Of a stretch of 64,000 bases of DNA, positions 1-64,000 are shown one piece after another; the stretch's first letter is position 1; each line of letters begins with the position of its first letter. The position numbers were made by a program, and so were the translations under genes. Origin of the DNA: Verrucomicrobiota bacterium. Its GTDB lineage: Bacteria; Verrucomicrobiota; Verrucomicrobiia; Chthoniobacterales; JAFAMB01. The DNA is taken from assembly GCA_019247695.1 (NCBI GenBank), contig JAFBAP010000116.1, positions 1-64,000 of the forward strand, read 5' to 3'. The notes beneath the pieces are model-generated. The model made no database searches. It was not told the origin of the DNA and worked only from the letters and a program-made list of their open reading frames with translations.

Positions 1-312
1 AATTTTATCGCCCGGGAAACGGGGCAGCCTGTTAGCAAGCGCCGCCGCTTCACCCGGGACAAAATTGAGCCAATTTGAAGTCCCGCCGGCCTTGGGAGGC
101 CGGCCCGTTCGGTCGGCTTGCGGCCTTCCAAAAGGGAAAACAACTTAAAGCCGAACCCGCATTACGCAACTAAAAACTTAAAAGTTTTTACTCGCGCCCT
201 CCCGGCGGGCTTTCGCTCGGCCGGGGTGCAGGATCGGGCGGTTATTATGCCTTAGTTCGGCCCCGCGTCAACCCCCCCCTTTTCAAGGGTGGGCCACCCG
301 AAGCGCCTGCTC
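1..312. other. Intergenic sequence with small inverted repeats
   Basis: No credible coding region is seen here. It holds a GC-rich inverted repeat around 85-108 (GCCGGCC facing GGCCGGC) and an AT-rich inverted repeat at 172-189 (AAAAACTT, two-base spacer, AAGTTTTT). The sequence lies downstream of the transpeptidase-like gene on the minus strand, so these may be terminator-type structures, but neither has a convincing T-run in the right place. Confidence 0.4.
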
Positions 313-1134
313 TCACCAAGCGGCTTTCAGAGCCGGCAGACCCCAAGCCGCCCTCAACCGATCGTATTCCCCGAAAGGCAACTGCACAATCAACGGATCC
401 CGGCGCGCATCCAGCCAGTGCAGCAGGCGGTTCAGGTCCGACGAAGCCATGGCGGTGCATCCCACCGTCCCTTGATCCGCCCCTGCCCAGAGGTGAAGGA
501 AAATGCAGGACCCATACCCTGGAACCTGCCCCCAATTGTGTTCGACCATCACTCCGAACCGGTAACGGCCTCCGACTCGCTGCATCGATTCCGAAGTCGA
601 CCAATCGGGCCGCGCGACATCCTCCCGGTTTACGATCCGATTGTAATGTTTGGAGTGCGGATCATCGACCGCTTCCGTGGTTGAGGTAACCTGCCGGTAC
701 GGAAAGCGGAGAAATCGAACGCGATCCGGAGCCGCCAGGCCGAAGACCGAATATAGTTTAAACACCCCGGCCGGGGCACGGCGATCACCTTCAACCTTGT
801 AAGGCGCTTCAGGCTCTCCCGTCCCGTGCAAACCGATGCCCCAACCGAGTCCATGGGCGCCAGTCACCGCCGGGAACGGTTTGCCGACAGGCTTCCAGGC
901 AACGGATCCGCCTTCAGGACGGGAAAAGAGCTGGATGGTTGCCTTCGCATCATTCCAACCCCGGGTTGTTACCGTGATCAGTTGGCAACTGCGGCGAATT
1001 TCCGGAATGATAGGGTGAAGGTGAAGCAGACGCCGGGGACCCTTCGTCTCCATCCCGTCCACCTCAATTGAAGCGCCCATGCCCAAGCCTGCGAGCAACC
1101 AGCAACACAAGGGCGCCGTCCAGCTTTTCTTCAT
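313..1134 (-). CDS. L,D-transpeptidase (YkuD-like) family protein, exported
   Basis: Probable peptidoglycan cross-linking or cell-wall modifying enzyme of the YkuD/ErfK type acting in the periplasm. The chosen start (MKKSWTAPL...) gives a signal peptide with a hydrophobic core ending near GMGAS; the longer upstream in-frame ATG would put 21 non-hydrophobic residues before it. The catalytic region near the C-terminus shows GSCIFLHLW followed by GTVGCTAM, matching the family pattern of a conserved His, then Gly-x-x-Gly-Cys with Cys as nucleophile. An upstream GLHGTG segment also fits the fold. The start codon lies just upstream of a divergent zinc-ribbon gene. The family is fairly sure; the exact substrate is not. 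Confidence 0.8.
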   Translation of the reverse strand: MKKSWTAPLCCWLLAGLGMGASIEVDGMETKGPRRLLHLHPIIPEIRRSCQLITVTTRGWNDAKATIQLFSRPEGGSVAWKPVGKPFPAVTGAHGLGWGIGLHGTGEPEAPYKVEGDRRAPAGVFKLYSVFGLAAPDRVRFLRFPYRQVTSTTEAVDDPHSKHYNRIVNREDVARPDWSTSESMQRVGGRYRFGVMVEHNWGQVPGYGSCIFLHLWAGADQGTVGCTAMASSDLNRLLHWLDARRDPLIVQLPFGEYDRLRAAWGLPALKAAW

Positions 1135-1191
1135 GTGACCATTAGAATGCCAGAAATGAAAAAGGGAAAGGCCCACGGCACGCCGGCGCTG

Positions 1192-1509
1192 ATGCATTGT
1201 CCCTATTGCCGCACCGGCCTTACGTGGGGGTTGATCAGATGTCCCAATTGCAACGCGCGCATCTCGTACGGATGTAAGGTGCCGATCACGGGATTCTTCC
1301 TCTCCGTCGTCGTCGCTTTTCTCGCCGCAAGCAGCCTGATCGCACTCCTCGCAACCCGGGATACCGGGGGCAACCCCTGCATTTCCAACACCATCCTCGC
1401 CGGAATCGGTGCTTTTTCCGCGCTGCTCGGGCTCGGGTCCTGGCTGCTCATGCTCCGAGCGGCCCGGCGATCGGTGTCGTTTTCCCGTGACCGCCGGTTC
1501 GATTATTGA
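1192..1509 (+). CDS. Small zinc-ribbon membrane protein, unknown function
   Basis: About 105 residues. The N-terminus has two CxxC knuckles (HCPYC and RCPNC), a zinc ribbon, followed by two hydrophobic segments (around FFLSVVVAFLAASSLIALL and TILAGIGAFSALLGLGSWLL). It is probably an inner-membrane protein with a cytoplasmic metal-binding head. An in-frame ATG exists at 1135, but that would abut the divergent start at 1134 and leave no room for either promoter, so the ATG that begins the zinc ribbon is preferred. No clear Shine-Dalgarno sequence precedes it. I do not recognise a named family. Confidence 0.6.
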   Translation: MHCPYCRTGLTWGLIRCPNCNARISYGCKVPITGFFLSVVVAFLAASSLIALLATRDTGGNPCISNTILAGIGAFSALLGLGSWLLMLRAARRSVSFSRDRRFDY

Positions 1510-1556
1510 CCAATGAAACCGCGGCCCGGCCGAGCGATCGGCTGCGTAAACATGCG

Positions 1557-2273
1557 CTAAGACTTCGTACCGGTGCCGGGCAACACCTCCTCAGGCGCGC
1601 CGAAACGGATTCCCTCGGTACGGAGCCGCCTGATCATCTCCTCAACGGCTTCCGGAACCCAGGTCCGGTCCTTACCTCCCAAGAAGTCGCCAACGCGATC
1701 AAGCGGCCGCAACCTGATCAAGCCGTCGTGCACGACGAAAATGCCGCCGCGATCCCTCTTTGCGACCCGCACATGCGTTTCAACCAACTGCCGGGCGCCC
1801 CGGTGACTGTACAAGGTATCAAAAGCAAAATGAGTCACCGGCAGGATCTGCAATCCTCGGGCTGCGGTACAGGTTCTGATTGCACGGGTAAGCCATCCAC
1901 CCGGAGGCCGAAACCAACGGCTTAGGTACCCCGGCATTCCGCACGCGCGCCCGATTGCCTCATCGCACCGGCTGAGTTCCCGTTCTACCGCGCGGACCTG
2001 ATGTTCCACCCGGTGCTGATAGGTATGATTCACGAGGAGATGGCCCGAATCACGCATCCGCCGCACCACCGCAGGGGCTTGTTCCGCCAAGCGGCCGATC
2101 AGGCAGAACGCCGCCCTAACCCTTTCGCGTTCCAGGACGTCCAGCAGCCGGTCCGTGGTACGGCCAAGCTCATTGGGACCATCATCAAAGGTCAACAGGA
2201 CGACGTCGGCCGGCAGCCACGCCAGGCTTGCACGTCTGACCCAAATGGTGCCGGGGACGGAAGAGAATGCCAC
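1557..2273 (-). CDS. Polysaccharide deacetylase family protein (CE4, NodB domain)
   Basis: Predicted metal-dependent deacetylase of N- or O-acetylated polysaccharide. The NodB motifs are in order: TFDDGPN (motif 1, catalytic Asp and metal Asp), NHTYQH (motif 2, two metal His), RWFRPPGG (motif 3) and VVHDG (late His motif). At 238 residues it is essentially one catalytic domain. No strong signal peptide is present; the N-terminus (SLAWLP...) is only mildly hydrophobic, so the location is unclear. It may act with the neighbouring L,D-transpeptidase on the cell envelope, which is inference from proximity only. Confidence 0.85.
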   Translation of the reverse strand: MAFSSVPGTIWVRRASLAWLPADVVLLTFDDGPNELGRTTDRLLDVLERERVRAAFCLIGRLAEQAPAVVRRMRDSGHLLVNHTYQHRVEHQVRAVERELSRCDEAIGRACGMPGYLSRWFRPPGGWLTRAIRTCTAARGLQILPVTHFAFDTLYSHRGARQLVETHVRVAKRDRGGIFVVHDGLIRLRPLDRVGDFLGGKDRTWVPEAVEEMIRRLRTEGIRFGAPEEVLPGTGTKS

Positions 2274-2287
2274 AAACTCGGTGCTCG

Positions 2288-2490
2288 ATAACGGGTAGCG
2301 CGTAACGCGTAACGGGTTCGATCATACGACGGCATGGCAAAACACGGCAACCACGGCGAGAAAAGAAATACCAAGCTTGACATCCGGTATCCGGCCCTCG
2401 GAGCCGAACGCCGAACGCCGAACGCCGCACCGTACCCGCTACCCGCTACGCGTTACCAGTTACCAGTTACCCGTAACCGAGTTCGTGGCA
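2288..2490. repeat. Facing GTAACGGGTAAC-type repeats around a GCCGAAC cluster
   Basis: At 2288-2318 the sequence is built of TAACGGGTAGCGCGTAAC-like units. At 2433-2478 the same units return in reverse orientation (CCCGCTACGCGTTACC, CAGTTACCCGTAAC). Between them lies a short run of GCCGAAC units (about 2400-2428). The arrangement forms an imperfect inverted repeat between the tail-to-tail deacetylase start and methyltransferase end. Related units recur at 28704 and 55131-55317. Confidence 0.8.
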
Positions 2491-2491
2491 T

Positions 2492-3310
2492 TCATCTAAG
2501 CTTCATTTGCCAGTCCTTTTCCGGATGCACATGCCGGTTATAGAGCGGATGATCAAACCGGTGGTGTGCGAACAACTCGTCGTTCCACCACGCCGTGACG
2601 GGACGTTTGTGCATCAACCCGTGAATTTTCGCAATCTTCATCCCTTGGTGTGCGGCATTGAATTCTTCAATGGCCAGTAACTCACCCGTGTAACGGGAGT
2701 GCAACTCCAGATCGCCCCCGATCATATCGTCGAAGTAACAGAAGACGCGCGGCAAAAAGAAGGCGTGGTCGGCCTCCAGCAGGCCAAAGGTAGTCACCGT
2801 CGACGAGTAATAATCTGCATCAAACGAGATGAAGCCGATCGGAGCCGGCCGGTAATCGGGGATGAAGCTCGGCACCGTCTCAGTAAAGTCGCCCAAGACC
2901 AAGGTGGTTCTGCGCAAGCGGCGGCGAAGTGCCTCCACGTCCATCTGGAAAAATCCTTGCTGCCAGATGTACGGCAAATCCCGGTAATCGACCGGGGCAG
3001 GCATGCCGCGTCCGCTGTCAAAGCCATACGTGTCCACCCGCACCCCCGTTGCGGCCGCAATCTCCTCAGCAATGCCTTCAAGAGCCACAAGTCCATTCCC
3101 GCCGGCAACTCCGAATTCGATCGCGCTGATTTTCGTGATCCCGAGAGCGGCGGCCTGCAGCGACGCGTTATACACCCCGTAGGCGTAGTCCGGACGCGAG
3201 AAAAGGTCCCACTGCACCCGCCGGGAGAGAGGTTGGTTAGGAAGCAAGCGGATGATTTCGCGGATGAACTCCTTCGGGAAAGCCAGCTTAAGTAAAGATG
3301 ACAGACTCAT
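2492..3310 (-). CDS. Class I SAM-dependent methyltransferase-like protein
   Basis: A 272-residue soluble protein. IEFGVAGGNGLVALE resembles motif I of class I methyltransferases (SAM-binding glycine-rich loop). IGFISFDADYYSSTV and FCYFDDMIGGD resemble the later strand and acidic motifs of the TylF/macrocin O-methyltransferase-like group. The substrate is unknown; sugar or polyketide hydroxyls are typical for relatives. The ATG start gives MSLSSLLKLAFP with no export signal. It is flanked by repeats on both sides and is monocistronic. Confidence 0.6.
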   Translation of the reverse strand: MSLSSLLKLAFPKEFIREIIRLLPNQPLSRRVQWDLFSRPDYAYGVYNASLQAAALGITKISAIEFGVAGGNGLVALEGIAEEIAAATGVRVDTYGFDSGRGMPAPVDYRDLPYIWQQGFFQMDVEALRRRLRRTTLVLGDFTETVPSFIPDYRPAPIGFISFDADYYSSTVTTFGLLEADHAFFLPRVFCYFDDMIGGDLELHSRYTGELLAIEEFNAAHQGMKIAKIHGLMHKRPVTAWWNDELFAHHRFDHPLYNRHVHPEKDWQMKLR

Positions 3311-3360
3311 GGACGCCGTAAACGGGTAAAAAGCAAAGAGGGCTTAAACCCGACTGTCAA

Positions 3361-3905
3361 CAACGTCACACAGCGAACACGGCGGAAGAAGGCGGCCATG
3401 ACGTAAGAGTTCACACGGTCACACCATAAAGGCGGGCACAGCGTAAGAGTTCACACGGTCACACCACGGGCACAGCGTAAAGGCGGGCGCGGCCTAAGAG
3501 TTCACACGGCGAACACGGCGGGCCACGGCGAACACGGCGGGAAGACAAGTTACAGACTTGACATCGGCGACTCTTCCCCAAGCTCGCCCCCGACACCCGC
3601 TGTCATTTGTGGCGTTCTCTGCCGCCCCGAACGCCGAACGCCGAACGCTTTCCCCCTCTTCCCGCCGTGGTCGCCGTGTTCCGCCGTGGCGCCGTGTGAG
3701 TCTTTTACGTCGTGCCCGCCGTGTGACCTTAATCTGTGTCAATCTGTGTAATCTGTGGATGTTTTTTCTTTTCTGCGTTCCTCTGCGTGTTCTGCGGATG
3801 ATTCCTGTCTTCCCGCCGTGGTCGCCGTGGCTCGCCGTGTTCGCCGTGTGAACTCTTACGTGGTGCCCGCGTCATTCCGCCGTGCCCGCCGTGTGACCGT
3901 GGGAC
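3361..3905. repeat. Intergenic repeat array: ACGGCG family (both orientations) around an AATCTGTGTCAATCTGTG unit
   Basis: The gap between two divergent genes is filled by dispersed repeats. From about 3361 to 3547 there are forward units of the type GTAAGAGTTCACACGGCG and AACACGGCGGG. The middle (3600-3650) carries a GTCATTTGTGGCGTTCTC unit and GCCGAAC units. From 3655 the ACGGCG family reappears in reverse orientation (CCGCCGTGGTCGCCGTG). At 3731-3800 lies AATCTGTGTCAATCTGTG followed by TTCTGCGTTCCTCTGCGTG, and reverse units continue to about 3900. The short open frames in this array are low-complexity products of the repeats. Confidence 0.85.
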
Positions 3906-3975
3906 GGCCTTTCCGGTCCGGACCCGCGAATTAAGGCTAACCGGGGGGTTTGGCGGCAGGAGGCGGAGATCAAAA

Positions 3976-5127
3976 ATGGAGAAGGTCAGACTCGGGATCA
4001 TCGGGGTCGGCGCGATGGGCGAGGTGCATGCGCAAAACATTCTCAACGGCAAGGTGCCCCGCTGTGAACTGGCGGCGATCTGTGACCGGCACCCGGAACG
4101 GCTGCAGCGGTTCGCCTCGATTCCCGGCTTTGTCTCGGTCGATGAGCTGCTGGCTTCTTCCGCCACGGATGCAGTCCTGATCGCGACCCCGCACTACTCT
4201 CATACCGCGATCGGAATTCAGGCACTCAACTCCGGGAAGCACGTGCTCGTTGAAAAGCCGATCTCTGTCCACAAAGCCGATGCGGAACGTCTGCTCGCGG
4301 CACACACGCGGTCCGACCAGGTGTTCGGGGCCATGTTCAACCAGCGCACGGATCCCTTTTTCCTCAAACTGCGCCAACTGGTGCAGTCGGGTGAACTCGG
4401 GCCGGTCCGGCGCGTGCACTGGACCATTACCGACTGGTTCCGAACCGAAGCCTACTATCAATCCAGTGCGTGGCGGGCCACCTGGGCGGGAGAGGGCGGC
4501 GGCGTCCTGCTGAACCAATGCCCTCACAACCTTGATCTGTACCAGTGGATCTTCGGAATGCCCTCCAGCGTGCGCGCCTTCTGCCATTTCGGCCGGTATC
4601 ATGACATCGAGGTTGAGGACGACGTCACGGCCTACCTCGAGTACCCGGACCGGATGACGGCGGTGATCAACGCTTCGACCGGTGAGGCGCCCGGCACCAA
4701 CCGTCTTGAAGTGGCCGCCGAACGGGGTAAGGTCGTGATTGAAAACGACCAGTTTCTGTTTACCCGGAACGAAGTGCCCATGAGCGAATTTTCGCGAACC
4801 GATCCGGGTCGATTCTCAGCGCCCGCAACCTGGGACGTCCGGATTCCCGTCCGAGGCCATGGCCCGCAGCACGATGGCGTTCTCGCCAATTTTGTGGCCG
4901 CCATTCTGGACGGGGCATCCCTGATCGCGCCGGCCCGGGAGGGCATCTTATCGCTGGAACTCGCCAATGCGTTTCTGCTCTCAACCTTGGAAAACCGCTC
5001 GGTGCAGCTTCCTCTGGACGGGACCCTCTTTGAACAACACCTGCAAAGGCTGATCGCGTCATCCAGCCAACAAAAGCCCAAGGTCGTCCGGCCGGCGGTG
5101 GATGATATGGCCAGTTCGTTCCGCTAA
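3976..5127 (+). CDS. Gfo/Idh/MocA family NAD(P)-dependent oxidoreductase
   Basis: Predicted oxidoreductase of a sugar, cyclitol or related hydroxy compound. The N-terminal Rossmann domain begins GIIGVGAMGEVHA (residues about 7-19) and includes EKPISVHK with the conserved Glu-Lys-Pro. The C-terminal domain carries NQCPHNLDLYQW, matching the conserved His and Asp of the family active site. 383 residues is a typical length. A strong AGGAGG ribosome-binding site (3959-3964) lies about 11 bases before the ATG. It is followed after 23 bases by a second family member, probably in the same operon. The substrate cannot be deduced. Confidence 0.9.
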   Translation: MEKVRLGIIGVGAMGEVHAQNILNGKVPRCELAAICDRHPERLQRFASIPGFVSVDELLASSATDAVLIATPHYSHTAIGIQALNSGKHVLVEKPISVHKADAERLLAAHTRSDQVFGAMFNQRTDPFFLKLRQLVQSGELGPVRRVHWTITDWFRTEAYYQSSAWRATWAGEGGGVLLNQCPHNLDLYQWIFGMPSSVRAFCHFGRYHDIEVEDDVTAYLEYPDRMTAVINASTGEAPGTNRLEVAAERGKVVIENDQFLFTRNEVPMSEFSRTDPGRFSAPATWDVRIPVRGHGPQHDGVLANFVAAILDGASLIAPAREGILSLELANAFLLSTLENRSVQLPLDGTLFEQHLQRLIASSSQQKPKVVRPAVDDMASSFR

Positions 5128-5150
5128 CCCTTCACTGCGCCCCTTTTACG

Positions 5151-6227
5151 ATGAGCCTCAGCCAAACCGGTTTCGATTACGCTCCCAAAGGCAAACCTCA
5201 ACCCGTGTGCCGGCCGGGCGAATTCACGTTTGCGGCCGCCGCCCTTGATCACGGCCACATCTACGGACAATGCAACGGGTTGATTGAAGCCGGCGGCGAA
5301 CTTCGCTGGGTGTATGACCCTGATCCGCTCAAGATCGAAGCCTTCCGGAAAACGTTTCCGCAGGCTCAGGTTGCCCAGTCGCTGCAGCAAATCCTGGATG
5401 ACGCGGAAATCCGGCTGGTCGCATCAGCCGCCGTGCCGTCCGGCCGCGGACCGCTTGGGGTTCAGGTCATGCGCGCGGGAAAACATTACTTTACCGACAA
5501 ACCCCCTTTTACGGAACCGGCTCAGCTCGAGGAAGCCAGGCGCGTCGTCGCGGAGACCGCTAAAAAATACATGGTTTACTACAGCGAACGTCTGCACGTC
5601 GAATGCGCGGTGTTCGCCGGTGACCTGATCGGGCAAGGCGCAATCGGCCGCGTCCTGCAGGTGCTTGGCTTGGGTCCGCATCGTCTCAGCGCCGGGAACC
5701 GTCCCCCGTGGTTCTTTGAGCGGGCGAAATACGGCGGCATCCTGTGTGATATCGGCAGCCACCAGATCGAGCAGTTCCTCTTCTACACGGGAGCCTTCGA
5801 CGCCGTCATCACTTCGGCCCGCATCGCAAACTATGGCCACAAAGAATACCCGGAGCTCGAAGACTTCGGGGATGCTTCATTGATCGCCGACAACGGCGCA
5901 ACGTCGTATTTCCGGGTGGATTGGTTCACCCCGGACGGCCTTCGCACCTGGGGTGACGGCCGCACGATGATTCTCGGCACGGACGGCTACATCGAACTGC
6001 GGAAATACATCGACGTTGCCCGCGACTCCGGGGGCGACCAGCTGTTTCTGGTGAACCAACAGGGCGAACAACACTTTGCTCTGGGCGGAAAGGTCGGGTT
6101 TCCCTTTTTCGGCCGGTTGATTCTCGACTGCATGCATGGAACCGAAACGGCCATGACCCAACAGCACGCATTCAAGGCGGCCGAGCTCTGCCTTAAGGCC
6201 CAAACCGCAGCCCGGCGCATCGAGTAA
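5151..6227 (+). CDS. Divergent Gfo/Idh/MocA family oxidoreductase
   Basis: A second family member, 358 residues. The dinucleotide-binding start is unusual: where relatives have GxGxxG this protein has AAALDHGHIYGQCNGL, and the catalytic Glu-Lys-Pro is DKPPF. The C-terminal motif CDIGSHQIEQFLFYTG keeps the conserved Asp-x-Gly-x-His arrangement. It is probably cotranscribed with the gene 23 bases upstream, suggesting two steps on one substrate or a heteromeric pair. The missing glycine motif makes cofactor binding less certain than in its neighbour. Confidence 0.82.
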   Translation: MSLSQTGFDYAPKGKPQPVCRPGEFTFAAAALDHGHIYGQCNGLIEAGGELRWVYDPDPLKIEAFRKTFPQAQVAQSLQQILDDAEIRLVASAAVPSGRGPLGVQVMRAGKHYFTDKPPFTEPAQLEEARRVVAETAKKYMVYYSERLHVECAVFAGDLIGQGAIGRVLQVLGLGPHRLSAGNRPPWFFERAKYGGILCDIGSHQIEQFLFYTGAFDAVITSARIANYGHKEYPELEDFGDASLIADNGATSYFRVDWFTPDGLRTWGDGRTMILGTDGYIELRKYIDVARDSGGDQLFLVNQQGEQHFALGGKVGFPFFGRLILDCMHGTETAMTQQHAFKAAELCLKAQTAARRIE

Positions 6228-6325
6228 GGGTGAGGCATCAACGCCCGGAGAGCGTGCACCAGGTCCCCCCGGCAAATTATTCGTGTAACCAGGGACGGGC
6301 CGGACCGTCTCTCCGGGTACATCCT

Positions 6326-6574
6326 ATGAAAAGGTTTCTTCTGATTATCGCACTCGTGATGGGCGCAGCCGCCCTGGGCGCGCCGCAGGCTAAGGCGGGG
6401 GTTTTCATCGGCTTGCCGCTTCCTCCGTTACCTATCCCGGCGCCGGGAGTTGCGTTTTATGGGCCCGGCTATTATGCCCCCGGTTACTACTACGGACCGT
6501 ATGGGTACGGCTACTATCGTCACCCGTACTGGCGGCACCGGTACTGGGGCCGTGGTCACTGGCGCTATCGTTAA
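6326..6574 (+). CDS. Small secreted Gly/Tyr/Pro-rich protein
   Basis: 82 residues. A clear signal peptide (MKRFLLIIALVMGAAALGAPQAKA) is followed by a low-complexity mature part rich in Gly, Tyr, Pro, Arg and His (GPGYYAPGYYYGPYGYGYY, then HPYWRHRYWGRGHWRYR). Such proteins are common in the envelope of many bacteria but have no assigned activity. An upstream in-frame ATG at 6230 would bury the signal peptide and is rejected. A strong terminator follows 35 bases after the stop. Confidence 0.75.
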   Translation: MKRFLLIIALVMGAAALGAPQAKAGVFIGLPLPPLPIPAPGVAFYGPGYYAPGYYYGPYGYGYYRHPYWRHRYWGRGHWRYR

Positions 6575-6608
6575 TTAGCCGGTTGATCGATCGCCAAGTT
6601 TGCAGGGG

Positions 6609-6650
6609 CCGGCGGCAACCTCGATCAGGGGTTGCCGCCGGTTCGCTTTT
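6609..6650 (+). terminator. Rho-independent terminator after the Gly/Tyr-rich protein gene
   Basis: A perfect 12-base stem (CCGGCGGCAACC facing GGTTGCCGCCGG) with a nine-base loop is followed by TTCGCTTTTATT. It is placed to end the operon formed by the two oxidoreductases and the small secreted protein, or the last gene alone. Confidence 0.85.
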
Positions 6651-7098
6651 ATTGGTCATTCCGGGCCCGTGCAGGCGAGCGTGGCCAGGACCAGGACGGA
6701 ATCGCGGAAAAATCGCCGAACGAAAGGTAAAAGAGGGGGAGGTATCCTCAGGCGCCGGGGCGGAACGCCGCGTGCTGTTGCACGCGGCGTTTCGCCTCCA
6801 AGCGCGAATAACTCTCTACCAAAAGGACACGACCTCTCAAAGGCAAGGGTGCAAGCGTAATTTAAAATGCCTGCAGGGATTTTGATCAGTATAAATGATT
6901 CTTAATTTTACAGCCGAGACCAGCCACGAACCCGTTGCTCACCGTCCCGTTTCCATGCTCCTCCCCAGGAAGCCGGCTTGAACGATCATTCTCCGCCTGT
7001 TCTGAATTACTCCACGCCGGGTGAGAACGCAGGTTCCCGGGCTGAAAGCCGAGACCCGAATTGGACTTCATGATCCTGCCGATCCTACTTTGTCCTGT
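6651..7098. other. Intergenic region with a second hairpin
   Basis: No convincing gene is seen. At 6761-6794 there is a 14-base stem with one mismatch (CGGAACGCCGCGTG facing CACGCGGCGTTTCG) around a six-base loop, without a U-run. The remainder up to the dehydrogenase start shows nothing I can name; it must hold the promoter of that gene. Confidence 0.5.
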
Positions 7099-8145
7099 AT
7101 GCGAGCGTGCGTAATCCATCGTGCAAAGGACCTCCGCATCGAAGACCTCCCTGATCCGGCAAAGCTTCAACCGGACGAAGTTTTGGTCGGGCTCGGCGCA
7201 GGCGGGATCTGCGGATCAGACCTGCATTACTACCACGACGGGGGTGCCGGCGATTTTCGACTGCGCGAACCGCTGGTGTTGGGCCATGAGGTGGCCGGTG
7301 AGATCATGGCAACCGGCAGCGGCGTTACGGCGCTTGAGGCGGGACAACGCGTGGCGGTAAACCCGACGCGCCCCTGTTTTTCCTGCAGGGAATGCCGTGC
7401 CGGACGCGCCCACCTTTGTCAAAACGTCCGTTTTTACGGCAGCGCCGCGCGTTTTCCCCATGTGCAAGGGGCTTTTGTGGAGCGTTTTGTTGCGTCCGAA
7501 CGGCAGTGCCATCCCATCCCGGACCACCTCTCTTATCCGGCGGCGGCGTGCGCCGAACCGCTCGCGGTGGCATTGCATGCCGTCACCCGTGGGGGCCCAC
7601 TGCTCGGCAGCCGCGTGCTGGTCACCGGTTCCGGGCCGATCGGGGTACTGGTGGCCGCGGCCTGCCGGCTTGCCGGGGCGACGGAAGTGGTCGTAACCGA
7701 TTTGTTTGGCGAGGCGCTCGCAGTCGCCCTGGCCATGGGCGCCACCGAAACCATCAACGTGAGCGAGGCCGGCTCCGGCGATAGCCGGCTTTCGCAGCTC
7801 GCAGACGAATTTCATGCCGTGTTCGAAGCATCGGGCAGCCCGGCCGCCCTTCAACTCGGGATCCAGGCGGCGCGCCCGCAGGCGAAGGTGGTGCAAGTCG
7901 GGATGCTGCCGCCGGGCAATGTCGCCGCACCACTCAACCGCGTCCTGGCTAAAGAACTCGCGGTGGTGGGCACGTTTCGTTTCTATGAAGAGTTTGGCTG
8001 GGCGGTGACGGCGCTGGCCGGCGGGCGTATCGACGTCACTCCCTTGTTAAGCGCGCAATTTCCGCTCGGGCGCGCGCCCGAGGCATTCGCCTTGGCGAGC
8101 GACCGGCGCCGGGCGATGAAAGTGTCGCTGGTGCCGGACCCTTAA
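7099..8145 (+). CDS. idnD: L-idonate 5-dehydrogenase-like zinc alcohol dehydrogenase
   Basis: Medium-chain zinc-dependent dehydrogenase, 348 residues. Several blocks match the L-idonate 5-dehydrogenase pattern as I remember it: GGICGSDLHYY, LVLGHEV, NPTRPC, RFYGSAARFPHV, CAEPLAVALHA and a C-terminal GTFRFYEEF. Catalytic zinc ligands are the Cys in GICGSD and the His in GHE; the structural zinc is held by CFSCRECRAGRAHLC. The cofactor domain has GSGPIGVLVA. The start MRACVIH is chosen because the track-length start at 7021 adds 26 unmatched residues. It would oxidise L-idonate to 5-keto-D-gluconate, or a similar polyol. It converges on the sugar transport operon, which may supply its substrate. 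Confidence 0.85.
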   Translation: MRACVIHRAKDLRIEDLPDPAKLQPDEVLVGLGAGGICGSDLHYYHDGGAGDFRLREPLVLGHEVAGEIMATGSGVTALEAGQRVAVNPTRPCFSCRECRAGRAHLCQNVRFYGSAARFPHVQGAFVERFVASERQCHPIPDHLSYPAAACAEPLAVALHAVTRGGPLLGSRVLVTGSGPIGVLVAAACRLAGATEVVVTDLFGEALAVALAMGATETINVSEAGSGDSRLSQLADEFHAVFEASGSPAALQLGIQAARPQAKVVQVGMLPPGNVAAPLNRVLAKELAVVGTFRFYEEFGWAVTALAGGRIDVTPLLSAQFPLGRAPEAFALASDRRRAMKVSLVPDP

Positions 8146-8160
8146 GGGAATTCAGGAACC

Positions 8161-8189
8161 CGCTCGGGTTCGAGTGTTGAACCCGAGCG
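8161..8189. terminator. Hairpin between convergent genes
   Basis: A perfect 11-base stem (CGCTCGGGTTC facing GAACCCGAGCG) with a seven-base loop sits between the convergent dehydrogenase and aldo/keto reductase genes. It lacks a long T-run on either side but is well placed as a bidirectional terminator or RNA end protector. Confidence 0.6.
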
Positions 8190-8251
8190 AACTTCGGAGT
8201 GGCTGCTCCTCTGAAAGGGGGTAAAGACCGGCTCGGCCTCGCCGGGCCGCG

Positions 8252-9301
8252 TCAGATGTGCGGCGCAAGCAGCGTCAGGTCGGCCGGGCTCAGCCGTTCC
8301 TTTGCATTTGCCACCTGGTGCCAGTAGGGATAAATCAATACCGGCGCGCTGACCTGGTCGAGGCGCTGACGCTCTTCGGGCGTGAGTTTCAGGTTAGCCG
8401 CGGCAAGGTTGTCAGCGAGCTGCGCCTCCGTGCGGGCGCCGATGACCAGGGAAGTCACACCGGGCCGGCCAAGCAGGTAAGCCAAGGCAACCTGCGCGGC
8501 GGACACCTCGTGAGCCTTACTAACTTCGACCAGGACATCAATGGTATCGTAAAGCTTTTCTTCGTTATGAATGGGAGGTTCGGCCCAACCCCCGAAGTGG
8601 CGCGAACCTTCCGGTCCTTGCTGGCCGCGGCGATATTTTCCGGACAGAAGCCCGCCGGCCAACGGGCTCCAGATCAGGATCCCGAGGCCTTGATCGATGG
8701 TGATCGGAACCAACTCGTATTCCGCTTCGCGCGCCTGTAACGAATAGTAAATTTGTTGGCTGACGAACCGGGCATAATTGTGACGGTCGGAAACGGCCAG
8801 CGCCTTCATCAAATGCCAGCCCGAGTAATTCGAGGCGCCGATGTAACGAACCTTGCCGGAACGCACCAGCGTGTCGAGCGCCTCCAGGGATTCTTCGAGG
8901 GGCGTCGCGCCGTCCCACTCGTGTAACTGGTACAGGTCGACGTGATCAGTCCGGAGCCGGCGCAGGCTTCGTTCGCATGACCGGATCAGGTGATACCGCG
9001 AAACGCCACCGTCGTTCGGCCCGTTTCCGACAACCATCCTGGCTTTGGTTGCGATCAGCACGTCATCCCGGCGGCCTTCCAGGGCCTGGCCGAGAATTTC
9101 CTCTGAAACACCCGCCGAGTACATATCCGCCGTGTCGAACAGATTCACACCGGCTTCCAGGCAAAGATCCACCTGACGCCGCGCACCCTCGACGTCTGTG
9201 GTGCCTATCTTATTAAAGACGCCGCGGCCGCCGAAGGTCATTGTGCCCAAGGTAAGCACCGAGACCCGCAAACCGGATTTTCCGAGTTGACGATATTCCA
9301 T
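8252..9301 (-). CDS. Aldo/keto reductase
   Basis: NAD(P)H-dependent aldo/keto reductase of 349 residues, TIM barrel. The catalytic tetrad is visible: Asp and Tyr in FDTADMY, Lys in IATKAR and His in YQLHEWDG. IGASNYSGW and the late VIGARTEAQLADN cofactor-binding segment are typical. It is the last gene of the sugar ABC transport operon, 46 bases after the second permease gene, so it probably acts on the imported carbohydrate or a breakdown product. The substrate is not deducible. Confidence 0.9.
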   Translation of the reverse strand: MEYRQLGKSGLRVSVLTLGTMTFGGRGVFNKIGTTDVEGARRQVDLCLEAGVNLFDTADMYSAGVSEEILGQALEGRRDDVLIATKARMVVGNGPNDGGVSRYHLIRSCERSLRRLRTDHVDLYQLHEWDGATPLEESLEALDTLVRSGKVRYIGASNYSGWHLMKALAVSDRHNYARFVSQQIYYSLQAREAEYELVPITIDQGLGILIWSPLAGGLLSGKYRRGQQGPEGSRHFGGWAEPPIHNEEKLYDTIDVLVEVSKAHEVSAAQVALAYLLGRPGVTSLVIGARTEAQLADNLAAANLKLTPEERQRLDQVSAPVLIYPYWHQVANAKERLSPADLTLLAPHI

Positions 9302-9347
9302 GTGGGCACCCCTACATCATGGTTGGACGGTCAGCGAATAAAGAAGC

Positions 9348-10325
9348 TCACTTCACGATCACGATCTTGGTCCGGTCGATCGTCAGGGCCACCGCGACGA
9401 TCAGCACGAGGCCGAAGACGATCTGTTGGGCGAAGATGTTGATTCCGATAAACGTCATTCCCACCCGGACGATGGTGATGATCAGGGCTCCGACGACCGT
9501 GCGACCGATGCTGCCGGCTCCGCCCGTAATCGCCGTGCCGCCGACGATGACCGCCGCGATGGCCGGAAGCAGCAGTTCGTTGGCCAGGGTCGGCGAACCG
9601 CTGGACTGGCGGGCGGCGAGCAGGATGCCGGCCAGAGCGGCCAGCGCGCCTGAGCATGCGAAGGCGATCACCTTATGCAGGTTCACCCGCACCCCGGAGG
9701 CCCAGGTCGCGGCTTCACCGGCGCCGATCGCGATGCTGTAGCGCCCGAACGGCGTGTACCTTTGCGTCCAGGCTCCTACCGCGGCGACCGCGGCGGCGAT
9801 CCAGATCACGTTGGGCACGCCGACGCTGCGGCCGGTAATCCCGCTGAGCAGGAGGCGCCCGTGTTCATCGATGACGATCGATCGTTCCTGCGAGAGCAGG
9901 AGGGCGGCCGCGATCACGAGGCCGCTCGTGGCGAGCGTGACGATGAATGAAGGGATGCGCAGCCAGACGTGGAGGATGCCGCTGGTAATCCCGGCCAGCA
10001 GGCCGGCCGCCAACGCGGCGAGACAAGCGAGGTAGCCGTAACGCGGCAGCAGCAACGCAACGATGACGCTGGCAAGCGAGCAGATCGCCTGGATGGAAAG
10101 GTCGATGCTCCCCAGGATCACGACAAAAGTCGTGCCGGCCGCCAGGATAAAAAGGGTGGCCGTGTCGGCGACGGTCACCAGCAGGCTTTCCGGGTTGAAA
10201 AAGCTGGGCCGCAGCACCCCGACCGAAACCACGAGGGCAACCAGCACCAGGACGGGCGCGACCCTTCGGAACCGGTCAGCGGCCCAGGCCTGCGAGCGCG
10301 AGTGGGGCACGGAGGTTGCAGGCAT
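9348..10325 (-). CDS. Sugar ABC transporter permease (RbsC-type), second copy in operon
   Basis: Integral membrane permease of the branched-chain/ribose type, 325 residues with about eight to ten hydrophobic segments. Typical sequences are LGSIDLSIQAICSLASV and GGTAITGGAGSIGRTVVGA, which match the conserved cytoplasmic loop that contacts the ATPase. It lies four bases downstream of the ATPase gene, indicating translational coupling. It is presumed to form a heterodimer with the other permease of this operon. Confidence 0.9.
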   Translation of the reverse strand: MPATSVPHSRSQAWAADRFRRVAPVLVLVALVVSVGVLRPSFFNPESLLVTVADTATLFILAAGTTFVVILGSIDLSIQAICSLASVIVALLLPRYGYLACLAALAAGLLAGITSGILHVWLRIPSFIVTLATSGLVIAAALLLSQERSIVIDEHGRLLLSGITGRSVGVPNVIWIAAAVAAVGAWTQRYTPFGRYSIAIGAGEAATWASGVRVNLHKVIAFACSGALAALAGILLAARQSSGSPTLANELLLPAIAAVIVGGTAITGGAGSIGRTVVGALIITIVRVGMTFIGINIFAQQIVFGLVLIVAVALTIDRTKIVIVK

Positions 10326-10329
10326 GCGG

Positions 10330-11844
10330 TTACACCATGTGGCGGATCAGGTCCACTTGCGCCGGTTTTGCCCCCCGCGGCGCGTCGAAGCGCGCCGTGA
10401 TCTCGCCGTCACGCATGACCATGACGGAATGTGAAAGCCCGATCGTTTCTTCCAACGTGTCGGCAGTCAGCACGATCGCGAGCCCCTGCTCGGACAGCGT
10501 CCGGACCAGGTCATAAACCTCTTCTTTCGCCCCCACGTCGAGCCCCCGGGTCGGGTGATCGAGGATCAGGATCTGTGAACGGGCATTCATCCACTTTGCC
10601 AGGACCACCTTCTGCTGGTTGCCCCCGCTCAGGTTCATGCAGAGCGCGTCCACGCCGGGGGTGCGGACGCGTAATCGCCGGACCCACTCCTCTGCGAGAG
10701 CACGTTCCTTTTTGATCCGGATGGCGCCGGCCCGCATCACGCTTCGCAGGCTGGCCAGCGTCATGTTCGGCACAATGGGCAGCGGCATGATCAGGCCTTC
10801 AAACCGTCGCTCCCGGGGGATGTACCCGATGCCCAGGGCAGCTGCCTGATCCGGCGAGGTGAACCGGACGCGTTTGCCTCGTACCGTGAGCGTGCCGGCC
10901 GTGTGGGGCAGGAACCCGAACAGGGTGCGGGTCAGTTCCTCGCGTCCGGACCCGACCACCCCGGCGATGCCCAGCACCTCCCCTTCCCGCACCTGCAGCG
11001 TGACGTTGCGGTACGCGTGCCCGGCCGAAAGCCCTTCGGCCGCCAGCACGATGCGTTCACGCGGGGCCTGCTGGCGCGACTCGCGGTAGTATTGCGCATG
11101 CAGTTCGCGGCCGACCATGAGCTGGTGGAGTTCCGGGACGCTGGTCTGCGCCGCGGGCATCCCGGCCACCACCCGGCCGTCCTTCATCACGTAAACGCGG
11201 TCCGACACACTCAGCACTTCATCGAGCCGGTGGGAGACGAAAACAAAGCTGGCCCGGTTTCGCAGCCCTCGCACCCGGTCGAACAAGATGTCAATCTCCC
11301 GTTGTTCAAGCACGGAGGTGGGTTCATCCAGCAGGATGACCAGCGGCCGGTCAGTCCGTTCCTCCAACGCGAGCGCTTTGGCCAGCTCCACCATCTGGCG
11401 CTCGGCAAACGTCAGGCGAGCCGTCCGGGTGCGCGGGTCCAGGTTTACCCGGACTTTCTCGAGTTGCCGGCGCGCCGCGGCGTGCAACGCAGGCCAGCGG
11501 ATGACGCCGGCCCCCGTAAAGGCGGTCTCCTGGCCCAGATAAATATTTTCGGCGATGCTGAGGTTAGGCAGCAACGATTGTTCCTGAAAAACGATGCCGA
11601 TCCCGTGCAGGTTCGCTTCCCGCGGGCTGTTCAGCACGATCCGGGTTCCGCTCAGCGACAAGGTTCCCCGGTCGGCCCGGTAGACGCCGGCGAGAATGCG
11701 CATCAGGGTGGATTTGCCGGCGCCGTTCTCACCGACCAGGCCGACCACCTCGCCGGGCCGCACTTCGATGCTGACGTCATCGAGTGCCTGCACCCCGGCG
11801 AATGCTTTGCTGACGTTCTGAACCTGGAGCAATGCCTCAGCCAT
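10330..11844 (-). CDS. Sugar ABC transporter ATP-binding protein, two nucleotide-binding domains (RbsA-type)
   Basis: 504 residues with two ATPase halves, as usual for RbsA/XylG/MglA proteins. The first half has Walker A GENGAGKST and Walker B LLDEPTSVLEQRE. The second has a degenerate Walker A (GVVGSGREEL), a strong signature LSGGNQQKVVLAKW and Walker B ILDHPTRGLDVGAKEE. The degenerate second site is normal for the family. The gene sits between two permease genes with gaps of six and four bases and energises sugar import. Confidence 0.93.
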   Translation of the reverse strand: MAEALLQVQNVSKAFAGVQALDDVSIEVRPGEVVGLVGENGAGKSTLMRILAGVYRADRGTLSLSGTRIVLNSPREANLHGIGIVFQEQSLLPNLSIAENIYLGQETAFTGAGVIRWPALHAAARRQLEKVRVNLDPRTRTARLTFAERQMVELAKALALEERTDRPLVILLDEPTSVLEQREIDILFDRVRGLRNRASFVFVSHRLDEVLSVSDRVYVMKDGRVVAGMPAAQTSVPELHQLMVGRELHAQYYRESRQQAPRERIVLAAEGLSAGHAYRNVTLQVREGEVLGIAGVVGSGREELTRTLFGFLPHTAGTLTVRGKRVRFTSPDQAAALGIGYIPRERRFEGLIMPLPIVPNMTLASLRSVMRAGAIRIKKERALAEEWVRRLRVRTPGVDALCMNLSGGNQQKVVLAKWMNARSQILILDHPTRGLDVGAKEEVYDLVRTLSEQGLAIVLTADTLEETIGLSHSVMVMRDGEITARFDAPRGAKPAQVDLIRHMV

Positions 11845-11850
11845 GACCGT

Positions 11851-12822
11851 CTATTTCGCGAATTTCAACCGCTGACGATCAGTCGAGCAAGCGACCGCGA
11901 CGATGATGATCAAGCCCTGGACGGCTTGCTGCACGTCGGGTGAAATGCCCAGCAGAATCATGCCGTTGCCGATCACGGCGATGATCAGCACGCCCACGAG
12001 CGTGTTAAGGGCGCCCCCGGCGCCTCCGGTCAGAGCCGTGCCGCCCACCACGACCGCCGTGATGGTGGAAAACAGGCGGCCGTCACCGATCGTGGCGTTG
12101 CCTTGTCCGAGCTGCGCGGCGGCCAGTATGCCGCCCACCCCGTAAAATGCACCCGCCAGGGTAAAGACGGCCAGTTTCGTCCGCCGAACCGCGATGCCGG
12201 AGAGCAGCGCGAGATCTTCACCGCCGCCGACGGCAAAAGTGTGCCGGCCCAAGGTCGTGAACCGCTCGATCAACCACGCCACGATCAGCGTGCATAAAGC
12301 GACCCAGACCGCCAGCGGACAGTTCCAGATGCGCATCAATGCAAGGCTGCGAATCGCCGGGTCCAACACCCGGACGCTCGTGCCGCCCAGGACCAGCGTG
12401 GCCAGGCCAACCCCGATAAACCAACTGCCGAGCGTCACCATGAAGGACGGAATCCGCAGCCCCACGTGCACGAGCCCGTTTAAAAAACCGATGAGTGCAC
12501 CCACCGCCACCGCCGCGAGCGGGCCCCACCACCCGAAGGCGTTGTGGTTATGATCGTTGCGGACCAGGATGGCCACCACCACCGCCCCCAAGGCGACCAC
12601 ACCTTCCACCGAGAGGTCAACGCTGCCAAGCAGGATAACGGAAGTCGCCCCCAGGGCGAGCACCAGCGGAATCGAGGCCGCGTTTGCGACGCGGATGAAG
12701 TTATTAACCTCGAAGAACCGTGGATTGCGCAGGCCGATCAGCACCGAAAGGATCACCAGCGCAAAAAAGGGCGCAAACGGCTTCAGGCGTTCCAGAAAGC
12801 CGGTAGGGTTGCTCGACGCCAT
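11851..12822 (-). CDS. Sugar ABC transporter permease (RbsC-type), first copy in operon
   Basis: 323-residue membrane permease with multiple hydrophobic segments and the family loops LGSVDLSVEGVVALGAV and GGTALTGGAGGALNTLVG. It follows the binding-protein gene by 47 bases and precedes the ATPase gene by six. It is similar in design to the other permease in the operon, so the channel is probably a heterodimer. Confidence 0.9.
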   Translation of the reverse strand: MASSNPTGFLERLKPFAPFFALVILSVLIGLRNPRFFEVNNFIRVANAASIPLVLALGATSVILLGSVDLSVEGVVALGAVVVAILVRNDHNHNAFGWWGPLAAVAVGALIGFLNGLVHVGLRIPSFMVTLGSWFIGVGLATLVLGGTSVRVLDPAIRSLALMRIWNCPLAVWVALCTLIVAWLIERFTTLGRHTFAVGGGEDLALLSGIAVRRTKLAVFTLAGAFYGVGGILAAAQLGQGNATIGDGRLFSTITAVVVGGTALTGGAGGALNTLVGVLIIAVIGNGMILLGISPDVQQAVQGLIIIVAVACSTDRQRLKFAK

Positions 12823-12869
12823 AGACGGATCAGGGACACGGGAACAACCCCAGCCGGTGCGCTGCCCGC

Positions 12870-13961
12870 TTACGTCGCCAGATTACCCCAGTAATCGTTC
12901 CAATCGATCTTGGGCGTGTTCTCGACGAAATTCTTGTAATAGTCTTCGACGTTATCCTTCGTCACCAGGATGCCTTTGGCTTTGTAGTCACGGTGGTTAT
13001 CCGGCTCCTTCGCAGGGTCGATCTTGCCGGAGCGCGCCGCGTACGCGAGGGAAAGGCCCATGCCTCCCTGCCAGTACGGATCCCAGGAAACGGTGGCCAC
13101 CATGTCGCCGCTGCGGATGCTGTCGATGGCGAGCTTGATGCCGTCGATACCGGTAACCGGAATCTTGCCGGCCAGTCCTTCGGCCCGGAGGGCTTCCAAG
13201 ACGCCGCTCGCCATGTCGTCGTTTGCCGCCCAGATGCCTTTGATGTCGCTGCCGAAGCGGGTCAGCCAACTGCTGGTGATGTTAAAGGCGTCCGCTGCCT
13301 TCCAGTTGGCGACCTGGAAATCGAGCAGCTTGACTTGAGGGTGCGCCGCGAGGGCATTTCCCAAACCCTCTTTACGCTCGATGGCCGGCGTGTTGGAAAG
13401 AATCCCGCCGAGACCCACGATGCCGCCGGAACCGCCCATTGCGTTGAAGAGCGCTTCGGCGGTTGCCTGGCCATATTTCACCCCGTCAAAATGAATGTGC
13501 GCAACGTAGTCCGGGTTGAAATCCTGCGGCCGCAAATCAGCCGGCTTGTTCCACTGCGTAACCAGGAACGCGCCCGCCTTGACGCACGCCTCCACGATCG
13601 GGCGGGCGTCGGGAGAATCGTTCGGGTCGACGTTCAACACCATATTCCCGCCGGTTTTGGCGAGAATGGCCCGGATGTCAGCAATGCCTTTCTCGCTGTT
13701 GCCTTCGGTAACCAGGGTTGCGTAGTCGCACCCGACGGCCTTCGCAAAGTCCTGGCCGCCCTGGTTCCAGGTTGCGTGGTAAGGGTTGGCCAGCGAACGG
13801 ATCGAGTTTACCAGCACCGGTTTGACGGTGTTGTCGGCGGCAAAAACGCCGCGCGGCAGGACGCCGAACGCCGCCGCGGCTCCCGTGAAAGCGGCAGCGC
13901 GACGGATAAAGGTTCTACGTGGGATAGACAGACCTGGGGACTTGGGGGGATGGGCACTCAT
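12870..13961 (-). CDS. Tat-exported sugar-binding protein of ABC transporter (RbsB-type)
   Basis: First gene of the transport operon, 363 residues. The N-terminus carries IPRRTFIRRAAAFTGAAAAFG, a twin-arginine signal ending near GVFAADN. The mature part has the type I periplasmic binding fold of the ribose/galactose group: VNSIRSLANPYHATWNQGG, ITSSWLTRFGSDIKGIWAANDDMA and VTGIDGIKLAIDSIRSGDM. The start MSAHPPK is preferred; an ATG 68 codons upstream adds unrelated sequence before the signal peptide. The ligand is unknown; the dehydrogenase and reductase nearby suggest a sugar, polyol or sugar acid. Confidence 0.9.
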   Translation of the reverse strand: MSAHPPKSPGLSIPRRTFIRRAAAFTGAAAAFGVLPRGVFAADNTVKPVLVNSIRSLANPYHATWNQGGQDFAKAVGCDYATLVTEGNSEKGIADIRAILAKTGGNMVLNVDPNDSPDARPIVEACVKAGAFLVTQWNKPADLRPQDFNPDYVAHIHFDGVKYGQATAEALFNAMGGSGGIVGLGGILSNTPAIERKEGLGNALAAHPQVKLLDFQVANWKAADAFNITSSWLTRFGSDIKGIWAANDDMASGVLEALRAEGLAGKIPVTGIDGIKLAIDSIRSGDMVATVSWDPYWQGGMGLSLAYAARSGKIDPAKEPDNHRDYKAKGILVTKDNVEDYYKNFVENTPKIDWNDYWGNLAT

Positions 13962-14137
13962 AGCTTTGTGTTCCCGTAACTCACCGGATTTTTGTTTGGG
14001 GGGAGGCCGGCGCTGGGTTCGGCCGGCAAATGGGAAAACAGGAGCGAAGCTAGCTCGGCCGAACCGGGAAATGCAAGCAGTTGTCTTGTTTGTTTTACAA
14101 GGGGGGCCGGCCGGCTGGCACCGGCCGAAATCATTCG

Positions 14138-14854
14138 TCATTCGGCTTTCGAAGCGGCCTGCCACGAAACCCCGGTTACATCCCGTTCCAGGCTGAGCCG
14201 GCTCGCCACTTGTTCGACCTGCGCGTCCGCGCGCTCCGCCGTGCTCAGGCGGGCCTTGATCACGGTAGTCCGGTCACCCTGCTCCACCACACTTTCAATC
14301 TGATGCATGACCAGGGGCGGCGAAGCCGTAATCAGCTGAATGACGAGGGTGCGCACGGCGCTTTCCTGACGGTTGCGGCAAACGACCTGCAACAAGTATT
14401 CGGTTTCATGCTCCGACACCGGTGCGTGGCCGTGCCTGGTGAGCCAGTCGCTCAGCGGCCTCAGCAAGGTGTTGATCATCAATACAGCGACGGTCCCCGC
14501 GCAGGCGGCCGCGTGTGCGCCGGTTCCGGCCAGAACGCCGACGGCCGCGCTGCACCAGATGGTGCCGGCAGTGTTCAGCCCGTGGATGGTCAGACCGGTC
14601 CGCATCAACACGCCGGCCCCCAGAAAGCCGACTCCGGAAATGACCTGCCCGGCCAGATGGGCGTACTGGTCCGGCTCGGACGCTAATGGCGCGAACATGA
14701 CAAACAGCGCCGCCCCGACTGCCACCAGGCTGTGGGTGCGCAGACCAGCCGTGCGCACGCGCCATTGTCTCTCTGCGCCGATGGCCAGGCCGCAGATCAG
14801 GGCGGACGCCAAGCGCAACAGAAACACGGCAAAGGTTAATTTCGCGCCGTTCAT
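14138..14854 (-). CDS. MgtC/SapB family membrane protein
   Basis: 238 residues. The N-terminal half has about four to five hydrophobic segments with the family motifs LICGLAIGAERQWR, AGLRTHSLVAVGAALF and GVGFLGAGVLMR. The C-terminal third is a small soluble domain (about ESAVRTLVIQLITASPP to the end), like the ACT-like domain of MgtC. In other bacteria MgtC relates to growth at low magnesium and to ATP synthase control. The start at 14854 begins directly before the first membrane helix; the upstream ATG adds a basic, unmatched tail. Confidence 0.88.
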   Translation of the reverse strand: MNGAKLTFAVFLLRLASALICGLAIGAERQWRVRTAGLRTHSLVAVGAALFVMFAPLASEPDQYAHLAGQVISGVGFLGAGVLMRTGLTIHGLNTAGTIWCSAAVGVLAGTGAHAAACAGTVAVLMINTLLRPLSDWLTRHGHAPVSEHETEYLLQVVCRNRQESAVRTLVIQLITASPPLVMHQIESVVEQGDRTTVIKARLSTAERADAQVEQVASRLSLERDVTGVSWQAASKAE

Positions 14855-15058
14855 CGGATCGTGACTGGGTATCTGAGGTCGGGAATGCTGGGTTACGGTG
14901 GGGGCGACTGCAAGCCCCGGCTTTAGCCGTGGGGATTGCTTACGCCGCCGCATTCAACCGTGAACGCGGGCGAACATCAACCAACATCCGCGAACGCCGG
15001 CGGTTCCCGCTTGACCGTTCGTTGACGATCGGCAAGCCGAGAAGCAAGCTCGGAAGCT

Positions 15059-16948
15059 GTGACGCCTAAAGCCCGTTCAGCGCCTTGCCCGAATCACCTT
15101 ACGCGCGTTCAGGCGCCTGACCGGCCGCTCCTGGTCTACGACGGCGACTGCCGTTTCTGCCGGCGCTGCGTCCTACGAGGTCAGGAGATCACCAGGGACA
15201 ACGTCGATTACGCTCCCGTTCAAAGCGTAACGGAGCGCTTCGCGGGCGATATTCCCGTCCCCTGCTTCCAGGAGGCGGTACGGCTGGTTGAACCTGACGG
15301 CCGCGTTTCAGGGGCGGCAGAAGCGGTTGTCCGCCTGTTATCGTACAAGCGCAGCCCGGTAAGCGGATGGCCGCTCTGGTGCTATCACCGGCTGCCCGGT
15401 TTCGCTCCGCTGGCGGAGTTTTGCTACCGCGTCGTCGCCCGAAACCGTACCCTTGCTTCCCGGCTTACGACCCTGCTGTGGGGAAAAGCCGACGACGCGC
15501 TCCGCCGCGCGACCTTCTACCACGCGCGCACCTGGTTTCTGCGCTGGCTTGCAGTCGTTTACCTCATCGCATTCGCGTCTTTCTGGGTGCAAGCCGACGG
15601 GCTGATCGGCGAACACGGGATCATGCCCGTCGGCCCTTGGCTGGCTGCGGTCAAAGACCGTTTCGGGGCGGAAAGTTATCACCTTTTTCCGACGTTATGC
15701 TGGTTCAATTCCAGTGACGGGTTCGTCCGCGGCCTGTGCGCCGCCGGGACCGGCTTGAGCCTGCTCCTCTTCGCCCAGGTGGCACCCGTGTTTTGCCTGG
15801 TTGCCCTCTGGGCCCTTTACCTTTCCCTCACCGTCGCCGGACAGACGTTCATGAGTTTCCAATGGGATGCACTCCTGTTGGAAACCGGTTTCTTCAGCAT
15901 CTTTCTGGCACCACTGCAGTGGCTGCCGGTGCACCGGCGCCAGTTCCCGGTCTCACCCTGGGCGCGGTTCCTTCTCCAATGGTTGCTGTTCCGCCTCATG
16001 TTCATGTCCGGGGTGGTGAAGCTGACCAGCGGCGACCAGTCCTGGTGGGATCTCTCCGCACTCCGTTACCATTACGAAACCCAGCCGCTGCCAACGCCGC
16101 TCGGATGGGGGGCGGCCCACGCGCCCGTCCGGTTTCAGGCCGCGTCGGTGATCGTGTTGTTTATCATCGAACTCATTTTGCCGTTTTTCCTTTTCGGGCC
16201 GCGCCGTGCCCGGCTGATCGGTGCAGCCGGGATCGTTACGCTCCAGTTGCTGATTGCCTTGACGGGTAACTACGGCTTTTTCAACCTGCTGACCGTCGGC
16301 ATTTGCCTGCTCGCCGTCGATGACGCCGCGTGGCCGCGCCTCGGCCGCGCCAGGACCCCGGAAAACGAACGCCACGGTCGATCGTGGCCCTCCTGGATCG
16401 TGATCCCGGTAACCGTGGTTACCCTCTTCTTCAGCGGACCCCTCCTCTGGGAATCGTTCTTCCCCGAAGCCCAGTTCCCCACCTTCTTTACCACCGCTTA
16501 CGGCTGCATCGAGCCGTTCCAATCCATGAACAGTTACGGGTTGTTCCGCGTCATGACGAAAACGCGTCCCGAAATCATCGTGGAAGGCAGTTCAGACGGC
16601 ACAACCTGGCTCCCCTACGAATTCAAGTACAAGATCGGCGATCTGAACCGGCCGCCGCCCATCGTCGCGCCTTACCAGCCCAGGCTGGATTGGCAGATGT
16701 GGTTTGCCGCCTTGGACGACGTGCGCCGCGAACAGTGGTTCCTGAGCTTTATGGTACGGCTGTTGCAAGGTTCACCCGCCGTCCTCAATCTGCTGAAAAC
16801 AAACCCGTTCCCAGGCGGGCCGCCGCCGTACGTCCGGGCCAGGCTGTTCCAGTACCATTTTACCAGCCTGGCTGAGCGGCGCCGGACCGGGACCTGGTGG
16901 CGGCGGGATCAAGAACAGCCGTACTGCCCGGTGCTCACCCTTAAGTAA
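15059..16948 (+). CDS. DCC thiol-disulfide oxidoreductase-like domain fused to lipase maturation factor-like membrane protein
   Basis: 629 residues, apparent GTG start. Residues about 22-130 form a DCC (DUF393) domain: LLVYDGDCRFCRRC is the name-giving Asp-x-x-Cys-x-x-Cys motif. The rest has multiple membrane helices and lipase maturation factor-like blocks such as FQWDALLLETGFF, WLLFRLMFMSGVVKL and RYHYETQPLPTP. The C-terminal part ends in a soluble region (EFKYKIGDLNRPPP, PRLDWQMWFAALDD) typical of LMF proteins. A fused thioredoxin-like and LMF protein suggests a role in folding or disulfide handling of exported proteins. A short repeat begins at the stop codon. Confidence 0.85.
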   Translation: MTPKARSAPCPNHLTRVQAPDRPLLVYDGDCRFCRRCVLRGQEITRDNVDYAPVQSVTERFAGDIPVPCFQEAVRLVEPDGRVSGAAEAVVRLLSYKRSPVSGWPLWCYHRLPGFAPLAEFCYRVVARNRTLASRLTTLLWGKADDALRRATFYHARTWFLRWLAVVYLIAFASFWVQADGLIGEHGIMPVGPWLAAVKDRFGAESYHLFPTLCWFNSSDGFVRGLCAAGTGLSLLLFAQVAPVFCLVALWALYLSLTVAGQTFMSFQWDALLLETGFFSIFLAPLQWLPVHRRQFPVSPWARFLLQWLLFRLMFMSGVVKLTSGDQSWWDLSALRYHYETQPLPTPLGWGAAHAPVRFQAASVIVLFIIELILPFFLFGPRRARLIGAAGIVTLQLLIALTGNYGFFNLLTVGICLLAVDDAAWPRLGRARTPENERHGRSWPSWIVIPVTVVTLFFSGPLLWESFFPEAQFPTFFTTAYGCIEPFQSMNSYGLFRVMTKTRPEIIVEGSSDGTTWLPYEFKYKIGDLNRPPPIVAPYQPRLDWQMWFAALDDVRREQWFLSFMVRLLQGSPAVLNLLKTNPFPGGPPPYVRARLFQYHFTSLAERRRTGTWWRRDQEQPYCPVLTLK

Positions 16949-17402
16949 ATGCCAAAAGCGGAAAAAGGCCACAAATGGAAGAGAGTGGCGGATGCCCGGC
17001 AGGGTTCGGAGCTCGGCGCTTGGGATTTGGGATTTGGGACTTGGAATTCCTCTTAGGATGCATCCGACTGAAGAAGCGAGATTTGTACAGCCTGTGCAAA
17101 AAGGCGATCATCGATTAAAGAGCCAGCAAAATCGCAAGCGCTTTTCCTCTCGGAGATGGCTGCGCCGTCTACGACCTAATCCCCGGGGTGCAATCAGAAT
17201 TATGTTATAAAATCATATGATGTTATAAAGTTGAGTTTTGCCGCTGTCGTTTCCATTCGGGCCCTGTCACGGGTGCCGGTTTCGCTCAACAGCTTCCGGA
17301 GGGGATAAATCCGGTGCAGGCGGCGAATCCGTTTCCGGCACCGGCCCCCCTCGGATTCAGCATCCTTGACATCCCGTAGCTCTTCCTCCAAAGGAATTGG
17401 CT
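16949..17402. repeat. Intergenic repeats plus an AT-rich direct repeat
   Basis: Immediately after the LMF stop is a unit AATGCCAAAAGCGGAAAAAGG then CCACAAATG, a member of the dispersed GCCACAAATG family. At 17009-17055 there is a GTTCGGAGCTCGG/GGGATTTGGGATTTGGG tract. At 17202-17211 and 17220-17229 the AT-rich word ATGTTATAAA occurs twice, 18 bases apart, in otherwise GC-rich DNA; it could be a promoter or protein-binding site for the next gene. No gene is seen in this gap. Confidence 0.6.
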
Positions 17403-18239
17403 GTGGGCAATCCCCCCTTCGTACTGGTTATCTGCAGCGTCGCTGCCATCCTGGTGGTGTTCTTTCTGCACGGTTTGGTGATGAGGGCCTTTTCGGGGCG
17501 TCGCCAGGGCCGTATTGCGAAACTCGTCGACGCGATCGTGGCGAAGCTGGTGCTCGTTATTTACGTTTGCGCCGGTTTCGCCGCGCTGATCTCGCTCGTT
17601 GCCCAATTCCTGCCGGACGATTCATCACCGTTTCCGCCGAAGCGGGCCTGGTCGTCCAAAAAAGTATTCTCAAGACTTTTGCGCCGTGAAAAACCGCGTG
17701 CCGGCCAGCCGCAGGGTGCCTTGACGAATGCCTTCGCCAGCATCGACCGGGACGCGACGCTTTTGAAAGGGATTGCGCAGACTCATCCCATCCCTCCGGA
17801 TTACCTTCATCAACTTTCGGTTGATGCCTGGCAGGTCTGGCGCCATCAAAGGTACCGCTTGCCCTCCGACGAGCCGGTCTTGTCCGCAGCCGCAGATCTG
17901 CGCGTCAAGTCCACGTACGCGAGCCGAAACCCGGCGGACCCATTTTCAAGCATTCTCGTCAAAGCGACTATCCGCGACGAAAGTGGAGGAGAGGTGCAGA
18001 ATGCTGAGGCGCGGTTCTGCATGAAAGGCCTCCTTCCGTACCCGGACCAGCACCGTTCCTTCGACCATCCGGGCTCGCCGGCAGCCCAGCAGCTTCCACC
18101 CGGCAGCTATTTCTTCTGGGAACGCCGAGCCGACTACATGCTCTGGGCGAACCGGTCAGCCCTGTCTGCATCCCGGCAGCAAGTGGACCTCGGCATCAAT
18201 GGTGAACCGAAGCGGGATATCGATCTCGTCGTTCGATAG
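17403..18239 (+). CDS. Membrane-anchored protein of unknown function
   Basis: About 278 residues. Two hydrophobic segments lie at the N-terminus (FVLVICSVAAILVVFFLHGLV and LVLVIYVCAGFAALISLVAQF), followed by a roughly 190-residue soluble region containing DESGGEVQNAEARFCMKG and VDLGINGEPKRDIDLVVR, the latter suggesting a beta-rich end. The GTG at 17403 is chosen because AAAGGA at 17390-17395 is spaced seven bases before it, whereas an alternative TTG at 17397 would be only one base away. I do not recognise the family. Confidence 0.65.
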   Translation: MGNPPFVLVICSVAAILVVFFLHGLVMRAFSGRRQGRIAKLVDAIVAKLVLVIYVCAGFAALISLVAQFLPDDSSPFPPKRAWSSKKVFSRLLRREKPRAGQPQGALTNAFASIDRDATLLKGIAQTHPIPPDYLHQLSVDAWQVWRHQRYRLPSDEPVLSAAADLRVKSTYASRNPADPFSSILVKATIRDESGGEVQNAEARFCMKGLLPYPDQHRSFDHPGSPAAQQLPPGSYFFWERRADYMLWANRSALSASRQQVDLGINGEPKRDIDLVVR

Positions 18240-18260
18240 TGCAGGTCTGAAACGCATTCG

Positions 18261-18276
18261 CCCATAATATTATGGG
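18261..18276. promoter_or_regulatory. 16-base perfect palindrome
   Basis: CCCATAATATTATGGG is a perfect palindrome 21 bases after the stop of the preceding gene and upstream of a small membrane protein gene. It could be an operator for a dimeric regulator or part of a weak terminator; no T-run follows. Confidence 0.45.
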
Positions 18277-18446
18277 TGATGCTCAGCGCGGCGGCCATTC
18301 ATTCCGCGACCGAACCATAACGCATCAGGTCGGGACGCGCGTCGAAAGCCGGTGATCGGTCTTCGCTTGATCGGGTGGTCCACCGCCATTGTTCCGGTCG
18401 CCGGACCGCATTTGACCTCGGCGTGCGGTGGGAGGAAGGTCTGAGT

Positions 18447-18599
18447 ATGCCAAAAGGTCACGCGCGCTGGCGGATCCCGGAGCAATACCACTGGGTACGG
18501 CGGCGCCTTGTCCTGCTTTGGCTGGGATGGATCGTGACGCTGGCCGTGTTGCTCTCGGCAATCGGAGCCGCCCTCTTCTGGCGGTTGGTTCACTTCTGA
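18447..18599 (+). CDS. Small single-helix membrane protein
   Basis: 50 residues: a polar, basic N-terminus (MPKGHARWRIPEQYHWVRRR) followed by one strong hydrophobic segment (LVLLWLGWIVTLAVLLSAIGA) and a short tail. A good ribosome-binding site (GGAGGAAGG, 18430-18438) lies nine bases before this ATG, which decides the start over an upstream in-frame ATG. No family is recognised. Confidence 0.55.
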   Translation: MPKGHARWRIPEQYHWVRRRLVLLWLGWIVTLAVLLSAIGAALFWRLVHF

Positions 18600-18880
18600 T
18601 GCTCCCTGCCCGCCTTCTTCTCGGTCCCGTATCACTCTTTCGCTCGAGCGATTCAAATAAACGATTTTTGACGCCCCTGTCCGAAACGCAGCGGGATTTT
18701 CCGGCGTAGCCGGAGAGTTCCACCGCTACAGCCTGCCTGCACCGCGTCCGATGCAGGTTAGCACGCCGCTTGCTTCTGGAGTGGGACCTGCTTGCCCTAT
18801 GGGTCGACTACTCAGCTTCCTCCGGTTGCGTTTCAACCACCTTGGCCAAGCAGCAACATTAATTGATTGATTTAAGCCAG

Positions 18881-21052
18881 ATGAGTTCGAGCATTTCCCG
18901 TCTACAAGCCATCCGTGCAGCGAGCACTTTCAGACCTTCGGCCACGCCGGTCGATTTCCGTGGCACCTTTATTACTGAACTTTATGGATGCAACGTCTTC
19001 AGCCCGGCGGTGATGAAGGATCGTTTGCCCAAACCTGTTTTTAAAAGCGTTATCCAGACAATCGAGAGCGGTGCAAAACTTGATCCCGCGGTCGCCGACG
19101 TGGTGGCGTCCGCGATGAAAGATTGGGCAATTGAAAAGGGAGCTACCCACTACGCCCATATCTTCTACCCGCTCACCGGCAGTTCTGCGGAAAAACATGA
19201 TTCGTTCCTCGCTCCCGACGGGCTGGGCAGTGCGATCACGGAATTCTCGGGCAAAACCTTGATTCAAGGCGAACCCGACGCCTCCAGTTTTCCCAGCGGC
19301 GGCCTGCGCTCGACGTACGAAGCGCGCGGGTATACTGCGTGGGACGTTACCAGCCCGGCCTATATTTTCGAAAATCCAAATGGAACCACCCTCTGCATTC
19401 CAACGGCCTTCATCTCCTGGACGGGCGACGTGCTGGATAGCAAGACTCCCCTGCTGCGCGCGATGCAGGCTCTCGACCGGCAGGCCCGCCGCATCCTGAA
19501 GTTGTTCGGCCACGAGAAAATCGCGCATATTTCCAGCACGGGCGGGCCGGAACAGGAATATTTCCTGATTGACCGGAATTTTTTCTATGCTCGTCCCGAT
19601 CTGCTGACTGCCGGGCGGACCCTGTTTGGCGCGAAGCCGCCCAAAGGTCAGGAATTCGAAGACCACTACTTCGGCACCATTCCGGAACGGGTGCTGGCTT
19701 TCATGCTCGAGGTGGAACGCGAACTTTTCAAGTTAGGTATTCCGATCAAGACCCGCCACAACGAAGTTGCGCCGGGCCAGTTCGAGGTAGCCCCGACGTA
19801 CGAATCGTCAAACCTGGCGGCCGATCACCAGCAACTGGTGATGACGCTTCTGAAAAGGGTGGCGGAAAAATATGGTTTGGCCTGTCTTCTGGCCGAAAAA
19901 CCATTTGCCGGGGTAAATGGAAGCGGGAAACACCTGAATTTTTCGCTCGGCAACGCGACCCAGGGTAACCTGCTGGATCCTGGCGATACCCCGCACGCCA
20001 ACGCCCAGTTTCTGGTGCTTTGCGGCGCCGTCATTCGGGCCGTGAGCCTGCACGCCAAACTTCTTCGTGCGGTGGTGGCCAGCGCGGGCAATGATCATCG
20101 CCTCGGCGCAAACGAAGCCCCTCCCGCCATTATTTCTATCTTCCTCGGTGATCAACTCACGGACGTTTTCGAGCAGATCAAAGCGGGCGGCGCGAAGAGC
20201 AGCAAGGCCAAGACCTCACTCAATATCGGTGTGGACGTACTGCCTACCCTGCCGAAGGATGCCGGAGACCGCAATCGGACCAGCCCGTTTGCCTTTACCG
20301 GAAACCGGTTTGAATTTCGTGCGGTCGGAGCCGGCCAATCCATCGGGCCCGCAATTCTGACGCTTAACGTTATCCTGGCGGAATCCCTCGATTTTCTGGC
20401 CACCGAACTGGAGAAAGCGGGCCCGGAAAAGCTCAATGAAACGATTCAGAAGCTGCTGAAAGACATCATGGACGAGCATGGCAGCGTCATCTTCAACGGT
20501 AACAACTACTCCCCGGAATGGCACGCGGAAGCGGAGCATCGCGGGCTGCCCAACCTCAAAACGACCGTCGACGCCTTGCCGGCTTATACCCTGCCCGGCA
20601 CCATCGCGGCCTTTGAAAAGTACGGCGTCCTGACTGCGCGTGAACTCGAGAGCCGTAAAGAAGTCGCGTACGAACAGTACATAAAAACGGTCAACGTTGA
20701 AGCAAACCTCGTGATCGAGATGGCCAAAACCATCATCTACCCGGCGGCCGTCCGTTATCAGGGTGAACTGGCGGATACGGCGGCCAAATTGAAAGCGGCC
20801 GGTTTGGAACCGGACACCACGGTTCTACAGAAAGTGACGAGCCTGATCAAAGCCCTCCTCGACGGCGTGTCGAAAGTGGAAGCTTCGCTGCACGGGACGA
20901 ACGGCAGCGTTGAGGGGCACGCAGAGCACTTCAAGGATGCCGTACTGCCAGCCATGCAGGAGGTGCGGAGTGCAGCGGACGCTTTGGAAGGAATCGTCGC
21001 CGACGATCTCTGGCCGCTGCCAACCTATCAGGAAATGCTGTTCATCAAGTAA
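18881..21052 (+). CDS. glnN: Glutamine synthetase type III
   Basis: ATP-dependent ligation of ammonia to glutamate. At about 723 residues it has the length of the GSIII class, far longer than the type I enzyme also in this window. Recognisable blocks include [108 protein letters not shown] and [19 protein letters not shown]. The ATG at 18881 is preferred to a TTG six codons upstream. It is monocistronic and followed by a hairpin. Confidence 0.95.
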
Positions 21053-21105
21053 AGAAGGCAAAAATAACGCCGCAAGCAAGGGCGGGGCGGCCTGTCGAAT
21101 GTGAA

Positions 21106-21139
21106 CAGGGGGGGCGTCTGGAAGACGGATGCCCCCCTG
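21106..21139 (+). terminator. Hairpin downstream of glnN
   Basis: CAGGGGGG-type left arm and CCCCCCTG right arm enclose a partly paired CGTC/GACG centre. It begins 54 bases after the glnN stop. There is no long T-run, so termination efficiency is uncertain. Confidence 0.6.
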
Positions 21140-21270
21140 CGTCTGCTCGTCATAATCGGCACGCGCACACGCGTCCGGTGCGTTTCTCGTCCTCACGACG
21201 GGTTTTCCCGTCGGCTGATTTGTGGTATGGTGAGAACGCGTGCCGGCCAGCGGCATGACTCCGGGTTGCT

Positions 21271-22116
21271 TTGGCTGACTTGCCTCCAGATAGCGATTTA
21301 ATCGACACGCGCGTGCCGCTCTCACCATTGCACCGCGTCGAGCTCGCCGAGAATCTTCTCTCTCTGGTCAGCAACCCGCCGGAAAAGGATTTCCCGCTCC
21401 ACTCGATCGCCCGAAAGACCGGGCCGGACGGCCGGGAACTCGTGCACAGCGAACTCGTGATCGCAGGGAAACGCGCTCGCGCCCAGTTCCCGCTGGCGGC
21501 TCGCTACCCTGTTCATTTTGTCAAATCGTACCATCCGTGGACGTTCCACGGGGATCTGCGAATCGAATTTGAAAACAGCCGTGCCGCCGCCCAAATCCTG
21601 GGCACGCCGGAACCAATCGGGTTCGACCGCAACTCGTTCCGGGCAATGTTCCTGCCGGGAAAGCCGTTAAGCAAAATTTCGCCCTTCACCGGTGTGGAAC
21701 CGCCGGAACGCTGCCTGGATATCGCGCAACGGGCTCACCCCGCCGTTCTTATCGGGCTATGGCAACTGGCTTCAGATGTGTTCGAACAGGTCGAGAAACT
21801 CCACGCGCACCGCTTTTATCACGGCGATCTTGAGCTGCACAACGTGGTTATCTGCACCAGGCCCATCCAGAGTTTTCTCATTGACTTTGAAGGTTCCGAG
21901 CGAGCCTTTGCCGGTCCGGATGAGGCCTGGGTAAGGTACCGCGCACGGGACTTATTCGAGCTCTCGCGCCTGGCCATCTACCTGCAATCCGGTCTGGGCC
22001 GCCAGCCAGGACCGCTTGCGCAAAGGTCCCTTCAGGATTTGCCCGCCCTCTTCCGGAACCCGTCCACGTTTCTTGCCCGTCTCGACGTCGCTGACCGGCG
22101 CGCGGTTGGAGGTTAA
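21271..22116 (+). CDS. Protein kinase-fold protein (small-molecule or LPS-type kinase-like)
   Basis: 281 residues, apparently from a TTG start (no ATG fits before the conserved part). The C-terminal half has a kinase-like catalytic core: HRFYHGDLELHNVVI holds the His-Gly-Asp and downstream Asn, and FLIDFEGSERAF corresponds to the Asp-Phe-Glu/Gly metal motif. HFVKSYHP may contain the ATP-binding Lys. This pattern fits RIO, lipopolysaccharide or aminoglycoside-type kinases. The substrate is unknown. A second TTG three codons in is also possible. Confidence 0.6.
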   Translation: MADLPPDSDLIDTRVPLSPLHRVELAENLLSLVSNPPEKDFPLHSIARKTGPDGRELVHSELVIAGKRARAQFPLAARYPVHFVKSYHPWTFHGDLRIEFENSRAAAQILGTPEPIGFDRNSFRAMFLPGKPLSKISPFTGVEPPERCLDIAQRAHPAVLIGLWQLASDVFEQVEKLHAHRFYHGDLELHNVVICTRPIQSFLIDFEGSERAFAGPDEAWVRYRARDLFELSRLAIYLQSGLGRQPGPLAQRSLQDLPALFRNPSTFLARLDVADRRAVGG

Positions 22117-22149
22117 GCAGGTTCGACAACTCCAAGCGTCACCTCTACC

Positions 22150-22998
22150 TCACTGGCCGGGCGGGGCGTACACGCGGATGTAATCCACCAGGAGCTGGCT
22201 GGGGTTCGGCGTGCTGTCCTCCGGCTGCCCATGCCCCAGCGCCAGATCGACCATGACGTACAGCGGCTGGGTCATTTGCGGCGGGGTCGGGGTGGTCCAG
22301 ACCTCGGCGTCATCTATGTAGAAGTGCAGGTAGTCCGGGTTCACCAAAACTGCGTAGGTGTGGTAATCAGTCGTCATGCCGCTTACCTGGCCCCAACCCA
22401 TGGCCCAGTAGGCGGTGCTCCCGTCCGGGTTCCAGACGTGGATGGTCTGATAGGCCCACGTGGGACCATTCCCGTATTCCTCAAGGACATCGATCTCGGG
22501 ATTTTGCACATTGCGGTTTTGCAGTTGGGCCACGCCGTCCAGCCAGAACGACGGCCAGAGACCTACCCCGTCCGGGAGTTTCATCCTGACCTCAAAATAA
22601 CCTAATGCCTGCGCAAAACCCTGATTGCCCGACCAGTCCATGCTGGAGAGGAGCCCCGAGCGCCAATGGTTGATGGTCGGGTCAATCCAGGCGGTAATCG
22701 AAAGCACCCCGTTGTTGACGGAGAACGGGCTCATCGGCTGCCCGTTGGGCCCGTTGCCGTCCTCAGGTCCGGAAAAGTATGCGTCACCGAAATCGCCGCA
22801 GTAAGGCGTATGACAATACCACTTGTAACGGGTGTTGCCGTCACCCCAGCCGGAGCCGGGGGCAACGTCAAGGGGCCCGTCAAACTCATCGTCGAAAACC
22901 AGGGTGTACCCGGGCGGGGGTTGCGCCTGAATTGAAGAAAACTGAGCTGAACCAAATATCAGGGGGATAACGATCCCGACCAGGAATTCCTTACGCAT
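22150..22998 (-). CDS. Secreted glycoside hydrolase family 16 protein (laminarinase-like)
   Basis: 282 residues with a signal peptide (MRKEFLVGIVIPLIFGSAQF... ending at SIQA). The catalytic motif of GH16 is present as NPEIDVLEEYGN, where the first Glu is nucleophile and the last Glu the acid/base. LVFDDEFDG near the N-terminus, ALGYFEVRMKLP and GLWPSFWLDG before the motif, and VDYIRVY at the C-terminus are all typical. It should hydrolyse beta-1,3- or beta-1,3/1,4-glucans outside the cell. The start at the signal peptide is chosen over an ATG 23 codons upstream. Confidence 0.92.
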   Translation of the reverse strand: MRKEFLVGIVIPLIFGSAQFSSIQAQPPPGYTLVFDDEFDGPLDVAPGSGWGDGNTRYKWYCHTPYCGDFGDAYFSGPEDGNGPNGQPMSPFSVNNGVLSITAWIDPTINHWRSGLLSSMDWSGNQGFAQALGYFEVRMKLPDGVGLWPSFWLDGVAQLQNRNVQNPEIDVLEEYGNGPTWAYQTIHVWNPDGSTAYWAMGWGQVSGMTTDYHTYAVLVNPDYLHFYIDDAEVWTTPTPPQMTQPLYVMVDLALGHGQPEDSTPNPSQLLVDYIRVYAPPGQ

Positions 22999-23824
22999 AA
23001 ACGTTTTGTAATCTGATTGGCGGTTTAAGGTCTCAGCCCCGCTCGGGGGGCGGTTCGAAAGCCGCAATGTTCAACAGTTAGGTTGGAGCAAAGACGGGAG
23101 GGAGGGAGTAAGTACGCGCCGCGCACCCGAGAACCGGCGCCGGAAATGCAGGGCGGCGTCGCAAGTTGGCGCCGGCCAACTACGAAGACTCACGATCGCA
23201 TCACAAACCCGGCAGATCCGCAGAGTCCGTGATGCTGAAGCTGCAGGTTAATCGAAGCAGTACCGGTCGAACCAGAACAGAACCGGCGAGAACGCGCCTG
23301 CGCCGGTCGTGAATGTACCGCGCACCCTGATTCCAAGCGGTGTCGCTCCGGGGGGAAGACTCACGGATTGCATTCCAATTCGAACAGAGCAAATGTGAGT
23401 CGATCACGCAAGTAGAGATTTGCGGCGTGCGGTCACACGGCGGGCACAGCGAAAAGGCGGGCACGACGTAAGAGTTCACACGGCGACCACGGCGGGAAGA
23501 GGGGATTACTTGGCACCCGACCCTGAATTCGGCACTTGGCAAGGAGTACGCCGTCTTTACCCCGGAGCGGCGGCGAGAGCAATCGGCCCTAAAATTCCAG
23601 ACTACCGCCAGCCGCCGCTCCGGGGCAAAGACGGCGTAGATTCCCGGCGTGCCTAACCGGCAGCCCTCATTTGTAGCATTCTTCTCCCCTCCGTGGTCGC
23701 CGTGGCTCGCCGTGTTCGCCGTGTGAACTCTGTCGTTGTGCCCGCCTTTTCGCTGTGCCCGCGGTGTGCCCGTGTGAACTCTGTCGTTGTGCCCGCCACA
23801 CCCGCTGTGGCCGCTGTGTGACCT
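22999..23824. repeat. Long intergenic region with ACGGCG repeats in both orientations and a 28-base inverted repeat
   Basis: The first 400 bases show no feature I can name. From 23430 to 23505 forward ACGGCG-family units appear (GTAAGAGTTCACACGGCGA). At 23547-23574 and 23611-23638 two 28-base arms, TACGCCGTCTTTACCCCGGA... and its reverse complement, match at 27 of 28 positions around a 36-base centre. From about 23665 to 23824 the dispersed CATTTGTAGCATTC unit and reverse ACGGCG units (CGCCGTGGCTCGCCGTG) run up to the stop codon of the SNF2 gene. Confidence 0.8.
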
Positions 23825-26800
23825 TCACCCCAGGAGGTACTTGAAATCGTCCAGCGTGAGGGCGCGGGCAAACCCCTCTTCACCGAGGACATTTTTGGCC
23901 AGGGCGGATTTGTAGGTTTGGAGTTGGCGGATCTTGTCTTCGATGGTTTCGCGCATCAAGAGGCGATACGCAAAAACGGTTCTGGTTTGGCCGATGCGGT
24001 GCGTCCGGTCGATTGCCTGGGCCTCAACGGCCGGATTCCACCAAGGATCATAGAGCACAACGTACGAGGCCGCGGCCAGGTTCAGGCCGGCGCCCCCGGC
24101 TTTGAGCGAAATAAGAAATACCGCCCCGCCGGCATGCCGGTCGAATGATTCGATGACCTTGGCTCGTTGCCTGGTTGCACCGGTAAGTTTAAACGAGGTC
24201 CATTTGGCTGCCTTGATCTGCGTCTCGATCAGCTCGAGCATGTCGACGAACTGGCTGAAGACCAGAACCTTGTTCCCTTCCTGCAGCAGCGGTTCCAGCA
24301 TTTCGAGAAGCGCTTCGAGCTTTGCGCTGGTCTCCGTGCCGGCCGTTTTATCGATCAACGCCGGATGGCAGCAAATCTGCCGGAGCCGGAGTAGCGAGGT
24401 GAGAAGATTAAAACGATGCTGATCCAGCTCCGCATGGCTGCGGATATTCAGCAGTTGCTGGCGGGCGAGTTTCAGTTCGGCCTGATAAAGCTGATGCTGC
24501 GTTCCCTCCATCTCGCAGCGGATGTCTTCTTCGACCCTGGGCGGCAGCTCCGGGGCAACTTCCTCCTTGGTCCGGCGCAACAGAAATGGCCGGATCCGCC
24601 GGGCCACTCGCTGGCACGAGAGCTGATCGTCGTCGTCGATATAGGTCCGCTTGAAACGAGCCTGGCTTCCAAGCATGCCGGGCATCACGCACTGCATGAG
24701 GCTCCACAGGTCAAGCAGGCTGTTCTCGATCGGTGTACCCGTCAGGACCACCTTGTGGTCAGCGACCAGTTCTCTCGCCGACTGCGCCGTCTGAGACTGC
24801 GGGTTTTTCAGGTACTGGCCCTCATCGAAAATGCTTGCCGACCAGTGGATCAGCTTTAATTCAGCGATGCAAAGTCGCAGTTGCGTGTAGTTGACGACGA
24901 GCGCGGAACGGACCTGCAATGAAGGTTTGATGGAATCGAGCTTGGTTTTCTCAAGACGAGAAATCGGGAGGCCCGGATAAAATCGATGCGCTTCCGCCAC
25001 CCAATTGTCCACCACCGACTTCGGGCACACGATCAGGGCCGGACCGCCGTCGCCACCCGGGGCCGATGGCTCGAAAAGCCACGCTAGCCAGGTCAGCGCC
25101 TGCACAGTCTTGCCCAGGCCCATGTCGTCGGCCAGGATGCCGCCGAACCGGTTGGTGGCGAGGAACGCAAGAAAATGGAAGCCGGTACGCTGGTACGGTC
25201 TCAGGGCAGCCTGAATGGATGCGGGCACGCCCGGCCGCACCTGGATCTGGAGTTCGCTGAGCCGTTGCTGCAGGTGGGGACGGATCGATTCCGGCAGCAG
25301 GCGAGCTTTTAACAAGGCTTGCAGTTGCCCGATGTGTAAACGTTGAGGATCACCGGCCAGATCCGGCAGGGTCAACCCGAGCTCATCCAGGAGAGACTCG
25401 AGTTCCTCATCAACGTGAACGCGAATCGGGCGGTATCGATGCTCGGGCAACTGGACCGTCTGGCCGCGAACCCGGAGCAGTGCCTTCAGCTCATCGGGAG
25501 TCAATTCGATTTCTGCGTCGGAGAGCGCCAGCCGCAGATCGAACCAGTCACGAATCGCCTCGGAACAACCGAGGGCGATATCGAGTTCGAGCGGAGCTTC
25601 ACGCAATCCGGCCAGATTTTCGTCAACCTCCAGTTCGACCTCAGGGGGCAGGTTCCTGGCCCATTCCGCAAATAAGGCAAAGGATTGTTTGGGATTTTTT
25701 ACCCGCCAGCTTTGACGATGGTAATCAAACGTGGCAGGCAGCGACGCCAGGGACTCATGCAGTGAGGCCAGGTTGGGCGGCTCATAGCAAACAAACTGTT
25801 TGCCGTTCCGGACGATTTGGGGAAAATCGCAGTCCCAACCCATTTCTCTGTAAGTTGCAACCGTCTTGCCGGTATCGGGATCTTTGAGGACGACCGAATA
25901 GTAGGCTGCAGGTTTCCCGCCGGATAGTTCGACGTCGACTCGTCCGTTCACGACGGCTCTCAGCTGCCTGCACTTGACACGCGCGTTCAACCGTTCGGGC
26001 AGGCCGGCGTTGCAGGCCAAAAGGTAAGCGATCGCGTCAGCGCTCTCGACGGCGTCCTTGGGTACGTCGGTCGCCGGCAGGCAACTGACGTTGTCCAGGG
26101 GAAAAGGCGGTGGCGGCCCGCTGGCCAGCCTGTCCTCGATCAGATAAAGAGCATTCGCGCCCGGAAAGATTAACACCGGCTGGGTCGCCGGCGCATCATT
26201 CACCAGGAGTTGAAACCGGTAAAACCGGGGACGTTCAACCGGTTCGTCCATGCGCCACCGGACAGTGTCCTCAGTCAGGACCGGCGGGTGCCCGTCTTTA
26301 ACGATGAAGCGTTCCCGGACGTCAGGAAAACGCAACAGGCGGTTAAGGGCCTCGCCGCAGACGCGCGTCAGCTTAAGGTTAACTTCGGGTTGATAAGGGA
26401 AACGATGGACGTGCTCGGAAAACAGCGGTAAGGCGCCGGCGCACATGCGCACCTGCGCATGACGATACTGCTCGGTGAGCGTGGTGAGCTCTCCGCCGCG
26501 AAGTTTCCGGAACGGTTCTGCCGGGAAACGGACTTCCAGGTGGATGGAGTCCCCTTGCAGGACCCACCGAAAATCAAGGTCCCCACGGGGCAGGTCCTTA
26601 CGTGCAAACCGGGCGTTCCATGCGCTGACCTCCTGCGAGTGCTTCCAGTTTTCAATCAGGTCCTGCGATGGCGTGGTGTCGTTCAGGGCTTCAAAGAAGT
26701 CCGGCGGCGTGAGACCGCGTTGCCGTTGGAAATCGACGAGAAAATGCCAGAACTGCTGGCGTGAAAGTTTTCCGGCAGGCGCAAAATGCTGCTCCAGCCA

Positions 26801-27304
26801 GGATTGCCCGAGCGACCAGCCAGGGATGAGCTCCTGGAGTTCGTGGCCGTAAATGATCAATCGGCTCTGATGGCGATGGTAAAGGTTTTCCAGGCGCTCG
26901 AGGTATTGCTTTTCCCGGTTGCTGAACGCTTTTCCCTCAGGGAAAAGCGCGAAAAAGCCGGCCGGAGGCGGACGGGCCGCAGGGTGCGTGTTTTTGCACT
27001 CATTCTCCAGGTGAAGCAGCGCCGCGTAGATGTGCTTGCAATCGGGCGAATTATAACAAGCACAAGAGTACGTCCAAAAACCCCTGGCGTAGGTTAGTTC
27101 CACCCGGTAAGCGGCGCGGGTGTATGAGCTGTCCTTCCGGACGGCCAACTTGTAATCCGTTCCGCTCTTGTCGCCCCGGCACGAAACAACCCGTCCCTGG
27201 CCATAAACAACCTTTCCACGCTGCGCCGAGCCCTGGCTCAGGCGGGAACGCGCAGTTTCCAGGCTTTTGAGATCCCAGGGGATATCTTTAATCGTCGTCA
27301 ACAC
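23825..27304 (-). CDS. SNF2-family helicase with SWIM zinc finger
   Basis: 1,159 residues. The N-terminal SWIM finger is seen as YSCACYNSPDCKHIYAALL (CxC...CxH, about residues 80-100). A long middle region has no motif I can name. The C-terminal SF2 engine contains DDMGLGKTVQALTWL (motif I), SIFDEGQYLKNPQ (motif II, DEGQ rather than the usual DExH), VVLTGTPIENSLLDLWSL (motif III), VLVFSQFVDMLELI, LISLKAGGAGLNL and DRTHRIGQTRTV (motif VI). Such proteins remodel protein-DNA complexes; no bacterial target is known from context. Its 3' end abuts a repeat array. Confidence 0.93.
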   Translation of the reverse strand: MLTTIKDIPWDLKSLETARSRLSQGSAQRGKVVYGQGRVVSCRGDKSGTDYKLAVRKDSSYTRAAYRVELTYARGFWTYSCACYNSPDCKHIYAALLHLENECKNTHPAARPPPAGFFALFPEGKAFSNREKQYLERLENLYHRHQSRLIIYGHELQELIPGWSLGQSWLEQHFAPAGKLSRQQFWHFLVDFQRQRGLTPPDFFEALNDTTPSQDLIENWKHSQEVSAWNARFARKDLPRGDLDFRWVLQGDSIHLEVRFPAEPFRKLRGGELTTLTEQYRHAQVRMCAGALPLFSEHVHRFPYQPEVNLKLTRVCGEALNRLLRFPDVRERFIVKDGHPPVLTEDTVRWRMDEPVERPRFYRFQLLVNDAPATQPVLIFPGANALYLIEDRLASGPPPPFPLDNVSCLPATDVPKDAVESADAIAYLLACNAGLPERLNARVKCRQLRAVVNGRVDVELSGGKPAAYYSVVLKDPDTGKTVATYREMGWDCDFPQIVRNGKQFVCYEPPNLASLHESLASLPATFDYHRQSWRVKNPKQSFALFAEWARNLPPEVELEVDENLAGLREAPLELDIALGCSEAIRDWFDLRLALSDAEIELTPDELKALLRVRGQTVQLPEHRYRPIRVHVDEELESLLDELGLTLPDLAGDPQRLHIGQLQALLKARLLPESIRPHLQQRLSELQIQVRPGVPASIQAALRPYQRTGFHFLAFLATNRFGGILADDMGLGKTVQALTWLAWLFEPSAPGGDGGPALIVCPKSVVDNWVAEAHRFYPGLPISRLEKTKLDSIKPSLQVRSALVVNYTQLRLCIAELKLIHWSASIFDEGQYLKNPQSQTAQSARELVADHKVVLTGTPIENSLLDLWSLMQCVMPGMLGSQARFKRTYIDDDDQLSCQRVARRIRPFLLRRTKEEVAPELPPRVEEDIRCEMEGTQHQLYQAELKLARQQLLNIRSHAELDQHRFNLLTSLLRLRQICCHPALIDKTAGTETSAKLEALLEMLEPLLQEGNKVLVFSQFVDMLELIETQIKAAKWTSFKLTGATRQRAKVIESFDRHAGGAVFLISLKAGGAGLNLAAASYVVLYDPWWNPAVEAQAIDRTHRIGQTRTVFAYRLLMRETIEDKIRQLQTYKSALAKNVLGEEGFARALTLDDFKYLLG

Positions 27305-27536
27305 TGTTCGCCATCGCGGACCGCGCGGGGGGTCAGGTCCGTGCGTCGTTCATACTCCGGATCAACCTCCGGAGCAAGCCGCGCGGCCGGCAAGCCAGGC
27401 CGGGTACATGGCACAACAACTGCTCCTCGGTGACCGCCGGGCCGTGGGCGGCAATTTTGTCCACGTTATGCCAGACCAATAGTTTAACCCGTTAACTTCA
27501 GACCTGAGTTGATTCCGAGAAAGGAGCCCGCCATTT

Positions 27537-27776
27537 ATGGGCTTAAGCGCGAGCACACACGAACGACCGTTCCCTACCGAAGGCTTTTGCTTTTTATGCG
27601 AGTCGGAGGAAATCGAGCTAACCCATCATAGCTCCATCCAAATGCGCAACGTTTGCCGGTCTTGCGCTGACGCCCTCGCCTGGGCGGAGCTGACGTTCAG
27701 ACTGGAAGGCATCAGGCGGCCGTCAGAACTGGACAGAAAAGAATCCTGGGACTCCAGGCACGGCGAAGAGGCCTGA
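27537..27776 (+). CDS. Small CxxC zinc-finger-like protein
   Basis: 79 residues with two Cys pairs (FCFLCESEE and NVCRSCAD) that could form one zinc site, then an alpha-helical, charged tail. AAAGGAG at 27521-27527 lies about nine bases before the ATG and supports translation. It overlaps no other gene. I do not recognise the family; similar short zinc proteins often act as adaptors or regulators. Confidence 0.5.
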   Translation: MGLSASTHERPFPTEGFCFLCESEEIELTHHSSIQMRNVCRSCADALAWAELTFRLEGIRRPSELDRKESWDSRHGEEA

Positions 27777-27898
27777 CGATTTGCCCGCCTGGATTTTTGG
27801 CGGGAGGAGCAGCCTTACGGGCTTTGCCGGGACCGCTCATCCGGCGCCGACAATAGGCTCGACACCGCGCCCGGATCGCATAATGGTTTGCGGCGCTG

Positions 27899-28375
27899 GT
27901 GATTATACGACTTTTATTTCTACTGCTCTTGGCGAACGGCACACCCGTGCTTGCGAAGAAATTCTTAGGCCATCGATTCTCGCGTCCCCTCGACAGCGGC
28001 GCCCGATTTCTCGATGGAGAACCCTGGTTCGGCAAGTCCAAGACCTTTCGTGGCGTCCTCCTCGCGGTGCTGGCAACCGCAGCCGGCGCATGCCTGGTGG
28101 GTCTGAAACCGAAAACCGGGGCGCTGGTCGGTGGACTGGCCATGTCAGGCGATCTGTTTTCCAGCTTTTTAAAGCGCCGCATGCGGCTGCCTTCAAGCAG
28201 CCGGGCCAGCGGCCTGGACCAGTTGCCCGAATCCCTGTTTCCACTTCTGGCCTGTCGCCGCGCGCTTTCGTTGAGTGGCGTGGACACCGTCGTCACGGTC
28301 CTCACCTTTTTCGTCGGTGAGATCCTGATCTCGCGGGTGCTCTACAAGTTTCGCCTGCGGGACCGCCCCTATTGA
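27899..28375 (+). CDS. CDP-archaeol synthase-like (CarS family) membrane protein
   Basis: 158 residues with a GTG start. LLLLANGTPVLAKKFLG, PLDSGARFLDGEPWFGKSKT and FRGVL match the conserved core of the CarS/CdsA-related family (Asn-Gly..., Pro-Leu-Asp-x-Gly, Asp-Gly, Gly-x-x-Lys-Thr-x-Arg-Gly). LAMSGDLFSSFLKRR, with the Gly-Asp and basic run, is also typical. There are about four hydrophobic segments. In archaea CarS transfers CMP to unsaturated archaeol; bacterial relatives have no proven substrate, and a lipid nucleotidyl transfer is inferred. Confidence 0.75.
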   Translation: MIIRLLFLLLLANGTPVLAKKFLGHRFSRPLDSGARFLDGEPWFGKSKTFRGVLLAVLATAAGACLVGLKPKTGALVGGLAMSGDLFSSFLKRRMRLPSSSRASGLDQLPESLFPLLACRRALSLSGVDTVVTVLTFFVGEILISRVLYKFRLRDRPY

Positions 28376-28455
28376 CCTGACGGTCCACTTCGATGGGCCG
28401 CCAGCTCTCAAACGAGCCGCCGGCCCGTCATGGTGCGCGAACTTTCCGCCGCCAC

Positions 28456-28662
28456 TCAGAGAGCCGGCGGCGCTTTCACCCTGGCCCTCTTTGTCACCGG
28501 TTGCCGGTACGGCTCCTGTTCAGTACGGTAATTCTCGAAGGCTTCAGCCGCGTTGTAGGCCTCATCGACAAGTTGATGAAGCGAGCTGTAAGGTTTGTGG
28601 CCCAAAAGGACGAGAAAAATTTCCCAGGCTTGGTCGTCGCGTGAAGGGGGTCGATTCGGCAT
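28456..28662 (-). CDS. Small hypothetical protein
   Basis: 68 residues (MPNRPPSRDDQAWEIFLVLL...). The composition is ordinary, with an amphipathic middle (SLHQLVDEAYNAAEAFENY) and a basic end. A GGAGG lies only one base before the ATG, which is too close to be ideal. I treat it as possible rather than sure. No family is recognised. Confidence 0.4.
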   Translation of the reverse strand: MPNRPPSRDDQAWEIFLVLLGHKPYSSLHQLVDEAYNAAEAFENYRTEQEPYRQPVTKRARVKAPPAL

Positions 28663-29453
28663 GCCTCCAATCTAGGTAAAGTTGCCCGCCATGCCAAGTG
28701 GCGGTAACGGGTAACGGGTAACGGGTGTCGGGTGTCGGTCACACCACGGGCACAGCGAAAAGGCGGGCACAACGTAAGAGTTCACACGGCGAACACGGCG
28801 AGCCACGGCGAACACGGCGGGAAGAGGAAAGAGTTCGGGGTTCGGAGTTCGGGGTTCGGAGCGGCAAAGAATGCCACAAATGAAGAGGCGCCGATGCCGT
28901 CGTGAGGTGCCTTTTGAATCTGTGTCAATCTGTGTAATCTGTGGACGTTTTCTTTCTTTTCTGCGTTCTCTGCGTGTTCTGCGGAGGATTCTTTTTCGTT
29001 ATGCGCGATGCAGGCTTTAGCAAGACCGGGCCAGCGGCGTACCCGTGGCGAGGCGCCATGCCGCGCGATTTTGCGCCTTGCCGCGTTTATCATACGGTAG
29101 TTTCCTGGACCGGCTGTCTTATCCGGGTTTTGGGTTGACCAGGTAAAACATGGATCTGCCGTTATGCCGCGTGATCCATCAATGAGGAATCGGCATTTCG
29201 TCTCACCTTGAACGTTTTCGTAAGCATGGGCGATGCCATGGCGACACGCGGGTAAGGTGTACGCCTGAACTCAGCCGGGCATACCGGAAATGGGAAATGA
29301 CGTCCCAATCCCGGGCAAATGGCGGCGCGTCAGTGAGACCGGAGCCGATCGGTCTCTGCCGGTAAGCGGGGCGACGTTTCAGAGCACCCATGCCGGTGTA
29401 AGCGCGCACAAGAATGCACCGAAAGGGTACCGAATGACCCGTGACGGCAGCCC
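28663..29453. repeat. Intergenic repeat cluster (GTAACGGGTAAC, ACGGCG, GTTCGG, GCCACAAATG, AATCTGTG units)
   Basis: In order: GGTAACGGGTAACGGGTAAC with GTGTCGGGTGTCGG (28704-28740), forward ACGGCG-family units (28741-28825), GAGTTCGGGGTTCGGAGTTC (about 28830-28860), GAATGCCACAAATGAAG (28868-28888) and AATCTGTGTCAATCTGTG with TTCTGCGTTCTCTGCGTG (28917-28992). From 29000 to 29453 no repeat and no convincing gene is seen. Confidence 0.8.
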
Positions 29454-29672
29454 TTACCTTCTAGTTCTGCGGAGGATGATTTCCCGGTGCTGCAACATCG
29501 TTTCCAGCGATTCAGTAAGGCGGGTTAAAAGCTTTTCTGCTTCCTCGGTGTCATGGCCGCCTGCGGCAAGTTTTGCAACCCGTTTTTGCTGCTGTACTAT
29601 CCGGGCTTCCGCTTGCTTCAGGTGGCTATCGGCTTCTGCCAACTCGTTGCGGGTTTCGCGTTCATCATTCAT
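29454..29672 (-). CDS. Small coiled-coil protein
   Basis: 72 residues that look almost entirely helical: MNDERETRNELAEADSHLKQ, then AEARIVQQQKRVAKLAAGGH and DTEEAEKLLTRLTESLETML. The Gly-Gly-His-Asp break in the middle suggests a helical hairpin. AAGGTGAAATC precedes the ATG, giving a plausible ribosome-binding site and deciding this start over a much longer upstream frame. Similar short helical proteins are known in several phyla as uncharacterised proteins; no function is assigned. Confidence 0.65.
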   Translation of the reverse strand: MNDERETRNELAEADSHLKQAEARIVQQQKRVAKLAAGGHDTEEAEKLLTRLTESLETMLQHREIILRRTRR

Positions 29673-29964
29673 GATTTCACCTTGCGAATGGCGCCGGACC
29701 GCCGGTCCCAGGAGCGGCGGTTCGCCGACGGCCAACTGGCACGACTCGTGCTCACCAAATCGTGCGTAACCTAAGCGCATAACAGCCCGCTTGGCGGGTG
29801 CCAAGCTCCGGCAGACAACGGCGGGCTCCTGGTTGCAACCTCCCGGGAGCCCGCTCTTTTTCCCCAGCCGACCGCCGGCACAGGGGGCCCATCCTTCGGG
29901 CCTGTCCCCGTTTCTACCTGCTCCAGTCACATCCGGAAAGCGTCAGAGGAACGAATGTCCAAAC

Positions 29965-30201
29965 GTGAATGGAGCGGTTCCCCGGATTCTGCGTGGCGGA
30001 GTGGGCGGTGCCCTTTTCCTGCTGGCATCATGCTCGAGCCAGGACATGGCTGTTCCGGCACATACCGACCACGCGCCGCCGGCATCGAGCTTGAATTCAC
30101 CAACCGCAGTCCCGAACGGCAACCCAGGTTCTTCTGCCGGACCCATCGGCGGAACCGGGGCTACAGGGGGCGGCGCAGATGTCATTCCTTCCCTGAGGTA
30201 A
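29965..30201 (+). CDS. Possible small lipoprotein
   Basis: 78 residues from a GTG start: VNGAVPRILRGGVGGALFLLASCSS. LLASC fits a lipobox, so the mature protein would begin at Cys and be membrane-tethered. The rest is low-complexity, rich in Pro, Ser, Gly and Thr (GPIGGTGATGGGADVIPSLR). AGAGGA lies 14 bases before the GTG, slightly far. An overlapping ATG frame at 29955 is basic and Arg-rich and looks like a shadow. Confidence 0.45.
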   Translation: MNGAVPRILRGGVGGALFLLASCSSQDMAVPAHTDHAPPASSLNSPTAVPNGNPGSSAGPIGGTGATGGGADVIPSLR

Positions 30202-30311
30202 TCGGGGATGGCCGCCAACGTTTTTTTCTGCCTGCGGCGTTGCAGGGCGTCTCGCGAAGGAGGCTCCGCCGTGTTTGAAGGGGTGCGTTCCGCTAAAGTT
30301 CCCGCGTTGTC

Positions 30312-31073
30312 ATGAATGGAAAGGTCCACGACCTTGTCGAGCATCTCAAAAGCGCCCGGCAGATACTGATCTTCACGGGGGCCGGCATCTCCACCAGCAG
30401 CGGGATCCCGGACTTTCGCGGTCCGCAGGGCGTCTGGACCCGGCGCAAGCCGGTGTACTACGACGAGTTTATGAGCTCGGAGGCCGCGCGAATCGAGCAC
30501 TGGGACTATAAACTGGAAGGTTGGGAACTGTTTCGCAGCGCCCAGCCGAATGCGGTGCACCATGCGATTGTGGAACTCGAAAAGGCGGGCAAGCTGCTCG
30601 TCGTGCTCACACAGAATATCGACGGGTTACATTCAGACGCTGGAACCAGCCCTGGCCGCCTGGTCGAATTGCATGGCACAAACCGGTTGATTGAGTGCCA
30701 AAGCTGTCACCAGCGAAGCGATCCTGAGCCGCACTTCCAATACTTTCAGGCTCACCGCAACCCCCCTTTGTGCCCTTGCGGCGGCTTCTTGAAGCCGGCG
30801 ACGATCAGCTTTGGCCAGGGTCTCGATCGGGCAACGCTTGAACGCGCATACGATGCAGCGCAAAAGGCCGACCTCGTCGTGGCACTCGGCTCCACTCTCT
30901 CGGTATATCCGGCAGCTTCGTTCCCGCTTCTGGCCGCGGGGCGTGGAGTACCTTACGTTATCATCAATCGAGGCCCGACCGAACATGACGGCGAACGCTG
31001 CGTTTCGCTGCGCCTGGAGGGTGAGGTCACAAACATTTTCCCGCCGGCGGTCGATTCGGCGATCCGCTCGTAA
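30312..31073 (+). CDS. cobB: Sir2-family NAD-dependent protein deacylase
   Basis: 253 residues, the usual sirtuin length. Motifs in order: FTGAGISTSSGIPDFRG (NAD binding), TQNIDGLH, VELHGT with the catalytic His, a zinc site formed by ECQSCH and CPCGG, ALGSTLSVYPAASF and YVIINRGPTEHD. It removes acyl groups from lysine with NAD. The second zinc pair is CPC rather than CxxC, a small deviation. The gene is monocistronic, with the possible lipoprotein upstream. Confidence 0.92.
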   Translation: MNGKVHDLVEHLKSARQILIFTGAGISTSSGIPDFRGPQGVWTRRKPVYYDEFMSSEAARIEHWDYKLEGWELFRSAQPNAVHHAIVELEKAGKLLVVLTQNIDGLHSDAGTSPGRLVELHGTNRLIECQSCHQRSDPEPHFQYFQAHRNPPLCPCGGFLKPATISFGQGLDRATLERAYDAAQKADLVVALGSTLSVYPAASFPLLAAGRGVPYVIINRGPTEHDGERCVSLRLEGEVTNIFPPAVDSAIRS

Positions 31074-31111
31074 CGTTTGTAATGGATGTTTGATCCCGGT
31101 CCCCGGTTCTC

Positions 31112-31313
31112 ATACCATTTAGACGGTTATCTTGGTGGAATTTCAACCGGGTCTCAGCCGCGAATGGGCAGGAGAACTTAGCCCAGGGTTTACCCTGGGT
31201 AACCGTAAAATGATGATGAGCCCTGAAGGGGTGGTAGAACCCGCGGGCGACGCCTTCTGCCGGCCCGTTTGGCCTAAGACAGAATTTTGCCTCGTTGCTC
31301 ATCGAAATGGTAT
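31112..31313 (+). repeat. MITE-like element, complete copy
   Basis: A 202-base element begins ATACCATTTAGACGG and ends CATCGAAATGGTAT, so the ends are inverted repeats of about 14 bases. Inside are a TTATCTTGGTGGAATTTC block shared with the copy at 41.3 kb, a perfect hairpin TAGCCCAGGG/CCCTGGGTAA and a GAGCCCTGAAGGGG hairpin. No coding capacity is seen. No obvious target-site duplication beyond a couple of bases. Confidence 0.75.
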
Positions 31314-31583
31314 CAGGCCTCAACCTGCTCCTGCCGACTGGGCCGTTGGGAGCGGGTCATTGGGATTAAAGCTTTGATACCGGTTGCCGAAAGTCATTTG
31401 TTGAACACGCGGAGTGGATAGCAGCAGCGCACGGGGATTTGAGACGGCACGATGCTTTCCTTACTGAAGCGAGGGGTTTTCCATCTTGCTTGTCGGTTTA
31501 AGCCGTGTCAGACATGCAAACCCGAGAGGCGGATCGGAAAAACCGCCGAACATTTTTCGGACCATCCCAAAGACACTCGGACC
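31314..31583. other. Intergenic region upstream of secreted protein pair
   Basis: No gene is identified. An in-frame ATG at 31452 extends the next gene upstream but would place 44 unmatched residues before its signal peptide, so this stretch is treated as leader DNA. Confidence 0.4.
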
Positions 31584-32189
31584 ATGGTTAATCAACTTCT
31601 CAAACATGTACGAAGAACAGTGGCGGCCGGCGCGGTCGCGGCGGCCGCAAGCCTGAGCCTGCCCCAGGCGCACGGCTCCTCGGCCCTCCCTCTCACCCTG
31701 CCCCAACTCACCCACAGCGCTGCCCTCATTGCCGACGCCACCGTCCAAAGCGTCCAGTGCTTCTGGGCCACCCCCTCCGGGGCACAAACCCTGCGCACCA
31801 AAGTCACCTTCCAGGTCAACCAAGCCGTCAAGGGCAACCCGGGGCCGACCTTCACCCTGGAGTTCCTCGGGGGCCAGGTGGGCCAACAATCCTTGAGCGT
31901 CGAAGGCGTACCGCAGTTCCAGCCCGGCGGACGCTACATCATCTTCTCTGAATCCCCCGATAAAGCCGTTGTCTGCCCGATCCTGGGCTTGGACCAGGGG
32001 GCCTTGCGCGTCGTCCATGACCAGCAAAGCAACGTCGATCGGGTGTTCCGCCACTGGGGCCAACCGGTCAACGGGCGCGAAGACTTTGCCGGCCGCATCC
32101 CCGCGGTGGCCGGCCTGACCACCCGCGACTACCTGCGCACGGCCGACACGGTCCCCCAATTCCTGGCCCGCGTTTATGCCAACCAGTAA
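31584..32189 (+). CDS. Secreted protein of unknown function, paired with a matrixin-like protease
   Basis: 201 residues. The N-terminus MVNQLLKHVRRTVAAGAVAA followed by ASLSLPQAHGSSA is a signal peptide. The mature part (PLTLPQLTHSAALIADATVQ..., VTFQVNQAVKGN, FQPGGRYIIF) has the look of an all-beta domain. It lies 28 bases upstream of a matrixin-like metalloprotease gene with very similar codon use, so the two are probably cotranscribed; it could be a pro-region partner, inhibitor or substrate binder. No family is recognised with confidence. Confidence 0.7.
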   Translation: MVNQLLKHVRRTVAAGAVAAAASLSLPQAHGSSALPLTLPQLTHSAALIADATVQSVQCFWATPSGAQTLRTKVTFQVNQAVKGNPGPTFTLEFLGGQVGQQSLSVEGVPQFQPGGRYIIFSESPDKAVVCPILGLDQGALRVVHDQQSNVDRVFRHWGQPVNGREDFAGRIPAVAGLTTRDYLRTADTVPQFLARVYANQ

Positions 32190-32217
32190 CGGAGTCAGCG
32201 GCCCCTTCCTTTACACG

Positions 32218-32868
32218 ATGAAAAAGCTCCTTATTCTGACTATGGCGGCCCTGGCGGTTTTGCCGGCGTTGCCGGCCGGCGCCTATGTGCTGGAAGGGCC
32301 CAGTTGGGCGGTGCCGAGCGTGCTGGTGTACCTGAACCTCACGGCGTCGCAGGCCGGCCTGGGCGCCAACCTGGCCAAGTTCCCCCTCACGGACGGCTCG
32401 GCGAGCTACAACCAGGTTTATGCGAACGCCGAAGCGATCTGGAGTTCCTACCTGAAGAACCTCAAGATTAATACCGTCACGGGGTCCAATGCCCAAGGCG
32501 TCACCATGTCCAGCGGGCTTAATGAGGTGGGCTTTTCCAGCACGATCCAGGGCTATGCCTTAGGTCAGTACACCCTGGGGCTGACCCTCTACTACTACAA
32601 CCCGTCGTCCAACCCCAACCGGATGACGCAAACTTCCACGGCGATCAACCCCGGATGGAAGTGGAACTCCTACCGCGGCAACCTCACCTACCCGGTCATG
32701 GACCTGCGGAGGGTGGCGCTCCATGAGAGCGGCCACATGATCGGCCTGGCGCACCCCGACCAGAACGGTCAGGTGGTTAATGCGATCATGAACAGCTCGA
32801 TCAGCAACACCGACAGCCTCACCACGGACGACATCTCCGGCGGCCAGCACCTCTACGGGACACCGTAA
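32218..32868 (+). CDS. Secreted matrixin-like zinc metalloprotease
   Basis: 216 residues with signal peptide MKKLLILTMAALAVLPALPAG. The metal-binding motif HESGHMIGLAHPD matches HExxHxxGxxH of metzincins, and AIMNSSIS downstream supplies the Met-turn. The end DISGGQHLYGTP is like the C-terminal strand of matrixin domains. The catalytic domain fills the protein with no pro-peptide seen. An in-frame ATG 14 codons upstream would overlap the preceding gene. It probably degrades extracellular protein together with its cotranscribed neighbour. Confidence 0.85.
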   Translation: MKKLLILTMAALAVLPALPAGAYVLEGPSWAVPSVLVYLNLTASQAGLGANLAKFPLTDGSASYNQVYANAEAIWSSYLKNLKINTVTGSNAQGVTMSSGLNEVGFSSTIQGYALGQYTLGLTLYYYNPSSNPNRMTQTSTAINPGWKWNSYRGNLTYPVMDLRRVALHESGHMIGLAHPDQNGQVVNAIMNSSISNTDSLTTDDISGGQHLYGTP

Positions 32869-32879
32869 GCCCTGCCACG

Positions 32880-32965
32880 TCACACGGCGACCACGGCGGG
32901 CGGATCGGGCGGGCACGACGTAAGAGTTCACACGGCGAACACGGCGAAACACGGCGGGAAGAGGA
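32880..32965 (+). repeat. ACGGCG-family repeat, forward orientation
   Basis: Starting 12 bases after the protease stop are CACACGGCGACCACGGCGGG, then GGGCACGACGTAAGAGTTC and ACACGGCGAACACGGCG, followed by GGGAAGAGG. It matches the units at 3.4, 23.4, 28.7 and 57.8 kb. Confidence 0.85.
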
Positions 32966-33034
32966 GTTTTGGAGTTGGCATCGGGCAGCCGGCACCGATT
33001 GCCGAGTGCCGTCCCTCCGCCGTGCGCGCGCGAA

Positions 33035-33949
33035 TCATTCGCGAAAGCGGCATGGGCGGTTTTCATCGAGGTCAATAAAGTCGAACATGGTCAGGGCAGC
33101 TTCGGCCGGCAGGCCCGCCTCCTGTAAGCGGAATTGGAGCCGTGGGGTGTGCGGGTCGCGCCAGGAACGTTTGGACATATAGGCGTTCCAGATTTCAATT
33201 TCTTCTTCGGAGGGCTTGCGCCCGTGTTTTGAGGTCCACTCGAGCATTTCGTCGTCACTTCTCCCTTTGAGGGTTTCGTCTTCCAGGACGCGGTAATCCA
33301 CCTGGAGAAAGCGACAGCAGATCCCGTCGAAGGCGTGGGCGCCACCTTTATACTGCACCCAGGCAGGCGGGAGCTTTCCTTGAGGAAAAATCCGTATCTT
33401 GTCGAGCATGCGGCCGAAATGGACGAGGCCGCCTACCCGTTCGTACGGGCTGCGCAAGCCGGGGATGACCACCGTACCGTGCAGGGGTCCCTCCGGCGGG
33501 GCGGGATCGCTGGGAAAATGAAGCGGACGGCCCTCATCAGCATCGATGCAGTCGAAAAAAGTCTGCGCGGCGCGATCCGTTATTTGCGCTTGCTGCAGGC
33601 GTTCACGAAGGCGCCCGGAGCTGTCATCGCGCCAGCCGCGCTTTTGCATGAAGGCGTTCCAGATTTCGATTTCTTCGCCGGACGGCTTGCGTCCCTGCGT
33701 GCAGGCCCATTGGAATAGTTCGTTCTCCGTAGCGCCGTTTTTAGCCTGGGTGGTTAGTGCCGCATAATCGATCCGCAGCAAGCGGCAGCAGCGCGCGTCA
33801 AAGCCGTGAGGATTGGCTCCTCCTAAGAAAGCCTGATACTCGGCCGGTAGTTTTCCGGCGGCGTGGAGCCGGATCTTATCGATCATCCGGCCGAAGTGAA
33901 CGAGTCCTTCGACCGTCTCATAGGGGCTGCGCAAACCGTCGATTTTCAT
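33035..33949 (-). CDS. Tandem DUF5069-like domain protein
   Basis: 304 residues made of two homologous halves. Half one (about 5-145) has GLRSPYETVEGLVHFGRMID, FDARCCRLLRIDY and GEEIEIWNAFMQKRGWRDD. Half two (about 165-300) has GLRSPYERVGGLVHFGRMLD, FDGICCRFLQVDY and EEEIEIWNAYMSKRSWRD. Each half matches the DUF5069 pattern that is usually found as a single domain of about 150 residues. The function of the family is unknown. The internal duplication is the notable point; the two halves have diverged substantially, so the event is not recent. Confidence 0.8.
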   Translation of the reverse strand: MKIDGLRSPYETVEGLVHFGRMIDKIRLHAAGKLPAEYQAFLGGANPHGFDARCCRLLRIDYAALTTQAKNGATENELFQWACTQGRKPSGEEIEIWNAFMQKRGWRDDSSGRLRERLQQAQITDRAAQTFFDCIDADEGRPLHFPSDPAPPEGPLHGTVVIPGLRSPYERVGGLVHFGRMLDKIRIFPQGKLPPAWVQYKGGAHAFDGICCRFLQVDYRVLEDETLKGRSDDEMLEWTSKHGRKPSEEEIEIWNAYMSKRSWRDPHTPRLQFRLQEAGLPAEAALTMFDFIDLDENRPCRFRE

Positions 33950-34127
33950 AGTATTCTGGTATAGGACGTTGCACTTTGCACTTTGCTCAAAGCGATCTGT
34001 TCAGTCACCATCATTCGCACGGATCAGGGCGATTCGCGCTGCTCCGTTCCGAGGAAGCTCGAGTTTCCGGCGTGTGAGTGGTGGCTCGAGAAAGGCACTC
34101 AAATCCAGCCGGTCGCCGGCGAGCGAA

Positions 34128-34682
34128 TCATTCCGGTTCCGTATCCCATTCAGGGTCATCGGGAAAATCCTGCAGATCGTCATCGAGGAGCGTGAAGGTG
34201 AAGTTGCCTTCGCCGCAGCGGGTTCGCAACGTCTCCAGAATCCGGGCGACCCGTTGGGGTGAATCGCTCGGGCCTTGGATGTAACTCGGTTTGCCCTGGT
34301 CACCAAAGACGAATTGGCGCGTGCATGCACTCGGATCGGTTCCGCCAAAGACACGGCAGGCTCTCTTGTAATCCGGATGAGGCTGGAACCCGAGGCCGGC
34401 GGCGTAGCGGACGGCGTCTTCAATTAACTTCCGGGCACAGGCCGGCTCGATAGGTTCCAGCGGGTCCTGGGCTGAATAACCTTCTAACAACTGCTTTTCA
34501 TACCTCGTGACGTCAAGCTGAACAAACGTTGCGTCCTTGACGCCGAGACAAAAGGCGTCAAGCAGGAAAACACCGGATTCGACCCGGCCTTCGGATTTGA
34601 AACGACTCAGGATGACGGTTCCCATGCCGACTTCAAACAAGGCGCTGGAAACGAAAGCTTCGGGAGCACGTTTTGGACTCAT
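34128..34682 (-). CDS. Conserved hypothetical protein
   Basis: 184 residues, soluble and acidic at the C-terminus (FTLLDDDLQDFPDDPEWD). The central GMGTVILSRFKSEGRVESGV and FLLDAFCLGVKDATFVQLDV recall an uncharacterised family I have seen with a VFLVD-x-x-CLGVKD core, but I cannot attach a name or activity. Cys and His spacing does not form an obvious metal site. It stands alone between spacer regions. Confidence 0.6.
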   Translation of the reverse strand: MSPKRAPEAFVSSALFEVGMGTVILSRFKSEGRVESGVFLLDAFCLGVKDATFVQLDVTRYEKQLLEGYSAQDPLEPIEPACARKLIEDAVRYAAGLGFQPHPDYKRACRVFGGTDPSACTRQFVFGDQGKPSYIQGPSDSPQRVARILETLRTRCGEGNFTFTLLDDDLQDFPDDPEWDTEPE

Positions 34683-34943
34683 GCGAAATCGTGCAACACA
34701 CTTTCGAGCGCGGCAACCGCGGCGAACGCTTCACGCCCGGCTGCTGCGCCAAATCAGAAAAACTGGACCCAAAGACGGGGATTGCCGTTGGCCACCGCCG
34801 CGGATGAGCCGCCGCGGTTCGTTCGGTGGTCCGGAATCCACGGCCGTGGTCTGAGCGCCGGCGCCTACCACGGTGGGCAGTTGTGTCCCGCTGGAAACTT
34901 TGGTACGGTAAGAATGGTCCTTATCCAGTCTTAACGATCGGTT

Positions 34944-35165
34944 ATGAATTCGAACTTTCCATCACCGCGCACCCGGTTTCGCCGGGCGGTCGAAGCCGTC
35001 CAGGTGATTAAGGACGACAACAGCTGGGAAGTTTTCCGCTTGGGGGAACCTTCCCTCAAGTTCCGGCACAGGGAAGAGGCCCTTGACGCTGCACGGAAAA
35101 GCGCTGCCTTGCATAAGGTGGGGATTTTAGTGCACGAGTCCGGGCATGCTGCCCAGGTTGAATAA
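34944..35165 (+). CDS. Small DUF2188-like protein
   Basis: 73 residues. The middle, VIKDDNSWEVFRLGEPSLKF, then HREEALDAARKSAALHKVGI and LVHESG, resembles the short alpha/beta DUF2188-type domain (a tryptophan strand, then a helix beginning with a run of acidic and Ala residues, then LVxH). The function of such proteins is unknown. Its last 20 bases overlap the start of the next gene, so the two are likely translationally coupled. Confidence 0.55.
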   Translation: MNSNFPSPRTRFRRAVEAVQVIKDDNSWEVFRLGEPSLKFRHREEALDAARKSAALHKVGILVHESGHAAQVE

Positions 35166-35796
35166 CCGGGGTTCGTCCCGGCCGGCATCGAACGCGGTTT
35201 TCGTCAATTGCCCGTTCGACCCGGAGTACAAACCCATATTCGACGCGGTGGTGTTCGCCGTCCACCGTTGCGGGTTCCTGGTTCGATGCGCCATGGAAGA
35301 TTCCGACAGTAACGTCGTGCGGATCGAGAAGATCATGCAGATGATCGGGGAATCGGATCTTGGAATTCACGATCTCAGCCGGGTCGACACGCAGGGCAGC
35401 CTGCCGCGATTCAACATGCCTTTCGAGCTTGGCTTGTTCATCGGCGCGCAGCGGTATGGCTCCAAACGGCAACGGCGGAAGCGGTGCCTGATTTTGTCGG
35501 GTGAACCTCACCAATATCAACGGGTCATCTCGGATATCGCGGGTCAGGACGTCGACTCGCACCTGGGAAAGCCGGAAGAGGCCGTGCGCGCTGTCCGGCA
35601 ATTCCTTGTCCAGCATGCCCCGAGGGGCGCCAGATTGCCGGGACGCGATCGCATCCTGGAAGATTACGGCCATTTTCAACGGCTGTTACCCGGCCTGCTC
35701 GAAGTGGCGGGCCAGGATCGGGAGTCATTGACCTTCCTGGAGTTTCGCGGGTACGTCCGGGACGTGGTTGCCCGCCAGGCATTGATAATCGGGTGA
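35146..35796 (+). CDS. Conserved hypothetical protein with VFVNCPFD motif (possibly TIR- or nucleotide-binding-like)
   Basis: 216 residues. The N-terminal strand and helix AVFVNCPFDPEYKPIFDAVV, then GESDLGIHDLSRVDTQG, LPRFNMPFELGLFIGAQRYG and RKRCLILSGEPHQYQRVISD form conserved-looking blocks. The alternating strand-helix order and the NCPFD start resemble TIR or nucleoside-deoxyribosyltransferase-like folds, sometimes linked to defence, but this is inference from pattern only. It overlaps the small DUF2188-like gene by 20 bases. An HU-like DNA-binding protein follows 81 bases later. Confidence 0.6.
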   Translation: MLPRLNNRGSSRPASNAVFVNCPFDPEYKPIFDAVVFAVHRCGFLVRCAMEDSDSNVVRIEKIMQMIGESDLGIHDLSRVDTQGSLPRFNMPFELGLFIGAQRYGSKRQRRKRCLILSGEPHQYQRVISDIAGQDVDSHLGKPEEAVRAVRQFLVQHAPRGARLPGRDRILEDYGHFQRLLPGLLEVAGQDRESLTFLEFRGYVRDVVARQALIIG

Positions 35797-35877
35797 TTGG
35801 ATTGACAGCAGGAAGAGGAAACCGTTGCACGTTCCACCCGGGACAAGCCCCGGAAAGGCAGTACCTTTTGCCCGGAG

Positions 35878-36162
35878 ATGACGAGCACCAAACTTCAAAA
35901 GGCCTTGGCCGCAGCGACCGGGACCGACGCCAAGACTGCCGCAGTGTTCCTCAATGCGCTCACGGCCATCACGTATCAGACGGTCAGAGAGGAGGGTCAA
36001 ATGGTTCTGCCCGGGCTTGGCAAAGTGGTCAAGCATCGGCGGAAGATCGGCGAGGCACTTAACCCCATGACCAGGCAGAGGTTTGAGATCCGGGCCGGGC
36101 CCGTGCTCGAATTTCGCTTTGCCAAGATGGCCAAGGAGGCAATCCTCGGGCCTGCGAAGTAG
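35878..36162 (+). CDS. HU-family-like DNA-binding protein
   Basis: 94 residues with the HU/IHF layout: two N-terminal helices (TSTKLQKALAAATGTDAKTA, AVFLNALTAITYQTV), the beta turn GQMVLPGLGKVVKHRR, then the arm region NPMTRQRFEI and the C-terminal helix FRFAKMAKEAIL. The canonical arm Asn-Pro is kept (ALNPMTRQ). It is a probable histone-like protein or regulator. ATG follows a GGAG (35874-35877) with no spacer, so translation may be weak. Confidence 0.8.
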   Translation: MTSTKLQKALAAATGTDAKTAAVFLNALTAITYQTVREEGQMVLPGLGKVVKHRRKIGEALNPMTRQRFEIRAGPVLEFRFAKMAKEAILGPAK

Positions 36163-36262
36163 CTGGAGAAAATCAGCCGGCTTTGGACCTGTCCCTCGTC
36201 ACGGGTCCCTGGGAGCGGCCCGATTTGAGCTGTCGTCCTGTCCGTCGTCCTTCGATCAGTAA

Positions 36263-37282
36263 TCAGTAGTAATTGGGAAGCTCCCCGTGAGCTTTCAAAC
36301 GATGGTACGCCTGGGACAGGCTTTGCCGCGGCTCGATGCCTGTCTGGATCGCTTGTTCGTATTCGCGCATCCAGAGGGCTTTCTGGCCGAATGCGCGTAG
36401 CCAATCCAGAACCACATACAGGAGGACTTCCTGGTTGGTTGCCGCGTAGTGGAGCCTCAGAAAACCGATCGCTTTTTCGTAGTCGGACAGTTTCGCGTAG
36501 GCCAGAAAGCCGAACTCTGCCAATCGGTTGCGTTGCTCGCGAGAATGGTACGCCTGCGCCCCGTCCCATGCCCGGCGGCCCGGGGCCTCTTCGGAGACCG
36601 GGTCGGGTCGAGCATACAGCCCCGCCGCCTGTTCGATTGCCTGTTCCAGGCTCTCCGGCGTCCGCAGGCGATTGATCAAGACTCGTGCCAGGTAGGAACC
36701 GAGCGTCTCGCGACTTAACTCACTGTCGATCACGAGGCGCAGGCCCTCCCCGATAAATTCGTGCAGCTCCAGGTGTTCCGCCTTCAAGCCCAGAACAGCA
36801 TCCAGAAACTCCGTTTGCGTGATGCCCACTGATTGAAACGCATCATTGGTGTTGAACAGCGCGTAATCACACGCGTAGCAGAGCATCCGGTACAGCCGTT
36901 CGAGCAAATCGCTTGCTTGCTCAAGGTTGGTCCGGTCGCTAACGGCCGCATTGATCTCCTTGAAAAAGCGCTTGGCTTTGAAACGCCATTTCGGCCGTTC
37001 TGATTTGGGCACGTGCCGGTTGGGGGCGAAATAGTTCTGCGCGTAAGCATCGCTTAAAAACTGTTCGAGTTCCGCGGCGAGCGCATCAATGTCTACCGGT
37101 TGCGCTTGAGCCTTGGCCTGCTTGGTGCGGCTACCGGCGGCGGTGGGGTTATTCAGCAGTTCGTCGATGCCTAAGCCTTCTCGCGTTTTAGGAGGCAACG
37201 CCCGGTAAATTTCCACCAGGACACGCTTCGTATCGTCCGGCGACATGCGTTCGAGCAGGGTGCGCAGTTCGGAAATTTTCAT
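36263..37282 (-). CDS. Hypothetical protein, DUF6155-like
   Basis: 339 residues, mostly alpha-helical. The N-terminus (MKISELRTLLERMSPDDTKR, then VLVEIYRALPP) recalls the start of the DUF6155 family, but I hold this loosely. It contains repeated helical pairs (DLLERLYRMLCYACDYALFN, GFLAYAKLSDYEKAIGFLRL) as in TPR-like folds. No enzymatic motif is seen. It is followed downstream by GACCTGTCCC-type repeats and lies opposite the HU-like gene. Confidence 0.5.
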   Translation of the reverse strand: MKISELRTLLERMSPDDTKRVLVEIYRALPPKTREGLGIDELLNNPTAAGSRTKQAKAQAQPVDIDALAAELEQFLSDAYAQNYFAPNRHVPKSERPKWRFKAKRFFKEINAAVSDRTNLEQASDLLERLYRMLCYACDYALFNTNDAFQSVGITQTEFLDAVLGLKAEHLELHEFIGEGLRLVIDSELSRETLGSYLARVLINRLRTPESLEQAIEQAAGLYARPDPVSEEAPGRRAWDGAQAYHSREQRNRLAEFGFLAYAKLSDYEKAIGFLRLHYAATNQEVLLYVVLDWLRAFGQKALWMREYEQAIQTGIEPRQSLSQAYHRLKAHGELPNYY

Positions 37283-38287
37283 CTCGATCCTTTTGGGCCG
37301 GCATCAGCTTACGCGCCTTGCGGGCCGGAGCAACGAGACCGGTCCTGGGCGTGACCCAGGCGTGCAGCCAGAACAGGTCCGTGTTCTCTCTCCCCCCGGA
37401 CCTGTCCCCGCTCGAGCCACCCGGGGGCGCGTTTCGGGGCAGGAACGTCCTCGGGCCGGCAGTGGTTTTGGCGAAGGCTTGTCGCCAGGACACCGAGCGC
37501 GTCAGGGCGGGTCCGGCGTGGGTAAGGCGGGCACAAGGCGGACCTGTCCCCTTTCCTTGCGGGCCTGTCCCTTTCGGCCCGGGCCTGACCTGGCGCCTTC
37601 GAGACCTGTCCCTGTTTCTGTCGAGGTGTTTCGGGGGCACTTACGACCTGTCCCCATCGGCGCACCCTTGAGGTCTGTCCCTGTGGCACGCGACCTGTCC
37701 CCATCAGTATGCGTGTTGTGACCTGTCCCTGTTTTCGGCGCGGCCTTGGGGCCTGTCCCTGTTGGCGTGCCCAGGGGGTGTCGGCGCCGGAAGATGCCCT
37801 GTAGCTGGTTGAATCGCTCTTAGGCCGAACGGGCCGGAAGGCGATCTGATGGCCTGAAAGGCCAAAGGAACTTAGCCCAGGGTTTACCCTGGGTAACCGT
37901 CAAATCACGATCGAGCCCTGAAGGGCGGCAGAAGGCGTGGCTCACGGGTTCTGCCGCCCCTTCAGCAAATCCAACCCGGCGGGGCGGGTGTTTGTTAGGG
38001 AGGGCGTACAGGCGTGACGTCTTAGGAGGGCTGATTCGGGGGGGAAACGCCTTCTCAGGGTGGAAACCTGGGCTAAGTTCCTTTGGCCCTTCAGGCCATC
38101 AGATCGCCTTCCGGCCCGTTGAGCCCAGACCGTTTATACGGTTTAATAGGTGTAACGCCGGCAGGGTACCTGGGAAGGAAAATAAGATTTTACCTCAATG
38201 GCCGTCGAAATGGTATCAGTTCAAGCCGTATCGCGTTCCGTACCAAGGGCGCGGAGAATGTCAGGAGAGCGGCCTGAAGCCAAGAAG
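37283..38287. repeat. Repeat-dense intergenic zone: GACCTGTCCC cluster and TAGCCCAGGG element pieces
   Basis: From about 37398 to 37765 the word GACCTGTCCC or a one-base variant occurs about nine times (for example near 37398, 37541, 37562, 37611, 37647, 37671, 37693, 37721 and 37749). From 37772 the sequence CAGGGGGTGTCGGCGCCGGA begins a stretch shared in reverse with 41.5 kb, then GGCCTGAAAGGCC and TTAGCCCAGGGTTTACCC. From 38063 to 38216 a second partial copy ends in CGTCGAAATGGTAT. Short open frames here are repeat products, not genes. Confidence 0.75.
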
Positions 38288-38532
38288 TCAATGGCCGGTT
38301 TCCAAACCGGTGCGAAATGCACGCCGGGCCTGCTGCCATGAACGGATAGCCACGCAACGTTCGAGCAGCGCAACGTCGAGGTCCGGCAACCGCCGGCTCC
38401 GCGGGACCGCTTCGTAGGCGGTACCGTCATCGCGCCGGACGAAAATTTCAACCCATCGGCAGTCCGCTCCGGACGAAGCAGCGGCGCCAACGCCCGCAAC
38501 GCTTCTTCGCCTGTCAGTAGCTCGACGACCAT
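38288..38532 (-). pseudogene. Frameshifted short gene, Uma2-like C-terminus
   Basis: Two frames complement each other. The first frame starts MVVELLTGEEALRALAPLLR and then loses its protein-like character. From the same point a second frame reads RWVEIFVRRDDGTAYEAVPR, then SRRLPDLDVALLERCVAI and WQQARRAF. The second part resembles the end of Uma2 (DUF820) type putative endonucleases (PRSRxLPDLDxxLLE). A single-base indel near 38455 would join them. The family identity is tentative; the frame break is seen directly. Confidence 0.4.
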
Positions 38533-38634
38533 GCGACCATGCTACGCAGTGCCTCGGATCCGGCAACGGACGAATTGCCGGCCGCGCCCGAAACGATGCA
38601 AAGACCAGAGCCACCCGATGACCGCCTTCCAACC

Positions 38635-39204
38635 ATGAACTACCAAACCCTTATCACCAAGGTCCTCGACGAGAACCGGCAGGTTCTTGAGGCCGTCAAT
38701 CCCGAGGACGTTGATCGCTTTATCCAGGAGATACTCCAGGCAAAAACCGTCCACCTCTACGCCATGGGGCGCATGCAACTCTCGGTCCGGGCCTTCGCCA
38801 TGCGACTCAAGCACATGGGAATCGACACTTACATCGTTTACGACACGACGAGCCCGCGAATCGGTCCGGGAGATTTACTCATCGACCATTGCGCGGTGAC
38901 AAACGTCGAACTGAACGTCGTTCGCCTGGCCAAGGCAGCCGGTGCGAGAATCGTCCTGCTCACCGCTCACCCGGAGAATGAGCACGGACAACTCGCGGAC
39001 CTTTGCGTCCGCGTGCCCGGACAAATCTTCGGGGGACCGCAGGAAGTGCCCTCGATCCAACCGATGGCTTCGTTGCTTGAGCAGGCGCTCGTTCTGTTCA
39101 CCGACATCGTCGTGATGCTGCTGATGGAACGAAAAGGGGTATCGCCGCAAGCGATGCAGGAGAACCATACTAACCTTGAAGGACTCCCCCATTCATTCGC
39201 CTGA
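38635..39204 (+). CDS. hxlB: SIS-domain sugar isomerase, 6-phospho-3-hexuloisomerase-like
   Basis: 189 residues, the size of 6-phospho-3-hexuloisomerase. The SIS fold is visible as VHLYAMGRMQLSVRAFAMRL, TYIVYDTTSPRIGPGDLLID, ARIVLLTAHPENEHGQLADL and PMASLLEQALVLFTDIVVML. The enzyme converts 3-hexulose-6-phosphate to fructose-6-phosphate in the ribulose monophosphate pathway. A hexulose-phosphate synthase gene is not present in this window, so the physiological role is inferred. The ATG at 38635 is preferred to one at 38539 that adds an unmatched tail. Confidence 0.8.
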   Translation: MNYQTLITKVLDENRQVLEAVNPEDVDRFIQEILQAKTVHLYAMGRMQLSVRAFAMRLKHMGIDTYIVYDTTSPRIGPGDLLIDHCAVTNVELNVVRLAKAAGARIVLLTAHPENEHGQLADLCVRVPGQIFGGPQEVPSIQPMASLLEQALVLFTDIVVMLLMERKGVSPQAMQENHTNLEGLPHSFA

Positions 39205-39588
39205 TCCCAAGCCGTGAACCGGATCAAATCACATGAGCGCAGGCTGAAACGGGTGCGGCAAGCCGGCGGCCGGCAACTCTACGGGGCACCGTAAGCGCCG
39301 CATGGGAATCAACCGAAGCGAAAGGGGAGTCACTTAACGGGCCGCCCCCGATGTGACGTCATTTGCATCTTATTTGCATCTTTAATGAGGGACCGGCTAA
39401 CCCCGAGATGAACCTACCCGTGTTTCCGTTTCCTTTGAGGCCGGATTCCGGTGCGAATGGCCGCGCTCAGGTGAAAAGCGCAGCCCCGGCTGCGGGGGTA
39501 GCGGCAAGGTACTTACCGCTTGCCTCTGCGCGAGCAGGCGAGTTTTCGCCGGTTGGCGGACGGGCGCACCGGTTCCTATTCCCTTATT
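39205..39588. other. Intergenic region holding a matrixin tail remnant
   Basis: At 39259-39294 the sequence matches the 3' end of the matrixin-like gene at 32.8 kb: GCCGGCGGCCGGCAACTCTA... encodes AGGRQLYGAP then stop, against SGGQHLYGTP and stop, 31 of 36 bases identical in the aligned block. Nothing upstream looks like the rest of a protease. Elsewhere there is a doubled ATTTGCATCTT word near 39360. No intact gene is seen. Confidence 0.5.
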
Positions 39589-39963
39589 TTATTTCTCTTC
39601 CTTCCCTTTGGGAAAGTACCTCACGCCAGCCATTCCCTGAAAGTGCTCATCTTGAGTCCACAACGTTGCCCGGTGGAGCTGCGCGGTAGCGTAGATCAGA
39701 CTATCAGCCAGAGGAAGCGGGATGCGCGCAGCGGCCAATGCCAAGGGTGGCTCGATATCCACGACTGTGCCTTGCGCCAGCAGCCCGTACACTTCGAGTG
39801 CGGCATCCTCACCCCGCTCCCGGTAAACTTTCTTGAACAGTTCGTAGATGACGATGACCGGCACGATCAGGCTGGCCGTTTTCTCAATGGGCTCGGCAAA
39901 GCGTTCCGCCCACTCCGAGCCGGTGAGGTACTCGAGCCAAGCCGAGGAATCTACTACATTCAT
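39589..39963 (-). CDS. vapC: PIN-domain ribonuclease toxin, VapC family
   Basis: 124 residues of a PIN domain. The acidic residues expected for metal binding are visible: Asp in NVVDSSAWLEYL, Glu in IVIYELFKKV, Asp in PLADSLIYATA and Asp in LWTQDEHFQG. VapC toxins cleave RNA, often initiator tRNA, and are held inactive by VapB. It overlaps the antitoxin gene by four bases (ATGA), the usual coupling. The tail FPKGKEEK is a little short but normal. Confidence 0.9.
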   Translation of the reverse strand: MNVVDSSAWLEYLTGSEWAERFAEPIEKTASLIVPVIVIYELFKKVYRERGEDAALEVYGLLAQGTVVDIEPPLALAAARIPLPLADSLIYATAQLHRATLWTQDEHFQGMAGVRYFPKGKEEK

Positions 39964-40166
39964 AGCCGGTCCGAGTCGCGCTCGATAGTGGTGTCCAGGC
40001 CCTTTAGAAAACCACGCAATTCCGCCGGCTTACGCAGGGGTAGAAATTCCACACGGCCGTTATACTCGATTACCTGGAGTTTCATGCCCGGCCGCAATCC
40101 AAGTCGGGCACGAACCGCACGCGGGATAACGACTTGAAATTTCGACGATAAAGTCACCGTTGCCAC
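39960..40166 (-). CDS. vapB: AbrB/SpoVT-type antitoxin, VapB family
   Basis: 68 residues. The N-terminal swapped-hairpin DNA-binding domain reads MATVTLSSKFQVVIPRAVRA, then RLGLRPGMKLQVIEYNG, the standard AbrB pattern (SKFQVVIP). The C-terminal tail (LRGFLKGLDTTIERDSDRL) should wrap the toxin. As the first gene of the pair it would repress its own promoter; an inverted repeat ATGGCC/GGCCAT with a six-base spacer at 40217-40234 is a possible operator. Confidence 0.9.
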   Translation of the reverse strand: MATVTLSSKFQVVIPRAVRARLGLRPGMKLQVIEYNGRVEFLPLRKPAELRGFLKGLDTTIERDSDRL

Positions 40167-40216
40167 GTTCGCAGAAGGTTAATCATCCTTCTTATCGATG
40201 CAATACGCGTTCTACC

Positions 40217-40234
40217 ATGGCCATCGACGGCCAT
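40217..40234. promoter_or_regulatory. Possible vapBC operator
   Basis: ATGGCC, six-base spacer, GGCCAT lies about 50 bases upstream of the vapB ATG. Antitoxins of this family usually bind such palindromes to autoregulate. The same bases partly resemble a terminal part of the MITE-like elements, so the match may have another origin. Confidence 0.35.
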
Positions 40235-40379
40235 TCCGGAGCCGGCGGCCGGCCAGGGCGCATACCGGATCGTAGGTGATTACTCTCTCTTGGCCGCTCG
40301 AAGAGGCGGGGTTCGACTTGAACAGGCGACCGAGGTCTCGCTGAGCCTTATTCAACGCTTATGAACCCCGGGGATGTCC

Positions 40380-41000
40380 TCAACGCTCCGGCGCCCCGGA
40401 AGAAAGGCGATCGATCAACGCCTGAACCCGCGCGCGTGCGGCGGCCCGCCGCTGGGCCAACTCCGTCTTTTGATCCGGGGTCAACAAGGCTTCCATCTTC
40501 GCCTCAAGCTTCGCGCGCTGCACTTCTTGGGCTGCGAAGGCCGAACCCAAAGCCTGGCCGGCCGACCCGATTGCCTGCGCGTCATCCGGGTTGTTCAGCA
40601 CTGCCTGGCGCAAAGCTTCCTGCGCTTTCAAAACGGCCAACCGGGCTTGCCGAAGTCCCGGCCGGGCGCCGGCGAGAATCCGCCGTACCTCCGGGCGCTG
40701 GGCGTCCGTCAAGGTTAACCCTTCCAAAAAGGGCGCGCCTCCCAACCCCCCGCCCAAATTGCCGTGTCCGGGCCCCGGCGGTCCTCCCGGCCCGCCCCGC
40801 GGCCGCCGGGGCCCGCCGGGAGTTTGGCCTTCAGGCTGCTCCGGAACGCCTTGCCCCCCGCCCGGTTCGACCGCAGGCGGCGTCTCGGCCGGCCCCTGCG
40901 GGGGCGGTGGCGCTTCCTGCGCCCGTCCGCCCACGGTTAAAAAAAGGAGCGCCGCACAAACGACGCCCAAACGCTCGCGTTTAAACAAAGGAGTGACCAT
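40380..41000 (-). CDS. Secreted Spy/CpxP-like protein with Pro/Gly-rich linker
   Basis: 206 residues. A signal peptide (ERLGVVCAALLFLTVGGRAQ) is followed by about 60 residues rich in Pro and Gly (PRRPRGGPGGPPGPGHGNLG), then a helical domain with two LTxxQ-type motifs: GLTLTDAQRPEVRRI and ALLTPDQKTELAQRR. That arrangement is typical of Spy/CpxP periplasmic chaperone-like proteins involved in envelope stress. The long low-complexity linker is unusual for the classic chaperones but common in Verrucomicrobia-like relatives. Confidence 0.7.
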   Translation of the reverse strand: MVTPLFKRERLGVVCAALLFLTVGGRAQEAPPPPQGPAETPPAVEPGGGQGVPEQPEGQTPGGPRRPRGGPGGPPGPGHGNLGGGLGGAPFLEGLTLTDAQRPEVRRILAGARPGLRQARLAVLKAQEALRQAVLNNPDDAQAIGSAGQALGSAFAAQEVQRAKLEAKMEALLTPDQKTELAQRRAAARARVQALIDRLSSGAPER

Positions 41001-41257
41001 TTAGCCTCAAGGTACACACCCCCGATGAAGATTCCGAACTTTTCACCAAGGCTGCTGAGCACCATCCGGGCGCGCTCCGCCAGTGCTCCTTGGACGTTGC
41101 CTGACACCCGGTCCCAGCCGGTGCGTTGAAACAGGCTGCATGAGGGGCCGAAACGGACCTGTCCCCAATGGGGTTATTCGTGGCATGGGGACAGGTCGCT
41201 TACCGGCCGCCGTTCGGACCTGTCCCTATGAGCGACTCAAAGGTGCCGGGTAGCTTC
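41001..41257. repeat. Intergenic region with GACCTGTCCCC inverted repeat
   Basis: Perfect 11-base arms GACCTGTCCCC (41156-41166) and GGGGACAGGTC (41187-41197) form a hairpin with a 20-base loop; a third copy GACCTGTCCC sits at about 41216. This is the same word as in the 37.4-37.8 kb cluster and has the form of a REP-like sequence. No gene is seen. Confidence 0.75.
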
Positions 41258-41563
41258 ATACCATTTCGACGGCCATGAAGATAAAATCTTGACTGCCTTC
41301 CCAGGTGCCCTGCCGGCTTTATACCTATTAGACTGTATAACGGGTCTAGGCGATCGTGATTTGACGGTCACCCAGGGTAAACCCTGGGCTAGGTTCTTTT
41401 GGCCCTTCAGGCCATCAAACGCCCCTTCGGGGCTGAAACCCGCTCGAAATTCCACCAAGATAACTGTCTGAATGGTGTATGACCGATTCAACCAGCTACG
41501 GAGCATCCTCCGGCGCCGACACCCCCTGAGCGACATTCTACCGAGAAACTGTCTGAATGGTAT
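41258..41563 (-). repeat. MITE-like element, composite copy
   Basis: Read on the minus strand, an outer end (ATACCATTCAGACAGTT, ending at 41563) leads into a block CAGGGGGTGTCGGCGCCGGA shared with 37.8 kb, then a second start of the same kind (at 41480) leads into TTATCTTGGTGGAATTTC, the GGCCTGAAGGGCC and TAGCCCAGGG hairpins and a right end CGTCGAAATGGTAT at 41258. It looks like one element inserted beside or into another. Confidence 0.7.
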
Positions 41564-41630
41564 CACACCCTTGCAGGTGCTACACTCTTTGCGGGCCGCC
41601 TGGAGGCCACCCGGAGCCAAACCCCGCCCC

Positions 41631-41891
41631 ATGGTCCCTTCGTCTTCTCCTGATGCGCCCCGCTTTACGCCCAAGCAAGGGCAGTATCTGGCGTTTATCT
41701 ACGCCTACACGCGCGTGATGGGGCGGCCGCCAGCCGAAGCCGACATGCAGCGCCACTTCGGCGTCAGCCCGCCGACTGTTCACCAGATGATCCTGACCCT
41801 GGAGCGCGCGGGGCTGATTCGACGGCGACCCGGCGTCGCTCGCAGCATCGAAGTACTGATTGCTCCCGAATCGCTGCCAATTCTGCGTTGA
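41631..41891 (+). CDS. Winged-helix DNA-binding protein, LexA N-domain-like
   Basis: 86 residues. APRFTPKQGQYLAFIYAYTR, then GRPPAEADMQRHFGVSPP and TVHQMILTLERAGLIRRRPG match the LexA-type winged helix (PTxxQ-like start, recognition helix SPPTVHQMILTLE, wing RRRPGVARS). It lacks the LexA protease domain, so it is probably a stand-alone repressor or accessory regulator. The frame is open upstream into the repeat element; the ATG at 41631 is chosen because the upstream part is repeat-derived. Next to toxin-antitoxin remnants. Confidence 0.7.
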   Translation: MVPSSSPDAPRFTPKQGQYLAFIYAYTRVMGRPPAEADMQRHFGVSPPTVHQMILTLERAGLIRRRPGVARSIEVLIAPESLPILR

Positions 41892-41986
41892 TCCGACCTC
41901 GAGCATCCTCAATGAACGCGAGATGGTGAAATGAAAGCAGGGCGGTGATGGGTGAGCTACCGGGCTATTTATTTGAACCGATCGGA

Positions 41987-42229
41987 ATGAATGACTATTT
42001 TGCACGGATGATCCTTGAGCGGTATCCCGCGCTCCGGCGCCTTTCGCCTGCGGAGAAGCTCGCCCTGGTTACGGAGCTATGGGACGACTTGGCCGCCCAC
42101 CCGGCTGACGCGCCAGTCTCACCGGAGCATTTGGCCGAGCTTGACCGGCGCATGGAGGATTACCGCAACGGCCCGTCACAGGTAACCACGTGGGAAGCCA
42201 TTAAGGAGCGCATTCTCGGCTCCCGGTAG
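41987..42229 (+). CDS. Addiction-module antitoxin-like protein (Unstab_antitox type)
   Basis: 80 residues from this ATG (MNDYFARMILERYPALRRLS). The core LSPAEKLALVTELWDDLAAH, then SPEHLAELDRRMEDYRNGPS and TTWEAIKERI is the family pattern of short antitoxins paired with ParE/RelE toxins. The stop codon is immediately followed by the ATG of the toxin-like gene. An ATG 14 codons earlier is possible. Autoregulation is expected from the family; no operator is obvious. Confidence 0.75.
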   Translation: MNDYFARMILERYPALRRLSPAEKLALVTELWDDLAAHPADAPVSPEHLAELDRRMEDYRNGPSQVTTWEAIKERILGSR

Positions 42230-42499
42230 ATGGCTGAGCTCATCTTTCTCCTCTCCGCCTACATCGATATCCAGCAGGCCTACAACGTTTACAAGGAGTA
42301 TCAGGTGGGCCGGGGTGCGATTTTCACGCGACATTTGGACGTGGCTTTTGGCCATTTGCGAATGTTTCCGGAGATCGGACCGTTATTTCACGGCAATTAC
42401 CGCCGGCTGCTGGTGCCCCGCTTCCCTTATGGGACAATTTTGGCCGCGAGCCCAGTGATGAACGCAAATCCTTTGGCACTCAAGAGGTTGAACAGTAGG
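42230..42499 (+). pseudogene. Truncated ParE/RelE-type toxin
   Basis: The ORF starts well: AELIFLLSAYIDIQQAYNVY, then FTRHLDVAFGHLRMFPEIGP and NYRRLLVPRFPYGTIL match the first two thirds of ParE toxins up to the RRxLVxRFPYG motif. After that the family needs a beta strand and a catalytic-edge end (IVVxAVLDxRQ), but the sequence turns into unrelated text. An internal loss or frameshift after codon about 65 is inferred, so the toxin is probably inactive. The open frame itself continues to 42643 without family features. Confidence 0.65.
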
Positions 42500-42576
42500 C
42501 GTCCACGATCTGGGCCGAAGTCAACGCTTACCGGTACACTGCACTGTGGGAACGATCCGCTGGCTTACTATCCTTG

Positions 42577-43545
42577 CTACCGCAGAAAGGCTCCGAACCG
42601 TTCTTTTCGATGCCATTCCAGCGCTTCCGGGTGCGGCCGGTAGAGATTCTCTTTTGGAAGCAGAATGCTTCTTCCTTCCGCATCGATGATCGGAAAAAGC
42701 TGATAGCTCGCGTTTCGTGCTTCCGGGTGGATGATGACCTCGTACTGATCCGAGATCGTGAAAATGCCCCGGTCAAAAGCCCAATGGGCTGTGCGGGATA
42801 AAGCCAGGCCGTTGCGGGGATCGTCAGGACCCCGATGCTCTTTGCCGATAATGTGGGCCGCTTCAGCCTCGATGTGAGGTCCATGCACGAACCGCTGGCC
42901 CGTTACGGAACAGGTGAACGCGTAGTTGCTCAACACAATTTCCCTGAAAACCGCTTCGCGTTTCTGGCGGCTCACCTGGTAAACGGCTCGGTTTTCCTGC
43001 ACCACTGCGGTCCATTCCTCCAGGCTCTCGAGTCTCAGCGCAGTTTCCAGTAAATCGTCGGAGAGTTCTTCCTGCCCGTACAGGTACCTGGAAACTTCTT
43101 CCACGTGCATGCCTCGGATTCGAAAAAGACCGGATTGCGATTCAAAAGTTTCGATCAGCCCGAGCCCTGCAATGAGGTAAGTCGAGCCCTCACGATCCAT
43201 TTTGCTCGTGACCTGGCGAAAAACCAGGACCGGCTCGCGGTCTTCGCTGCATCGCACCAGCGCTTGATTTGAGGAGATCTCGAGTCCTCCGGCCTTCGGG
43301 CTGTAAAGCATCGTCCAGCTACGATCAAAGAGGTACTCGATCCTGTCCGTGTAAGGGCTGGACAGCATCGACGTAATCGAAAGCGCGTGGCTTGACCAGT
43401 GCGGCTTGTAGATACCTTCGGCAAACGGATGGAGGATGTGGCCGAAGCGTTCGGCGTCGCGCAGGACGCGGGCCGGCTGGATCGTACCGAAAAGCGGTGC
43501 AACCCGCCGGAAGATGCCGATTCGTTGATCACGTTCACCAGCCAA
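42577..43545 (-). CDS. HNH endonuclease (HNH_2 type), second gene of putative defence operon
   Basis: 322 residues, probable TTG start with AGGAGGGGAG about 13 bases upstream. The C-terminal HNH domain (about residues 225-265) reads EAEAAHIIGKEHRGPDDPRN, then GLALSRTAHWAFDRGIFTI, with the His-Ile, Asn-Gly and His-x-x-Phe-Asp elements of HNH_2. The N-terminal 200 residues contain SSPYTDRIEYLFDRSW and RGMHVEEVSRYLYG and have no named domain; they may sense DNA or partner protein. It begins 47 bases after the end of the helicase-nuclease gene on the same strand, so the two are probably one operon. Confidence 0.8.
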   Translation of the reverse strand: MAGERDQRIGIFRRVAPLFGTIQPARVLRDAERFGHILHPFAEGIYKPHWSSHALSITSMLSSPYTDRIEYLFDRSWTMLYSPKAGGLEISSNQALVRCSEDREPVLVFRQVTSKMDREGSTYLIAGLGLIETFESQSGLFRIRGMHVEEVSRYLYGQEELSDDLLETALRLESLEEWTAVVQENRAVYQVSRQKREAVFREIVLSNYAFTCSVTGQRFVHGPHIEAEAAHIIGKEHRGPDDPRNGLALSRTAHWAFDRGIFTISDQYEVIIHPEARNASYQLFPIIDAEGRSILLPKENLYRPHPEALEWHRKERFGAFLR

Positions 43546-43592
43546 CGACGCACCAACCTCCCCTCCTATATTTCAGGAGGTTCAACACACCA

Positions 43593-46500
43593 TCAACCGG
43601 TTTTCATCGGTGAAAGGGTGTTTGCCATCAATGCCCCATCTCCTCGCGCCCGGGCGGCTCCCGCCGCGGCAATCGCCTCGCGGATCCGGGTAAGTTCGCC
43701 TTGCGGGTTGCGGAACCAGTCGGTCGACCAGACTCGGTGGACACGCCAGCCCATGCCCTCCAGAATGCTCTGGCGGAGCCGGTCGCGGTCGCGGGCGGAT
43801 TTGGAGGAATGGTAGGAGGCGCCGTCGCATTCGATGGCCAGGATGAAAGAGCCGGGCTGGTCCGGGTCGCGCACGGCGAGGTCGATAAAATACCCGGCGA
43901 CGCCGAGCTGCGGCTGGCAGTCAAACCCGAGGCTCTGCACGGCAGCGATGACCTGTTGCTCGAACACACTATCGGGCGGACGCGGCGGCAAACTGGTCGA
44001 CGGGAGACGGCCGGTCCGGGCAAACTCGAGGTAGCGCTGCAGGCTTTGGGCGCCGGCGCTGCTTTCCGAGGTCAGCTTGAGTTCGTCGGGGCGGAAGGAC
44101 GAGTAGACGTGGACCCGTTTGCGGGCCCGGGAGAAGAGAACGTTGAGGCGGCGCCCGCCGTTCCGGCCGTTGATGGGCCCGAAGTTCCGGTGCAGCACGC
44201 CCTGGGGATTGCGGCCGTAGGTGATGGAAATGAAGATGACGTCGCGCTCGTCGCCCTGGACGTTCTCGAGGTTTTTTACAAAGACGCGCTCGCCGCGGTC
44301 AGTCTCCAGCCGCCCGGCGCCGGCCTGAGCAACGGCATCGTGCTTAAGGCCGGTCTCCAGGAGGTCCTCAATAAGGGCGGATTGGACTGAGTTCATCGCG
44401 ACCACGCCCAGGCTTTCGCCGGGCCGGTGCCGGAGGTGATCCATGACGGCCTCAACGACGGCGGCAGCCTCGATCTCGTTTTTGCTCCCGGCATACTGGC
44501 CGGCGACTTCGATGAATTTAACGCCGTACTCAGGGGATTTTTCGTGGACTGAGGGAAACAGGATGAGTTCGTTGTCGTAAAACTCGGCGTTGGAAAACGC
44601 GATGAGGGACGGGTGCCGGGACCGGTAATGCCAGCGCAACAGGCGGGCGGGCTGGTATAGGCCGGCGGCGGCGTCCAGGATGCTTTCCGATTCCTGGATG
44701 GCGGCAAGGTCAACGTTCTCGTCATCGTCGAGATGATCGTCGCCGAAGTTGGATTCGAAAAAGGACGTCGGCGGCAACTGTTTGTTATCACCCACGATGA
44801 CGCACTGCCGGCAGCGGGCCATCGCGCCCAGGGCATCCTCGGGCCGCATCTGGGAGGCCTCGTCCAGGACGAGGAGATCAAACTGAAATTTGCCGCGGGC
44901 CAGGTACTGGGAGACGGCGAGAGGCCCCATCATGAAGCAAGGTTTCAAGGCAAGCACAGCGTTGGCCGCACGCGAAAGGACGTCGCGCACCGACCCGCGC
45001 GGCACCTGTAAACCGATCTGGTGCTGGAGAAGAGCCAGTTCGGTCTTCCCGCCCGTCCGGGCCGCGTTGATCCCGGCAGAAACGGGCCGTTGCGCGAGCC
45101 GGGTGGCGATCATCCGGCGGGTGAGCGCCTGAAATTCGCGGTCGCGCGCCTGGAACTGTTCCTGCACGGCGTCCCATTTTCCCAGGGTGCTCCGCAAAGC
45201 CGGATGTGCCCGCTGGAGTCGCCGGGCCAATGGTTCCCAGGTGAGGTAATCGAGGAGGGTGCGGCCGAGTCCGGGAGCGACACGGTGATCCAGGATGGCG
45301 CGAGTAACCGGACCTAACCCGAGCTCCCGAAGCGACGCGCATAGTTCGTTGAACTGAAGCCAGTGATCGAGTTTTTCGTTTTCCGCCAACGCCCGGTGAA
45401 TCCGGTCCCGCGTGCGCGTCAGGGGCTGATCGGGGTGATGCCAAACGGCGGGAGCCAGCCCGCCAAAGGTAGCAAACCGGCTGAACGCATCATCGAAGGC
45501 CAGGTAGGCGCGTTGCAGGTCGCGGAAACTCGCCAACCACTGGTCGAGGCCCGTATTCCCGCGTTCGATCATTGTCTTCACCACGGATTGCAGCAGGGCG
45601 CGATCGGGGGTTGCGGCGGCAAGGGCGCGCCAAAGGACCGATTGCCGGGCGAGTTCGGCCCGGCTGGTATCGATTCCGCGGTAATGCTGCGGTCCGAGAA
45701 CGTGGTCCCACCGGCGTCCACAGACGTGCGCCAGCGCGCTTTGGAGGTCTTTGAACCCGGTGAAGGCAACCGGGAGAACCGCAAGTGGTAATGAGTCCGC
45801 CGCAACGCCGCCGGAGAGGGCGTCCACGCTGCTTTTGATGGCTTGTGCAACCGGCAGGATAGACTGGAACCCGGCGAGTGCAGGATCGGATTCGAAAGTG
45901 AGTTTGAGGTAATCGGCGCCTTGCCGGAGGGTGCGGCAGAAGCCGGTGAGGGCGTCGCCTCTGCCGCCACTGAAATAACCTTTCAAAAACGTGAGCCGGT
46001 CAGGCGACAATGAGAAGAGGAACTCGCGGCAGCGCCGTTCAATGGCTGAACCGGAAATCGGGAACTGGCGATCGATGGTTGTGACCCAGTCGCGGGCCCG
46101 AGCCAAGTGCGCCAGGTCGGTTGTGATGCCGCTGAAGGCCGGTCCGAAGGCGGCGATGTAAACCGGGTTTTTCTCGAACTCTTCGAGTGCGAGTTTCCAG
46201 TCGGCGAGGCGGTTTAGCACGGCGGCGGTGACCTTGTAGCCGGGCCGGCGGGTTTTGTCCTTCTGCCAGACTAACAGACGTTGACGGGCTTCCCGGCAGC
46301 CTTTGCTCAGGAAAGGGAAAAACCTGTGTCCGGCCAGGAACGCGGCTTCCTTTAACAGTTCCTGCGCGCCGGGTAGTTGAGAAACATAATAGTCCTCGGT
46401 TAATGATTGGCCTTCCGCGTTGATCTGACCAGCCTCGGCGGCGGCTTTTGCCAGCGTGGCGGAAAATTCCGGGGTCAGCAGCGCTTGCGGGGTGACGCCG

Positions 46501-48746
46501 GGGACGTGGTCAGCGTCACGGAGGAGTTGGATCAACCGCGCGGCGAGCTCGAGGTCAGCGGGTGAGGCGGCAAAGGTTAAGGAGAAAGTTTTTTCCAGTT
46601 CGTCCAGAGAGGCGCTGATGCCGGGCAGGTCAGGCTCCAGGCTCAGCAGGCCGGTTAACCATTGCCGGAGCCTGCCGAGGGTCATGCCGGGACCCGGAGT
46701 TGAGTTGATATCGTCAGAGAGGGAAAGGAAGGCCCCGAGTGAGGTTAGATCGGATTGCTGGAGGCGGCGCGACTGCAGGGTGGCTGCCAATTGCCGGCTG
46801 TGGTTGAGGAGGCGCCCGAGGCAGGCCAACACTTCATCCGCTTCCGTGTCGCCCGAAGAGGCATGGAGGTTAAGCCAGCCGAAACACCAGCAGTCGCGGC
46901 CGGCCCGGAGCAGATCGGCTAACCGAAAACATTTCTGGAGGTTTGGGGTGGTTAGTTCGAAGGTGGCGCCGTGTCCGGTTAGGAAGCGGCCGGCCAGGGC
47001 GAGAAGCGTATCGAGGGCGTCCCGGGCCTGGTGCAGGCGGGCGATGATTTCGGCCTGCGCAGCATGATCGGCGGCGGTGGTTTGCAGTCCGTGCCAGGGA
47101 TGCCGGTCGAGTGTGGTTTGGCCGGGGCAGACAATCCTCGTCAGGAGTTGGAATCTCTCCAGTTCAGCGATGAACGGTTCGAAGCGTGCCGGGTCGATGG
47201 CATCCTTGTCGAGGTCGAACAGGGCCGAGAGCGTCTGTCCATCGCCGGATTGATGGGAATCGACGGTTAACCGGCTCCGGGCGGCCAACGCCAGAATCTG
47301 CTGCAGCGTCTTGCCTGAGACCGGCTCGATTTCGTTCAGTTCGAGCACGAGCGCCTTGAGTTCGTCCCAATGACCGCGGAGCCGGGCTTTTACCTGGTCA
47401 AGGTCGCGCGGCTCAGGAAACCTGGCGTTGAGCCGGCGTCGAAGGTCGGCGTAAAAATGCCGTTTGTTGGCGTTCTCGCTGTGCAGCTCAAGGCAAAAAT
47501 CACCCAGGCCGGCTTTGGCCAGCCGCTCTTTCACGACCTGCAGCGCGGCCAGCTTTTCGGCGACGAAGAGGACGGTTTTGCCTTGCTCAAGCGCGGCGCC
47601 GATAATGTTGGTAATGGTCTGCGATTTGCCGGTGCCGGGCGGCCCCTGGATGACCAGGTCCCGGCCGTTCAAGGCATCGAGGATGGCGCTGTGCTGGCTG
47701 CTGTCTGCGTCCTCGATCAAAGGCAACTCGCGTTGGTCAGGCGGCAGCTGGTCGATTGGAAAATCATCGGCATGCCAGGAATCGCCGGATTTTTGGCCTT
47801 CAAAGAATTCGCTGACCCGAGGGTTTTGCAGGAGCAGACCGGGATCCGGCCAGTTGGCCGGGTCCAGGTCCTTGTGCATGACCATTTTGCGAAACTGGAG
47901 CAGCGCCAGGGTGGCGCCGCGGCAGATCCGCCACCGGTCCTGCCGGGTCTTGATGGCGCGCGCGCAGGCCTCGAAGTAGCGTTCAGGGGTTTGCTCCTCG
48001 CCGGGAACCGGGAACGCGAAGCCGAAATCAAACTGCAGTTTCTCGATGAGCGATAAGTTCGGCATGAGTTCTTCCTCGGTAAAGGCGAGGTGGAACTCAT
48101 AGGCATGGCCGGCGGCGTTTTGGGTCCGGCGGATTTGCACGGGGATGAGCAGGAGGGGCGCTAGGTTCGGCTGGTTCGAGTCGTCACTCTCAAACCATTC
48201 CAGGAATCCCAGGACCAAGTGCAGAACGTTGGACCCGGTTTCTTCGACGGCGAGGCGGGCAGCGTTCCTGATATTCTGGCCGCGGGCCTCGAGTTCGTCC
48301 GGGAAATAAAGGGTGTTGATCAGGCGGGCCGGATCGACCCGCTCAAGGAGATCATCACCGGCAGCGGCGCAAGGCAATTCGAAGGTGCATGCCAAGCCGT
48401 AAACGGTTTCGGCGATGAACCTGGCCTGGGGGGCGGTTTTGTCGCCCCGGGCGTTTTTGCCCAGGGCGGTGAACGCTTCTTCCTGTTCGGGGGTGAGGGC
48501 GCCGGGTTTGGGCCTCGGCACGGGCAGGAGGCGCAACTCTTTTTTCCTGGTGACGAGGCGTTCGTATATCCAGTCCGGCGCAAGGTTGAACAGCCGGAGC
48601 GATTTGGCCGTGTGCTTAAAATTGAGCAGCCGGTTGTTTCGGCTCAGGTCGAGGAGGCGACCCCGGAGGTTCTTGAGTCCTTCGGCGGTATCGCCCTGGA
48701 AAAGCACCGATTCCCCCGCCGGTGTTGATGGCGCGTCCGAACTCAT
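43593..48746 (-). CDS. DUF4011-like/SF1 helicase with C-terminal PD-(D/E)XK-like nuclease domain
   Basis: About 1,717 residues. The N-terminus (LKNLRGRLLDLSRNNRLLNF) matches the DUF4011 start. SF1 motor: Walker A QGPPGTGKSQTITNII (about residue 367), DEASQMRPEDALGAMA (about 1297), VVGDNKQLPPTSFF, RWHYRSRHPSLIAFSN and NVLFSRARKRVHVY. The last 130 residues form a nuclease-like domain: GYFIDLAVRDPDQPGS, LAIECDGASYHSSKSARDRD and WSTDWFRNP (Vsr/DUF559-like). Helicase-nuclease fusions of this kind are seen in phage-defence contexts; activity is unproven. The start skips a repeat-derived leader (MVFFHSWQLWHFS). Confidence 0.85.
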   Translation of the reverse strand: MSSDAPSTPAGESVLFQGDTAEGLKNLRGRLLDLSRNNRLLNFKHTAKSLRLFNLAPDWIYERLVTRKKELRLLPVPRPKPGALTPEQEEAFTALGKNARGDKTAPQARFIAETVYGLACTFELPCAAAGDDLLERVDPARLINTLYFPDELEARGQNIRNAARLAVEETGSNVLHLVLGFLEWFESDDSNQPNLAPLLLIPVQIRRTQNAAGHAYEFHLAFTEEELMPNLSLIEKLQFDFGFAFPVPGEEQTPERYFEACARAIKTRQDRWRICRGATLALLQFRKMVMHKDLDPANWPDPGLLLQNPRVSEFFEGQKSGDSWHADDFPIDQLPPDQRELPLIEDADSSQHSAILDALNGRDLVIQGPPGTGKSQTITNIIGAALEQGKTVLFVAEKLAALQVVKERLAKAGLGDFCLELHSENANKRHFYADLRRRLNARFPEPRDLDQVKARLRGHWDELKALVLELNEIEPVSGKTLQQILALAARSRLTVDSHQSGDGQTLSALFDLDKDAIDPARFEPFIAELERFQLLTRIVCPGQTTLDRHPWHGLQTTAADHAAQAEIIARLHQARDALDTLLALAGRFLTGHGATFELTTPNLQKCFRLADLLRAGRDCWCFGWLNLHASSGDTEADEVLACLGRLLNHSRQLAATLQSRRLQQSDLTSLGAFLSLSDDINSTPGPGMTLGRLRQWLTGLLSLEPDLPGISASLDELEKTFSLTFAASPADLELAARLIQLLRDADHVPGVTPQALLTPEFSATLAKAAAEAGQINAEGQSLTEDYYVSQLPGAQELLKEAAFLAGHRFFPFLSKGCREARQRLLVWQKDKTRRPGYKVTAAVLNRLADWKLALEEFEKNPVYIAAFGPAFSGITTDLAHLARARDWVTTIDRQFPISGSAIERRCREFLFSLSPDRLTFLKGYFSGGRGDALTGFCRTLRQGADYLKLTFESDPALAGFQSILPVAQAIKSSVDALSGGVAADSLPLAVLPVAFTGFKDLQSALAHVCGRRWDHVLGPQHYRGIDTSRAELARQSVLWRALAAATPDRALLQSVVKTMIERGNTGLDQWLASFRDLQRAYLAFDDAFSRFATFGGLAPAVWHHPDQPLTRTRDRIHRALAENEKLDHWLQFNELCASLRELGLGPVTRAILDHRVAPGLGRTLLDYLTWEPLARRLQRAHPALRSTLGKWDAVQEQFQARDREFQALTRRMIATRLAQRPVSAGINAARTGGKTELALLQHQIGLQVPRGSVRDVLSRAANAVLALKPCFMMGPLAVSQYLARGKFQFDLLVLDEASQMRPEDALGAMARCRQCVIVGDNKQLPPTSFFESNFGDDHLDDDENVDLAAIQESESILDAAAGLYQPARLLRWHYRSRHPSLIAFSNAEFYDNELILFPSVHEKSPEYGVKFIEVAGQYAGSKNEIEAAAVVEAVMDHLRHRPGESLGVVAMNSVQSALIEDLLETGLKHDAVAQAGAGRLETDRGERVFVKNLENVQGDERDVIFISITYGRNPQGVLHRNFGPINGRNGGRRLNVLFSRARKRVHVYSSFRPDELKLTSESSAGAQSLQRYLEFARTGRLPSTSLPPRPPDSVFEQQVIAAVQSLGFDCQPQLGVAGYFIDLAVRDPDQPGSFILAIECDGASYHSSKSARDRDRLRQSILEGMGWRVHRVWSTDWFRNPQGELTRIREAIAAAGAARARGDGALMANTLSPMKTG

Positions 48747-49114
48747 GGAAAAATGCCACAATTGCCACGAGTGAAAAAATACCACAAATGACGATCACTG
48801 ATTCGTGGCAGTCGCGGCATTGTTTGGCTTGCGGCATTTGCCCGGAGCGCTCGTGACATGCCCCGGTTTTAGCATTCAAATGGCGCAAGTGAAATGCCGC
48901 GATTGGCCTGAGTGGAAAAATGCCGCGGATGGAGGTTAGTCACTTGTGGCGTTCGTGGCATTTTTCGGCTTGTGGCATTTAACGTCTTCGCCCATTGAGG
49001 CAGCGGAACGGGCGCGGCGCCTCCGGATTCCGCACCCGACACCCGACACTCGGCACCCGACGCTCCACTTCTCCATTTGTGGCATTTTTCGGCTTGTGGC
49101 ATTTGTGATATTCA
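48747..49114. repeat. GCCACAAATG-family repeat tract
   Basis: The gap upstream of the helicase is packed with variants of AAAAATGCCACAAATG and its reverse complement (ATTCGTGGCAGTCGCGGCATT, GTGGCATTTTTCGGCTTGTG), ten or more copies in 370 bases, plus one CACCCGACACCCGACAC tract. No independent gene is seen; the promoter of the helicase must lie within or beyond it. Confidence 0.8.
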
Positions 49115-49597
49115 ATGCCTCCTCCGGTTCCACGACGGCGCCGCACCCACCGGCTATTTATTTTCGGCTGTGCAGCCGGCTGCCTCGGGCTCGTGCTCGC
49201 TTTCATCCTGGGGCTGACTTTGATCATCCTTGCCGCGCTGGACCTGCATCCGTTTGAGCCCAAGTTGCCGCGCGGGGCCGTACCCGTGCCCGGCGAGTTC
49301 GTGGGCACCTGGCAGGCGGTTGATGACCCTCGCAGCACGATCACGATTCGCCCCGACGGCAAAGGCGACTGCAGCATTTATCATGGCAGGGACGATTATC
49401 AACTGGCCGGCGCACGGGTTCGCTACGATGATGTTCACCGGTCTTTATCGCTCAAATATTCAATCCTGGGACCTTCCTGGCACGTGGACGAACCGCCGCA
49501 CCCGGCCGGCGGAGGAACGGAAATGCGGCTGGATGGCCGTCTTTACCGCAAGGTTGGTCCGGCTACCCTGCCGTCGCCGGGCAAGGCTTGGATTTAG
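49115..49597 (+). CDS. Membrane-anchored protein of unknown function
   Basis: 160 residues. A basic N-terminus (MPPPVPRRRRTHR) leads into one hydrophobic segment (GCAAGCLGLVLAFILGLTLI) and then an extracytoplasmic domain of about 110 residues with FVGTWQAVDDPRSTITIRPD and GTEMRLDGRLYRKVG, which reads as a small beta-barrel of the lipocalin-like 'GxW' kind. No precise family is recognised. The ATG overlaps the end of the repeat tract. Confidence 0.55.
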   Translation: MPPPVPRRRRTHRLFIFGCAAGCLGLVLAFILGLTLIILAALDLHPFEPKLPRGAVPVPGEFVGTWQAVDDPRSTITIRPDGKGDCSIYHGRDDYQLAGARVRYDDVHRSLSLKYSILGPSWHVDEPPHPAGGGTEMRLDGRLYRKVGPATLPSPGKAWI

Positions 49598-49930
49598 CCC
49601 TGCGATGAGCAGGCAGGTCGCTTCGGCTTTTGCATGATTTTCTTGCGGGCTAAAAAGCTTGTTGCGGCTGCGACTCCTTCTCAATTAGGCAAACCTAACC
49701 GGCGTCCCTCGACAGGCTGGTCATTGTACATAGAATGCCACACTGCTCGTGAGGGCAGCCCTTTCCAATATAATGCCTGGACGGCTAGTCCTGCCTGGAC
49801 GGCTAGTCCTGCCTGGACGGCTAGCCCCGCCTGGACGGCTAGCGGCTTAGGCACGGCGTGGATAGGGGGGCGCACCGCTCCCGCCGGCGAACGTAAAGGC
49901 GTGCCGGGGGGAGCTTGTTAGAACTTAACT
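49598..49930. repeat. Intergenic with 18-base tandem repeat
   Basis: At 49775-49846 the 18-base unit GCCTGGACGGCTAGTCCT is repeated four times in tandem, the last two copies diverged. A short frame across it reads WTASPA repeatedly but has no other gene-like property. The rest of the gap shows nothing I can name apart from the approach to the next gene. Confidence 0.8.
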
Positions 49931-50890
49931 ATGATCAAAGCTTTCAATGAGCTGAAGGAAAATGAAGTGTTGGCCCTGGCCGTCTCGCTTGAAGAGGAGG
50001 ACGGGCGCATTTACGGGGAGTTTGCCGAACGGGTCAAGGACGCCTACCCCGCCACGGCGTCAATCCTGGTGTCGATGCACGAGGAGGAAGCCAAGCACCG
50101 GCGCGCGCTTATCGACCTTTACCAGCAAAAATTCGGCAACTTCATTCCTCTGATCCGGCGTCAGGATGTCCGTGGATTCGTTAAGCGCCGCCCGATCTGG
50201 CTTAACAAGGTGCTCGGATTGGCCCAGATCCGGAGCGCCGTGCAAACCATGGAATCCGAGACCCGCCGCTTTTACCTGCGGGCGGCGCAGAGGGCGGCCT
50301 CGCCGGACCTGCGCAAGCTGCTGGGGGATCTGGCCGACGACGAGAGGGGTCACGAGAAGCTGGCCGACAAAATGGCGCACGAGAAGGAGAAATCCGGCGA
50401 GTTCGGTTCCGAAGACGAAGCCAACCGTAAGCTTTTCGTCCTGCAGGTCGTCCAGCCCGGGTTGGCGGGGCTGATGGATGGTTCGGTCTCGACCCTGGCG
50501 CCGGTTTTTGCGGCGGCATTCGCCACCAAGAGTAGCTGGGATGCGTTCCTGGTGGGTATCGCCGCGTCGGTCGGTGCGGGCATCAGCATGGGGTTTGCCG
50601 AAGCCCTCTCGGATGACGGCGCGCTGAGCGGCCGAGGCAGACCGTTGCTCCGCGGCGGGGTTTGCGGTTTGATGACCACGGCGGGCGGCATCGGTCACAC
50701 GATTCCGTTCCTGATCCCCAATTTTTATCTGGCGACCGGGATCGCGGTCGCGGTGGTGGCGATCGAACTGATCGTGATCGCGTACATCCGCAACCATTTC
50801 ATGGATACGCCGCTGCTCTCGGCAATTTTCCAGGTTGTCCTCGGCGGTGTGCTGGTCTTTCTGGCAGGCATTCTGATAGGCTCGTTCTGA
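49931..50890 (+). CDS. mbfA: Membrane-bound ferritin-like iron exporter (MbfA type)
   Basis: 319 residues. The N-terminal half is a ferritin-like four-helix domain with iron-ligand-type residues (SLEEEDGRIYGEF, MHEEEAKHRRALID, METRRFYLRAAQR-like METRR and DDERGHEKLADK). The C-terminal half has a VIT1/CCC1-type membrane domain (LAGLMDGSVSTLAPVFAAAF, GISMGFAEALSDDGALSGRG) with about five helices. The family exports iron or detoxifies it together with peroxide. GSV and MGFAEALSD match the metal-path motifs. It is followed by an MFS gene. Confidence 0.88.
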   Translation: MIKAFNELKENEVLALAVSLEEEDGRIYGEFAERVKDAYPATASILVSMHEEEAKHRRALIDLYQQKFGNFIPLIRRQDVRGFVKRRPIWLNKVLGLAQIRSAVQTMESETRRFYLRAAQRAASPDLRKLLGDLADDERGHEKLADKMAHEKEKSGEFGSEDEANRKLFVLQVVQPGLAGLMDGSVSTLAPVFAAAFATKSSWDAFLVGIAASVGAGISMGFAEALSDDGALSGRGRPLLRGGVCGLMTTAGGIGHTIPFLIPNFYLATGIAVAVVAIELIVIAYIRNHFMDTPLLSAIFQVVLGGVLVFLAGILIGSF

Positions 50891-50956
50891 ACCGCGGCCG
50901 GCCGCAGACCGGACTGCCCGCGGGTTTGCCCTTGCCCCAGCCGCACGTGTCAGAGC

Positions 50957-52204
50957 ATGAACATCCTTGCGATCCTGCAAAGTCTCACCCCGAAACAACG
51001 CAACGCCGTGGTTGCGGCGTACCTGGGGTGGACGCTCGATGCCTTCGATTTTTTTATCCTGATTTTCGTTCTTAAAGACGTCATCAGAGAATTTCACAGC
51101 GACCTGAGCGCGGTCTCTTTCACGGTAAATCTTACCCTGGCGATGCGACCGGTGGGGGCGCTGTTGTTCGGCCTGGTTGCTGATCGCATCGGCCGCCGGC
51201 CTACCCTGATGGCGGACATTCTGTTTTACTCCGCGGTGGAGTTCGCCTGCGGGTTTGCACCTTCGCTGGCTGTCCTGCTCGTCCTGCGGGCACTTTACGG
51301 CGTCGCCATGGGCGGTGAATGGGGCGTAGGCGCCTCCTTGACGATGGAAACCATCCCGGCACCGGCGCGCGGGATCGTTTCGGGAATTCTGCAGGCCGGG
51401 TATCCGTCGGGTTATTTGCTGGCCTCACTGGTCAACTGGACCTTGTACGAACACATCGGCTGGCGCGGGATGTTCATGATCGGCGCGCTGCCGGCCCTGC
51501 TGGTGCTGTACGTTCGCCGGCAGGTGGAGGAATCTCCGATCTGGCTCGAACGCGAGCATGAGCACGAGCATGAAGGCGGTGCGTTCAGGTGGAACCTCAT
51601 CGCGCGGCAGTGGAAGCTGTTCTTGTACGTCATCGTCCTGATGACCACGTTCAACTTCTTCAGCCACGGCACCCAGGATTTGTATCCGTTGTTTCTGCAG
51701 AGGCAGCATAACCTCAATCCCGCCACGGTTTCGATGATCGCGGTGATTTACAATGTCGGGGCCATCCTGGGCGGCCTGACCGGCGGCAGTTTGTCGGAAG
51801 GGATCGGCCGCAAACGGGCGATCATTTCGGCTGCTCTGCTGGTGTTGCCGGCCATTCCGCTGTGGGCCTTTGCGCGATCGCCGGCAGGCTTGGCGGCCGG
51901 GGCGTTCATCGTCCAGTTTCTGGTCCAGAGCGCGTGGGGGGTGGTCCCGGTGCACCTCAACGAATTGTCACCGCGGGACGTACGGGGAACGTTCCCGGGC
52001 TTCACTTACCAGCTCGGGAACCTTTTTGCTTCCGGAAACCTTTACCTTCAAAGCCTGATCGTGGAACGCTCCGGGGGCAACTTCGGCCTGGCGCTCGCGT
52101 CGGTCGCCGCCATCGTCGCCGTGTCGCTGTCCATCGTAACCTTTTTCGGACCGGAAGCGCGCGGGATTGCCTTTGGCCGGGCAAATCGACCGGTCCGGGC
52201 GTAA
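50957..52204 (+). CDS. MFS transporter, SHS (sialate/lactate:H+ symporter)-like
   Basis: 415 residues with about twelve hydrophobic segments. N-terminal GWTLDAFDFFILIFVLKDVI and RPVGALLFGLVADRIGRRPT, the central EHIGWRGMFMIGALPALLVL and the loop GGSLSEGIGRKRAIISA fit the sugar-porter-like SHS family (JEN1 and NanT relatives), which carry monocarboxylates or sialic acid with protons. A His-rich cytoplasmic loop (REHEHEHEG) is unusual. It lies 66 bases after the iron exporter gene; a functional link is not evident. Confidence 0.8.
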   Translation: MNILAILQSLTPKQRNAVVAAYLGWTLDAFDFFILIFVLKDVIREFHSDLSAVSFTVNLTLAMRPVGALLFGLVADRIGRRPTLMADILFYSAVEFACGFAPSLAVLLVLRALYGVAMGGEWGVGASLTMETIPAPARGIVSGILQAGYPSGYLLASLVNWTLYEHIGWRGMFMIGALPALLVLYVRRQVEESPIWLEREHEHEHEGGAFRWNLIARQWKLFLYVIVLMTTFNFFSHGTQDLYPLFLQRQHNLNPATVSMIAVIYNVGAILGGLTGGSLSEGIGRKRAIISAALLVLPAIPLWAFARSPAGLAAGAFIVQFLVQSAWGVVPVHLNELSPRDVRGTFPGFTYQLGNLFASGNLYLQSLIVERSGGNFGLALASVAAIVAVSLSIVTFFGPEARGIAFGRANRPVRA

Positions 52205-52269
52205 AATACCTTGCTGTTTTCCGGCTATCGCCGGCCATCATGAAGGAAAGCAAAGGGCCGGAAAAAATC

Positions 52270-52295
52270 CGGGCGGGAAAACGGAGGCCCGCCCG
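52270..52295 (+). terminator. Hairpin after MFS transporter gene
   Basis: Eight-base perfect arms CGGGCGGG and CCCGCCCG lie 66 bases after the MFS stop. No T-run follows, so this may be a weak terminator or stabilising hairpin. Confidence 0.45.
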
Positions 52296-52357
52296 CACAA
52301 CGCTCTCGCCCGTTCGTCCGGACGCCACACCACGTGACGCCGAACGGCCGGCAACGG

Positions 52358-52807
52358 TCAGAGGTCGACTCCGAAACCGACAACGGCGATAAATTCAAAA
52401 AAGTCTTCGTGGTCGGTGTACGTCAGGTCGCCCCCGGCACCGGCCTCAGCGACCCAGACATCTTTTGAGCAGGCGTTATTCTCCACCAGAAAGGCGTAAT
52501 AATTCCCATTGCCATCCTCCGCAAACGGCACACCCGTTTCACGATTAAACTCCTCACGCCCGTCCCACATTGAAAATTGGCTTTCAGGATCGGGCGATAA
52601 GACGGTCACGGTACCGATCTCGCCGGCACCGAATTTTTTGAGAAAATAGCGGTATTCCTCGGGAAATCGGAACCCAGCCTTCTTTTCGAGTTTAGCAAGC
52701 ATCTCCTCCTTAAGAGGATCCTCGCGCACCAAATAGTCTGAGCTGAGCTGCTCGGGGTCTTCCTCCCGGATCTCTTTGATCAGATCGTCGAACTCTTCCT
52801 GAGTCAT
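52358..52807 (-). CDS. SMI1/KNR4 (SUKH) family protein
   Basis: 149 residues from this ATG (MTQEEFDDLIKEIREEDPEQ). The core matches SUKH domains: KLEKKAGFRFPEEYRYFLKK, FGAGEIGTVTVLSPDP and VPFAEDGNGNYYAFLVE. Many bacterial members act as immunity proteins for secreted toxins, but orphan members exist and no toxin gene is adjacent. An ATG at 52849 (MPRRVKVPS...) would add 14 residues and cannot be excluded. Confidence 0.8.
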   Translation of the reverse strand: MTQEEFDDLIKEIREEDPEQLSSDYLVREDPLKEEMLAKLEKKAGFRFPEEYRYFLKKFGAGEIGTVTVLSPDPESQFSMWDGREEFNRETGVPFAEDGNGNYYAFLVENNACSKDVWVAEAGAGGDLTYTDHEDFFEFIAVVGFGVDL

Positions 52808-52849
52808 AATAAACGTTGGGATAGATGGCACCTTTACGCGCCTCGGCAA

Positions 52850-53130
52850 GCGCGAACATCGAAAGGTTCAGACTTACGTTTCTTCTCCAACCATTTGGGG
52901 CACCGTGAAGACCCCGGTCGCCGGGAAAACCGGGGATGGCGACGCGTCCGGGGGTATTTTCAGGTGTCCGGAGGATGACCGCTTTTGTTCCATTTTGACC
53001 AGTTTTCGGGTCGAAGGAGCAATTTGGCTTTTTCTTGCCACCCTGTTCCCGTGTTTCCGGCCCGGCTTTCACGGAGTGCGTTGGGCAGGACTCGATTGGA
53101 GGGTCCTGGCACGTGAGGTGCTGTCGTGGA
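52850..53130. other. Intergenic region upstream of the nitrogen leader
   Basis: No gene is recognised. The stretch probably holds promoters for the SUKH gene (minus) and the glnB-glnA unit (plus). Open frames across it are low in protein character. Confidence 0.3.
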
Positions 53131-53652
<522 letters not shown>

Positions 53653-53712
53653 GAAGCCGTGCTTTTCCTGAAACTCGGCCAGACCGAACTTTAGAAGCAA
53701 AATGGAACATCT

Positions 53713-55122
53713 ATGACCCCAGCGGAAGTTTCTCAGTTTATCAAAGATAAAGGTATCAGACTCATTGATTTCAAATTCGCGGATCTGCTTGGTACCTGGC
53801 AGCATTTCACCACGACGCTGACCGAGTACAATGAGGACATTTTCAACGATGGCCTCGGTTTTGATGGTTCCAGCATCCGTGGGTGGAGGGCCATTCACGC
53901 GAGTGACATGCTGGTCATCCCGGACCCCCAGACGGCCTGGATCGACATTTACAATACTGAGCCAACCCTCAGCTTTATCTGTACCATCAGGGACCCGATC
54001 ACCCGCGAACCTTATGACCGCGACCCGCGAGGGGTAGCCGAAAAGGCTGAGGCGTACCTGAAGAGCACAGGGATTGCTGATACCGCGTTTTTCGGTCCCG
54101 AAGCGGAATTTTTTATCTTCGACGACGTCCGTTACGATTACACCGCAAACAGTTCGTTCCACTCGCTCGACAGTGTGGAAGGTATTTGGAACACTGCGCG
54201 CGAGGAGTTTCCCAACCTCGGCTACAAGATCCGGCATAAGGAAGGTTATTTCCCGGTGGGACCCGCCGACACGCTGCAGGATGTCCGCAACGAGATGTGC
54301 CTTGAGATGGAAAAGGCCGGGGTGCCGATCGAGCGGCAGCACCACGAGGTGGCAACGGCAGGTCAGGCGGAGATCGACATCCGTTTCGCGTCGCTCAAGC
54401 TCATGGGCGACCACATGATGTACTACAAATACATCACGAAGAACGTCGCGAAGAAATACAACAAGGTGGTCACCTTCATGCCGAAACCGCTCTTCGGCGA
54501 CAACGGCTCCGGCATGCACACGCACATGTCGTTGTGGAAAGACGGCAAACCGCTGTTCGCAGGCGACCGGTATGCCGGCTTAAGTGAGATGGCGCTGTTC
54601 TACATCGGCGGCATCCTCAAGCATGCGCCTGCGCTGACGGCCATCACCAACCCGACCACCAACAGCTATAAGCGGCTGGTGCCGGGTTTTGAAGCGCCGG
54701 TGAACCTGGCCTACTCCGCCCGGAACCGTTCAGCTTCGATTCGTATCCCGACCTATTCGGCCAACCCGAAAGCGAAACGCATCGAGTTTCGCACCCCGGA
54801 TCCGGCCGCGAACCCGTACGTCGCTTTCTCGGCACTTTTGCTGGCGGGGCTGGACGGCATTCAGAACCGGATTGATCCGGGCGATCCGCTCGACAAGAAC
54901 CTGTACGAACTGCCGCCGGAGGAACTCGCCAAGGTGCCGAGCGTGCCCGATTCATTGCTGGGCGCGGTCGAAGCGCTCGAGGCAGACCATGAGTTCCTGC
55001 TCAAAGGCGACGTGTTCAACCGGGATTTTATCGACAACTGGATCGAAATGAAGACCAAGGAGTACGACGCGTTGCGCCTCCGGCCGCACCCGTACGAGTT
55101 CTTCATGTACTTTGATCTGTGA
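53713..55122 (+). CDS. glnA: Glutamine synthetase type I
   Basis: 469 residues, the normal type I length. Markers: DGSSIRGW near the N-terminus, [103 protein letters not shown] and the adenylylation-site-like [10 protein letters not shown]. The presence of this Tyr suggests a beta-type enzyme that could be adenylylated. It is cotranscribed with the PII gene. The window thus encodes two unrelated-length glutamine synthetases (types I and III). Confidence 0.97.
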
Positions 55123-55130
55123 TCACGGGT

Positions 55131-55317
55131 AACTCGTAGCGGGTAACTGGTAACTGTTAAAACTCAGACCGCATGAAGGCGCTCGGGAGTGACGTCCCGG
55201 GCGCCTTTTGCTTTACCGGTGGACCGGGTGACGATTCCTGCAGGGAGCCGGCAATTTCGCAGCGCGAGCCTGTCACCAGGGACGAGCTACGAGCTACCCG
55301 TTACGCGTTACCGGTTG
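55131..55317. repeat. Facing GTAACGGGTAAC-type repeats flanking the glnA terminator
   Basis: ACGGGTAACTCGTAGCGGGT with AACTGGTAACTG begins eight bases after the glnA stop; reverse units (CGAGCTACGAGCTACCCGTT, ACGCGTTACCGG) lie at 55283-55317. Between them is the glnA terminator. This repeats the inverted-pair pattern seen at 2.3-2.5 kb. Confidence 0.8.
55176..55214 (+). terminator. Rho-independent terminator of glnA
   Basis: Stem AAGGCGCTCGGGA facing TCCCGGGCGCCTT (one G-T type mismatch), six-base loop, then TTGCTTT. It lies 53 bases after the glnA stop and is a convincing operon end. Confidence 0.88.
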
Positions 55318-55441
55318 TACGGCCATTTCCAATCCCGGACCTCCGGCAGGTGCCGGCGATGCTCAACGAGCTTGTCGCGCAACCTCTGGCAGAAGTGAGC
55401 CGACACCCGACACCCGGCACTTCTTCATCTGTGGCATTTTC
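55318..55441. other. Short repeat tail before the FNT gene end
   Basis: Contains CCGACACCCGACACCCGGCAC and CTTCATCTGTGGCATTTTCC, members of the dispersed families, reaching the stop codon of the gene on the other strand. No gene is seen. Confidence 0.5.
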
Positions 55442-56281
55442 CTACTTGCCGGAGGCGACCTGGCCATGGTTCAGCACCGCAACCAGCAAGATGCCGCCGC
55501 ACATGTTGCCGAGCAGGGTCGGCAGCCAGAATCGGAACAGTAAAGAGCCGAAGTCTTCAGCCCCGGTGAAAAGGAGGTAGAACTTCTCGGTCGAGCCCGC
55601 GATGATGTGATCGAAGCGGCCAAGCCCGATCAGATAGGTCAGGAGAATAATGACGAGCACCCGCGCGGTCTCGGCAAAGGGCAGAAGCCAGACCATCAAG
55701 GCGATCAGCCATCCGGCGAAGGCAGCACGGGCAAACGTGATCGGGATGGGCCCGGCAAAGACGTGTTCGCCCAGCGTTTTCAACGTTTGGCGCACGGGTT
55801 CGTCGAGCACCGGTACCTTGGCCAGGACCAAGGCGAGCAGGCAGACGCCGATCATATTGGCGATCAGGACGACGACCCATAACTTGCAGACCTGAACCAG
55901 CCGTTTCCAGGTAAACTGGTCCAGGAGCGGCAGAACCGGGGTGAGCGTGTTTTCCGTAAACAATTGTTGCCGGCCCAGAATGACGATCAGAAAGCCGAAG
56001 CTGTAACCGAATTTGGTAATGAGGTTGCGCCAGGGTGCATCGGGCAGCGCGGCAGTCAGCAAGGCTTCCGCGATGAAGGAAAATCCCATCGATAAACCTG
56101 CCGCGAGCCCGGAGAAGGCCAGCGCTGAATTGGGACGTGCGAGCTCGTCTTCGCCCTGACGGACGATGGTGGCGTAGACCACGCCGGCATTAGGCGCGAT
56201 TCGTTCTTCGATCTCGGCGGCCTCGCGCTTGTCCTCCTCGCGCCCGGTCTGGGGCGGTTGATCAGTCTGGCTCGTAGTCAT
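55442..56281 (-). CDS. Formate/nitrite transporter (FNT) family membrane protein
   Basis: 279 residues with about six transmembrane helices. The N-terminus is polar and acidic (QTGREEDKREAAEIEERIAP). Family blocks are LAAGLSMGFSFIAEALL, FGYSFGFLIVILGRQQLFTE (the highly conserved Gly-Arg-x-x-Leu-Phe-Thr-Glu-x-Thr region), AFAGWLIALMVWLLPFA and FDHIIAGSTEKFYLLFTG. The family forms pentameric channels for formate, nitrite, hydrosulfide or similar anions. The His in FDHIIAGS sits where the channel His of FNT proteins is found. Substrate unknown; a link to the neighbouring nitrogen genes is only positional. Confidence 0.9.
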   Translation of the reverse strand: MTTSQTDQPPQTGREEDKREAAEIEERIAPNAGVVYATIVRQGEDELARPNSALAFSGLAAGLSMGFSFIAEALLTAALPDAPWRNLITKFGYSFGFLIVILGRQQLFTENTLTPVLPLLDQFTWKRLVQVCKLWVVVLIANMIGVCLLALVLAKVPVLDEPVRQTLKTLGEHVFAGPIPITFARAAFAGWLIALMVWLLPFAETARVLVIILLTYLIGLGRFDHIIAGSTEKFYLLFTGAEDFGSLLFRFWLPTLLGNMCGGILLVAVLNHGQVASGK

Positions 56282-56427
56282 AACACCTGGTGAATCGGTT
56301 GGAGTTCGTTCGGTTCAACCGGTCCGCCCGGTTGCGCGAAACCGGCAGGTGCCACCGGCGGAGAGTCCTGAAAGTTCGCGGCGGAATAACCCGGACCGAT
56401 TAATAGGGATCGTTCAACCGCTGATCC

Positions 56428-57231
56428 ATGGCATCTTTAGCCCCTGTGAGGGATGGCCTTCCAGCAGGGTACACCGGCAAGGTCTGCGTAGGAACCAGCG
56501 GCTGGATCTACAAGGATTGGGCGAAATCGTTTTACCCGCCGGGGTTTCCGGTCAAAAATCGGTTCTCCTTTTACGCGGGCCGATTCCCGACGGTGGAGAT
56601 CAACGCGTCATTTTACCGGCTGCCGACGGAGGCGGCATTCGTTCATTGGCGAGAACAGGCGCCCCCCGGTTTTGTGTATAGCGTCAAGGCCAGCCGGGCA
56701 GTCACGCATTACAAACGCCTGCTGCCCGGCGCCAAATCGTTCGACCTGTTGATGGAGCGTAGCCGGCAGCTAAACGGGCGGCTCGGCCCGATTCTCTGGC
56801 AGCTGCCCGGCTCGATGCGGAAGGACCTGAACCGGCTGCAGAATTTTCTGCAAACGCTGCCGCGCGATTTACCGCACGCAATGGAGTTTCGCGATCCGTC
56901 GTGGCTGGATGCCGATACGTTTGCGCTCTTGCGGGAGGCCGGGGTTGCGCAGGTGTCCGTCAGTTCGTTGCGAATGCCCGCCTGCCATGAGTTGACGGCG
57001 GGGTTCGCCTATGTCCGGTTCCACGGCCTCGAAGGCGGCGCCGCTCACGATTATACGGAGGAAGAACTCCAGCCGTGGGCTGAGTTTCTCCGCGACTGCG
57101 CGCGCCGGGGCCTTACCGGGTTTGCTTATTTCAACAACGACGTGAACACCCGCGCGCCTCAGAACGCGCTGCTGTTGATGAAAATGCTTGGCGAATGGTC
57201 AATGCCTCCGGCGTGCAGCCGTACTGATTAA
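56428..57231 (+). CDS. DUF72 (YecE-like) protein
   Basis: 267 residues, TIM-barrel-like DUF72. Typical sequences: VCVGTSGWIYKDWAKSFYPP, FPTVEINASFYRLPTEAAFV, FVYSVKASRAVTHYKRLLPG, LGPILWQLPGSMRKDLNRLQ, AMEFRDPSWLDADTFALLRE, AYVRFHGLEGGAAHDYTEEE and GFAYFNNDVNTRAPQNALLL. No activity is established for the family. It is followed by the phosphatase gene after 43 bases on the same strand, so the two may be cotranscribed. Confidence 0.92.
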   Translation: MASLAPVRDGLPAGYTGKVCVGTSGWIYKDWAKSFYPPGFPVKNRFSFYAGRFPTVEINASFYRLPTEAAFVHWREQAPPGFVYSVKASRAVTHYKRLLPGAKSFDLLMERSRQLNGRLGPILWQLPGSMRKDLNRLQNFLQTLPRDLPHAMEFRDPSWLDADTFALLREAGVAQVSVSSLRMPACHELTAGFAYVRFHGLEGGAAHDYTEEELQPWAEFLRDCARRGLTGFAYFNNDVNTRAPQNALLLMKMLGEWSMPPACSRTD

Positions 57232-57274
57232 AAGGAAATTAAGGGCCCTGGCAAAATGCCGTTATTAATTTGCC

Positions 57275-57829
57275 ATGACCAAGCCCGACCCGAATACCTA
57301 TTGGGTGTTACCCGGCAAACTGCTGGCCGGTGAATACCCGGGTCACCCTTCCCGGGCACAGGCCAGGCTCAAATTGCGCGCTTTCCTGAATGCCGGGATC
57401 CGGCATTTTGTGGATCTGACCGAAACGGACGAGGCGCTGGAAAGTTACCAACCGCTTTTAATGGCTGAAGCGCAAAACCTGCGCGTGGCGGTGACGTACG
57501 TACGGATCCCGATTCGGGAGTACAGCGTGCCGCAACGGCCTGACGTCATGCGCCGGATCCTGGACACGATTAACGCCAGCGTGAAACGAGAAGGGATCAC
57601 TTACGTGCATTGCTGGGGTGGCATGGGACGAACGGGCTTGGTCGTGGCCTGTTGGCTCCAGGAACACGGGCGAACTGCGGATGAGGCGCTCGCGGAACTG
57701 GCGCGTCTCTGCGAAACAAGCCAGAAAAGCAGCTGTCGCCCGCGATCCCCGGAAACTCCGGCCCAGGTGGTCTGGGTGCGGCAATGGCATCGCCACCGGC
57801 ACACGGCGGGTTGGGCGGGCACAACGTAA
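57275..57829 (+). CDS. Dual-specificity/tyrosine phosphatase-like protein with repeat-derived C-terminus
   Basis: 184 residues. The CX5R active site is VHCWGGMGRTG (about residue 112-122), with a probable general-acid loop in IPIREYSVPQ and an N-terminal GEYPGHPSRAQARLKLRAFL. This fits cysteine-based dual-specificity phosphatases acting on phospho-proteins or phosphorylated small molecules. The final residues (HRHRHTAGWAGTT) are encoded by the beginning of the downstream ACGGCG repeat, which supplies the stop codon, so the native C-terminus may have been extended or replaced. Confidence 0.82.
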   Translation: MTKPDPNTYWVLPGKLLAGEYPGHPSRAQARLKLRAFLNAGIRHFVDLTETDEALESYQPLLMAEAQNLRVAVTYVRIPIREYSVPQRPDVMRRILDTINASVKREGITYVHCWGGMGRTGLVVACWLQEHGRTADEALAELARLCETSQKSSCRPRSPETPAQVVWVRQWHRHRHTAGWAGTT

Positions 57830-58318
57830 GAGTTCCCACGGGCACACGGCGGGCACAGCGGGTTGGGCGGGCACCACGACTGAGTTCACACGGCGAACAC
57901 GGCGAGCCACGGCGACCACGGCGGGAAGAGGGGGGAAAGAGTTTGGAGTTCGGAGTTCGGGGTTCGGAGCTCGGAGACGTGGTACAGCCGGATTCGATTT
58001 CCCCCGAGGGTCACGTTCACACGGTGCGAAGACCGAATCATCCGCAGAACACGCAGAGAACGCAGAAAAGAGAAAACATCCACGGATTACACAGATTGAC
58101 ACAGATTAAGGGGACCTGGCGGCAACTGGTTGACACTCGCACCCGCTCCCCATGCTGCCGCTCCGACCTCCGACCTCGTTCCCCTTCTTTCCGCTGTGGT
58201 CGCCGTGGCCCTCCGTGTTCGCCGTGTGAACTCTTACGTCGTGCCCGCCAAACCCGCTGTGCCCGCCGTGTGACCGAACCCCGAACTCCGACCTTTACTC
58301 GACACCCGACACCCGTCT
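57810..58318. repeat. Intergenic repeat array: ACGGCG units facing each other around AATCTGTG and GTTCGG units
   Basis: Forward ACGGCG-family units run from 57810 to 57935 (overlapping the phosphatase end), then GAGTTCGGGGTTCGG (57945-57975), a reverse-orientation AATCTGTG unit (CCGCAGAACACGCAGAGAAC through CACAGATTGACACAGATT, 58040-58110) and reverse ACGGCG units (CCGTGTTCGCCGTGTGAAC, 58185-58275). A CACCCGACACCCG tract completes it. It fills the space between two convergent genes and could fold into a large hairpin. Confidence 0.85.
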
Positions 58319-59578
58319 TCATTTGTGGCCTTTTTCCGCTTGCGGCATTTGTGGCATTTCCTCCGTCAGCCGCTGATATTTCCGGAGCACCTCGCGCAGG
58401 CGGTCGTGGGGGATCGCGTAAAAAGTGTTGTCGTTGACGCCTTGCATGGTCTGGGCGGCCACGAGCGAGTTAACGATTGCCTCTTCTGTTGCCTGGACGG
58501 TGGCGGCGAAAAGCGGGTCGATGCGTTCGTTTGGCAGCGCAGACCACTGGTGGTACCCGTCAACCAGTTTCGGTACGACGGTTGAAAATGCGATGAACAG
58601 GTCGCCCGAGGAATTGGTACTGATACCGCCGGTGCGGGCGACGCCCAGCGTGGCTCGCTTCGCCAGCCGTTTCAACTGGTCCGGCAACAAAGGCGCATCC
58701 GTGGCCACCACGATGAGGATGGACCCTTCCGGCTCGAAGGCCTTGTGAAATACGGGCTGAAAGTCCGTAATTTCCCGGCCGACCGGCACGCCGGCAATCG
58801 CGAGCTGTGCGCGCCGGCCGAAATTGGCTTGAACCAGGACACCGACGCAGAAACCGCCATCGGCTCCCGCCAGCCGGCGCGAAGCGGTACCGGTGCCCGC
58901 TTTGAAATCGAAAGCCCGGTTGCCGGTGCCACCGCCGGCGTTGCCCTCGTCCACCGGCCCGCCGGTTGCATCGTTTAGCGCACGGAACACATGCTCCTTT
59001 TTGACGTGGAAACCGTTTATGTCGTTGAGAGCGCCATCCCACGTTTCCGCAACCACCGGCAGGCTGAAATGGCCGGTTCCGGGAAACCTTGTCACCCCCC
59101 ACTCCACGACGGCATCGCGCACGGTACCCACGCTGTGCGTGTTGGTAAGCAGGACGGGTCCTTCAAGGAAACCGGACTCCTCCACCCACTCTGCACCCGT
59201 CATTTCACCGTTGCCATTAAAGGAAAAGACCGCCGCCGGCACCGGTGTGTCGCTGCCGTTCTTACCCAACGGCAGGATCGCGGTGACGCCCGTTCGGACG
59301 GGCCCTTTACCCTCGACCAGTCTGCCCTGGCCCTCGATCACCGTGACTTCGCCGACTTCAACCCCGCGCACGTCGGTGATCGCGTTGAGCGGGCCCGGGT
59401 CGCCCTCAAACGCAATTCCCAGATCGCGCGCCCGCGGGGCAACGACGGTGGCGTCGGTTTTGGCCACCACAACGATCGGGCAACTGAGCAGCAACCGCAG
59501 CAGCAGCACCAAAACCGCAACGGCCGTCCTGAAAAGGCGGGCGGGACGACGGCGCTTACTCACGGTGCGGCCAAACAT
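58319..59578 (-). CDS. P1-family peptidase (DmpA/S58-like), exported
   Basis: 419 residues. The N-terminus (RLFRTAVAVLVLLLRLLLSC) is a signal peptide or anchor. The peptidase part has DLGIAFEGDPGPLNAITDV and RGVEVGEVTVIEGQG, VRTGVTAILPLGKNG, GFLEGPVLLTNTHSVGTVRD, the glycine-rich GNAGGGTG and GTGTASRRL before the presumed self-cleavage point of Ntn-hydrolase peptidases, and VARTGGISTNSSGDLFIAFS. Relatives are beta-aminopeptidases or D-aminopeptidases. The last residues, EMPQMPQAEKGHK, come from a GCCACAAATG-family repeat, so the C-terminus is repeat-derived. Confidence 0.85.
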   Translation of the reverse strand: MFGRTVSKRRRPARLFRTAVAVLVLLLRLLLSCPIVVVAKTDATVVAPRARDLGIAFEGDPGPLNAITDVRGVEVGEVTVIEGQGRLVEGKGPVRTGVTAILPLGKNGSDTPVPAAVFSFNGNGEMTGAEWVEESGFLEGPVLLTNTHSVGTVRDAVVEWGVTRFPGTGHFSLPVVAETWDGALNDINGFHVKKEHVFRALNDATGGPVDEGNAGGGTGNRAFDFKAGTGTASRRLAGADGGFCVGVLVQANFGRRAQLAIAGVPVGREITDFQPVFHKAFEPEGSILIVVATDAPLLPDQLKRLAKRATLGVARTGGISTNSSGDLFIAFSTVVPKLVDGYHQWSALPNERIDPLFAATVQATEEAIVNSLVAAQTMQGVNDNTFYAIPHDRLREVLRKYQRLTEEMPQMPQAEKGHK

Positions 59579-59693
59579 AATCGGTCCCCAACAAAAGAAC
59601 AGAAGGTAGTGACGCCAACGTGCGTCTTAAATTTGCTGTATTGCAACAAAACAAGGCTTGCCACCCCTCAGCCGGCTTGCCTAGCCTTTGCGC

Positions 59694-59987
59694 ATGGCAC
59701 GCCAGTCTACACAGACGTCTCGGGCCGCCTACTACGAGCTGAAAATCCCGGAAGCAGCGTTGCAGGGGGCGGATAATGTGCGTTGCGTTCTTGTCGTCAA
59801 CGCCCGTAAGGGCATGAACGATGCCTACCGGCATCACTTGGCGGCAGGGCTGGCGGAGCTGGTCTTATTCCGGGAGCCGGAAGAAGAGGAATTATCCATT
59901 CTTAATCGAGCCGCGTTCAGACGCCTGGGCCCGTTTGTCACCAATACCCTCACCCCGGACGGCGCCATTTTGTACTTTGCAACGTAG
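59694..59987 (+). CDS. Small hypothetical protein
   Basis: 97 residues from this ATG. It looks like a compact alpha/beta protein (ADNVRCVLVVNARKGMNDAY, LAELVLFREPEEEELSILNR, FVTNTLTPDGAILYFAT). No family is recognised and no ribosome-binding site stands out. Codon use is like that of its neighbours, which favours a real gene. Confidence 0.5.
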   Translation: MARQSTQTSRAAYYELKIPEAALQGADNVRCVLVVNARKGMNDAYRHHLAAGLAELVLFREPEEEELSILNRAAFRRLGPFVTNTLTPDGAILYFAT

Positions 59988-60118
59988 GCCGGTGCGCGCG
60001 CATCGTTGCGCCGGGGCCCTCCGGTTCAGCCGTTCCGGCGTCCACCAGCTCAGCTCAATTCGAGAGGGCACTTGCCGATCTCAGAGCATCAGGACCTGAA
60101 AATCAAACCTTGCTCCCC

Positions 60119-60307
60119 ATGAACAATGCCGGTTACGTGTTCGGACTCTACCGCATCTGCGGACAAACGATCTATGTCTACAAGGCCCCCGTGCCCCATC
60201 TGCAGGGCGTGTTCTGGTGCTTCAAATTAGCCGACCGCGACCCGGTGGAAGGTTTTCGGACTCGCAAGGCCGCGATCGCTTACGCGCAGCGAAGCTTGAC
60301 CTCTTAA
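60119..60307 (+). CDS. Small hypothetical protein
   Basis: 62 residues (MNNAGYVFGLYRICGQTIYV...). The alternating hydrophobic pattern (YVYKAPVPHLQGVFWCFKLA) followed by a short helix (TRKAAIAYAQRSL) suggests a small beta-sheet-plus-helix fold. It follows the previous small gene on the same strand. No family is recognised. Confidence 0.45.
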   Translation: MNNAGYVFGLYRICGQTIYVYKAPVPHLQGVFWCFKLADRDPVEGFRTRKAAIAYAQRSLTS

Positions 60308-60324
60308 GCCGGCAAGCGCATCGC

Positions 60325-60819
60325 CTAAGCCTCATCATTCGGGTTCTCAGGCGCACCGGGGGCATTCGGTCCGCCGCGACGCTCAACGGGAGTCGCCGGG
60401 CTCGACGGCACCACCATGGTGGCCGGCCGGCGTCCGACAATCTGCAGGGAGATGATGTAAAGACTTCCGTTGGCTCCCGGTTCACGAATCCAGACCGCCT
60501 TGATGACGCCTTCCGCCTGGGATCCGTAGACGGCGTACGTGTAGAGGCCCTCGGTACAGCCACGGTGCTTCGGATCCGGAAATGCGCAGCTCTCGCCGGG
60601 CTGGAAGCGTTCCTCGCGAAGGTGGCCGAAATTCTTAATCATGAACGGATTCTGCTCCAGGCTGATCCCGCAAATTTCAGGCGTGTCGCCTTGCACGCTA
60701 GCCTGCCCCAGATCGCTCCGGCTGTGAGCCGCAATGGCTGCCAGCATGGTGGTACCGGCGATCACGGCCAATGCCACCGGTTTTGAGATCTGACGGTGTA
60801 AAAGAGAGGAAAAAGACAC
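60325..60819 (-). CDS. Hypothetical exported or membrane-anchored protein
   Basis: 164 residues from a GTG start, chosen because AAAGGG lies five bases before it; the ATG at 60885 has no such signal. One hydrophobic segment (ISKPVALAVIAGTTMLAAIA) follows a short basic head. The outer part has two Cys (EICGISLEQNP, SCAFPDPKHRGC gives three) and a Pro-rich end (GPNAPGAPENPNDEA). KAVWIREPGANGSLYIISLQ reads as beta strands. Function unknown. Confidence 0.6.
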   Translation of the reverse strand: MSFSSLLHRQISKPVALAVIAGTTMLAAIAAHSRSDLGQASVQGDTPEICGISLEQNPFMIKNFGHLREERFQPGESCAFPDPKHRGCTEGLYTYAVYGSQAEGVIKAVWIREPGANGSLYIISLQIVGRRPATMVVPSSPATPVERRGGPNAPGAPENPNDEA

Positions 60820-61156
60820 AGTAACCCTTTGGCAAATTTCCCCAAACCTAAGGGTTGCGCGGGCCGCGGGCGAGCCGGGGACCAACGCCGGATTGTGATC
60901 AGTTTCTACTGTTTACAATAAATGCAAACAGACTAAAAAAACCTGGTTTAAATTCGCCGCGCGAATCGCTGCCCTTCACCATGCCCGTAAACTGCGCATC
61001 CGGTCGATGTCCCCTGCCCGCTGCGTGCGTCAGGAAAGCGACCGCCCGTCCGGTTCCGGATGTCGCGGGGGACTTCGAAAAGACATGAACCCTGCGCACA
61101 AGCATCGTGGCAGCCGCCCGGGAACGAAGTATGCTGCGAGAAACACGGCTTCATCT
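60820..61156. other. Intergenic region between divergent genes, with an inverted repeat
   Basis: At 60909-60931 an AT-rich inverted repeat CTGTTT/AAACAG encloses ACAATAAATGC, in a stretch that is much less GC-rich than the rest, so it is a plausible promoter or operator zone. From 61007 the frame of the next gene is open, but only the ATG at 61157 begins protein-like sequence. Confidence 0.4.
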
Positions 61157-61711
61157 ATGAGTTACGTCTACGAATCAGAGAACGGTCAACAGCTTGTCGT
61201 GGAGAATGACGGCGATTACACTCAGGTCAGCCTGAGCAGCGGCAGCGGGGGCCAACAGCAGAGCCAGGCAACCGGGTTCGAGACCGGAAAATGGTCGAAG
61301 CCCCCAGCGCTTTACCGCCTCAACCGGGACTGGGTCCTGCGTCTGGAGACTGAGGACGGGCCCCAGTTCGTTCGCATGCAGGGCAGTGAAATCCGCCGGC
61401 TGCAAAGCGAACCGGACCTTGAAGCGGCCGAGAAGCTTCCCTTTGACCGATCCGACCGTCCACCCCGGCTGCGGCTGATGGAACCCCTGCGGCCCATGGA
61501 ACCGATGGAACCGATGAAGCCGATGGAACCCATGGGGCCTATGCGGTCCATGGAGCTGCGGATGGGCAACATGCGTATGAGCATGGGCGGACCCGAGCCG
61601 CGGACCGAGACTGAGGTCACGCAACGTTTCTGTACCCAGTGCGGCGCACCTGTAAGCAAGGGCGACCGTTTTTGCGGACAGTGCGGCCATCCGCTGGGTA
61701 AGCGGGACTGA
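61157..61711 (+). CDS. Zinc-ribbon protein with Met-Glu-Pro repeats
   Basis: 184 residues. The N-terminal part (YESENGQQLVVENDGDYTQV, WVLRLETEDGPQFVRMQGSE) reads as beta strands. Residues about 102-137 are a low-complexity run with MEPMEPMKPMEPMGPM and then RMGNMRMSM. The C-terminus is a zinc ribbon: FCTQCGAPVSKGDRFCGQCG. Zinc ribbons at the end of such proteins are commonly regulatory or scaffolding. I do not know a family with this exact order; the methionine tract could bind copper or be structural. Confidence 0.6.
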   Translation: MSYVYESENGQQLVVENDGDYTQVSLSSGSGGQQQSQATGFETGKWSKPPALYRLNRDWVLRLETEDGPQFVRMQGSEIRRLQSEPDLEAAEKLPFDRSDRPPRLRLMEPLRPMEPMEPMKPMEPMGPMRSMELRMGNMRMSMGGPEPRTETEVTQRFCTQCGAPVSKGDRFCGQCGHPLGKRD

Positions 61712-61793
61712 GCGAGCCTGGGACCGGGCGGCAACGCAGCAGAGGCGCCGCGCTTAAGATTATGGATTCCAGGTCGATCTAGGCGTTAGCTTT

Positions 61794-62051
61794 ATGCATA
61801 CGCCTGTTCGACACCTTAGTGCCATCGCGTTCGACTTTCAGGACCTCTTCCGGGCAAGCGATGATACCGTCCTGCAGCGTTTCCGATTTACCCGGAAGGT
61901 CAACCCCGGCGTGGTACCCAAAGACTTTCAACCCGATGCTTGCCGGATCCTTCGTGACCTTGACGCCATCACCCTGCAGTTTTTCCGTCGGGAAGGCTCG
62001 GATGATCCCGGCACTGAGATTCTCCGGTTCAGCTTCAAACCGGCGGAGTGA
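61794..62051 (+). CDS. Small hypothetical protein
   Basis: 85 residues with ordinary composition (MHTPVRHLSAIAFDFQDLFR..., VNPGVVPKDFQPDACRILRD). A hairpin, GGGCCGC with loop GTTT and GCGGCCC (62072-62089), follows 20 bases after the stop and supports transcription of a real gene. No family is recognised. Confidence 0.45.
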   Translation: MHTPVRHLSAIAFDFQDLFRASDDTVLQRFRFTRKVNPGVVPKDFQPDACRILRDLDAITLQFFRREGSDDPGTEILRFSFKPAE

Positions 62052-62393
62052 GTTGACCTGCCAAGCGCCTGGGGCCGCGTTTGCGGCCCGGCCCGGCCGG
62101 TGTTTTCCCGAAAATGAGAATCGGCCTGGGAAAATGCGTACGCGGGCGACCCGTGATTGGACGTCCTTCGCCCGTTCCAGGGGGAACGAACCGGCGCGCC
62201 TGCAGTGGGAACAAAACGTGCTCTAGCATGCATGCCGACGATTTCGATTTGTTATTTATGAAGAATTTAGCAATTTACAGCGAAGAGGTCCGGTACGTCC
62301 GCACCGGAGTGCAGCCGCGAGCGCAGTTTTGATAATGGGACGCATTTCCGCTAAATTCGCCACCGGATTCACCGATCTGTCTGAGAAACCATT
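62052..62393. other. Intergenic region, one hairpin
   Basis: Apart from the hairpin at 62072-62089 I see no feature. Short open frames are not protein-like. Confidence 0.4.
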
Positions 62394-62747
62394 ATGCAAA
62401 CCGAAGAATTTGTCCTGATCGAGCTCAGCCGCGCTGACAGGCAGCGTCTGAAGCAAAAGGCGCTTCTCGATGGCGAGGACTGGTTGGTACAATGGGAGTT
62501 TCTGTCCCGGCTGGTTTATACAGCCATGTTGCTCGACCGGGGCGAGGTCGTGAGCCAGCCGTATGCGCGTTTCGTTGACTTCCTGGAAAACGGCCGGAAA
62601 GTTCACAACCTCAGTTACCGCGAGTCGGCCGTTTTGGCCTTTTACAGCTGGCTCGATTTGGATCTCACCCTGCAGGAAATCCGGGTTCGCATCTCCGAAT
62701 TTCCGCTTTTTCTCGTTGGCGAAAGCGGAACCCGCTATGAGTTCTGA
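62394..62747 (+). CDS. Hypothetical protein, predicted helical
   Basis: 117 residues: FVLIELSRADRQRLKQKALL, WLVQWEFLSRLVYTAMLLDR, FVDFLENGRKVHNLSYRESA and VLAFYSWLDLDLTLQEIRVR. The sequence is predicted mostly helical and soluble. No family is recognised. A perfect nine-base hairpin (ACGGCCCGG/CCGGGCCGT, 62759-62789) follows the stop and is a probable terminator. Confidence 0.6.
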   Translation: MQTEEFVLIELSRADRQRLKQKALLDGEDWLVQWEFLSRLVYTAMLLDRGEVVSQPYARFVDFLENGRKVHNLSYRESAVLAFYSWLDLDLTLQEIRVRISEFPLFLVGESGTRYEF

Positions 62748-62758
62748 CGCCGCGGCAC

Positions 62759-62789
62759 ACGGCCCGGTTTGGATCCGCGTCCGGGCCGT
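62759..62789 (+). terminator. Hairpin after helical hypothetical gene
   Basis: Arms ACGGCCCGG and CCGGGCCGT with a 13-base loop, 12 bases after the stop codon. No T-run follows. Confidence 0.5.
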
Positions 62790-63006
62790 CATGGCGGCAG
62801 CGGGCCCGTTACGGCATACCTTGCCCTAGGCGCATACGATGACGCCGGGCCCGAGGGCGGCAAGCTGCCGCCTGCTTTTCATTGCCGTCCCGCTTCTGAT
62901 TACACCCTTCCTGACCTGCGCGGCCGGGGTACCCCGAACGCTCCGGGCCAACCAGCGCCAATGACGCCGGCGGGAGCCCGGCCCTAAGCCGCACCGGGCC
63001 GGTTCG

Positions 63007-63210
63007 CTAGATTAACTCGCGACCCGAGCCGGAACCGAAGAGAAGCTGGGCTAAGCGGATCGCGACGGCGAGGCACACAAAGACAAGCCCCAGATCGACT
63101 TTAAACAAGGGACTCTCCAGGGAGTTCAACGCCTGCAACGCAAACGCGATGGCGTACAGGAGAGCCAGAATAAAGCCGATCCCGTAAAGGCATCTTAGTT
63201 CGCGTCGCAT
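63007..63210 (-). CDS. Small two-helix membrane protein
   Basis: 67 residues with two hydrophobic segments (YGIGFILALLYAIAFALQAL and VDLGLVFVCLAVAIRLAQLL) joined by a short polar turn. The start MRREL gives a positive-inside head. No family is recognised. Confidence 0.6.
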   Translation of the reverse strand: MRRELRCLYGIGFILALLYAIAFALQALNSLESPLFKVDLGLVFVCLAVAIRLAQLLFGSGSGRELI

Positions 63211-63492
63211 GGTGAAATTCTTGATTTTTATGTATACGGCGTTATAGCTGGCCTATTTAGAGCTTCTATGTACCCGTGAGCGGCCCGCGTTTTGGGTCGA
63301 GTCCGGCATCAAAGCGTATTTTACCGGATTCTCAAGCAGAATCATGCCTTCCAGGCGCCGTACGCACAAAAGATGGAGATAGGAGTTCGGAGTTTGGAGT
63401 TCGGAGTTCGGGGTTCGGAGTTCAGGGTAGGAATTCGGTACCGAAAAGGCTAACCGCCGCGCCGGCTCAACGTTCCTGGGTTTGTAAAAGCT
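63211..63492. repeat. Intergenic with a GAGTTCGG repeat tract
   Basis: At about 63382-63428 there is GGAGTTCGGAGTTTGGAGTT, then CGGAGTTCGGGGTTCGGAG, a member of the tract also seen at 17.0, 28.8 and 57.9 kb. The rest shows no feature; it should hold the promoter of the next gene. Confidence 0.6.
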
Positions 63493-64000
63493 ATGCACTC
63501 TGTGAACCCTTCCTCCTCGGTTAGTCGCCGCAGGTTTCTGCGCCGGACATTTCTTGCGGCAACCGGGGTTCTCGCAGGCCTGCGAACGTGGAACGCGACC
63601 GCCGGCGACCTGAGCGCAGAACCGGCCCTGACGCCGGATTTTGACCATCTTCCCGTGACGATTCCAAGGGGTTTTCTAGGTCTTAGCTTTGAGACGCAGC
63701 GCATCGCCGATGACGACTATTTGGTACCGGAAAGTACGGACCTCGCCGAGCTCGTACGAGCGTTAGGCAAGACGGGGGTAATCCGTATCGGGGGTAACTC
63801 CAGTGACCGGCCATCCTCCACCGGCTTGAGCGCCATCGGATCCCGGCGGCTCGCCAGGTTTGCCGAATTTCTTCATGCGACCGGGTGGAACCTGATCTAT
63901 GGACTTAACGCCGGCTCCGGCACCCCGAAAGAAGCAGCGGCGGAGGCGAAGCTGGTAGGAAGATTTTGCGGTGACCGTGTGCTTGCTTTTCAGTTCGGCA
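63493..64000 (+). CDS. Tat-exported GH79-like glycoside hydrolase, 3' part outside window
   Basis: The visible 169 residues begin MHSVNPSSSVSRRRFLRRTF, a twin-arginine signal followed by LAATGVLAGLRTW. The mature part has RGFLGLSFETQRI and TGVIRIGGNSSDRPSST, which recall the N-terminal part of GH79/heparanase-like glycosidases (GxSFE and RIGGNSxD). It then reads LARFAEFLHATGWNLIYGLN, a barrel strand with the same family flavour. The gene runs off the window, so catalytic Glu residues cannot be checked. Confidence 0.65.
   Translation, partial: MHSVNPSSSVSRRRFLRRTFLAATGVLAGLRTWNATAGDLSAEPALTPDFDHLPVTIPRGFLGLSFETQRIADDDYLVPESTDLAELVRALGKTGVIRIGGNSSDRPSSTGLSAIGSRRLARFAEFLHATGWNLIYGLNAGSGTPKEAAAEAKLVGRFCGDRVLAFQFG

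Follow-up and report, generated by a model that had tools for sequence, protein, structure and literature searches.

A divergent Hhe/ProA-group helicase-nuclease gene and a likely SRA-HNH restriction endonuclease gene lie in tandem in a genus of Verrucomicrobiota

Two complete open reading frames, encoding proteins of 1,717 and 322 residues, lie in tandem on the same strand of the window (the whole 64,000-nt stretch of DNA that was analyzed) with 47 bases between them (Table 1). The TTG start of the smaller gene is preceded by AGGAGGGGAGG. The frames bear out the layout given in the original prediction, and Pfam recovered the DUF4011, SF1 helicase, Vsr/DUF559-like nuclease, and HNH_2 domains named there.

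Table 1. Features of the two-gene locus, in window coordinates
Feature	Position	Strand	Basis and remarks
Gene for putative Hhe/ProA-type anti-phage protein, 1,717 aa	48746-43593	minus	DUF4011, split SF1 helicase, and MTES_1575 nuclease; family profiles, alignment
DUF4011 domain, aa 30-237	48036..48659	minus	Pfam PF13195, E 1.5e-34
SF1 helicase motor, aa ~348-1547	44106..47705	minus	Pfam, alignment
C-terminal PD-(D/E)XK-type nuclease MTES_1575/DUF559, aa 1595-1692	43671..43964	minus	Pfam, alignment; YFIDLAV...IECDG motif intact
114-nt run identical in two species	43471..43584	minus	Covers the gap between the genes and codons 1-25 of the HNH gene; inter-species alignment
Predicted hairpin AACCTCC...GGAGGTT	43555..43582	minus	RNA folding; stem takes up the HNH gene's Shine-Dalgarno sequence
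Gene for putative SRA-HNH modification-dependent endonuclease, 322 aa, TTG start	43545-42577	minus	Pfam, alignment, AlphaFold model with Foldseek
SRA-like reader domain, aa ~36-146	43108..43440	minus	Foldseek with predicted model
HNH_2 nuclease core, aa 212-264 (H231, N245, H254, D258)	42754..42912	minus	Pfam, alignment

In the 1,717-residue protein, Pfam detected DUF4011, an SF1 helicase (AAA_11/AAA_12), and a Vsr-like C-terminal nuclease of the MTES_1575/DUF559 type (E 4.9e-37). The helicase is divided into two blocks, with about 900 residues separating motif I (GPPGTGKS, aa 368) from motif II (VLDEAS, aa 1293), and the later motifs follow at aa 1372, 1496, and 1532. Walker A, Walker B, motifs IV to VI, and the nuclease motif YFIDLAV...IECDGASYH were all intact in an alignment with ten relatives. 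The protein scored 1381 bits on the NCBIfam Hhe model (NF042953; curated cutoff, 2000 bits) and 1081 bits on the ProA model (NF058533; curated cutoff, 1500 bits), below the cutoff in both cases. The best PADLOC match was PDC-S37 (1171), with Hhe at 953. As a yardstick, an annotated Hhe of Vibrio, about 35% identical to this protein and alignable with it at the motifs, scored 2198 bits on the Hhe model. Domain order, helicase motifs, nuclease motif, and organization as a single large gene are the same as in Hhe, and the DUF4011-helicase-MTES_1575 core is common to ProA and PDC-S37. However, the N-terminal part of ProA (about 350 residues) is missing, the match beginning at profile position 359. 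Judged by these sequence comparisons, the protein is a divergent member of the Hhe/ProA group and takes a place between the two curated families. Of 241 genomes of the phylum, 43 had relatives that passed E 1e-60, and 441 plasmid records contained a match at a looser limit. The open literature yielded no account of the mechanism of Hhe, and the mode of action was therefore deduced from the domains: the DUF4011 part would sense or load onto invader nucleic acid, the SF1 motor would move along it, and the C-terminal nuclease would cut it. The same genome also encodes a clear ProA-family anti-phage protein on another contig (C152:39496-45552, locus L103; 1972 bits on the ProA model).

HNH_2 (E 2.2e-11) was the sole Pfam domain of the 322-residue protein, and its N-terminal region had originally been described as of no known type, with a profile search suggested. 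Scanning genome contigs with the single sequence yielded nothing, but an alignment-based scan did find homologues, and the resulting alignment comprised 17 sequences, including a few incomplete ones, from Verrucomicrobiota, Acidobacteria, and Aminicenantes. The profile of this alignment retrieved TagI from the PDB sequences at E 6.6e-7, aligned through both the SRA and HNH regions. An AlphaFold model built from the 17 sequences had a mean pLDDT of 72 and was best in the reader domain; an earlier model of this type from 4 sequences was too poor for use (pLDDT 40). Foldseek placed TagI first for the later model (E 1.7e-6, probability 1.00), followed by the SRA domains of KRYPTONITE, SUVH5, and SUVH6 (probability 1.00) and then by other modification-dependent enzymes. 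The overall TM-score to TagI was low (0.26 to 0.29; rmsd, 19 A), probably because the placement of the domains differs or is poorly modelled. In the nuclease core, H231, N245, and H254 were invariant and D258 nearly so among the 17 aligned sequences. Their TagI counterparts, H229, N245, H254, and D258, are reported to be required (PMC6212794). The N-terminal region is thus, as far as profile and predicted fold can tell, most likely an SRA-like modified-base reader. Since such a reader is joined to HNH residues matching those of TagI, the protein is most likely a type IV, modification-dependent restriction enzyme.

The SRA-HNH endonucleases TagI and ScoA3IV share with the 322-residue protein the N-terminal SRA fold, the C-terminal HNH domain, the catalytic residues, and a similar length (311 aa for the known enzymes), but their sequences are very divergent from it, and the Cys pair of the structural zinc site of TagI is not kept at C212 (CxxT). 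The Pfam SAD_SRA model misses the protein and matches only one of the 17 family members, at E 0.08, and the PDB sequences yielded no SRA structure when searched with a sequence profile restricted to the reader domain. The SAD_SRA scan of the organism's own genome gave no match, but its positive control was also silent. These comparisons add to the SRA-HNH enzymes a divergent subfamily, present in Verrucomicrobiota, Acidobacteria, and Aminicenantes, which Pfam, NCBIfam, and PADLOC do not identify as SRA. For both genes, the family and structure matches support the defense role that had been predicted. A scan of viral contigs gave no match. A Vibrio phage (PQ189353.1:37795-39075, locus L113) encodes a distant homologue, 27% identical across 90% of the query, next to a gene noted as PD-Lambda-5.

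The original prediction also held that the pair forms one system with two nucleases. We therefore consider a true two-component defense system, in which the helicase protein would detect or unwind invader DNA, the SRA-HNH protein would act as a second effector, and both would be needed. Such a system would fit the finding that the two genes also adjoin each other, on one strand, in the second species of the genus (L020), where the proteins are 89% and about 80% identical to those of the window. However, the loci of these two species are the only 2 of 17 SRA-HNH homologue loci in which a large DUF4011 helicase adjoins the gene. A tblastn search with the large protein over the 16 loci outside the window found it adjacent only in L020, and in L041 a 29% match lies about 8 kb away. 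Conversely, the SRA-HNH gene was absent from all 20 Hhe/ProA-like loci inspected in the phylum. These counts come from 57 related genomes and 388 genomes of the phylum, where pattern-based scans miss distant copies and some contigs end near the genes. Elsewhere, the SRA-HNH gene directly follows type I restriction-modification operons (L022 and L041), has a type I HsdR gene some 3 kb away (L039 and L042; in L039 it also has an SBD-HNH-like gene beside it), or adjoins a retron II-A-like reverse transcriptase and a relative of the NDT-type effector, with a short frame between those two (L036:9992-13165); the remaining loci have no recognized defense neighbor. Each partner is moreover a complete single-gene architecture, as in Hhe and TagI. 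The distribution is not that of a two-gene system conserved across genomes. Helicase genes without the HNH gene, and HNH genes mostly located elsewhere, had been named beforehand as the pattern that would count against a joint system, and this is largely what was found. The co-occurrence check thus upheld the pair in two species of one genus and found the genes apart in all other loci inspected. Because the partners live apart outside the genus, the claim of a two-nuclease system largely fails, and we regard a true two-component system as unlikely. In another family of the phylum, a different HNH protein with another N terminus is encoded directly downstream of a truncated Hhe/ProA-like frame (L100:5971-6822).

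The junction between the genes also bears on a two-component system. The longest identical run between the two species, 114 nt in 5,153 aligned columns (83% identity), covers this junction and was unmatched by 2,000 triplet shuffles (maximum, 91). RNA folding pairs the Shine-Dalgarno region of the HNH gene with AACCTCC just upstream, which would mask it. A 67-nt piece that includes the TTG start and the stop codon of the upstream gene folds at -21.6 kcal/mol (z, -3.24; 1 of 200 shuffles as good), a z-score that is optimistic because the piece was picked by eye; a 151-nt junction fold had a z-score of only -1.75, not clearly better than shuffles. The element is known from two species only, without covariation, and Rfam had no match for the junction. 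Past the HNH stop codon, the DNA of the two species immediately becomes unalignable, indicating that the pair is kept together while the next sequence differs. No sigma-70 promoter-like site was seen on the genes' strand in the region. The sequence pattern at the junction, together with the 47-base gap, looks like an adaptation of the pair to joint expression within the genus. Such expression is plausible inside this genus only; translational coupling is likewise plausible on the strength of the predicted fold. A mobile repeat was considered for the hairpin and rejected, as it has one copy in the genome and is absent upstream of other SRA-HNH genes.

We consider it quite likely that the locus holds two independent defense genes of known kinds, both divergent, that are transcribed together as one unit in this genus. 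The junction hairpin would probably silence the HNH gene unless ribosomes finishing the large gene open it, and such coupling would hold in check a nuclease that could harm its own cell. The locus is weak evidence for a new two-nuclease system; the junction is a concrete, testable case in which coupling may restrain a modification-dependent nuclease. It is doubtful that matters go further, to a genus-specific composite defense in which a translation-coupled SRA-HNH endonuclease is produced at a constant ratio to the Hhe-type helicase-nuclease, under control of the RNA hairpin, and works jointly with it.

The SRA domain of the HNH protein would flip out and bind a modified cytosine (by analogy with TagI, 5mC or 5hmC-like), the HNH domain would cut near the bound base, probably as a dimer, and the protein would attack modified phage DNA or DNA with foreign methylation. 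A C5-cytosine methylase (PF00145) was not found in the organism's own draft assembly, which is 97% complete (the control was positive in 10 of 14 genomes). This absence is expected of a genome with a 5mC reader, although in a draft it carries little weight. The SRA domain could instead be degenerate, with specificity arising elsewhere, as in HHPV4I, which has an inactive SRA domain and reads m6A through a winged helix (PMC10101028). Few viral sequences match the HNH half, the HHPV4I gene being one of them, and the candidates Y65, D67, and Y81 for the counterpart of the flipped-base pocket of TagI (Y55, D58, and Y67) could be assigned by pattern only. However, Y65, D67, W77, and Y81 were near-invariant across Verrucomicrobiota, Acidobacteria, and Aminicenantes in the 17-sequence alignment, and the segment linking the reader and HNH domains is short, which makes a degenerate SRA domain improbable. 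Recognition of phosphorothioated DNA, as by the SBD-HNH endonucleases SprMcrA and EcoWI (NF045808), whose linker and HNH half are related to those of the protein, is very improbable, because the NF045808 match (aa 143-317; 89.7 bits, against a cutoff of 180) covers the linker and HNH domain and not the N-terminal reader, which differs from that of the SBD-HNH enzymes and matches SRA domains in fold.

The defense island that had been proposed around the pair is thin. Its toxin-antitoxin genes stand (a PIN/AbrB-like pair and an Unstab_antitox gene with a short partner), whereas the TIR-like match is weak and the repeats just upstream of the large gene are not particular to the region. The TIR-like candidate, a 216-aa protein (35146-35796), carries VFVNCPFDPEYKPIFDAV near its start and weakly resembles the CAP12/Pycsar TIR domain (E 0.016, below the cutoff). 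The short partner frame of the Unstab_antitox gene (42230-42643) runs, on the opposite strand, into the 3' end of the HNH gene; Pfam gave no match for this frame, which may be truncated, with only its first part resembling a ParE/RelE-type toxin by eye. The GTGGCATTT-TTCGGCTTGTGGCATTT repeat upstream of the large gene (48811-49104) was rejected as a defense feature, as it belongs to a genome-wide intergenic family (83 copies with 2 mismatches or fewer) in which some copies form opposed pairs; it is probably an intergenic element of REP-like or small inverted-repeat type. The 38- to 41-kb stretch is flanked, at 37769-38216 and 41258-41531, by long repeats, both inverted and direct, of 51 to 94 nt that are 82 to 94% alike.
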